Virus record (IMG/VR): IMGVR_UViG_3300022934_000114
Location: 1 to 29,217 of that record
Reading direction: 5' to 3' (one strand)
Length of the DNA: 29,217 bases
From: a virus
Below, piece after piece: positions 1 to 29,217 of this stretch. How positions within the stretch are numbered: position 1 is the stretch's first letter; every line of letters begins with the position of its first letter. The notes beneath the pieces were generated by a model. It was given only the letters and a program-made list of their open reading frames with translations, was not told the DNA's origin and did no database searches. Both the position numbers and the translations under genes were made by a program.

Positions 1-2
1 GT

Positions 3-575
3 GGCGGACTCTATCCATGGGCGTCACTTTCCAGCGCCCAAACTATTTACTGCCTTTCTACCAGTGCCAGCGACACGACTACCCTGACCCTCGAAGGGCT
101 TGACGCTAACTACGATGAGATTACTGAGACGGTAACTCTGACAGGTTTAACCGCAGTCACCACCACCAATCAATTTCTGCGTGTATTCCGCATGACCTAT
201 GACGCAGAGAATGTCGGTAATATCACAGCGCGCGTTACAAGCGCCTCTGGGACGATTGTGGCGCAAATAGATGCGGGGTATGCCCAAACCCTCATGGCAG
301 TCTACACCGTCCCAGCGGGCTATACAGGCTATTTGGTGGCCCTTGACGCAACCATCGACGGGACAAAGACCTGCCAGATGTTGATGTACCACCGATTGGT
401 AGGCAAGCCGTTTCGTATTGCGCACGTCGCAGAATCAGACGGTCACTACCGTTACGACTTTACAGCGCCGCTAACAGTGCCTGAAAAAACAGACATTGAC
501 ATCCGCATAAACCAAGTCAGTGGTAACGACGCACGGGTAACAGCTAACTTCGACCTTGTACTGATTAAGGACTGA
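3..575 (+). CDS. Phage virion structural protein, 5' end outside the window
   Basis: The frame is open from the first bases of the window to a TGA at 573-575, giving 190 visible codons; the true start lies upstream. The visible part is rich in Thr, Ser, Ala and Gly, with no signal peptide or membrane segment, as expected of a beta-rich virion component. Features include a GLDANYDEITETVTLTG stretch and a central LMAVYTVPAGYTGYL segment, a pattern I associate with unnamed structural proteins of environmental phages (recollection, not a search). It sits directly before the lysis cassette. An internal ATG at 192 would give a 127-aa product, but coding continues well upstream of it, so it is not the start. 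Exact role (head decoration, neck or fibre) is unknown. Confidence 0.75.
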   Translation, partial: GGLYPWASLSSAQTIYCLSTSASDTTTLTLEGLDANYDEITETVTLTGLTAVTTTNQFLRVFRMTYDAENVGNITARVTSASGTIVAQIDAGYAQTLMAVYTVPAGYTGYLVALDATIDGTKTCQMLMYHRLVGKPFRIAHVAESDGHYRYDFTAPLTVPEKTDIDIRINQVSGNDARVTANFDLVLIKD

Positions 576-793
576 TGACTAGCAGGCTCATAATCATCAC
601 GGTTATGTGCTTGGTAGGATGTCAAACAGTAGAGCGCGGCGATTGCCTAGACTGGAAATCGGTCACATACAAAGACGAAAAATGCACTGCGATTTATGGA
701 CATATAATATGTGTCGAGCAAGATGTGACGCGCACCTATTGCGTGTTATGGGAGGACAAAGATGTGGCAGTCACTAATCGGCCCAGTGGTTGA
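575..793 (+). CDS. Small lipoprotein in the lysis cassette
   Basis: A 72-aa protein with a short hydrophobic N-terminus ending in LVGC at residues 13-16, a lipobox, so it is probably lipidated at Cys16 and anchored in a membrane. The mature part holds four more cysteines (residues 24, 37, 46 and 57), suggesting disulfide bonds outside the cytoplasm. The start overlaps the upstream stop as TGATG, a coupling arrangement. Its place just before holin and endolysin makes an outer-membrane spanin-like (Rz1-like) role possible, but it lacks the proline-rich composition usual for Rz1 and no i-spanin partner is visible. The function is therefore an inference from lipobox and position. Confidence 0.65.
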   Translation: MTSRLIIITVMCLVGCQTVERGDCLDWKSVTYKDEKCTAIYGHIICVEQDVTRTYCVLWEDKDVAVTNRPSG

Positions 794-1106
794 ACTGGTA
801 GGGGGTCACTTTGAAAGAAAGTCTGAAGAGAAGCGTGCAGTGCATGAGCGCAAGCTGGAGGCGATTAAGCAAGACGCAAACTGGGAAAATATCCACGCAA
901 GCAATTCAGCTAGTAGCTGGCGCGATGAGTTTTTTAGTCTGCTCTTTAGCATTCCTCTTATTATGTGCTTTATACCACCTCTCGTCCCTTATGTTCGTGA
1001 CGGTTTCGCGGTGCTGGAAACCATGCCAGACTACTACCGAGCGCTCTTGGCGGCACTTGTCGCGTCAAGCGTCGGCATTCGCGGCCTTACTAAATGGAAA
1101 AGCTGA
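762..1106 (+). CDS. Holin of the GTA three-TM family
   Basis: A 114-aa protein. A short N-terminal segment (MWQSLIGPVVELVGG) is followed by a charged, probably helical stretch at residues 18-45. Two hydrophobic segments follow: about 57-77 (FFSLLFSIPLIMCFIPPLV) and 91-108 (YYRALLAALVASSVGIRGL). This layout and wording match the GTA_holin_3TM family, which permeabilises the inner membrane so that endolysin reaches the peptidoglycan. The start has a GGAGG ribosome site at 751-755 and lies 32 bases inside the lipoprotein gene in another frame. The endolysin starts within its last codons. Family assignment is from memory of the motif pattern, and the lysis context supports it. Confidence 0.85.
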   Translation: MWQSLIGPVVELVGGHFERKSEEKRAVHERKLEAIKQDANWENIHASNSASSWRDEFFSLLFSIPLIMCFIPPLVPYVRDGFAVLETMPDYYRALLAALVASSVGIRGLTKWKS

Positions 1107-1453
1107 TGTATAAGCACTTCGACATCTCTGAGTTTCGCTGTCGTGAGACTGGGGAGAATGACATGGATGAGTCGTTCATTCACATGCTGGATGAGCTACG
1201 CGAGCGGTGCGGCTTTAGCTTCGTCATTACGTCTGGCTATCGCTCAAAACAGCACACGGCAGAACGTAGCAAAGAGAAAGGCGGCACCCATACACAGGGC
1301 ATAGCGGCAGACATTGCAGTGTCTAACGGCGAGCAGAGAATGAAGATTGTGCGGGAAGCCCTAGAGATGGGGTTTGGCGGAATAGGCGTAGCGCGTACAT
1401 TCGTACACGTCGATATGCGGGCAACTACGCCTGTTATGTGGACTTACGGATAA
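1094..1453 (+). CDS. Endolysin, peptidase M15 family
   Basis: A 119-aa zinc peptidase predicted to cut peptide cross-links of peptidoglycan at lysis. The M15 metal and catalytic pattern is clear: TSGYRS at residues 46-51, THTQGIAAD with His66 and Asp73, and the second metal His105 in FVHVDM (Asp107). The size is typical of compact M15A single-domain phage endolysins; no cell-wall-binding domain is present. Two starts are possible: ATG 1094, or ATG 1106 overlapping the holin stop as TGATG, which would begin at MYKHFDISEF. The second looks like the usual beginning of this family. The gene converges with a minus-strand gene, the two reading frames overlapping by 10 bases. Confidence 0.9.
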   Translation: MEKLMYKHFDISEFRCRETGENDMDESFIHMLDELRERCGFSFVITSGYRSKQHTAERSKEKGGTHTQGIAADIAVSNGEQRMKIVREALEMGFGGIGVARTFVHVDMRATTPVMWTYG

Positions 1454-1725
1454 AGCGGCACAGATTCCTTTTCTAACAGCGCAAGCATTCCCATCGTTGT
1501 ACGATATTGCTTCTGCTGTGCGCGAGGAAGCATATCAAGCATCGTCTCTGTGAGCGGCAGACCTGACAGCTTGCCAGAGTTCCAGAGTCGCAAAGCAATG
1601 TTGCGCATAGCTTGCTCGTCTTGTGGGTCAGCCCAAATGCACGAGTCCATTGCTCGCATTATTAAATGAGCCTCTCGCCGTTTCATGGCAAAATCTTCGT
1701 TAAAGTCTTTTTTGGTTGATGGCAT
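1444..1725 (-). CDS. Hypothetical protein, minus-strand early gene
   Basis: A 93-aa protein I do not recognise. It is supported as real by a ribosome site reading GGAGGG about 8 bases before its ATG (minus strand, plus positions near 1732-1737), and by its position directly downstream of another minus-strand gene. The sequence is charged at the N-terminus and mostly helical in appearance (MKRREAHLIMRAMDS, ETMLDMLPRAQQKQY), with no membrane segment or known motif. Its 3' end overlaps the endolysin stop by 10 bases tail to tail, with no terminator between them. Confidence 0.6.
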   Translation of the reverse strand: MPSTKKDFNEDFAMKRREAHLIMRAMDSCIWADPQDEQAMRNIALRLWNSGKLSGLPLTETMLDMLPRAQQKQYRTTMGMLALLEKESVPLYP

Positions 1726-1744
1726 TTTTTACCCTCCAGTGTAA

Positions 1745-1760
1745 GGCCGCTTATGCGGCC
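1745..1760 (-). other. Stem-loop between the two minus-strand genes
   Basis: GGCCGC (1745-1750) pairs with GCGGCC (1755-1760) around a 4-base loop. On the minus strand it covers the stop codon of the upstream gene and lies just before the ribosome site of the next. There is no T-run after it, so it is more likely an RNA-processing, stabilising or attenuating hairpin than a full terminator. Confidence 0.4.
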
Positions 1761-1987
1761 CGTTTGGTGTATTGATGTTGGCCGTTCTTTTTCTCTACGA
1801 CCATGAACTTGCATCGGCCTGAGTCTAGGTAAGCCCTAGCCATCTCTACTGCGTCAGCTTTGCGGTAGCAATATTCTGACTCTCCAAGGCAGTCGCCTTG
1901 ATCGTCCTTAAATGTGACCATCCAAGTATCCCAACCCTCTTGATCGCAGTACCAAACCTCAGTAACAAACCAGCTATCTATATACAT
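1751..1987 (-). CDS. Hypothetical protein, first gene of the minus-strand operon
   Basis: A 78-aa protein rich in Trp, Tyr and Cys (WFVTEVWYCDQEGWDTW), followed by a YRKADAVEMARAYL helix and a final VVEKKNG strand. This strand-helix-strand outline loosely recalls small DUF2188-type proteins, but I cannot assign it. A strong ribosome site, AAGGGAG, lies 6 bases before the ATG, preceded by AACAA as in the leaders of the plus-strand genes at 2145 and 8092. It is transcribed leftward from the AT-rich gap at 1988-2113, divergently from the early genes. Confidence 0.7.
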   Translation of the reverse strand: MYIDSWFVTEVWYCDQEGWDTWMVTFKDDQGDCLGESEYCYRKADAVEMARAYLDSGRCKFMVVEKKNGQHQYTKRAA

Positions 1988-2144
1988 TTTTTACTCCCTT
2001 GTTTATCTAATATACAAACATCCTATAAGGTATTTATTACAAAGTAAACGAAGAAATAAATTAAATTAAAAAAAACTTACTATTGTTATTAAAATTGTTG
2101 TATAGTTCTTATTGTTCCACGTGGAACTAACAAGGGAGACTTAC
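1988..2144. promoter_or_regulatory. Divergent early regulatory gap
   Basis: A 157-base, very AT-rich gap between the minus-strand pair and the rightward early genes. It must hold promoters for both. For the rightward side the best -10 is TATAGT at 2101-2106; a -35 18 bases upstream (TTACTA, 2077-2082) is weak. An oligo-A tract at 2065-2075 could act as an UP element or bend. For the leftward side TATATT and TATAGG elements exist on the minus strand but without a convincing -35. The rightward part ends in the palindrome and ribosome site described separately. Confidence 0.5.
2113..2128. promoter_or_regulatory. parS-like 14-bp palindrome
   Basis: TGTTCCACGTGGAACT contains the perfect palindrome GTTCCACGTGGAAC at 2114-2127. 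This agrees with the core of bacterial chromosomal parS sites bound by ParB/Spo0J (consensus near TGTTNCACGTGNAACA). It begins 7 bases after the TATAGT -10 element, close to the expected transcription start, and ends 6 bases before the ribosome site AAGGGAG. It could be a ParB site, an operator for a phage regulator, or a 5' mRNA hairpin. I saw no second full copy in the window. Confidence 0.6.
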
Positions 2145-2462
2145 ATGCAAATAGCAATCCAAATTAGCAAGCAAGTAAACGATTGGGACGAGTTTGTAGA
2201 TGAGCTGGAAGCAATCGAGCTTACTGCACGCGCCGAAGACTACGACGAACAAGCCAAAGTCGTAACCTTACTTGTTGACCGCGATTCCATTGATGACGTT
2301 TACCATCCCGTTGGCGGTCGTTACCCCATAGAGTTTGAGGGGCGTACAGAGTGGGTCGAAGAGGTCGGGGTATGTGTTCATTCATGCAAGTGGCACGGCC
2401 ACAATATTATTAACGCAGAAGCTGTCTGCTCAGAAATAGAGGGGCTGGATTATGTCGAGTAA
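2145..2462 (+). CDS. Hypothetical early protein
   Basis: A 105-aa acidic protein of unknown function. The start is ATG 2145, 7 bases after AAGGGAG in the shared leader. An upstream in-frame TTG at 2112 would put the palindrome inside the gene and has no ribosome site, so I rejected it. The protein begins with a hydrophobic-alternating strand (MQIAIQISKQV), then Glu/Asp-rich helical segments, and ends with two cysteines in a VCVHSCKWHGHN stretch. As first gene after the early promoter it is a candidate for an immediate-early host-interaction protein, by position only. Confidence 0.7.
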   Translation: MQIAIQISKQVNDWDEFVDELEAIELTARAEDYDEQAKVVTLLVDRDSIDDVYHPVGGRYPIEFEGRTEWVEEVGVCVHSCKWHGHNIINAEAVCSEIEGLDYVE

Positions 2463-2739
2463 TAAATTTATAGCGCCAAAGCCAATCAAGTCAGAGCTAA
2501 TCGAGGAACTTGATTCGCTGGTAGGACAGTTGCGTGACTTGTCTATACGCAAACCAAAGCACCCGCAGGACGCACACATGGAGGCGCGCCTAGCTGACTT
2601 CTTAGAGCTTGCGGAGCAAGACTTTATTCGCGGCTGGACTGACTGGGAAGAAGGTATCCAGCACAAGAAGGGGCAGTCAGAGGCGTACAACGCTGGCTAT
2701 GCTGACTGCTATGAGTACGAAAACAGAGGAGGTCAATAA
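2452..2739 (+). CDS. Hypothetical early protein
   Basis: A 95-aa protein overlapping the previous gene by 11 bases. It is largely helical and charged, with a possible coiled segment at residues 14-33 (ELIEELDSLVGQLRDLSIRK) and a C-terminal half rich in Tyr, Glu and Gly (SEAYNAGYADCYEYENRGG). There are no catalytic motifs or membrane segments. It ends one base into the next gene's ATG, after the strong AGGAGG ribosome site that serves that gene. Confidence 0.65.
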   Translation: MSSNKFIAPKPIKSELIEELDSLVGQLRDLSIRKPKHPQDAHMEARLADFLELAEQDFIRGWTDWEEGIQHKKGQSEAYNAGYADCYEYENRGGQ

Positions 2740-3329
2740 TGACTGAAGGGATAGTGCCGATACACGGCAAACAGTATAAAACGGTCGCGTACCGCGTTAA
2801 TGAGTTTAGGACGCAGTACCCTGAGTACACGGTTAGCACTGAGCTAGTAGAAGCTAATGACACGCTGGTAGTTATGAAGGCAAGTATTAGCAACGAACAG
2901 GGCCGCTTACTAGCCACAGGCTTCGCAGAAGAGGTCAGAGCGGCGAGCAAGATTAACCGAACCTCTGCGCTAGAAAATGCTGAGACATCGGCCATAGGTC
3001 GCGCACTGGCCGCGTTAGGGTTAGCTGGTACGGAATACGCATCTGCCGACGAAGTAGCCAGCGCCATTAAACAACAGAACGACGGCGAGTTTTTAGAGTT
3101 TATGGCTACGGTTCGAGAAAATTTCGACTGGATTATGTACGCCAAAGAAGCTATCGCCAACGAGGACTGGCAGTCACTAGCAGGTATCTGGACGGACATT
3201 GACCACGATACGATGGCGACATTATTTAGAGCGCCGACTAAGGGCGGCATTTTCACCACCGAAGAGCGTAACGCCTGCAAAGGCAATGACGCATTTAACC
3301 AAGCAAGAAAGGAGTTAGCTAATGACTGA
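2739..3329 (+). CDS. Possible single-strand annealing (Erf/Rad52-like) recombination protein
   Basis: A 196-aa protein with a strong AGGAGG ribosome site. The N-terminal 100 residues alternate strands and helices and contain RTSALENAETSAIGRALAALG (about residues 89-109), with a preceding GRLLATGFAEEVRA strand. This ENxETSAIGRALA motif is typical of a family of phage proteins related to Erf-type annealing proteins, often encoded beside an SSB, and the next gene here does look SSB-like. The C-terminal half carries helices likely for DNA or protein contacts. It would promote annealing recombination during replication. The assignment rests on one motif plus context and is moderate at best. Confidence 0.5.
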   Translation: MTEGIVPIHGKQYKTVAYRVNEFRTQYPEYTVSTELVEANDTLVVMKASISNEQGRLLATGFAEEVRAASKINRTSALENAETSAIGRALAALGLAGTEYASADEVASAIKQQNDGEFLEFMATVRENFDWIMYAKEAIANEDWQSLAGIWTDIDHDTMATLFRAPTKGGIFTTEERNACKGNDAFNQARKELAND

Positions 3330-3609
3330 TGTGACTTTTGTAAACGGGTTGATACCTAAAAGAAATGACAACGCGCCAGACTATGCAATTTGCAAACTGG
3401 CCGCTAAGAAATCGGAGCTTATTCCGTTTTTAAACGAGCAAAGTGGCGACTGGGTAAATATGGAGGTAATGCGTTCTAAGGCAGGTAATCTATACACTAA
3501 ACTGGATACTTATGAGCCAGACCAAGCAGAAGTGGCGAAGCAAGGTATAGCTAATGCACGTCAAACAATAACCTCTGAAGCGGAGCTTGAAGATGACCTC
3601 CCATTCTAA
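3322..3609 (+). CDS. SSB-like DNA-binding protein with acidic C-terminal tip
   Basis: A 95-aa protein that starts at ATG 3322 after AAGGAG and overlaps the previous gene by 8 bases. The body has beta-strand character (YAICKLAAKKSELIPFL, WVNMEVMRSKAGNLYTKLDTY). The last residues, ELEDDLPF, closely match the acidic tip (DDDIPF) by which bacterial SSB recruits partner proteins. I infer a small single-stranded-DNA-binding protein acting with the upstream annealing candidate. The OB fold itself cannot be confirmed by eye. Confidence 0.55.
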   Translation: MTDVTFVNGLIPKRNDNAPDYAICKLAAKKSELIPFLNEQSGDWVNMEVMRSKAGNLYTKLDTYEPDQAEVAKQGIANARQTITSEAELEDDLPF

Positions 3610-3802
3610 TCTTGGCAAGGCCATACGAATGGCGCAAACAGCAAAAGGCATTAGCAATGTTAAAGTCGCTGAACACATGGGCTGTAATCCGTCACAAATA
3701 GCGTCATGGCGCTACTGCGACGACATGATGTTTAGCAATGTAAAGAAGCTAGCAGAGTTGTTTGAGCTAAGTCTTAATGAGCTAGATGAGCTGGGAAGAT
3801 AG
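3593..3802 (+). CDS. XRE/Cro-type HTH regulator
   Basis: A 69-aa protein made almost entirely of one helix-turn-helix domain: LGKAIRMAQTAKGISNVKVAEHMG, then CNPSQIASWRYC as recognition helix and FSNVKKLAELFELSLNELDEL closing the domain, the standard Cro/CI outline. ATG 3593 has GGAG 7 bases upstream; an in-frame TTG at 3587 is less likely. It overlaps the SSB-like gene by 17 bases and so is expressed with it. It may control the early promoters. The palindrome at 2114-2127 is one candidate operator, by inference only. Confidence 0.8.
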   Translation: MTSHSNLGKAIRMAQTAKGISNVKVAEHMGCNPSQIASWRYCDDMMFSNVKKLAELFELSLNELDELGR

Positions 3803-3803
3803 T

Positions 3804-3887
3804 ATGCAATGCCCTTGTGGCGGTGCTACCAAAACATCTGGCGACTACATTAAATGCGATGGTTGTGGACGTATTTATAAGCCCTAA
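3804..3887 (+). CDS. 27-residue zinc-ribbon microprotein
   Basis: ATG 3804 to TAA 3885-3887 encodes 27 residues, with GGGAAG about 6 bases upstream of the start and only one base after the previous stop. The peptide has paired cysteines CPCGG (Cys3, Cys5) and CDGCGR (Cys18, Cys21) separated by 12 residues, a minimal zinc-knuckle arrangement. It is the last gene before the terminator at 3894-3917. The function is unknown; small zinc ribbons often bind nucleic acids or RNA polymerase. Confidence 0.55.
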   Translation: MQCPCGGATKTSGDYIKCDGCGRIYKP

Positions 3888-3893
3888 AAAAAT

Positions 3894-3917
3894 AAGGCCC
3901 CAATGAAGGGGCCTTTT
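3894..3917 (+). terminator. Rho-independent terminator of the first early operon
   Basis: AAGGCCCC (3894-3901) pairs with GGGGCCTT (3908-3915) around a 6-base loop, followed by a short T stretch interrupted by CGC. It lies 6 bases after the zinc-ribbon stop codon and ends the operon that starts at 2145. Confidence 0.85.
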
Positions 3918-4223
3918 CGCTTTACAAGGGAATAGAAAGCGAATATCTTGAAAGTGTCTAATTTACAAGATGTGATAAGTATAAGCACTTACCCGCCGTA
4001 CATCCATCTTTTTATTAGTCAGAAGTTATCGGGCGTTAGGCCGAGGAACCTAAGAACCTCGGAGCGTAGTTGACCCTCTACATGATGCGCCCCGCAGGCC
4101 AAGAGCAGGTCAAGCGGATAGATGTCAAGATTCGATACGGTAACTACAGCTCGTCATTGTTAACTAAATTATTTTTTTGCCCGCAAGGGCATTAAAAGGG
4201 TTAAGTATATAAGGTGAAAAGTA
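3918..4223. other. Intergenic gap of 306 bases without a convincing gene
   Basis: It contains a possible weak -35/-10 pair (TTGAAA near 3949), a hairpin CCGAGG/CCTCGG at 4041-4062, and a GCCC-GCAA-GGGC hairpin at 4179-4190 that follows, rather than precedes, a T7 run. On the plus strand only short ORFs without ribosome sites are seen, for example 37 codons at 4082-4195. On the minus strand 4019-4153 is open and looks protein-like but has no good start codon. No tRNA cloverleaf fits. The final part must hold the promoter and ribosome site (AAGGTG) of the gene at 4224. Confidence 0.5.
4019..4153 (-). pseudogene. Coding-like minus-strand fragment, possibly decayed
   Basis: After a stop at 4154-4156 the minus strand is open for 44 codons to TGA (plus 4019-4021). 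The product looks like real protein, with stretches such as LDIYPLDLLLACGAHHVEG and QLRSEVLRFLGLTPDNF. The frame has no ATG or GTG; an ATG at plus 4157-4159 is in another frame and would need a +1 shift near the GAATCTTGAC stretch (plus 4125-4134) to join it. Either a small gene has decayed, there is a sequence error, or the pattern is chance. Confidence 0.25.
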
Positions 4224-4505
4224 ATGGAAAATTTTGTAGAAGCACGAGAGGTAAAAAAAACCAATGAATGCTTGCAGTCTGTTTTAGATGAATCCATCAG
4301 ACTGACTTGTAGGCAAACTGAGTCTGCACTAGAGGGTGAGGTTAGCTTTACCTCTGGCTGGTTTGACGAATGGTCTGAAGAGGACCGAATTGAGCTGTTA
4401 AGAAGCTGGATTTGTATTTTAAGGTTCACGCTTAGTAGTGAACTAGCAAGGCAGGAAGTAGCTAGAAACTGGAGCGAAAGCATTAACAAAAAGGAAACAA
4501 CCTAA
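4224..4505 (+). CDS. Hypothetical protein
   Basis: A 93-aa acidic protein with no recognised family. It begins after an AAGGTG ribosome site and reads as helical throughout, with Trp-rich patches (GWFDEWSEEDRIELLRSW) and a hydrophobic helix (ICILRFTLSSELARQEVA) too short and polar-flanked to be a clear membrane segment. It ends with a basic-acidic tail and directly abuts the replication-like gene, whose ribosome site (AAGGA) lies in its last codons. It is the first gene of the second early operon. Confidence 0.65.
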   Translation: MENFVEAREVKKTNECLQSVLDESIRLTCRQTESALEGEVSFTSGWFDEWSEEDRIELLRSWICILRFTLSSELARQEVARNWSESINKKETT

Positions 4506-4880
4506 ATGAAAACAAAATGCGGCACTGATTGGCAACCTACAGACGAGCAGATGCTGAGCTGGCAACACGCTTACCCCGAAGTAGATGTTTTCGCAGAGCT
4601 AAACGTGATGACTGTATGGCTGGACTCTAACGAACCTAAGCGCAAGACAGAGCGGGGTATGCCTCGCTTCGTCAACTCATGGCTATCACGCGCTAACCAA
4701 AAAGGCGGCAGTCCGTTTGCTCAGAAAGAGTACGAGCAAAGCGGTAAGAAGCCCATGAAACAGTGGACTCAGTTAGACGACCTTACCCACGACTTTATGA
4801 AGAGCGAACGCTTTAGGCAATCATGCCTAGAGAAGTACGGACAGTACGTGACTTTTGAGGGAGAGAGGGTAACGCGATGA
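4506..4880 (+). CDS. Possible replication-initiation accessory protein
   Basis: A 124-aa protein that begins directly after the previous stop with an AAGGA ribosome site. The pattern WQPTDEQMLSWQHAYPEVDV, then a conserved-looking MTVWLDSNEPKRK and FVNSWLSRAN, is what I associate with the C-terminal region of phage replication proteins of the DnaT or O-like type, here without an N-terminal winged-helix domain. The next gene overlaps it by four bases (ATGA), and its neighbours are nuclease and recombination genes, which fits a replication module. The exact partner (helicase loader or organizer) cannot be decided from sequence alone. Confidence 0.45.
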   Translation: MKTKCGTDWQPTDEQMLSWQHAYPEVDVFAELNVMTVWLDSNEPKRKTERGMPRFVNSWLSRANQKGGSPFAQKEYEQSGKKPMKQWTQLDDLTHDFMKSERFRQSCLEKYGQYVTFEGERVTR

Positions 4881-5389
4881 TGGTTGAACTGACAGAGCGC
4901 GAGTATGAGATAGCGTGCAAGGTGGGCATACGGCGCTATTACGCGGCCCGAGCGATGGGCGCAGAGAATCGCAAGATGTCTAAGACTGACAGTCAATACG
5001 AAGTTGAGACAAACGGCATGGCGGCAGAGATGGCATTTTGCAAGCTAATTGGTGCGCGTCCCGACTTTAGTGATACACCGCAGGTCGCCGACTGTGAATG
5101 GATGGGCTACACGATCGACGTTAAGGCAACGAAGAGGTCAAATGGTCGCCTACTTCTTGAGACTGACAAGCGTAAGCTGTGCGACATTTATGTGCTTATG
5201 TGCGGCGAAAAAAACATCTGGCGATGCGGTGGACTAGCGCACGTCAATGTTATTAGACGGCAAGAAAATTTAAGAAAGTTAGACGAAGGCTATAAGCTGA
5301 CTTATGCACTGCCGCAACATCGTTTGATGCCGCTAGATCATTTGATTGAGCTATCGAAGGGGGCAAAATGTTTGGCGAATTTTGGTTGA
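4877..5389 (+). CDS. PD-(D/E)XK nuclease-like protein
   Basis: A 170-aa protein with the core of the PD-(D/E)XK fold. Helix NGMAAEMAFCKLIGA (residues 46-60) carries Glu51; a beta segment, CEWMGYTIDVKATKR, holds the DxK catalytic pair Asp81-Lys83; the strand LCDIYVLM (101-108) follows. This arrangement recurs in a family of small phage proteins near recombination genes. It probably cuts DNA, perhaps branched or host DNA. Two adjacent ATG codons (4877, 4880) follow a GAGGGAGAGAGGG stretch; the first overlaps the previous stop as ATGA. Fold assignment is from motif order only. Confidence 0.6.
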   Translation: MMVELTEREYEIACKVGIRRYYAARAMGAENRKMSKTDSQYEVETNGMAAEMAFCKLIGARPDFSDTPQVADCEWMGYTIDVKATKRSNGRLLLETDKRKLCDIYVLMCGEKNIWRCGGLAHVNVIRRQENLRKLDEGYKLTYALPQHRLMPLDHLIELSKGAKCLANFG

Positions 5390-5805
5390 TAAAAGACCCG
5401 CTCGAAATAAAAGACCGCATGAAAGCGTTTCAAAAATTTTTAGAAGATGAATGGAATTGGGATAAGCCAATCTCGTGGCAGGTTAAAGAGTACAAGCCGC
5501 GCCGCTCGCTTAGTCAAAACGACCTATTTCACGTCTGGTGTCGTGACATGCTTAGGCACTTTAAAAAGAAAGGCGGTTTTACTGGCACAGAAGAAGACAT
5601 CAAGATGATGGTGAAGTACAAATTCCTTGGCACAGAGGATTTAGAAATATCTAACACGACCATACCTGCGCAGGTTCGGCGCACTTCCACGCTAGACCGA
5701 GGAGAAATGCTATACTTCATGCAACAAGTTGAGGCGTGGTGTATTGATCTGGGTGTCAAACTCACTAAGCCTCAGAATTCGGAGTACAGCAAACTGGGGG
5801 GGTAG
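5368..5805 (+). CDS. NinB-like recombination protein
   Basis: A 145-aa protein with an AAGGGGG ribosome site, starting 22 bases inside the nuclease-like gene. The segment KPRRSLSQNDLFHVWCRDM (residues 43-61), then EDIKMMVKYKFLG (about 76-88), an IPAQVRRTSTLDRGEM stretch and a C-terminal EAWCIDLGVKL helix reproduce the order seen in lambda NinB/YbcN-type proteins (RSLxQN, a basic helix, then a final W/G helix). NinB binds single-stranded DNA and assists RecA-independent recombination. The NinG-like gene at 7333 and the nuclease-like gene next door support the role. Confidence 0.5.
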   Translation: MFGEFWLIKDPLEIKDRMKAFQKFLEDEWNWDKPISWQVKEYKPRRSLSQNDLFHVWCRDMLRHFKKKGGFTGTEEDIKMMVKYKFLGTEDLEISNTTIPAQVRRTSTLDRGEMLYFMQQVEAWCIDLGVKLTKPQNSEYSKLGG

Positions 5806-5807
5806 GC

Positions 5808-6965
5808 ATGAGCCTATTACAGTTTTGCAAAACCGAAAGGCAGAAAGAAGTAATCAGCCGAGTAGAGAGTGGCGTAAGCCAACGAGCAATCGCAAAAGAG
5901 CTTGGACTATCAAGAAGTACTGTCCAAGATCATTGGGACAAAGTAAAAGCTAAGGCGGCGTCACAGGGCTATAGTCCAGAACACGACTACACACACTCTG
6001 TCCCAGACGGCTACAGCGTTAAAGGCGTCAGCACCTATTATGTAGACGGAAAGCCTGTCGGGCAGTGGGTTAAAAGCCAGTCAGACAAAGAACACGCACT
6101 TCAGGTTGCACTAGAACACTTCAAAGACGGCCTGAAAGACGAACTGCAAGGACTTGCAAAACCTGTTAAGAAAAGCAAAGCCAAAAAGCAGAAAGACCGA
6201 ATGGCTGTCACGATTGTCGGTGATCACCACCTTGGCATGTTGGCGTGGAGTCCCGAGACAGGTAGCGATCCGTGGGACTTACAGATTGCACAAAACACCC
6301 TAATTAAAGGGGTGGACAAGCTACTCGAAAGCACAGGCGATTGCTCTGTCGGCGTACTGCTTAACGTAGGCGACATGATCCACGCTAATAACCTTAAGGG
6401 TGAGACAGGCTCAGGCACCGCCTTAGATGTAGAGGGCAGAGCAGGCAAAACAATACGAGCCGCAGGCAATCTATTCCAAATTATCGTAACTCGCATGCTT
6501 CAGCAGTACGATGAAGTATGGCTTATAAATGCTCGCGGCAATCACGACCCTGACGCCTCACTATGGCTTAACGAAATGCTCCGCATGTACTACGACAAAG
6601 AAAAGCGCGTTAAGGTGTTCGACAACTTCAACAAGTTTATTCACTTTGAGTGGGGCAACAACTTCGTCGTTACGCATCACGGCGACAAGATACGCACTAG
6701 ACAACTGTACGAAGCAATCACACGCGACTACGCCGAGCAGTGGGGACGCACTAAATACCGCTTTGCTTGGACAGGTCACATTCACCATAAGCAGGCAGAA
6801 GAGCTAGGCGGGCTTACGTGGGAAAGCTGGAGTGTACTGCCACCACCAGACGCATGGCACTCAGCCAGTGGCTACGGGTCACAGCGGTCGATTAGTTGTG
6901 TAGTATTAGACAAGGAGCATGGCGAGTTCAGTCGCTTCAAGGTAGGTATCGAGGCGCTACAGTGA
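5808..6965 (+). CDS. Metallophosphoesterase with N-terminal HTH
   Basis: A 385-aa protein. Residues 10-45 are a helix-turn-helix (RVESGVSQRAIAKELGLSRS), residues 112-130 a lysine-rich linker, and 131-385 a calcineurin-like metallophosphoesterase. All metal motifs are present: GDHHLG (138-143), GDMIH (188-192), GNHD (244-247), THH (289-291) and GHIHH (323-327). It should hydrolyse phosphodiesters with two divalent metals. The N-terminal HTH suggests nucleic-acid targeting, and its relatives in phages are usually listed as phosphoesterases of unknown substrate. A GGGGGGGT stretch before ATG 5808 is the ribosome site. Position within the recombination operon fits a DNA-processing nuclease. Confidence 0.85.
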   Translation: MSLLQFCKTERQKEVISRVESGVSQRAIAKELGLSRSTVQDHWDKVKAKAASQGYSPEHDYTHSVPDGYSVKGVSTYYVDGKPVGQWVKSQSDKEHALQVALEHFKDGLKDELQGLAKPVKKSKAKKQKDRMAVTIVGDHHLGMLAWSPETGSDPWDLQIAQNTLIKGVDKLLESTGDCSVGVLLNVGDMIHANNLKGETGSGTALDVEGRAGKTIRAAGNLFQIIVTRMLQQYDEVWLINARGNHDPDASLWLNEMLRMYYDKEKRVKVFDNFNKFIHFEWGNNFVVTHHGDKIRTRQLYEAITRDYAEQWGRTKYRFAWTGHIHHKQAEELGGLTWESWSVLPPPDAWHSASGYGSQRSISCVVLDKEHGEFSRFKVGIEALQ

Positions 6966-7207
6966 TAGAAAAAATGCCTATCATCTCCATGCCATTACCC
7001 GATGGTGGGCAGGTCGTTTGCAGGGTGGACGCCATAACAGCGGCAACAACTAACACGCGCAATGATGACATGACTGACGTTTACATAGACGTAGCATGTC
7101 CCGAGGGAATAACAATAGATGTCGATATTGAGTCTTTTACAACGTCATGGCTCGCGGCGCTTCTCACAACTATTGATGACTGGCGACTCGACCGTGAGAT
7201 GCACTGA
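6962..7207 (+). CDS. Hypothetical small protein
   Basis: An 81-aa acidic protein of unknown role. GTG 6962 overlaps the phosphoesterase stop as GTGA and has GAGG 8 bases upstream, so coupling is likely. The alternative ATG 6974 would give MPIISMPLPDGG at the N-terminus and 77 aa but has no ribosome site. The sequence alternates short strands (QVVCRVDAITAATT, DVYIDVACPEGITIDVDIE) and ends with a Trp-containing helix. It looks like a small beta-rich domain. Confidence 0.55.
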   Translation: MIEKMPIISMPLPDGGQVVCRVDAITAATTNTRNDDMTDVYIDVACPEGITIDVDIESFTTSWLAALLTTIDDWRLDREMH

Positions 7208-7355
7208 TTGCACTAAACCAATGGAGCCGCAATTTACAGGCGACAACGGCACACTTAGAGGCTGGTTTTGCGATTGCGGCAACTGGGAGAAAGCCATCTT
7301 GCGCGAGCGACAATTTACTAAAGATACATACTATGCCACGCAAACAAAGCCTTAA
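7176..7355 (+). CDS. Small zinc-ribbon protein
   Basis: A 59-aa protein (from ATG 7176; GTG 7194 is an alternative that would begin VRCTDC). Cysteine pairs CTDC (residues 9-12) and CDCG (32-34) separated by 19 residues indicate a zinc ribbon. The C-terminal half is basic and helical (WEKAILRERQFTKD). Neither start has a good ribosome site, so translation probably depends on coupling to the overlapping upstream gene. The layout is superficially like the Mu Com zinc-finger regulator, and a Mom-family gene is encoded 3 kb downstream, but this link is speculative. Confidence 0.5.
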   Translation: MTGDSTVRCTDCTKPMEPQFTGDNGTLRGWFCDCGNWEKAILRERQFTKDTYYATQTKP

Positions 7356-7752
7356 AACCGTTAAAGATAAAGCACACGAATTACTTCAACGGCTGGTAAG
7401 AATGAAAGCCGCAGACGAAAGCGGTTATGTGCAGTGCGTATCGTGTGGGGTAGTTAAGCACTACAAGCAAATGGATGGTGGACACTTCATTAGCCGTACC
7501 TATAGTTTTCATTCTCTTCGTGAGGAAAACATACATCCGCAATGCAAAAGCTGTAATAGATTTTTCGGCAAGTGTCATGATGACTATAGGCGGTATATGG
7601 TCGAGATGTACGGTGAAGAGTTCGTTGACTGGCTAACCGATACGAAATGGACAATACACAAGTGGTCTATACCAGACCTAAACGAGCAGATAGCCGACTT
7701 TAAACAGCGCATAAAAGACCAAGAAATACGACTCGGTGAACGTGTGTCGTAG
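7333..7752 (+). CDS. ninG: NinG/Rap-like Holliday-junction nuclease
   Basis: A 139-aa protein with the NinG signature. The zinc site CVSCG (Cys35, Cys38) is followed by MDGGHFISR (residues 47-55), SFHSLREENIHPQCKSCN (58-75, Cys71 and Cys74), and then a helical C-terminus ending with a charged coiled stretch. Lambda NinG (Rap) cuts recombination intermediates such as Holliday junctions and D-loops. This protein is shorter than lambda Rap (about 204 aa), lacking mainly N-terminal residues. It overlaps the zinc-ribbon gene by 23 bases and ends the replication/recombination operon. Confidence 0.85.
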   Translation: MPRKQSLKTVKDKAHELLQRLVRMKAADESGYVQCVSCGVVKHYKQMDGGHFISRTYSFHSLREENIHPQCKSCNRFFGKCHDDYRRYMVEMYGEEFVDWLTDTKWTIHKWSIPDLNEQIADFKQRIKDQEIRLGERVS

Positions 7753-7804
7753 TCTGTAGCTAAATAATGTATAATATATCTGGCGGCCACAGGAGTTGCG
7801 AGTT
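7753..7804 (+). promoter_or_regulatory. Promoter with consensus -10 TATAAT
   Basis: TATAAT at 7770-7775 matches the sigma70 -10 consensus exactly, 30 bases before ATG 7805. No clear -35 hexamer lies 16-18 bases upstream. A CAGGAG ribosome site follows at 7790-7795. The gap follows the NinG-like gene, so a new transcript probably starts here. Confidence 0.5.
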
Positions 7805-7993
7805 ATGTGCATACATCAGCAAAGACAAAGTTTCGCAGAAAGAAACAATTTAGTTGTTAGTACAAGGGTAGTAAGTCTTTTAGAGCGATTAAGTCGTGAC
7901 AAAGGATTTAGTGAGCAAGACTACCTCCGAGTGCTATCACGACATCCAGACAAAGAGCGATTCGTTGCAGAGATTGCTAAACATTATCGTTAA
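7805..7993 (+). CDS. Hypothetical small basic protein
   Basis: A 62-aa protein, strongly charged and helical (STRVVSLLERLSRDKGF, EQDYLRVLSRHPDKERF), of no recognised family. ATG 7805 lies 9 bases after CAGGAG; an in-frame TTG at 7796 touches the ribosome site and is not usable. The first helix could pack as a small DNA-binding or dimerising bundle, but there is no specific motif. It has its own apparent promoter with TATAAT. Confidence 0.6.
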   Translation: MCIHQQRQSFAERNNLVVSTRVVSLLERLSRDKGFSEQDYLRVLSRHPDKERFVAEIAKHYR

Positions 7994-8091
7994 TTAATTT
8001 ACTTTTTTTGTACGAAAGTAGTTTACAGATAACGATATACCGAATACAGTCTCCTACAAGTTCAATAAAGAACTAACAAGGGAGAAGTAAC
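7994..8091 (+). promoter_or_regulatory. Early promoter and conserved leader
   Basis: TTTACA (8022-8027) and TACAGT (8045-8050) are spaced by 17 bases, a reasonable sigma70 promoter. The expected transcript start is followed by GTTC-AATAAA-GAAC (8060-8073) and TAACAAGGGAGA (8074-8085), then ATG 8092. The same arms and the same 12 bases follow the promoter at 2101 (positions 2114-2139), where the loop is CACGTG instead of AATAAA. The shared arrangement suggests common control of the two operons. Confidence 0.6.
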
Positions 8092-8424
8092 ATGGCAACA
8101 AGAGCAACATATCGTTTTTACGCAGGTCAAACAGCTTACCATCACTGGGACGGCTATCCAGAAGGCGCGGCACATTTACTAAGCAACGCATTAGTAGACG
8201 GCGGCGATCTTACTATCGACGCATTTCTCAACGCTAACGAGAAAGCAGAGCAAACTGAAAGCCACGACATACACGGCGACACAGAATACCGTTACGATAT
8301 AGTTCGCAACAATAAAGGTCGATGGAGCGTCAAGGCGTCAGAGCGCATAGACTTCAGCGACAAGTGGCGCATTATTTTCTACGGTTCAGCACGCGATTTC
8401 TTCAAACAATACGGGGCGCTATAA
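8092..8424 (+). CDS. Conserved-type phage hypothetical protein
   Basis: A 110-aa protein that begins MATRATYRFYAG and contains YHHWDGYPEGAAHLL (residues 16-30), a combination I have seen in small proteins of environmental phages and bacteria (recollection). It ends with aromatic-rich strands (RWSVKASERIDF, WRIIFYGSARDFFKQYG). No enzymatic motif is evident. It follows the strong promoter and conserved leader, so it is probably an abundant early product. Confidence 0.7.
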   Translation: MATRATYRFYAGQTAYHHWDGYPEGAAHLLSNALVDGGDLTIDAFLNANEKAEQTESHDIHGDTEYRYDIVRNNKGRWSVKASERIDFSDKWRIIFYGSARDFFKQYGAL

Positions 8425-8425
8425 G

Positions 8426-8701
8426 ATGGGTGAAGTAGTCGATTTTACAAGCAACGAAGAGGTCGATCAGTTCGATGCCTTCGCTACGGACTTGCTCGAT
8501 AAAGTTTTTGATAACTGCACGAACTCGCTACTCGAACCAGAAATGGTTTGCTGGTTAATGGTTACGACCTTTGCTAACTCAATGTTTCACGGTCTTTGCA
8601 AAGAACACGCCGCCGAAGAGTTTGCAAAGTGTATTACAGCAGTGATGATTAATAACGATGTCAGCTTTGAAGAAATGGTTAAAAACCTAAGCAAAGTGTA
8701 A
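8426..8701 (+). CDS. Hypothetical protein
   Basis: A 91-aa acidic, helical protein with several cysteines (NCTNSLLEPEMVCWLMVTTF, GLCKEHAAEEFAKCITAV). The middle helix is hydrophobic but interrupted by charges, so it is probably soluble. It begins one base after the previous stop and its TAA overlaps the next ATG by one base, so the three genes should be translated together. I recognise no family. Confidence 0.65.
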   Translation: MGEVVDFTSNEEVDQFDAFATDLLDKVFDNCTNSLLEPEMVCWLMVTTFANSMFHGLCKEHAAEEFAKCITAVMINNDVSFEEMVKNLSKV

Positions 8702-8925
8702 TGAGTAGTCAATTTACTGAGCAAATGACGTTGACGGAGGTAGCCGCTGAGTTAGGGCTATCCCGTCAGCGGGTAAAGCAAATAGAAAACGCGGCGCTGG
8801 AAAAGCTACGCAATAATCAAAAAGTGAGGGCAATTTATGAGGGACTTATCGACGGATGCGATGGCGCTCGGAATTATAGCAGTCATCTTGATTGTTACGG
8901 CGTTCGGAATAGCAGGGCAGGGTGA
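8701..8925 (+). CDS. Stand-alone sigma70 region-4-like protein
   Basis: A 74-aa protein. Residues 9-39 read MTLTEVAAELGLSRQRVK followed by QIENAALEKLRNN, the helix-turn-helix of sigma70 region 4.2 (consensus LxxVAxxLGxSRxRVRQIExxALxKLR). The rest of a sigma factor (regions 1-3) is absent. Such a piece could bind -35 DNA or the beta-flap of host RNA polymerase and change promoter choice. The ATG overlaps the previous stop by one base and has no ribosome site. The C-terminal 30 residues lie in the segment that overlaps the next gene and may carry little function. Confidence 0.7.
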   Translation: MSSQFTEQMTLTEVAAELGLSRQRVKQIENAALEKLRNNQKVRAIYEGLIDGCDGARNYSSHLDCYGVRNSRAG

Positions 8926-9055
8926 CTATGAAGACGCGCTTGTGGTAGAACAAGAATACTGCGAAATGGTCGATTTATGGGGGAAGACAAATGGCAGAGA
9001 CGGACATCCCGATTGGAGAAAACTTTATCAGCAGGCTTGTACGAGCGACCGATGA
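8837..9055 (+). CDS. Small single-pass membrane protein
   Basis: A 72-aa protein with one hydrophobic segment at residues 10-26 (LGIIAVILIVTAFGIAG), followed by an acidic YEDALVVEQEYCEMVDLW segment and a GHPDWRKLYQQAC end, an arrangement like small membrane proteins common in environmental phages. A GAGGG ribosome site precedes ATG 8837. It overlaps the sigma-like gene by 89 bases and the next gene by 65 bases in different frames, unusually large overlaps. Topology is probably N-in with the acidic part outside, but this is uncertain. Confidence 0.65.
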   Translation: MRDLSTDAMALGIIAVILIVTAFGIAGQGDYEDALVVEQEYCEMVDLWGKTNGRDGHPDWRKLYQQACTSDR

Positions 9056-9206
9056 AGAAGTAGAAAACTGGGTTATAGCGATTCAGGCCGCGCAAGCAAT
9101 GGCAACACGACATCAAGAGGACATGGCCGTGCTATCAGACTACAGAGTGGTAAAGCTAAAGACTAACGATGAGCCGCCACTTGAGATTATCCGCTACGAT
9201 CCGTAG
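8991..9206 (+). CDS. Hypothetical small protein
   Basis: A 71-aa protein, start ATG 8991 with a GGGGGAAG ribosome site in the overlapping gene. It contains a central helix (DEEVENWVIAIQAAQAMATRHQ) and ends with a short strand (PPLEIIRYDP). Acidic, with no membrane segment or motif. It is the last gene before the strong terminator at 9255-9277. Confidence 0.6.
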   Translation: MAETDIPIGENFISRLVRATDEEVENWVIAIQAAQAMATRHQEDMAVLSDYRVVKLKTNDEPPLEIIRYDP

Positions 9207-9213
9207 CACACCT

Positions 9214-9277
9214 TGACGGGCTTTCTTTGTTTGCTTCCTTTCCCGTCACTGATTGCCCGCTAATGCGGGCTTTTTTT
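9214..9277 (+). terminator. Double hairpin terminator of the accessory operon
   Basis: The main hairpin is GCCCGC (9255-9260), loop TAAT, GCGGGC (9265-9270), followed directly by seven T. A second inverted repeat just before it, TGACGGG (9214-9220) with CCCGTCA (9242-9248) and a 21-base loop, could add to termination or serve as a processing site. Together they separate the accessory genes from the late operon. Confidence 0.9.
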
Positions 9278-9398
9278 GCCCAAAACGAACGCAAAACGGT
9301 CCTTTTTAAGTGCGCTTTTTACCCTTAAAAAATAAGCGTTATTTATTGTCCGCACCCTTTTGGCATATATTGGTATAATATGTCGCGGGGGACACTAT
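9278..9398 (+). promoter_or_regulatory. Extended -10 promoter of the modification and packaging operon
   Basis: TGGTATAAT at 9371-9379 is a perfect extended -10 (TGn plus TATAAT). There is no good -35, as usual for extended -10 promoters. Upstream lies an inverted repeat TTTTTAAG (9303-9310) and CTTAAAAA (about 9323-9330) that could bind a regulator. A GGGGGAC ribosome site follows at 9386-9392. The position right after the terminator suggests that genes from 9399 on start from here. Confidence 0.65.
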
Positions 9399-9599
9399 AT
9401 GTTGCAAACAGTAACAATAGAATGGCATCCTGTAGAAACTGGCAGTATGCCAAGGCAAGAGGGTAGCTACTTAGTCGCATTCGATGACGGCGCGGTAGAA
9501 ACTTTCCCCATGTCACACCAAGACATTAAACGCGGAGAAGTGAAAGACGGGCAAACACATGGCCTACTATGGGCCGAAGGTATACCGTCACCTTTATGA
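9399..9599 (+). CDS. DUF551-like small protein
   Basis: A 66-aa protein, start ATG 9399 after GGGGGAC; the in-frame TTG at 9360 lies upstream of the -10 element and is rejected. The pattern IEWHPVETGSMPRQEGSYLV followed by AFDDGAVETF and a C-terminal GLLWAEGIPSPL recalls the DUF551 family (WxPV..MP..G.Y.V..DDG.V), whose function is unknown. The four-base gap before the ParB-like gene suggests joint translation. Confidence 0.6.
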   Translation: MLQTVTIEWHPVETGSMPRQEGSYLVAFDDGAVETFPMSHQDIKRGEVKDGQTHGLLWAEGIPSPL

Positions 9600-9602
9600 C
9601 TT

Positions 9603-10118
9603 ATGAACCTATCTATCAGCTATAAGCTAACCGAAGACCTATTCCCCTACGCTATGAACAGTCGCACACACAGCGACGAGCAAGTAGCACAAATTGCGGC
9701 GAGCATTATGGAGTTTGGTTTTACTAACCCCATACTCGTCGATGAGAAAAATAGCATCATTGCAGGGCATGGCAGACTACTAGCGGCTAAACGACTCAAA
9801 CTACCTGAAGTCCCTACTATCGAACTAATTGGGCTAAGTGAAGCACAGCGCAAAGCCTATGTAATTGCTGACAACAAGTTAGCATTAAATGCAGGCTGGG
9901 ATAACGAGGCACTATTTACTGAGTTGAAGCGGTTACAGGAGTTCGACTTCAACCTCGACCTATTAGGGTTTGAAACAGATGAACTATCGTTACTACTTAA
10001 CGAAGTAGACTTCGAACCAGCAAGCGAAGCAGACCAAGGGCAATTAGATGAGCTAGACCCAAAATGGGTAACGTGTCCGCACTGTGATAGTCAGTTTGAT
10101 TTGAGGGAGGCCGAATGA
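9603..10118 (+). CDS. ParB/Srx-domain protein
   Basis: A 171-aa protein. Residues 8-95 form a ParB N-terminal/sulfiredoxin-like domain: YKLTEDLFPYAMNSRTHS, then QVAQIAASIMEFGFTNPILV and AGHGRLLAAKRL, the nucleotide-binding GxGR loop at 55-58. There is no HTH or C-terminal dimer domain of a chromosomal ParB, so it is the short form found in phages beside modification or terminase genes, which may act as a nuclease or ATPase/CTPase. The C-terminus adds a CPHC motif (158-161) in WVTCPHCDSQFDLREAE, a likely partial metal site. A parS-like palindrome sits at 2114-2127; binding by this protein is doubtful because the HTH is missing. Confidence 0.85.
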   Translation: MNLSISYKLTEDLFPYAMNSRTHSDEQVAQIAASIMEFGFTNPILVDEKNSIIAGHGRLLAAKRLKLPEVPTIELIGLSEAQRKAYVIADNKLALNAGWDNEALFTELKRLQEFDFNLDLLGFETDELSLLLNEVDFEPASEADQGQLDELDPKWVTCPHCDSQFDLREAE

Positions 10119-10324
10119 ATCACGAGACAAAAAACAAAAACATTCTCAACCGCTTTGAGTCCAGAGAAGGCGGGGTACGCAGTAAGGCATTCAGAGTTGA
10201 GCTAGTAGACGGCACGAAAATGACTGTAGTTGACCTTGATTACAAAGGCATTGAAGAAGTAGTGCGGTCTGTTAAAAACAAATTTGGCGAGCGGCTTAGA
10301 AGTGTCACAGAAGCCTACGCTTAA
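10115..10324 (+). CDS. Hypothetical small protein
   Basis: A 69-aa basic protein lodged between the ParB-like and Mom-like genes. The ATG overlaps the ParB-like stop by four bases after a GGAGGCC ribosome site. It begins with a polar, Lys/Asn-rich stretch and then a two-strand segment (AFRVELVDGTKMTVVDLDY) and a helix (IEEVVRSVKNKFGERLRSV). The 3' end overlaps the Mom-like start. No family recognised. Confidence 0.6.
   Translation: MNHETKNKNILNRFESREGGVRSKAFRVELVDGTKMTVVDLDYKGIEEVVRSVKNKFGERLRSVTEAYA
10290..10321 (+). promoter_or_regulatory. Hairpin enclosing the GTG start of the Mom-like gene
   Basis: GGCTT (10293-10297) pairs with AAGCC (10311-10315), and outer AGC (10290-10292) can pair with GCT (10319-10321) across a 3-base bulge. 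The start codon GTG 10302 lies in the 13-base loop. Such a structure could limit initiation. In phage Mu, mom translation is blocked by an RNA structure that Com opens; similarity of mechanism here is only an idea. Confidence 0.3.
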
Positions 10325-10997
10325 AATCGACTGGGCAAGTCATGAGGCGGCTAAGTTTGCGTGCGTGAACTGGCACTACAGTGCAGTGATACCTGTCGGC
10401 AAGTTAGTCAAAGTAGGTGCGTGGGAAGATGGCAAATTCATCGGCGTCGTTTTATTTGGTCGTGGCGCTAACAACAATATGCTCAAGCCATATGGGTTAA
10501 AAGCTGACCAAGGTTGTGAGTTAGTAAGAATCGCACTCAAATCTCACAAAACGCCTGTGAGTAAAATTATGGCCATAGCAATTAAGTTCCTTAAAAAAAG
10601 CAACCCTAACCTTCGTTTGATTGTAAGTTATGCTGACGCAGATCAAGATCATCATGGTGGCATCTATCAAGCTACGAATTGGGTTTATACTGGGTTAAAA
10701 AATGCAGGGTCTATGGGTGCTTTTATAATCAATGGGAAAAAAACACACCCGAAAAGTGTTCACAGCAAAGGTGTAAAGCAAAGCATTGAAAGTGTTAGAA
10801 AGCATTTAGACCCTAATGCAGAAATTTTTTACACAAAAGGAAAGCACTGCTACTTAATGCCTTTAGATGACAACACTAGAAACAAAGTGCTATTTTTATC
10901 CAAGCCATACCCTAAGCGTACAAAAGAGCAGGCGCTAGGTGACCAACCTAGTCTGGGCGGTGCAACTCCGACCTGTACGCTCCAACCTAATGGCTAA
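10302..10997 (+). CDS. Mom-family adenine modification enzyme
   Basis: A 231-aa protein. The N-terminal half carries the Mom/GNAT-like pattern: WHYSAVIPVGKLVKVG, WEDGKFIGVVLFGRGAN, then CELVRIALKSH and a LIVSYADADQDHHGGIYQ stretch. In Mu, Mom adds a methylcarbamoyl group to adenine N6 in double-stranded DNA and protects it from restriction; by family this protein should modify the phage DNA the same way. The start is probably GTG 10302 (an in-frame TTG at 10284 is less likely), overlapping the upstream gene. The C-terminal tail, GDQPSLGGATPTCTLQPNG, resembles low-complexity tails of this family. It is followed directly by terminase genes, so modification precedes packaging in the operon. Confidence 0.8.
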   Translation: MSQKPTLKIDWASHEAAKFACVNWHYSAVIPVGKLVKVGAWEDGKFIGVVLFGRGANNNMLKPYGLKADQGCELVRIALKSHKTPVSKIMAIAIKFLKKSNPNLRLIVSYADADQDHHGGIYQATNWVYTGLKNAGSMGAFIINGKKTHPKSVHSKGVKQSIESVRKHLDPNAEIFYTKGKHCYLMPLDDNTRNKVLFLSKPYPKRTKEQALGDQPSLGGATPTCTLQPNG

Positions 10998-11346
10998 AAA
11001 CAGCGGAGGTCGTCCGCGCACAGAACTTACTGATGCACAGATTGCAGAGCTAGAGACATTAGCCGCTGTATTGAATCAAGATCAAATAGCCGATTACATG
11101 GGTATACCTGCCCGCACATTGCGAGCAATTCTTTCTCGTGATGAGCTGGTTTCTGCCGCCTATAAAAAAGGCAGAGCAAAAGCTATCGGTAGAGTCAGCC
11201 AAAGCCTGTTGCGTAGTGCAACAGAAGGCAATACGACTGCACAGATTTTCTATCTAAAGACACAAGCAGGATGGAAAGAGACAGAGACAGAAGCGCAAGA
11301 CTTGCCGCCTGTAGTCATACAGCTTACGCGCGATGAAGCTGACTAA
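10990..11346 (+). CDS. terS: Terminase small subunit
   Basis: A 118-aa protein. Residues 4-50 form an HTH (GGRPRTELTDAQIAELETLA, then LNQDQIADYMGIPARTL), followed by a helical oligomerisation region with KKGRAKAIGRVSQSLL and the typical GNTTAQIFYLKTQAGWKE end. TerS recognises the packaging site on phage DNA and regulates the large subunit. ATG 10990 gives MAKNSGGRP; a GTG at 10939 in frame would add 17 residues inside the Mom-like gene and is unlikely. It overlaps the Mom-like stop by 8 bases, and terL starts 14 bases before its end. Confidence 0.85.
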   Translation: MAKNSGGRPRTELTDAQIAELETLAAVLNQDQIADYMGIPARTLRAILSRDELVSAAYKKGRAKAIGRVSQSLLRSATEGNTTAQIFYLKTQAGWKETETEAQDLPPVVIQLTRDEAD

Positions 11347-12544
11347 GCCGCAAACCAAAATATTCGATGACCCTGCTCGTTTCCGTGTCATAGTCGCAGG
11401 CCGACGATTCGGCAAAACTTTTCTTAGTACAGCGGAAATACTTAGCAAAGCCTTGAGCGCTAAAGATCAGCATGTCTGGTACGTCGCCCCTACCTATAAG
11501 GCCGCGAAAGAAATTGCATGGGAGATGCTCATTGAGCAAATACCTCGTGAGTACATAGCCAAGACAAATGAATCGTCGCTGACTATTTACCTGCTAAATG
11601 GCTCAACCATCGCACTGAAAGGTGCTGAGAAACCTGACAACCTACGTGGCCGATCATTGGATTTCGTTGTGCTAGATGAGTTCGCTGATATGCGTAAAGA
11701 GGCGTGGTTTGAGGTAATTAGACCCTCCCTCAGCGATAGGGTTGGCTCTGCCGTTTTTATAGGCACGCCAAAGGGAAGGAACCATTTTTATGACTTATAT
11801 GGCAAGGGGCTAGATGAAGATGAAGGATGGAGTGCGCATCAATACACAACGATTCAAGGCGGAAATGTACCACCGTCAGAAATTGAGTCAGCTAAAGCGG
11901 ACTTGGACGAACGAACCTTCCAGCAAGAATACGAAGCCAAATTCGTCAACTACAGCGGCATCATCTACTACGGATTCAAACGAGAAGAGTCAGTTGCAAG
12001 ACATACCGACGATATCGGTGTCATACACGTAGGCATGGACTTTAACCTCGATCCGATGTCTGCTGTGCTGATGACACGCAAGGGCGACACGCTTCACGTC
12101 TTCGACGAAATCGTAATGTTTGGCTCGAATACCGATGAGATGGTTGCAGAGCTTCGCGAACGCTACGGAAATGGTACAATAGTGATATACCCTGACCCTG
12201 CGAGTCGGCAACGTAAAACGAGCGCAGGTGGTAGGACAGACCTGTCTATATTGCAGAACGCGGGTTTCGAGGTACGCGTCCGAAACTCTCATGCGGCAGT
12301 ACGAGACAGAATTAACGCGGTAAACAGTCGCTTACTATCTAACGATGGACAGCGGCGGTTATACGTTGACCCTAAGTGCAAGAAGGTGATTGAGTCATTG
12401 GAACGCCATACCTACAAGGAAGGCACCAGCCAGCCCGAGAAAGACGGCTTTGACCACATGAACGACGCGCTTGGTTATGCGGTGGAGTATCTATTCCCAA
12501 TTAAAAAGGCAAACGCGCCGCAAGCCCCGCAGAGGTGGACGTAA
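11333..12544 (+). CDS. terL: Terminase large subunit
   Basis: A 403-aa packaging motor. The ATPase domain has Walker A AGRRFGKT (residues 22-29), Walker B VVLDEFAD (112-119, Asp115 and Glu116) and an IGTPKGRNHF coupling segment (143-152). The RNase H-like nuclease domain has GMDFN (Asp236), an acidic FDEI (Asp258), YPDPA (Asp288) and DHMNDALGY (Asp374, Asp378). It cuts concatemers and drives DNA into the procapsid using ATP. The length is near the lower end for TerL but every motif is intact. It is translated from ATG 11333 inside the end of terS and directly precedes the portal gene. Confidence 0.95.
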   Translation: MKLTKPQTKIFDDPARFRVIVAGRRFGKTFLSTAEILSKALSAKDQHVWYVAPTYKAAKEIAWEMLIEQIPREYIAKTNESSLTIYLLNGSTIALKGAEKPDNLRGRSLDFVVLDEFADMRKEAWFEVIRPSLSDRVGSAVFIGTPKGRNHFYDLYGKGLDEDEGWSAHQYTTIQGGNVPPSEIESAKADLDERTFQQEYEAKFVNYSGIIYYGFKREESVARHTDDIGVIHVGMDFNLDPMSAVLMTRKGDTLHVFDEIVMFGSNTDEMVAELRERYGNGTIVIYPDPASRQRKTSAGGRTDLSILQNAGFEVRVRNSHAAVRDRINAVNSRLLSNDGQRRLYVDPKCKKVIESLERHTYKEGTSQPEKDGFDHMNDALGYAVEYLFPIKKANAPQAPQRWT

Positions 12545-13936
12545 ATGTATTACGAAGACATTGAATACCAGCATCCCGATTACGAAAACAATATCGACCG
12601 CTGGGAGTTTTACCTCCGTAGCTACATGGGTGGGCAAGACTACCGAGACGGGTCATACCTGACTAGCTACCTTAACGAAGACAAAAACGCCTACAGCAGA
12701 CGACTAGCACTAACACCGCTGGACAATCACTGCCGTAACGTCGTGCATGTCTACTCGTCATTCCTGTGGCGTGTACCGCCTACTCGCAACTATCAGCAGA
12801 TGGAAGGCAGTGCCGACCTTGAGGCGTTTCTAAAGGACAGCAACCTCGACGGGCAGAGCTTTAACAGCTTTATGCGTGAAGCACAGATCTGGTCAAGCGT
12901 ATACGGTCATGTCTGGATTATGCTTGATAAGCCGCAGTCAACAGCAGGCACACGCGCAGAAGAACTAGAACAAGAGATTCGTCCTTATGTGACGCTGATT
13001 ACGCCTGAGAATGTCTACGACTGGAAGTACGAGCGACAGCCTAGCGGTCGGCATGAGTTGACCTACATGAAAGTTAGGGAGTCGGTGAACCGTATTGACG
13101 GCACAACGACCGAAACGTATTTCCGTATCTGGACACGCGAGACAGTACAGCTAGTACGCTACCACGGCGACGAGGCTAACGTCATTGAGACAATAGACAA
13201 CCCCATCGGCAAGATACCCGCAGTACACCTACCCTCTAACCGCTCAGTGGTACGTGGCATTGGCATCAGCGACATCAGTGACATTGCCTACATGCAACAG
13301 GCTATCTACCAAGAGCTATCGGAAATCGAGCAACTGATCCGTATCTCTAATCACCCTACACTGGTTAAAACCTATGACACCGACGCTAGTGCTGGCGCAG
13401 GTGCGGTGATTAACATCAGCGACGACATGGACGGCGCACTTAAGCCATATCAGATGCAACCCTCTGGCGCTAACCTAGACGCCATACGTGCCTCTATCGA
13501 GGACAAGATTGAGTCTATTAACCGCATGGCACACATGGGCGCAGTACGTGGCACAGAGGCAATTACGCAGTCAGGTGTCGCGATGCAGACAGAGTTCCAA
13601 ATGCTTAACGCTAAACTAGCTGAAAAGGCAGACATTCTAGAGTTAGCCGAAGAGCAGTTATGGCAGTTGTGGTGTACATGGCAGGGACACGCTCTGCATG
13701 AGGTAGAAATCAGCTATCCCGATAGCTTTGATATTCGTGACTACGAGTCTGAGTTGCGTTACCTGCAACAGGCTAAAGCGTCAGGCGTTCGCTCTACTAC
13801 ATTTGCACAGGCAGTCGATAAGCAGATTGCAGACCTGCTACTCGATGACGAAATGCTCGCAAAGGCACACGCCGAGATTGAACAGGGACAGCAGGCACTT
13901 GGTGACTTCACAGTAGCGCCAGAAGATGGACAGTGA
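12545..13936 (+). CDS. Portal protein, DUF4055-like
   Basis: A 463-aa protein beginning HPDYENNIDRWEFYLRSYMGG after a short N-terminus, then NHCRNVVHVYSSFLWRVPP and a central domain with SVVRGIGISDISDIAYMQ, an arrangement I associate with DUF4055 portal-like proteins. The C-terminal region is rich in long helices (DILELAEEQLWQLW, ESELRYLQQAKASG), as expected for crown and stem helices. It would form the dodecameric ring through which TerL packages DNA. It starts directly after the terL stop and is followed, 11 bases inside its end, by the head morphogenesis gene. Confidence 0.85.
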   Translation: MYYEDIEYQHPDYENNIDRWEFYLRSYMGGQDYRDGSYLTSYLNEDKNAYSRRLALTPLDNHCRNVVHVYSSFLWRVPPTRNYQQMEGSADLEAFLKDSNLDGQSFNSFMREAQIWSSVYGHVWIMLDKPQSTAGTRAEELEQEIRPYVTLITPENVYDWKYERQPSGRHELTYMKVRESVNRIDGTTTETYFRIWTRETVQLVRYHGDEANVIETIDNPIGKIPAVHLPSNRSVVRGIGISDISDIAYMQQAIYQELSEIEQLIRISNHPTLVKTYDTDASAGAGAVINISDDMDGALKPYQMQPSGANLDAIRASIEDKIESINRMAHMGAVRGTEAITQSGVAMQTEFQMLNAKLAEKADILELAEEQLWQLWCTWQGHALHEVEISYPDSFDIRDYESELRYLQQAKASGVRSTTFAQAVDKQIADLLLDDEMLAKAHAEIEQGQQALGDFTVAPEDGQ

Positions 13937-14666
13937 GGAACTCACACGCGCACTAGAACGGGCGACCTCTGCACATGAGCGTCGCCTTTTACGCGCTATG
14001 GAATCTCTACGCCGTAGGCTTACAGACGCGCTTGCTGGCCTTCCGTTACGTGACGGTGTGCTGTTTGACCTAGATGCCGCACTAGCTCTTAGAGCGCAAA
14101 TAGACGGCCTTGTACGCGATGAGTACCTGACGGTAATTGACGACATTATCCGCGAGTACCCTGACGCTGTAGCACTGACACAGGAGTTTATGGAGCAGTT
14201 TGCCGACTTCCGTGTGCCGCAGTCGGTCATCGGACAGCTTCAACAGTTTAGTTTCACAGGTCATGAGGCATTGGCTGACGAGTTTGCAGAGGCGCTGTAT
14301 CAGCAGGTCTACAACAACACGCTGTCGGGTACGCCATTCTCTGCGAGTCTGTCTGAGCTTAACAACCTGCTAGACGCTGACCTACAACGCTACTCTAAGA
14401 CAATGCTACATGACGCACTGTTTGAGTTTAGCTCGTCGGTACAGCAAGCGGCGGCGGCGGCGGCGGGGATTACCAAGTTTCGCTACGAAGGTGATACGAT
14501 TGAGACAACGCGGCCCTTCTGTCAGCGTCATGTCGGTAACGAGTACACGACTGACGAGATATACGAGATATGGGACGATAGCTGGGCTGGTAAACGCTCT
14601 GGCGATCCGTTCCGTGTAAGAGGTGGTTACAACTGTCGGCACTGGTGGGTGCCTGTACCTGAATAG
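13926..14666 (+). CDS. Head morphogenesis (Mu F-like minor head) protein
   Basis: A 246-aa protein. The N-terminal two thirds are helical, and the C-terminal part has the Mu gpF signature: TTRPFCQRHVGN (residues about 195-206), then RVRGGYNCRHWWVPV (230-244) with the conserved NCRHW turn. It is a low-copy head component acting with portal and scaffold during procapsid assembly. The polyalanine stretch at residues 175-180 is encoded by six GCG repeats at 14448-14465, a slippage-prone microsatellite. The start ATG 13926 overlaps the portal gene with a weak ribosome site. Confidence 0.8.
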   Translation: MDSEELTRALERATSAHERRLLRAMESLRRRLTDALAGLPLRDGVLFDLDAALALRAQIDGLVRDEYLTVIDDIIREYPDAVALTQEFMEQFADFRVPQSVIGQLQQFSFTGHEALADEFAEALYQQVYNNTLSGTPFSASLSELNNLLDADLQRYSKTMLHDALFEFSSSVQQAAAAAAGITKFRYEGDTIETTRPFCQRHVGNEYTTDEIYEIWDDSWAGKRSGDPFRVRGGYNCRHWWVPVPE

Positions 14667-14674
14667 GAGGACGT

Positions 14675-14725
14675 ATGCCGTACCACAAGAAGGACAAGCG
14701 CAAGAAAAAGCGCAAGTCACGCTAA
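14675..14725 (+). CDS. 16-residue highly basic microprotein
   Basis: ATG 14675 to TAA 14723-14725 encodes 16 residues, 10 of them Lys or Arg (MPYHKKDKRKKKRKSR). A perfect TAGGAGG ribosome site lies 4 bases before the ATG, one of the best in the window, so translation is likely although the ORF is far below usual cut-offs. It sits between head morphogenesis and scaffold genes. The composition suggests nucleic-acid or acidic-protein binding, perhaps in packaging or as a scaffold partner; the role is unknown. Confidence 0.5.
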   Translation: MPYHKKDKRKKKRKSR

Positions 14726-14727
14726 TT

Positions 14728-14736
14728 TGATACAAT
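14728..14736 (+). promoter_or_regulatory. Candidate extended -10 promoter before scaffold and capsid
   Basis: TGATACAAT has the extended TGn followed by TACAAT, 27 bases before the scaffold ATG at 14764, with no good -35. It lies in the short gap between the microprotein and the scaffold gene, where extra expression of scaffold and capsid would be useful. Confidence 0.35.
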
Positions 14737-14763
14737 TAACCTACTCGAAAGAGGATTCGTAAC

Positions 14764-15432
14764 ATGAGCGATGAAATCATGGCAGACGCGGTAACTGAGG
14801 CCGCAGTGGAAACACCAGAAGTTCAGGACTTAAAGACGTTTACGCAAGAAGAGTTAGACCGCATAGTGGCTGACCGTGTTGCTCGCACTAAGCGACAGTA
14901 CGAGAAAAAGCTAGAAGGTATCGACCTCGAAGAAGCTAAGACGCTTTTACAACGTCAGCAAGAGGCTGAAATTGAGAAGCAGAAAGAGCGCGGAGAGTTC
15001 GAGTCGATTCTGAAGCAGACCGTCGAAAAGAAAGACCAAGAGATTAGGACGTACAAGCAACGTCTTGAAAGCCAATTAGTCGATGGAGCTTTGCTCACGG
15101 CGGCGAGTAGAAACAACGCAGTTTCGGCAGAGCAGGTTGGTCAGTTGCTACGTGGTTCGGTTCGGCTGTCTGAAGACGGCACAGCGGAAGTTGTAGATGC
15201 GAACGGTACACCACGATACAACGACAGCGGCGACCCGTTAAGCGTTGATGAGCTTGTAAATGATTTCTTGTCAACAAACCCGCACTTTGTAAAGGCGTCA
15301 TCTGGTGGCGCTGGCTCGCAGACAGCGGTAGGTGGTTCCACGTCGAAACCTATGTCGGCGGTAGAAATGGAAGCTAACTGGAATAACGGAGGCAAAGAGG
15401 CTTACCGTGCAATGATGTTAGCTAAGAAATAA
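14764..15432 (+). CDS. Head scaffold protein
   Basis: A 222-aa acidic, helical protein. LKTFTQEELDRIVADRVART (residues 23-42) and the long charged region 43-103 (coiled coil, Glu/Lys/Gln-rich) are typical of phage scaffold proteins, and the C-terminal tail (EANWNNGGKEAYRAMML) resembles a capsid-binding end. It lies directly upstream of the major capsid gene, as is normal. It would guide shell assembly and leave before maturation. AAGAGG precedes the start. There is no protease gene nearby, so it probably leaves intact. Confidence 0.85.
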   Translation: MSDEIMADAVTEAAVETPEVQDLKTFTQEELDRIVADRVARTKRQYEKKLEGIDLEEAKTLLQRQQEAEIEKQKERGEFESILKQTVEKKDQEIRTYKQRLESQLVDGALLTAASRNNAVSAEQVGQLLRGSVRLSEDGTAEVVDANGTPRYNDSGDPLSVDELVNDFLSTNPHFVKASSGGAGSQTAVGGSTSKPMSAVEMEANWNNGGKEAYRAMMLAKK

Positions 15433-15457
15433 ACCGCTTACTTAGGAGACTTTAATC

Positions 15458-16291
15458 ATGGCGGCAACTACTAGTTCAACTTTAGACGACCTGTTTGCAA
15501 ACATCATCATGCAGGCACGTTTCACAGCCGAGGAGAATTCTCTCATGGCTGGCCTTATCACTCGTTACGATATCGGTAACGTAGCTGGTACAACTATTCA
15601 GGTGCCAAAGTACCCAGCAGTCACTGCGGCTGATTTGACTGAAGGCACTGATATGTCGTCAAGCACTGTCAGCACGTCTGGTGTAACTGTTACTGTCGGC
15701 GAAGTTGGTGCGCAGGTATTGCTCACTGACATGGCGGCAATGGGCGCTGGCAACCCTGCACAGGAGCTTGGCACTGTACTCGGTAACTCTATCGCTACTA
15801 AGATGGACAAGGACATCATCGCTCTGTTCGATGGTTTCTCTACTTCATTGGGTGCGGCGGGTCAGGAGATTACTGTTGCTGACCTGTTCAAGGCGGCGGC
15901 GACTCTGCGCAACGCTAAGGCTACTGGCCCTGTGTACGCAGTTGTTCACCCATACCACGCGTACCAGTTGTCAGCGAACCTGACTAACACCTTCGCAAAC
16001 CCCAACGGTGGCGACCTACAAAACGAAGCAATGCGCAACGGCTTCGTAGGTTCTATCGGCGGTATCGAAGTGTATCAGTCAGCCAACATCACACCTGACG
16101 GATCAGACGATGCGAAAGGCTGTGTGTTTACTCGTGAGGCAATGTGCATCGCTATGAAGCGTGACTTCAACCTTGAGACAGAGCGCGACGCATCTAACCG
16201 TGCATTCGAGCTTAACGCTACTGCCGTATACGGTGTTGGCGAGCTTGATGACAGCTACGGTGTTGAGATGCTGTTTGACGCGGCACTCTAA
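15458..16291 (+). CDS. Major capsid protein
   Basis: A 277-aa protein with TAGGAG ribosome site. The N-terminal half shows the HK97-type strand and spine-helix order: TTIQVPKYPAVTAADLTEG, then VSTSGVTVTVGEVGAQVLLTD and helices with AQELGTVLGNSIATKMDKDI, followed by AVVHPYHAYQLSAN and IGGIEVYQSANI (A-domain-like) and REAMCIAMKRDFNLETERD. The pattern matches major capsid proteins of many siphoviruses and podoviruses without a delta domain. It is after scaffold and before connector genes. A strong hairpin follows its stop codon. Confidence 0.9.
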   Translation: MAATTSSTLDDLFANIIMQARFTAEENSLMAGLITRYDIGNVAGTTIQVPKYPAVTAADLTEGTDMSSSTVSTSGVTVTVGEVGAQVLLTDMAAMGAGNPAQELGTVLGNSIATKMDKDIIALFDGFSTSLGAAGQEITVADLFKAAATLRNAKATGPVYAVVHPYHAYQLSANLTNTFANPNGGDLQNEAMRNGFVGSIGGIEVYQSANITPDGSDDAKGCVFTREAMCIAMKRDFNLETERDASNRAFELNATAVYGVGELDDSYGVEMLFDAAL

Positions 16292-16298
16292 GACGTAT

Positions 16299-16319
16299 GC
16301 GGCCCTTCGGGGCCGCTTT
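16299..16319 (+). terminator. GC-rich UUCG-loop hairpin after the capsid gene
   Basis: GCGGCCC (16299-16305) pairs with GGGCCGC (16310-16316) around a TTCG tetraloop, followed by only TTTA. The very stable stem could partially terminate transcription and protect the 3' end of capsid mRNA, allowing more capsid than tail gene expression. Confidence 0.7.
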
Positions 16320-16333
16320 ACTCTGAGGTTTAT

Positions 16334-16612
16334 ATGGCAGTCACTTATCGAGGCGAAAGGTTTGAGGATTACAACGTGGCAAAGCGAACGCCACGACATC
16401 CCAACAAGTCGCATGCGGTATTGGCTCGCTACAAAGGCGTAATTAAGCTAATTAGGTTCGGCGCTCAAGGCGCGAAAAGCTACCCACCACGAGACGGTGA
16501 GTCAGCCCGCGACAAAGCAATGCGAGCGGCTTGGTACGCAAGACACGAGAAAAACCTACGCAACGCTACCCCACTCGATCCAGTGTACTGGGCGGCAAAG
16601 GTAAAATGGTGA
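16334..16612 (+). CDS. Conserved phage virion-module protein
   Basis: A 92-aa basic protein. The pattern RGERFEDYNVAKRTPRHP followed by KSHAVLARYKGVIKLIRFG and a Gln-Gly turn, then RAAWYARHEKN and PVYWAAKVKW, is one I have seen repeatedly in environmental phages (recollection) between capsid and connector genes; the family is probably a DUF of unknown role. Most likely a small structural or assembly protein. It begins after GAGG and is translated with the following connector gene (4-base gap). Confidence 0.7.
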   Translation: MAVTYRGERFEDYNVAKRTPRHPNKSHAVLARYKGVIKLIRFGAQGAKSYPPRDGESARDKAMRAAWYARHEKNLRNATPLDPVYWAAKVKW

Positions 16613-16616
16613 CGAC

Positions 16617-17030
16617 ATGGCATTTAGCACCGACGACGATTTAGAAGCAATTGTCCCTGACATTTTTGACCTCGGCATTCCAGCGTTCACCGCTGAACAC
16701 GCCAAGGCGCAGGCTGATGTAGAACGCGAAATCCGTAACCGCTGGTGGCACCGTAAGGGCATACAGGGCGAGATGGTTGCCAGCTATTTAACAGAGTCGC
16801 AGTGGACACGCGCAAGTGCTTACCTAGTATTGTGGAAGTACGCACTGCCACAGCTAACGAACTGGGTCGATGACGACCGCTTTTTGCAGATGATCGACTT
16901 CTACAAGGCGCGTTATGGCGAGGAGCTAGACGCAGTGTTTCAGGATGGTGTCGAGTACGACGCAGACAACGACGGTACTGTCACTGACAAAGAGAAAGAA
17001 AGCATACCGCTTAATCGACTCGACCGATGA
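16617..17030 (+). CDS. Head-tail connector-like protein with an EF-hand loop
   Basis: A 137-aa helical protein in the position of the gp6/DUF1320-like head-completion proteins, with the first 60 residues helical (AEHAKAQADVEREIRNRWW) and a QLTNWVDDDRFLQMIDFYKAR helix. The C-terminus carries a canonical EF-hand loop at residues 115-126, DADNDGTVTDKE (Asp1, Asp3, Asp5, Gly6, Val8, Thr9, Glu12). It may bind calcium at the neck. The first ATG of the next gene overlaps its stop as ATGA. Confidence 0.7.
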   Translation: MAFSTDDDLEAIVPDIFDLGIPAFTAEHAKAQADVEREIRNRWWHRKGIQGEMVASYLTESQWTRASAYLVLWKYALPQLTNWVDDDRFLQMIDFYKARYGEELDAVFQDGVEYDADNDGTVTDKEKESIPLNRLDR

Positions 17031-17458
17031 TTAAAGTTAGCATCGACACAAAGCCCCGTGATCTGCGCAAGATGGTGCAGAAGTTAGGCCGCACGTTTAC
17101 CAAGAACCACAAGCGAGCGATGCGCAGAGCGGCGGCTGAAGGCTTGAACCGCATACAGAAGCGCACTAGCCAAGGTATCGACGTGAATGGTCAGACATTC
17201 AAAGAGTACACTGGCCCATACGCGGCGTTCCGTAGAAGCAAAGGCAGGCCAGTCAATAAGGTCACCTTGATATTTACAGGCAGGATGCGCGGCGCAATGA
17301 CATCGGGTTTGAGCGGTCAAGACGGCCTGATATTCTTTAGTAGCAGGGCAGAGTCTAAGAAAGCGGCAATGAACAACCGCAAGCGACAATTCTTTGGGCT
17401 GAACCGTAAAGACACACGCGCTATTCGTGACGTGTATTACAAGGGGCTGAAGATATGA
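17027..17458 (+). CDS. Neck / tail-completion protein (Mu gpG or HK97 gp10-like)
   Basis: A 143-aa very basic protein. The N-terminal helix (KMVQKLGRTFTKNHKRAMRR) is followed by a beta core with ATSGLSG and a RQFFGLNRKDTRAI motif (residues about 121-134) typical of virion morphogenesis proteins (Phage_tail_S group). It probably forms part of the neck at the head-tail joint. It overlaps the upstream connector gene by 4 bases and the next gene by 4 bases, both ATGA. Confidence 0.7.
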   Translation: MIKVSIDTKPRDLRKMVQKLGRTFTKNHKRAMRRAAAEGLNRIQKRTSQGIDVNGQTFKEYTGPYAAFRRSKGRPVNKVTLIFTGRMRGAMTSGLSGQDGLIFFSSRAESKKAAMNNRKRQFFGLNRKDTRAIRDVYYKGLKI

Positions 17459-17886
17459 GCGTCAGAGAAAATGTTGCGGGCAACCTTGTAACTACACTGC
17501 AAGCGATATCGACACCTAACGTCAAGAAGGTGACGCGCGAACCGTTCGACTTTGACAAGTTATCTAACGCGCAGTTTCCAGCGATATTGGTACGCACAGC
17601 AAATGAAACACGCGAAGACGCCAGCATGGGCGGCAGTGCTACTAGTCGGCACGGCACTATCGACTATGAGCTAGTTTGCTTTGTAAAACACAAGAACATC
17701 GACACAGCCCGCAACCAGATTGTAGAGGCAATCGACGAAAAACTTGACGATGATAGAACGCGGGGCGGTTACGCCATAGATACGCAGGTTATTAGCGTCG
17801 AGGTAGATGATGGTACAATAGACCCTGTTGGCGGCGTTATTGTCACCGTTCAGATTCTTTATTCATACACACGCGGCGACGCGTAA
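17455..17886 (+). CDS. Tail terminator-like protein
   Basis: A 143-aa protein with the mixed strand-helix order of lambda gpU-type tail terminators: VRENVAGNLVTTLQAI, PAILVRTANETREDA, TIDYELVCFVKHKN, then QIVEAIDEKLDDD and a final VIVTVQILYSYTRGD. Position between the neck and tail-tube genes supports this. It would cap the tail tube and join it to the neck. A TGGTACAAT element at 17811-17819, inside its end, may help express the tube gene. Confidence 0.65.
   Translation: MSVRENVAGNLVTTLQAISTPNVKKVTREPFDFDKLSNAQFPAILVRTANETREDASMGGSATSRHGTIDYELVCFVKHKNIDTARNQIVEAIDEKLDDDRTRGGYAIDTQVISVEVDDGTIDPVGGVIVTVQILYSYTRGDA
17811..17819 (+). promoter_or_regulatory. Candidate internal extended -10 promoter before the tail tube gene
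   Basis: TGGTACAAT (extended TGn plus TACAAT) lies 80 bases before the tube gene start at 17899, inside the tail terminator gene, with no clear -35. A similar TGGTACAAT is at 12172-12180 inside terL and TGGTATAAT at 9371-9379. Confidence 0.3.
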
Positions 17887-17898
17887 GGGAGAAAATTC

Positions 17899-18300
17899 AT
17901 GGCTACACATAAAGGCTCAAGCGGTGTCGTAAAGGTTGCCGCTAGTGGTGGTACAGAAACAGCAGTTGGCGAGGTTCGCTCGTACTCTATTGACGAGACA
18001 GCGGATACTATTGAGGACACAGTAATGGGCGATTCTGTTAAGTCCTACCTGTCCAGCCTTACTGATGCGACATTGACTATCGACGCGTTGTGGGACGATT
18101 CAGACGCACAGCAACTTGTACTAGACACAGGTGCCGCTATCGACTGGGAGATTCATCCTACTGGCACAGGCACAGGTGAGAAGTATTACGGTGGCGCAGG
18201 CATTGTGACGGCAAAGACTATCTCTGCGTCGTATGACGGTTTGGTAGAGGCGTCATTCTCTGTGCAGGTATCAGGCGCAGTCACTGAGTCAACCAACTAA
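17899..18300 (+). CDS. Major tail tube protein
   Basis: A 133-aa protein with AAGGGAG ribosome site. The sequence alternates beta strands rich in Thr, Val and Gly (KVAASGGTETAVGEVRSY, TVMGDSVKSYLSSLTDATL, ISASYDGLVEASFSVQVSG), as in lambda gpV and TP901-1 tube proteins, where GDSVKxYL and the final ASFxVQVSG strand are common. It polymerises into the hollow tail. It directly precedes the chaperone frameshift gene, as in lambda V-G-T order. Confidence 0.85.
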   Translation: MATHKGSSGVVKVAASGGTETAVGEVRSYSIDETADTIEDTVMGDSVKSYLSSLTDATLTIDALWDDSDAQQLVLDTGAAIDWEIHPTGTGTGEKYYGGAGIVTAKTISASYDGLVEASFSVQVSGAVTESTN

Positions 18301-18647
18301 TGGGACTTGCTAAAGAGTTACGAGCGCGCCGCAAGCAGTCCCGCCGTAAAATTAGCGTAGCAGAGTGGGCTGATGATAGCGGGCCATTTAGCCTGTATTG
18401 TCGTCCACTCACTTGCTATGACCTCAACGAATTGCAGAAGCGTCATCCACAGGTAATGCAGAACCCTAGCATCGCCGCAATGGTTGACTTGATTGTCATG
18501 AAGGCAGAAAGCAAAGATGGCGAAAAGCTGTTCACTTCTGGCGAGGACAAGATTGATTTGATGGGGGAAGAGACAACCGTTGTCTCGTATATTGCCAATG
18601 AGATGTTCGGCACTATCGAGTCATTCGAGGACGTCGAAAAAAACTAA
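18300..18647 (+). CDS. Tail assembly chaperone, G-like product
   Basis: A 115-aa protein beginning one base within the tube gene's stop. It starts very basic (ELRARRKQSRRK) and continues with helices (YDLNELQKRHPQVM, AAMVDLIVMKAES) and an acidic end (ESFEDVEKN). It is read in frame 0 to TAA 18645-18647. It is the short product of the chaperone pair that binds the tape measure during tail assembly. The last codons, GAA AAA AAC, form the slippery site from which the longer GT product is made. Confidence 0.85.
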   Translation: MGLAKELRARRKQSRRKISVAEWADDSGPFSLYCRPLTCYDLNELQKRHPQVMQNPSIAAMVDLIVMKAESKDGEKLFTSGEDKIDLMGEETTVVSYIANEMFGTIESFEDVEKN

Positions 18648-18793
18648 AGTCCGATCAGTCTCGGATGAACTTAATCGCCTTGGCTGATCGGTTACACAAG
18701 ACCATTGAAGAAGTAGAGCAAATATCGGTTACTGAGTTTCATGAGTGGCTCGCTTACTTCAAGATCATGAGCGAGTCGAACGATGGCAAATGA
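18300..18793 (+). CDS. Tail assembly chaperone GT fusion by -1 frameshift
   Basis: Ribosomes slipping one base back at A-AAA-AAC (18638-18644) continue in the -1 frame for 49 codons from 18644 to TGA 18791-18793, giving a 164-aa fusion. The extension reads MNLIALADRLHKTIEEV, then ISVTEFHEWLAYFKIMSE, the usual T-domain type of helix ending near the tape measure start, and it has no start of its own. The region between G and the tape measure is otherwise unexplained, so the extension is the expected gpG-T fusion. The -1 stop overlaps the tape measure start by 11 bases. Confidence 0.9.
18638..18691 (+). promoter_or_regulatory. -1 frameshift signal: slippery site and stem-loop
   Basis: The heptamer A-AAA-AAC (18638-18644) is followed by a 6-base spacer and a stem: CCGATCAG (18651-18658) pairs with CTGATCGG (18684-18691), extended by one U-G and one C-G pair to 10 bp, with a 21-base loop. 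This is the classic -1 frameshift arrangement. The stop TAA of frame 0 lies immediately after the heptamer. Confidence 0.9.
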
Positions 18794-20438
18794 AACCGTA
18801 AGCATCCGCATCAAAGCGTTTGATCAAACGCAGAAAGCATTGCGCGGTATACAGGCCGCGTTCGGCAGACTCTCTAAAGTATTTTTCAACTTTAAAACCG
18901 CACTCGTTAGCGCTGTTGGCGCTGGCGGGTTCGGCTTGCTGATATCTAACTCCCTAAAGGCTACTGATGCCTTAGCCAAGACAGCGGGGAGGATAGGTAC
19001 TACTACCGAAGCCCTGTCGAAACTTCAATTTGCAGGCTCACTGGCAGGCATAGAAACCAACACTCTAAACATGGCCTTACAGCGTTTTGTGCGCCGTACT
19101 GCTGAGGCGGCAGAGGGTACAGGCGAGGCTGTTACTGCACTACGCGAGTTAGGTGTAGACGCACGAGAGATACAGCAGTTGCCACTGGATCAGCGCATGC
19201 AAAGGCTTGCAGATGCCTTTGGCAATGTAACTAACGAGAATGACAAGTTACGCCTAGCGTTTAAGCTGTTTGACTCTGAGGGTACTGCCGTCCTCAACAT
19301 GCTTGAGTCTAACTCTGAAGAGATGGGCAAGCTGTTTGATGAGGCAGAGCAACTTGGCTTGGTCATGTCTACCAGTGCGGCATCAGGGGTTGAAGATGCT
19401 AACGATGCGCTGACCCGCTTAGGCGGTTTGTTTAAAGGTATTGTTGCGCAGACCACAGCAGGCATAGCGCCCGCTATTGAAATACTAGCCACGCAATTTA
19501 AAGAGTTTGTTTTACAGCTTGCTAAGGCCAACGGTGGCGTCGAAGGATTAGGCGGCTATTTAGCTGGTGAGTTCATTGACTCAATTATCGGCACTATTGA
19601 GTTTATACAAGACCTAATCAACGGCGGAATTGGCATCGCTAACGCGTTTAAGAAAGCGGCCCACGCAGTACAAGACTTTTTTACCTTTGGCGACATTGAT
19701 CCGCCCGACCTAATTCCTGAAGTAGATTTAGTTGCGAAGGTCATAAAGCCACTAGAAGACGCTAAAGAAGCGGCAAAAAATGCTGTGAGAGAAATAGGCA
19801 ACGAGCTAGAAACTGTTGCTGTTGTGGCGCAAGAGCCTTGGTATATGCCGCTTATCAACGGCTTTAAGATGTTTGGCAACGGCATAGATGACGTCATCGA
19901 AAAAATGCCAACGATAGACCAAGCAGTTGAGGGTTTTGCTAAAGGCGCAATGGACAACTTTACGCAGGCGTTTACTGATGCGGTTACTGGCGCTAAAAAC
20001 TTTGGCGAGGCTATGAAAGGATTGGCCAAGTCAGTAGTCGACTCGCTGATCAAAATGCTTGTTCAGTATTACATTACTAAGCCACTGTTTGACGCAATAA
20101 GAGGCGGCATTGGTTCGGCGTTTGGTGGTGGCGGTACAGGCGCGTCAGGCACTAGAGCAATGGGTGGCCCTGTTGCAGGTGGCAGACCTTACCTAGTGGG
20201 TGAGCGCGGCCCTGAGCTTATGGTGCCATCGGGCAACGGCACAATCGTGCCTAATAACGAGCTAGGCGGTGGTGGTGTTACAGTTGTGCAGAACATTAAC
20301 GTCACTACAGGCGTACAGCAAACCGTACGTGCTGAGATTGCTAACCTACTGCCACAGATTAGCAATGCGGCCAAGTCAGCGGTCGCTGATGCTAGACTAC
20401 GTGGTGGTGGCTTTAGTAAGGCAATGGTAGGTGCATAA
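18783..20438 (+). CDS. Tape measure protein
   Basis: A 551-aa protein, in position after the G/GT chaperones. It has long helices, a hydrophobic segment at residues 38-57 (FKTALVSAVGAGGFGLLISN), repeated alanine-rich coiled regions, a second cluster of hydrophobic helices near 260-300 and a C-terminal end with GGRPYLVGERGPELMVPSGN, a common tail-end motif of tape measures. It sets tail length: at about 0.15 nm per residue, roughly 80 nm is expected (inference). During infection the N-terminal part probably helps DNA entry. The stop overlaps the next ATG by one base. Confidence 0.9.
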   Translation: MANETVSIRIKAFDQTQKALRGIQAAFGRLSKVFFNFKTALVSAVGAGGFGLLISNSLKATDALAKTAGRIGTTTEALSKLQFAGSLAGIETNTLNMALQRFVRRTAEAAEGTGEAVTALRELGVDAREIQQLPLDQRMQRLADAFGNVTNENDKLRLAFKLFDSEGTAVLNMLESNSEEMGKLFDEAEQLGLVMSTSAASGVEDANDALTRLGGLFKGIVAQTTAGIAPAIEILATQFKEFVLQLAKANGGVEGLGGYLAGEFIDSIIGTIEFIQDLINGGIGIANAFKKAAHAVQDFFTFGDIDPPDLIPEVDLVAKVIKPLEDAKEAAKNAVREIGNELETVAVVAQEPWYMPLINGFKMFGNGIDDVIEKMPTIDQAVEGFAKGAMDNFTQAFTDAVTGAKNFGEAMKGLAKSVVDSLIKMLVQYYITKPLFDAIRGGIGSAFGGGGTGASGTRAMGGPVAGGRPYLVGERGPELMVPSGNGTIVPNNELGGGGVTVVQNINVTTGVQQTVRAEIANLLPQISNAAKSAVADARLRGGGFSKAMVGA

Positions 20439-20974
20439 TGGCGGCGTTTCCTAGTGTAGGCATTCAATCAATGACGATGCGGTTGCGATCTGCAACAGCA
20501 ATTAGTCAGTCGCCTTTTACTTATGACCAACAAACCTATCAGCATCAGGGTGTGCGCTGGGAGGCAGAGGTAACTTTACCGCCAATGAAGCGGGCAGACG
20601 CAAAGCAGTTAGAGGCTTTCTTTGCCTCTCTACGGGGCCAAGCCAATACCTTTACCCTTGGCAACCCTTTGCACAATACGACCGCCACAGGGACAGGCAC
20701 GGGCGCTGTAAACGCTACTACGCTGACAGGCTCGTTTACGGGCGCTGTTGCTGGTGATTATTTCGAGATTGGCAGTGCGCTTTACATCATCACTGAAGTA
20801 AATAGTTCATCGTCTATTGATATCATGCCACCGCTTCGGGCCGCCGCATCAAGCGCACCGCTCGACTTTACCTTACCCAAAGGAACGTGGCGACTGGCTA
20901 CTAATGAAATCGGATGGAGTATCAATCAGGCTAGTCTGTACGGTTTCACTTTTGCTTGTGTTGAGGCTATATGA
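20438..20974 (+). CDS. Distal tail / minor tail protein
   Basis: A 178-aa beta-rich protein. It begins AAFPSVGIQSMTMRL, then VRWEAEVTLPPMKRADAKQLEAFF and ASLRGQANTFTLGNP, and ends with LPKGTWRLATNEIGW and the final TFACVEAI strand. This pattern (strand, short helix with AxxLxAFxASLRG, strand) is typical of a distal minor tail protein that joins the tube to the tip. It is placed between tape measure and the DUF2163-like gene. The role is an inference from order and pattern. Confidence 0.65.
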   Translation: MAAFPSVGIQSMTMRLRSATAISQSPFTYDQQTYQHQGVRWEAEVTLPPMKRADAKQLEAFFASLRGQANTFTLGNPLHNTTATGTGTGAVNATTLTGSFTGAVAGDYFEIGSALYIITEVNSSSSIDIMPPLRAAASSAPLDFTLPKGTWRLATNEIGWSINQASLYGFTFACVEAI

Positions 20975-21603
20975 GCAGGTCATTAACATCGAGCATGCAA
21001 ACGGCGGTCACCGCCGACCTAGTACGCCCTATCATTCTGGTGCAATGTGCGTTCGACTCGGGCGATCTAAATCTGTGGAACGGCATTGGAACGCTAACTG
21101 TTAGCAGTGTCGACTACGTTGGCGCAGGTACGCTTCTAAGTATCGGCGAAATTGCAGAGTCATCAGAGCTACAAGCAAACGGAATTACCGTAACGCTATC
21201 AGGCATCACTGACCCACTACTTTCTAAGGCGCGTGACGAAGACTATCAAGGTCGCGAGCTTAAAGTATTGCTCGGCGCTATGGACTCTAGCAACGGCGTT
21301 ATCAGTGACCCTGTAATTGTGTTCAGCGGGTTTATGGACACAATGGTAATTAACGATTCTGCGGAAACTGCGACTATACAGATAGCAGTTGAGAATCGGT
21401 TGATAGAATTTGAGCGCACACGCATACGTCGCTACACAGCCGAAGACCAAAAGATCGACTACCCTAATGACAAGGGCTTAGAGTTTGTAGCAGAGATGGC
21501 AGAGAAAGAGATTGTTTGGGGCCGTAGTCAGGTCGGCGGCGGCGGCAGTGGCGATGGTGTGCGAGGTAATCCAGCACAGCCAAACCCTGAGTTCTTGCCA
21601 TAA
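20971..21603 (+). CDS. Tail tip protein, DUF2163-like
   Basis: A 210-aa protein. It starts by ATGA overlap. The pattern is PIILVQCAFDSGDLNLW, then GAGTLLSIGEIAESSELQA, GITVTLSGITDPLLS, a strand run, and RYTAEDQKIDYPNDKGLEFV with EIVWG near the end, resembling DUF2163/gp28-type minor tail proteins. The last 22 residues are a Gly/Ser/Pro linker (GGGGSGDG). It is probably a baseplate or tail-tip hub component. Confidence 0.65.
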   Translation: MSRSLTSSMQTAVTADLVRPIILVQCAFDSGDLNLWNGIGTLTVSSVDYVGAGTLLSIGEIAESSELQANGITVTLSGITDPLLSKARDEDYQGRELKVLLGAMDSSNGVISDPVIVFSGFMDTMVINDSAETATIQIAVENRLIEFERTRIRRYTAEDQKIDYPNDKGLEFVAEMAEKEIVWGRSQVGGGGSGDGVRGNPAQPNPEFLP

Positions 21604-21614
21604 GGAGCAATGCG

Positions 21615-22064
21615 ATGAAATTTGCACTAGAAAACTTAGCGAAAGTCAGGCGCGAAATCGAGCCATTGCTTGAAGAGCATTGGAAAGAGATAGCGCTGAA
21701 CAAAGAGATAATCAAGCTAAATCCTGACTGGGAAGGCTACGCACGACTCGATAACGTCAACGCCTTGCGCGTTTACACGGCCCGCAAAGACGGCAAGCTA
21801 ATGGGTTACTTTGTTGTGATCGTCAGCAAGTCACTGCACTACCGTGACCACCTCTTTGCAAACAACGACATAATCTTCTTGACCAAGGCGGCCCGTAAAG
21901 GCTTAACAGGCGTTAAGCTGATTAAGTATGCCATTGACTCACTAGCGGCAGAGGGCATCACAAAGCTACACGTAAACACAAAAGCGCACCAACCTTTCGA
22001 CGCAATCCTTGAGCGATTGAACTTCGAAGAGATAGAGCGCGTTTACTCTTTAGTATTGAGGTAA
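21615..22064 (+). CDS. GNAT-family acetyltransferase in the tail operon
   Basis: A 149-aa protein with AAGGAG ribosome site. It shows the GNAT strand-helix pattern: RVYTARKDGKLMGYFVVIVS (strands 2-4), then AARKGLTGVKLIKYAIDSL as the acetyl-CoA loop region and EGITKLHVNTKAHQPFDAIL followed by a final strand (NFEEIERVYSLVLR). Phages often carry such a gene near tail genes; the substrate is unknown, perhaps a virion or host protein. It replaces the usual NlpC/P60 or tip-assembly gene of lambda-like order. The absence of a membrane or signal segment suggests a cytoplasmic role. Confidence 0.75.
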   Translation: MKFALENLAKVRREIEPLLEEHWKEIALNKEIIKLNPDWEGYARLDNVNALRVYTARKDGKLMGYFVVIVSKSLHYRDHLFANNDIIFLTKAARKGLTGVKLIKYAIDSLAAEGITKLHVNTKAHQPFDAILERLNFEEIERVYSLVLR

Positions 22065-22068
22065 GTAC

Positions 22069-25000
22069 ATGGCCGTTAGTGCTATAGCAGGGATAGCTAG
22101 TGCGTTAAGTGCGGCAGTCTCAATAGGATTTTCAGCAATAACCTTTGGTCAGGTTGCGGCGGCGTTTGCTATCGGCGCTGGCCTTTCAATGGTGTCTCGT
22201 GCGCTTGCACCAAAACCGAACATCGGCGCACAAATGCGAGGCATAACGGCGACGACGCGTGAACCCGCAGGCACTAGAAAAATTGTCTACGGGCAGATGC
22301 GTGTTGGCGGTCAAGTCGTATTCATTTCTCATTCAGGCGATGACAACAAATATCTGCACATGGCTATCGCTTTTGCCAGTCACGAGATTGAAAGCTATGA
22401 AGAGATTTGGTTCAACGATAAGAAGATATGGACATTAAGCGGCGGGTTTCAAAGTGACTGGGGTACTTATGTAACTATTGACCGCAAGTTTGGAACGGCA
22501 GGGCAAGACGCATCACAACAGCTTAAAGATGCAAACGTCCTGTGGACTGAAGATCACAAGCTGTCAGGCATTGCCTATATCGCTTTCAGACTTGAATGGG
22601 ATGCCGACAAATTCCCTCAGGGCGTTCCTAATATCACTGCCGTACTTAAAGGCAAAAAAGTCTACGACCCAAGAACCTCAACAACATCATGGAGTCAAAA
22701 CCCTGCGCTGTGCCTGCGCGATTACATGCTAGATGATAAGTATGGTCTTGGCGAAGTAGCCGCAAACATAGACAGCACTAGCCTAAATGCGGCGGCTAAC
22801 CTTTGCGATGAGCAAGTCTCAATCGACGCGGGCGGCACACAAGATCGTTACCAATGTAATGGCGTTATTGAAACCGCAAACCAGATAAAGGCAAACATCG
22901 AGCAACTGCTGTCTGCTATGGGCGGCAAGCTAACCTATTCAGGCGGCAAGTATTTCGTAGACGGGGCAGAGTACAAGACTCCAAGCTACACGTTTACAGA
23001 GGCTGATTGCATTAGCGACATACAGACTCAGACGAAGCAGTCGCGCAGAGGCGGCTACAACGGCGTCAAAGGCATTTTTGTATCTGAAGAAAAAGACTAC
23101 AAGGTACTAGACTACCCGCCACAAATTAGCTCGACATACGCAACCGAAGACGGCGACCCTGTTTACTTAGATATGGCGTTGCCGTTTGTTACCAATAACC
23201 TTCAGGCACAGCGTCTAGCAAAAATAGCGTTGCTTAAATCACGACAACAAGTCGTTATCAATATGGCCGTCAACCTAAAGGGGCTACAGGTCAAAGTTGG
23301 CGACACAATACAAATTACTAACGACCGCCTCGGCTATAGCGCAAAGGTTTTCGAGGTAATCGACTACTCACTTGTTCTTGGCGATGCTGGCGCATTAGGC
23401 GTCAATCTCACGTGCATTGAGACAGCCGCCGCACTATACGACTGGACTACCAGCGACGAAGTGGACTTTTTAAGCGGTGGTGAGCTGACGCTGTACGATG
23501 GCCGAGACGTAGATAATGTTACGAATCTAAGCCTGACAGAGATAGGTTTGCGAGGCCCTGATGGTGGCGTGTCTAGTGCTGTCGAGCTGACGTGGGATGA
23601 GTTGGATGACGCGTTTATAGAGCTTTACAAAGTCCGCTATAACAAGACAGGCACAACTGACTACTTCTATGTTTCTACCCGTGAAGCCCGCGTTTACATT
23701 TCGGGCCTTGATATCACCTCTAATTATGATTTCCGCGTACAGGCAGAAAACCTAGTAGGCGTCAGTAGCAGTGGCACAACACTTAGCAATCAAGAATTAA
23801 ACGGCGATCAGACTGCGCCCTCGGCACCTACCAGCGTCACGCTCACCGCTGGCATCAACGTCATCACCTGTGAGTGGACTAACCCGACTGATATCGACCT
23901 TGCTCATGTTGAGGTGCATGTTACGACAAGTAGCACTACACCAGCCGTTGGCGCAACGCCTACCGCGAAGATTAGCGGCGAGGAATACATAGCTGTCGGC
24001 CTAAGTACGGACACACGTTATTTTCATCTGCGCTCAGTGGACTACAGCGGAAACAAGTCAGGCTACACAGTGGCCGTCAGTACTACCTCACTAACTGTTA
24101 CCGAAAGTGACCTTGACCCTACGATTGTTACTGGCATCGAGGTGGTGTCTACGCTACCTGCGGCAGGATATGAAGGCGAGGTGGTTTACCTTACAACTGA
24201 TGAAAAGCTGTATCGGTACAACGGATCATCATGGACAGTAGCCGTCGACGGCAATGACATTACAGCAAACACTATTACGGGCGGCAAAATACAAGCAGGC
24301 ACAATCGGCACTAGCTTGCTCGCAGTGGGTGCTATTGGCGGCACGGTCGTCACAGGGACAAAAATCTATCACGGCGCTGGCACATTTAATAGCGCTGGTA
24401 CGCCGTTCTATTTAGATGACGGCGGCGACTTTAGCCTAAAAGACAAGCTGTCGTTTGATAGCTCTGCTAGTACGCTAACAGTTGACGGCACTGTCCGCGC
24501 TGAGATTTTAGATGTCGTAGATGCAACAATTGCGGGTAACTTTACGGCTAACAATATCGCAGAGGGCATTGTCTTTGGTGAAAGCCTAAACACCCATGCG
24601 ATTGCAGAAATCGAAAGCCGACTGTTTGACGTCACGACTAGCTACAATCACAAAGACGGAACAACGTTTGTCGCCTCTAACGGCCTAAACACAAGCACAA
24701 CCTCATCAGTAAGTCATAGCCTTTCTCAAGAAGTGCGGTTTGAATTTGTTTTCAATGCGGCGTGGGATAGCTGGGGCGTACAATACACCTTCGGTACGAA
24801 TGACGACAAAGCGACCCTAAAGTTCGAGCATAAGAAAAGCACTGCCTCTACTTGGACTACGGTTTACACAGCAACGATTACTGCGATAAAAACCGATACT
24901 GCCGACGGTCATGTGTTTACGGTCAATGCGCGTGAGTTTTATGCACTAACAAGCCTAGCCACAGGCACTTATGAGTTCAGGGCGACACTACAGTCACAAA

Positions 25001-25932
25001 CAACTGGCATTAATTACTGGAGTCTTGCAGAGCCAGAACCCCAAGTATTTACATTCAGCGTCTATGAACTGGCGTCGCAATCACTAACGCTGAAAAACGA
25101 CTTAACTTGTCAAGACGCTACTCTGTCGGGCGACTTAAGTGTTAATGACATTATTGCGTCTGGATACCTAGATGTAACGGGCCTAATCGACGGCTTTATG
25201 TTCCGTGTAGACGGCGACACGGTAATAGACAACAGCAAACAGTTGCAGGTCGGCAGTTCAACGGCTGACCATAACATCACAGGTAATTGTCTGCTTGGTG
25301 ACACGCTAGATGTCCGAATTAACTCGAGTACAGGCACGTCTATTGTTGAGGGCAATAGCAGTGACTATGTTCTGCGGAATAACGTCGGCACAAGCGCACG
25401 CTTACAGCTCGGCGGCAATTCTACTCGATACACTTGGAACACTGCACGATTTAGTGGTGCCGCTGATAACACGTATGACCTTGGCTCAAGTAGTGAGCGC
25501 TGGCGTGACGCTTATGTTGCTGGTGGTGTTACGACGACATCTGATAATCGACTGAAGCAACAGGTCAGAGACATTAGTGATGCTGAAGCGCGTGTAGCGG
25601 TAGCCGCAAAAGGTCTACTTAAAGCATACAAGTACAACGATGCTGTAGAAGAAAAAGGCGCTGAGGCTCGATGGCATGTCGGCATCATCGCGCAAGACCT
25701 AAAGGCCGCGTTCGAGGCAGAAGGCTTAGACGCACATGACTATGGCATGTTTATGTGGAATGAGTGGTGGGAAGCAGACGTTTGGATTGAAGAAGCGGAT
25801 CACCCTGACGGCGGCTACACGGAGCTACGAACATGGGATGTGCAGGCTGACGCGCCTGATAACGCGGTACGCAAAGATCAATACGCAATTAGGTATGGAG
25901 AGTTGCTGGCATTTATAATTGCCTCTATCTAA
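22069..25932 (+). CDS. Tail tip (J-like) protein with fibronectin III and S74 chaperone domains
   Basis: A 1287-aa protein. Residues 1-46 are hydrophobic (AIAGIASALSAAVSIGFSAI), followed by the J-like core (GTRKIVYGQMRVGGQVVF, RAGxxxYNGVKG-like and QLLSAMGGKLTYSGGKYFVD stretches). Two fibronectin III-like domains lie near residues 497-580 (YDFRVQAENLVGVSSSG) and 584-675, then a NDITANTITGGKIQAGTIG stalk. The C-terminal 130 residues are a peptidase S74 chaperone: TTSDNRLKQQVRD with Ser1158, then WHVGIIAQDLKAAFEAEGLD. By analogy with endosialidase, cleavage should fall between Ser1158 and Asp1159 and release about 129 residues after trimer folding. It is the receptor-facing tip of the tail. Confidence 0.9.
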   Translation: MAVSAIAGIASALSAAVSIGFSAITFGQVAAAFAIGAGLSMVSRALAPKPNIGAQMRGITATTREPAGTRKIVYGQMRVGGQVVFISHSGDDNKYLHMAIAFASHEIESYEEIWFNDKKIWTLSGGFQSDWGTYVTIDRKFGTAGQDASQQLKDANVLWTEDHKLSGIAYIAFRLEWDADKFPQGVPNITAVLKGKKVYDPRTSTTSWSQNPALCLRDYMLDDKYGLGEVAANIDSTSLNAAANLCDEQVSIDAGGTQDRYQCNGVIETANQIKANIEQLLSAMGGKLTYSGGKYFVDGAEYKTPSYTFTEADCISDIQTQTKQSRRGGYNGVKGIFVSEEKDYKVLDYPPQISSTYATEDGDPVYLDMALPFVTNNLQAQRLAKIALLKSRQQVVINMAVNLKGLQVKVGDTIQITNDRLGYSAKVFEVIDYSLVLGDAGALGVNLTCIETAAALYDWTTSDEVDFLSGGELTLYDGRDVDNVTNLSLTEIGLRGPDGGVSSAVELTWDELDDAFIELYKVRYNKTGTTDYFYVSTREARVYISGLDITSNYDFRVQAENLVGVSSSGTTLSNQELNGDQTAPSAPTSVTLTAGINVITCEWTNPTDIDLAHVEVHVTTSSTTPAVGATPTAKISGEEYIAVGLSTDTRYFHLRSVDYSGNKSGYTVAVSTTSLTVTESDLDPTIVTGIEVVSTLPAAGYEGEVVYLTTDEKLYRYNGSSWTVAVDGNDITANTITGGKIQAGTIGTSLLAVGAIGGTVVTGTKIYHGAGTFNSAGTPFYLDDGGDFSLKDKLSFDSSASTLTVDGTVRAEILDVVDATIAGNFTANNIAEGIVFGESLNTHAIAEIESRLFDVTTSYNHKDGTTFVASNGLNTSTTSSVSHSLSQEVRFEFVFNAAWDSWGVQYTFGTNDDKATLKFEHKKSTASTWTTVYTATITAIKTDTADGHVFTVNAREFYALTSLATGTYEFRATLQSQTTGINYWSLAEPEPQVFTFSVYELASQSLTLKNDLTCQDATLSGDLSVNDIIASGYLDVTGLIDGFMFRVDGDTVIDNSKQLQVGSSTADHNITGNCLLGDTLDVRINSSTGTSIVEGNSSDYVLRNNVGTSARLQLGGNSTRYTWNTARFSGAADNTYDLGSSSERWRDAYVAGGVTTTSDNRLKQQVRDISDAEARVAVAAKGLLKAYKYNDAVEEKGAEARWHVGIIAQDLKAAFEAEGLDAHDYGMFMWNEWWEADVWIEEADHPDGGYTELRTWDVQADAPDNAVRKDQYAIRYGELLAFIIASI

Positions 25933-25950
25933 TTTGGGCGATGCCCTGCG

Positions 25951-25959
25951 TGGTAAAAT
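25951..25959 (+). promoter_or_regulatory. Candidate extended -10 promoter before the fibre genes
   Basis: TGGTAAAAT lies in the 45-base gap between the tip gene and the fibre gene at 25978, 18 bases before its ATG and 6 bases before the GGAGGG ribosome site. It matches the TGnTANAAT series seen elsewhere but has no -35. Confidence 0.3.
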
Positions 25960-25977
25960 AAGCCTTGGAGGGCTGAG

Positions 25978-26307
25978 ATGACCATCAACTTAGTACAGGG
26001 CGACACTGGCCCACAGATCAAAATTACGCTGACCCGCGAAGACACGGGAAGTGCGCAGGACTTAACTGGCGCAACTATCAAAATGCGTTTCCGCAAAAAG
26101 CGCACCACGACTGTACTTGCGACACTCGACAATCAATCGACAGGCGAAAACCTTACCAACGGCATCTGCTTTTTCGTATTTGCCGAAGGTGATTTAGACG
26201 TTGATGAGGGCTTTTACGAAGGTGAGGTGGAAGTAGTCTTTAGCTCGGGTACGCGCGAGACGGTTTACGAAATCATCGACTTTTTTGTGAGAGAAGACTT
26301 TGGCTAG
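25978..26307 (+). CDS. Baseplate upper protein (BppU N-terminal-like) fibre anchor
   Basis: A 109-aa beta-rich protein with GGAGGG ribosome site. LVQGDTGPQIKITLTRED, then LTGATIKMRFRKKR and FYEGEVEVVFSSGTRETVYE followed by FVREDF reproduce the pattern of the BppU N-terminal and similar domains that attach tail fibres to the tail tip. It is short, consisting of the anchoring domain only, so the fibre itself may be in the next genes. The 3' end overlaps the next gene by 8 bases, with a TTG start there. Confidence 0.65.
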   Translation: MTINLVQGDTGPQIKITLTREDTGSAQDLTGATIKMRFRKKRTTTVLATLDNQSTGENLTNGICFFVFAEGDLDVDEGFYEGEVEVVFSSGTRETVYEIIDFFVREDFG

Positions 26308-27298
26308 AAATGACCGCAACAATTTTATTGTTAGCGTTGCCAAGACTGCACGGCTAAAAGCAAGCGTTGCGGCACAAAGCCTCATTGCGTCTATAGGTCG
26401 CGTTGCCTCGCTTAAAGCATTAGCAGAAATTGGCTTTTTCCTGCGCCTTATTGTGTTCCGAGATACAGGCAGTGTTAGCGAGTCGCACAGCTTAGAGCCA
26501 CAAAAACCGTTTACCGACTCATCCACTTTTACTGACGAAGAAATAAAGACGTTTGGCAAAGCCGCATCAGAGTCACCTAGCCTTACCGATAGCGACGTCA
26601 AAGACTTTGGCAAATCAGTCACAGATACGCCAAGCCTGACAGACTCAACGGCGTTTGCTTCTACTAAGCCTGAAGCAGATAGCGGCTCAATTACAGATAG
26701 CCAGATCATTCTTACGGGCCTAGTTAAATCAGATGCGTCTAGCATTACTGACAGCGAGGTCAGGACGTTTGGCAAAGTTGCCTCTGATGCTGGGGCATTA
26801 ACCGATAACCAAGTATCTACTATAGGCAAGGTACTTAGTGACTCATCAGCCTTTACAGACTCAACGACTTTTTCAGGCATCAAAGCTATTACGGATGCGC
26901 TATCTGTTACCGATGACAGCAACGGTGCGGCTGTAGGTGACGATCAAACGATTCAGTTTATTAAGCCGATTGATGACCTGTTAAGCATTACCGAAACGGT
27001 TAGCTTATCAGGCGCTACATCGACAAGTGATGCGCCTACCGCTAGTGACTCGGCGGCACTTACGTTTAGCAAGCCGAACATCAGCGATGCTAGTGCGCTG
27101 ACAGACTCTCAAGCCTTTGCAGTAACGAAGCCATCAGTGGCTGACACAAGCATTATCAGTGATTCTGCGGTAAAATTAGTCACTGTAAACCCAAGCGATA
27201 CAGGCGACGCGGCTGACTCTGGAAGTTTGCGCAGTCAGGGATATTGCGACTTTACTTACTTTGCCGATGATTATGTCGGCGCATCGAGGACGTTCTAA
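26300..27298 (+). CDS. Repeat-rich tail fibre protein (DxxSxTDS repeats)
   Basis: A 332-aa protein starting at TTG 26300, overlapping the upstream stop; no in-frame ATG gives a better start. After a basic N-terminal region (residues 1-70) come about twelve tandem repeats of 18-19 residues, pattern DxxSLTDSxxxxFGKxxS, for instance DASSITDSEVRTFGKVAS and DAGALTDNQVSTIGKVLS, with one 26-residue unit. The end, GYCDFTYFADDYVGASRTF, is a Y/F-rich cap that I have met in environmental phage fibres (recollection). It is probably a slender fibre or spacer, acidic and Ser/Thr-rich. Confidence 0.75.
   Translation: MARNDRNNFIVSVAKTARLKASVAAQSLIASIGRVASLKALAEIGFFLRLIVFRDTGSVSESHSLEPQKPFTDSSTFTDEEIKTFGKAASESPSLTDSDVKDFGKSVTDTPSLTDSTAFASTKPEADSGSITDSQIILTGLVKSDASSITDSEVRTFGKVASDAGALTDNQVSTIGKVLSDSSAFTDSTTFSGIKAITDALSVTDDSNGAAVGDDQTIQFIKPIDDLLSITETVSLSGATSTSDAPTASDSAALTFSKPNISDASALTDSQAFAVTKPSVADTSIISDSAVKLVTVNPSDTGDAADSGSLRSQGYCDFTYFADDYVGASRTF
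26515..27210 (+). repeat. Tandem 18-19 residue protein repeats
   Basis: About twelve units of 54-57 bases. Units retain Asp1, Thr6-Asp7-Ser8 and Lys15, with the rest diverged; at the DNA level they share TTACAGATAGC-like segments but are not identical. One unit carries an insertion of eight residues near 26880-26950. Repeat-number change by recombination is plausible. Confidence 0.7.
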
Positions 27299-27741
27299 TG
27301 AAAGATTCTTTAAAACTCACAGGCGCTGTCTCTCTTGTACTTCGTGACAAGGACGGCAACGTAAAGCAAACCAAGGAAGCAAAAAACCTGATCGTTGATA
27401 CGGGTTTAAACTTCATCTGCGACCGCATGAAGGACGATGAGACTGCTATGACTCACATGGCACTCGGATCAGGCACGACTGCGGCGGCGGCTGGTGACAC
27501 TGCGCTAGGTACTCAGCTAGGCTCACGCGTGTCTTTGACTTCATCGACAGTAACCAACAATCAAATCGTCTACGTCTGTAGCTTTCCCGCAGGTAGCGGC
27601 ACGGGCGCGGTCACTGAGGCAGGCATCTTTAACGCCGCTTCAGCAGGCACAATGCTCTGTCGTGTGGTCTTCTCCGAGGTCAACAAATCTGCTGACGATA
27701 CGCTTCAGATCACGTGGACTATTTCTCTGTCCGCATCTTAA
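27298..27741 (+). CDS. Tail fibre-associated beta protein
   Basis: A 147-aa protein starting within the previous stop. The pattern NLIVDTGLNFICDRM, then MTHMALGSGTTAAAAGDTAL, GAVTEAGIFNAASAGTMLCRVVF and SADDTLQITWTISL matches a small fibre-linked family common in environmental phages, sometimes duplicated beside fibre genes. It is beta-rich, with no membrane segment, and is probably part of the tail-tip fibre network. GGAGGxx-like ribosome site is weak; coupling to the previous gene is likely. Confidence 0.65.
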   Translation: MKDSLKLTGAVSLVLRDKDGNVKQTKEAKNLIVDTGLNFICDRMKDDETAMTHMALGSGTTAAAAGDTALGTQLGSRVSLTSSTVTNNQIVYVCSFPAGSGTGAVTEAGIFNAASAGTMLCRVVFSEVNKSADDTLQITWTISLSAS

Positions 27742-27758
27742 TTAGTAGGGGGTGACGC

Positions 27759-29217
27759 ATGACGACTATAACTACACGGTCGGGCAAAGGCTCGCCCCTA
27801 ACTAACGCTGAGGTTGATGATAATTTCACCAACCTGAACGATGACAAGGTAGAAACGTCTGGCGACAGCATGACGGGCAACCTGTCATTCGGGGATAACA
27901 ATAAGGTTATCCTCGGTGCTAGCTCTGACCTACAGATTTATCATGACGGGTCTAATAGTTACATCACAGACTCAGGCACAGGTAACCTAAGAATTAGCGG
28001 CACGTTGCTACAGCTTAACGATGCTTCTTTTAATAAGTACCTGCTAGGCTCTGGAGATTCTGTAACGCTATACAACGCAGACTCAGCCAAACTAGCCACC
28101 ACCTCCACAGGCATCGACGTAACGGGTACTGCTGTCACAGACGGTTTGACTCTCGATAATAACGGTTCGATTCTTTTTAACGACCCGTCAGCAACAGATA
28201 CAGTTCTTGTCGGAACAAACGGTAACGAACTTGTTTTACGCACTGATGATGGCGATATCGTTCTAAAAACAAATGAAAATAAACAGCAGTTAAGAGTAAT
28301 CAACAACGGAGATATCAGCTTTTACAACTCTGCTGGCACCTCACAAGACCTCTTCTGGGACGCAAGCACTTCACGGTTAGGTCTGGGTACTACGTCGCCT
28401 TACCGAACGCTCACCGTTTCTGGCGACCAAGCAGTCGAAGGCTTGTTAGAAGTTACAGCGGCAACTCCTCAGATTTTATTCAGTGTGCCTAGCGGCGGTC
28501 TTGATAGCCGAATCCATAATGACGGCTCTGGTAATTTTATTTTTGGTACTGGTACAAACAGTACAACACCAACAGAACGCATGCGCATTACAAGCGCAGG
28601 CAATGTCGGCATAGGGACTACAAATGCCGCTTACAAGCTAGTTGTTTCTAGCGGTGGCGCTAGTGGTATTGAGCTTGGCCCAGCTTACTCAGGCACAGCT
28701 AACCTTATACAGCACTACAACCGCTCAGGTGCGGCTTATGTTGATGCGGTAAATATTGCGGCAACTCACAGGTTTAACTATGGCTCTACTGAAGTCATGC
28801 GCGTCACAAGCGCTGGACGGTTAGGTATAGGTAACTCAGCGCCTGGTACTAAATTAGATATTATTGATACGTCACAAACACTAGGATTTGCACAAACAAC
28901 TGACGTTAATGCTTCTCCAGCTAATCAGGATGCAGGCGAGTTTGTTAGATTTGCTTCTGATGTTGGTGCTTCGGGACTTACTTTTGCCGCTGGCGATGCT
29001 CGTTTATTAACTGGAACCGTAAACACAGACAATGCGGTAGTTTGGCGAGCTAACAATGTAGGCTTGTTTGCTACAGATAGCGTTCGTTTTTACACTGGCG
29101 GAGGTCCTGAACGGGCACGTATCGACAGCTCTGGCAATCTGCTTGTGGGGAAAACCGCCTCTGCCATAGCCACAGAAGGTGTAACGCTTGGCCCTAACGG
29201 TCAACACTACTTTACTT
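27759..29217 (+). CDS. Tail fibre with IGTTSP-type repeats, 3' end outside the window
   Basis: The frame from ATG 27759 (ribosome site AGGGGGTGA) is open for 486 codons to the right edge. It starts MTTITTRSGKGSPLTNAEVD followed by a DNFTNLNDDK helix, an attachment segment common in fibres, then beta repeats: DLQIYHDGSNSYITDSGTGN, RLGLGTTSPYRTLTV, MRITSAGNVGIGTTN and RIDSSGNLLVGKTAS, the IGTTSP series. It should bind receptors as a trimer. The C-terminus, often an S74 chaperone, is not in the window. No stop was found up to 29217. Confidence 0.85.
   Translation, partial: MTTITTRSGKGSPLTNAEVDDNFTNLNDDKVETSGDSMTGNLSFGDNNKVILGASSDLQIYHDGSNSYITDSGTGNLRISGTLLQLNDASFNKYLLGSGDSVTLYNADSAKLATTSTGIDVTGTAVTDGLTLDNNGSILFNDPSATDTVLVGTNGNELVLRTDDGDIVLKTNENKQQLRVINNGDISFYNSAGTSQDLFWDASTSRLGLGTTSPYRTLTVSGDQAVEGLLEVTAATPQILFSVPSGGLDSRIHNDGSGNFIFGTGTNSTTPTERMRITSAGNVGIGTTNAAYKLVVSSGGASGIELGPAYSGTANLIQHYNRSGAAYVDAVNIAATHRFNYGSTEVMRVTSAGRLGIGNSAPGTKLDIIDTSQTLGFAQTTDVNASPANQDAGEFVRFASDVGASGLTFAAGDARLLTGTVNTDNAVVWRANNVGLFATDSVRFYTGGGPERARIDSSGNLLVGKTASAIATEGVTLGPNGQHYFT

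Follow-up and report, generated by a model that had tools for sequence, protein, structure and literature searches.

A stand-alone sigma region 4.2-like protein, probably a transcription regulator, is encoded ahead of the late genes in a group of uncultured phages

Analysis of a 29,217-nucleotide stretch of DNA from a marine phage (IMG/VR record IMGVR_UViG_3300022934_000114, positions 1 to 29,217; hereafter the window) revealed a gene for a 74-amino-acid (aa) protein which, judged by its sequence, is composed of sigma region 4.2, a helix-turn-helix (HTH), and a C-terminal helix, without region 4.1. The protein is probably a transcription regulator. We consider the chances about even that it is a small stand-alone DNA-binding regulator of the switch between early and late genes (labels that rest on gene order), derived from sigma region 4.2 and helix H5. 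Directly shown were the homology, the loss of helices H1 and H2, selection on the gene, its fixed position ahead of the late genes and the existence of two types of recognition helix. Counted against this explanation were an upstream promoter element that varies independently of the recognition helix, the failure to find a DNA target, low structural Z scores, a core that is not basic and the two genes and terminator that separate the gene from the late promoter. Features of the region are summarized in Table 1.

Table 1. Features of the window around the sigma-like gene and the late promoters
Feature	Position	Strand	Basis
Directly upstream gene, no clear family match; slot variable among relatives	8426..8701	+	ORF, profile searches
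Sigma region 4.2-like protein, 74 aa	8701..8925	+	ORF and translation, purifying selection
Match to Sigma70_r4 positions 17-50 (residues 5-38)	8713..8814	+	Pfam
Predicted recognition helix (residues 22-37)	8764..8811	+	AlphaFold2 model, structural alignment
Predicted C-terminal helix (residues 40-50), sigma70 H5 position	8818..8850	+	AlphaFold2, alignment
phrog_6168-like gene, hydrophobic N-terminus, different frame	8837..9055	+	89-nt overlap with sigma-like gene
Final gene ahead of terminator, conserved in relatives read	8991..9206	+	ORF, relatives
Terminator-like hairpin GCCCGC-TAAT-GCGGGC and T run	9255..9277	+	Kept in relatives
Type I conserved upstream element and promoter, TTATTTATTGTCCGCA...CATATATTGGTATAATATG	9325..9382	+	Relatives
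Extended -10 site TGGTATAAT, no TTGACA-like -35	9371..9379	+	Sequence scan
First gene past promoter (MLQTVT...), independent bait	9399..9599	+	ORF, co-occurrence test
Second extended -10 site TGATACAAT, upstream of gene at 14764	14728..14736	+	Sequence scan, relatives

The sigma-like gene begins at an ATG sharing bases with the preceding stop codon (TAATG). Its product had been described in the initial annotation as a stand-alone sigma region 4-like protein on the basis of two peptides. Both peptides are present in the translated open reading frame, and their resemblance to the sigma70 region 4.2 HTH was borne out by a Pfam match to Sigma70_r4 (PF04545; 44.5 bits, E=1.1e-11; curated cut-off 24.1 bits). 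Since this match starts only at position 17 of the 50-position model, the description holds for region 4.2 with its C-terminal helix and not for a complete region 4 (4.1 and 4.2), as the protein has no room for H1 and H2. The second-best Pfam family, HTH_3 (20.4 bits), fell below its own cut-off. Sigma factors were the best PHROG and NCBIfam matches, and the top phmmer matches among PDB sequences were the sigma region 4 structures 3n97, 1rio and 1ku3 (E 5e-6 to 2e-5). The predicted pI is 7.8 for the whole protein and 6.2 for residues 1-52. None of 34 records of cultured phages reached 80% query coverage and no DNA match was found there, a scan of bacterial genomes returned only seven weak HTH matches, and a keyword search of the open PMC literature found no paper on this protein. 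The window contains no Rfam match and no tRNA gene.

The absence of any other sigma region, also noted initially, was confirmed: Sigma70_r2 (PF04542), the region of sigma factors responsible for core binding and -10 recognition, had no match in the window or in 12 other records (13 searched; the control for this search matched in 10 of 14 genomes). As no region 2 partner is encoded in these 13 records, the protein is unlikely to form part of a split sigma factor.

Structure prediction, proposed initially as a check against sigma region 4, pointed in the same direction. AlphaFold2 models had a mean pLDDT of 63.8 with 8 relatives and 65.9 with 44 alignment rows. The latter model contains helices at residues 11-18, 22-37 and 40-50, with a mean pLDDT of 82-89 per block over residues 11-40 and values below 50 for residues 52-74. 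Its best structural alignment was with residues 566-611 of Escherichia coli sigma70 (7mkd_L; Z 3.9, rmsd 1.9, 46 residues, 30% identity); the best Z was 2.7 with the 8-row model. Because this Z is low and the unrelated HTH protein EsrB (7vim) also reaches 3.9 (rmsd 4.7), the structure agrees with the sequence result without proving it. Among the 205 viral fold matches listed, none reached E≤0.001. Sigma70 region 4 is described, in the portion of PMC2988021 used here, as residues 540-613 with helices H1-H5 and the turn between H3 and H4. Compared with this arrangement, the sequence of the phage protein accounts for H3, H4 and an H5-like helix, H1 and H2 being absent. In our reading of the modelled alignment, R22, Q23 and K26 would correspond to sigma70 R584, E585 and R588. 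S21, R22, Q23, V25, Q27, I28 and E29 are invariant in 44/44 rows. As the substitution E585Q relaxes -33 specificity of sigma70 (PMC2613000, in the part consulted), the family appears to carry the relaxed residue naturally at this position.

Two scans of viral sequences yielded 65 loci, 62 of which form one family (clade A); the others are the distant L066 and, with a different small sigma 4.2-like protein, L008/L009. Comparison of clade A genes with the window sequence over 38 codons, all ahead of the gene overlap, gave dN/dS values of 0.038-0.210 in 60 of 61 cases, one being saturated (these exclude L066, the genome_contigs loci and L007, whose protein no longer follows the family beyond residue 35), and the pooled pN/pS of 45 unique sequences was 0.208. 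This purifying selection indicates that the gene is real. Residues from about 46 to 74 are encoded within the overlap with the phrog_6168-like gene, which is exactly 89 nt long in 56/62 rows when the longest open reading frame is counted (L011, L039, L042, L048, L054 and L065 differ); for L011, too, an overlap of 89 nt was obtained from a separate match on its contig. The tail of the protein is variable and unstructured in the model, so its sequence is probably set mostly by the overlapping gene. L065 (2465-2689) is a distant family member in which R24 is replaced by L, a different HTH-like gene takes the place of the phrog_6168-like gene, and no TATAAT promoter is present. L008 (8001-8087) and L009 (4449-4535), from other phage contigs, encode another small stand-alone sigma 4.2-like protein with a Cys-containing N-terminal part.

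The gene occupies a fixed slot. In the relatives, a variable gene is followed by the sigma-like gene, the phrog_6168-like gene, a small gene, the terminator hairpin, a -10 promoter and the MLQTVT gene, beyond which further genes and then the terminase were found in those read. To avoid a circular count, the MLQTVT gene alone was used as bait. Among the best 80 of 112 relatives, a sigma 4.2-like protein occupied the slot in 69 (47 clade A, 22 clade B) and was missing from the slot in none, the other 11 having too little upstream DNA to judge. Clade B, first met upstream of phrog_6168-like genes (20 of the 21 loci L180-L200, one being cut by a contig end), was not recovered by the clade A scans. 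Its proteins are similar to those of clade A in length and overlap but differ in the recognition helix, typically SRQTIRTIE in clade B versus SRQRVKQIE in clade A. In whole-record searches Sigma70_r4 matched in 11/11 records of this phage group and in neither Pelagibacter phage HTVC202P nor phage DSL-LC06, both of which have similar terminases, which indicates that the protein is group-specific.

Two further features of these loci were observed. A hairpin, GCCGCATAAGCGGC, whose loop contains a TAA stop codon, occurs in the window (1745-1760, minus strand) and in the fetched loci, where 42 unique contexts were counted. Many different small genes end in it, and by pattern a start codon preceded by a Shine-Dalgarno-like stretch comes next in 38/42 contexts. 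It resembles a standard linker between gene cassettes that can be exchanged, and often stands right before the sigma-like gene; mobile regulatory cassettes of T4-type phages may be compared with it. Between the ParB-like and terminase genes, the window encodes a Mom-like DNA modification protein (10284-10997; Pfam E=1.3e-43).

The two late promoters had been proposed to be of the extended -10 type without a -35, and this is supported by their sequences and by conservation among relatives. Allowing one mismatch at most, TGNTATAAT is matched less often in the window (13 times) than in shuffled sequences (mean 21.5), so the weight of these sites comes from their conservation: at the second promoter TGATAYAATTAAC is kept in 15/15 unique relatives, and 56 of the 57 unique regions upstream of the first late gene retain TATAAT. 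These 57 regions fall into type I (33), type II (23) and one without TATAAT. TGn is present in all 33 type I regions, where TATAAT is preceded by a strongly conserved TTATTTATTGTCCGCA...CATATATTGG, and in 1 of 23 type II regions; neither consensus has TTGACA at -35 spacing. The type I element, found in 35 unique sequences of both clades and missing from 22, is probably a regulator site (9325-9370 in the window). A palindrome within it was considered and rejected as too weak, since pairing over 11 positions is 68% at the best centre, which lies 37 nt ahead of TATAAT, and 58% at the next. In type II regions (L001, L005, L034, L040 and others) the terminator hairpin is fused to the -10 box, with the T run at about the -35 position; in clade A the terminator GCGGGC lies exactly 27 nt before TATAAT in 19/20 cases and 26 nt in one. 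L040 and L043 carry tandem GACTTCGGGGGT copies between TATAAT and the MLQTVT start, by which the leader is expanded and the Shine-Dalgarno-like stretch multiplied. According to the part of PMC2613000 drawn on here, an extended -10 promoter is able to work with region 4.2 removed, so the promoters at 9371 and 14728 may need no helper.

The initial annotation had also linked the protein to this promoter type, and here the comparison of relatives spoke against it. The same clade A recognition helix accompanies 19 unique type I regions with TGn, 20 unrelated type II regions without it and one region of neither type; in clade B there are 10 of type I and 1 of type II. With such a split, TGn is no obligate companion of the sigma-like protein. 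Clade A regions of both types adjoin downstream genes up to 99.5% identical, which indicates that the upstream form has been exchanged while the protein type has not changed. Thus the upstream half of the late promoter is exchanged between relatives, and the -10 box and leader are fixed. If the protein read the -35 position, upstream DNA should track the recognition helix. Such tracking was not seen, and the idea that the protein is specifically linked to the -35 position of the 9371 promoter was rejected as unproven. A DNA target sought in the upstream sequences of the late promoters was likewise not found.

In the mechanism we favour, region 4.2 (H3-H4) with an H5-like helix would serve as an independent regulator encoded by the phage. 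Its translation would take place towards the end of the early operon, along with that of the small protein of the overlapping gene, and the regulator would bind double-stranded phage (or host) promoter DNA at the early-to-late switch on its own rather than within a split sigma factor. Its predicted fold suggests DNA binding, its family and slot suggest regulation of transcription, and from these we infer a role in the early/late switch.

Other readings were weighed against this one. A late activator of the Ltr/RinA type, which would bind beside the 9371 promoter, one with only a -10, and recruit the host polymerase there, is rather doubtful. The lack of a -35 at 9371 would suit it, as would the left arm of the type I element, which differs by clade (AATAAAT in 16 of the 19 sequences from clade A, the other 3 having a different arm, and TTAAAT in 12/12 from clade B). 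However, ancestry explains the arm difference equally well, since the downstream genes of clade B group apart, with no more than 91.4% identity to those of clade A, and it was not accepted as a helix-specific signal. Moreover, the conserved half TTATTTATTGTCCGCA accompanies either helix type, and 20 unique type II promoters of clade A lack the element altogether. We regard as unlikely a repressor of early promoters, by which the early operon would be switched off and the -35-less late promoters would keep running. At least one relative (L020) has TTGACA in its early upstream region, but just five such regions were readable and these had no clear common -35, and the early region of the window has no good -35/-10 pair.

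It is quite improbable that the HTH works in a DNA process other than transcription, for instance packaging, replication or exclusion. The terminase is a few genes away, and the protein has a weak profile match (E=0.1) to phrog_57, a family of terminase small subunits, but sigma factors account for every one of the best matches, and by our reading of the list of open reading frames 10939-11346 is a candidate for a separate TerS-like gene. The initial proposal, a polymerase-bound mimic of sigma region 4 acting on the beta-flap as T4 gp33 does, is very unlikely. The H5-like helix is present and the late promoters are -10-only; against this, the beta-flap contacts fall in or near H1, H2 and H5 (PMC2988021, in the portion used), which leaves residues 40-50 alone for flap binding, and no region 2 partner was found in the 13 records. 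Distinctly remote is an occluder formed by half of the domain, which would have kept the -35-reading helix, lost the docking helices H1 and H2, and would sit on -35 sites. Such an occluder, if true, would close host and early phage promoters that depend on a -35 and leave the -35-less late promoters open.

Taking the protein as a stand-alone regulator of the late block, it would represent a minimal, 74-residue sigma-derived regulator in an uncultured phage group. The two natural helix types in one slot would then offer a comparison for the reuse of sigma region 4.2 as an independent DNA-binding protein. Lone sigma-70 region 4 proteins of phages are already in the databases, so the kind is not new. 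Those of uncultured Caudovirales, A0A6J5LCA9 (62 aa), A0A6J5LJJ3 (95 aa) and A0A6J5S254 (136 aa), are also small and annotated as sigma-70 region 4, but their Foldseek E values of 0.67-3.4 show no close relation to the 74-aa protein.

The Ltr/RinA proteins of Gram-positive phages are basic, about 130 aa long and encoded directly upstream of their own promoter, with target repeats upstream of the TATA box. In contrast, the phage protein has 74 aa, a pI of 7.8 (6.2 for residues 1-52), no match to Pfam or NCBIfam families of the Ltr/RinA type, and two genes and a terminator before the promoter. As for a target, the conserved type I element is present in 35 unique upstream sequences and missing from 22, and direct repeats are not shown in it. 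Late promoters of phage T4 are also of the -10-only kind. T4 gp33 is a small mimic of sigma region 4, as was initially proposed for the 74-aa protein, and acts on the beta-flap without discernible sequence similarity to sigma (PMC2988020, in the part consulted), whereas the present protein, although devoid of H1 and H2, has clear similarity of this kind. A further counterpart is region 4.2 of primary and alternative sigma70-family factors (e.g. E. coli RpoD 566-613): the phage protein differs in standing alone at 74 aa without regions 1-3 and 4.1 and in having Q23 at the E585 position, and shares with these factors the HTH, R22 at the position of R584 and the H5-like helix.
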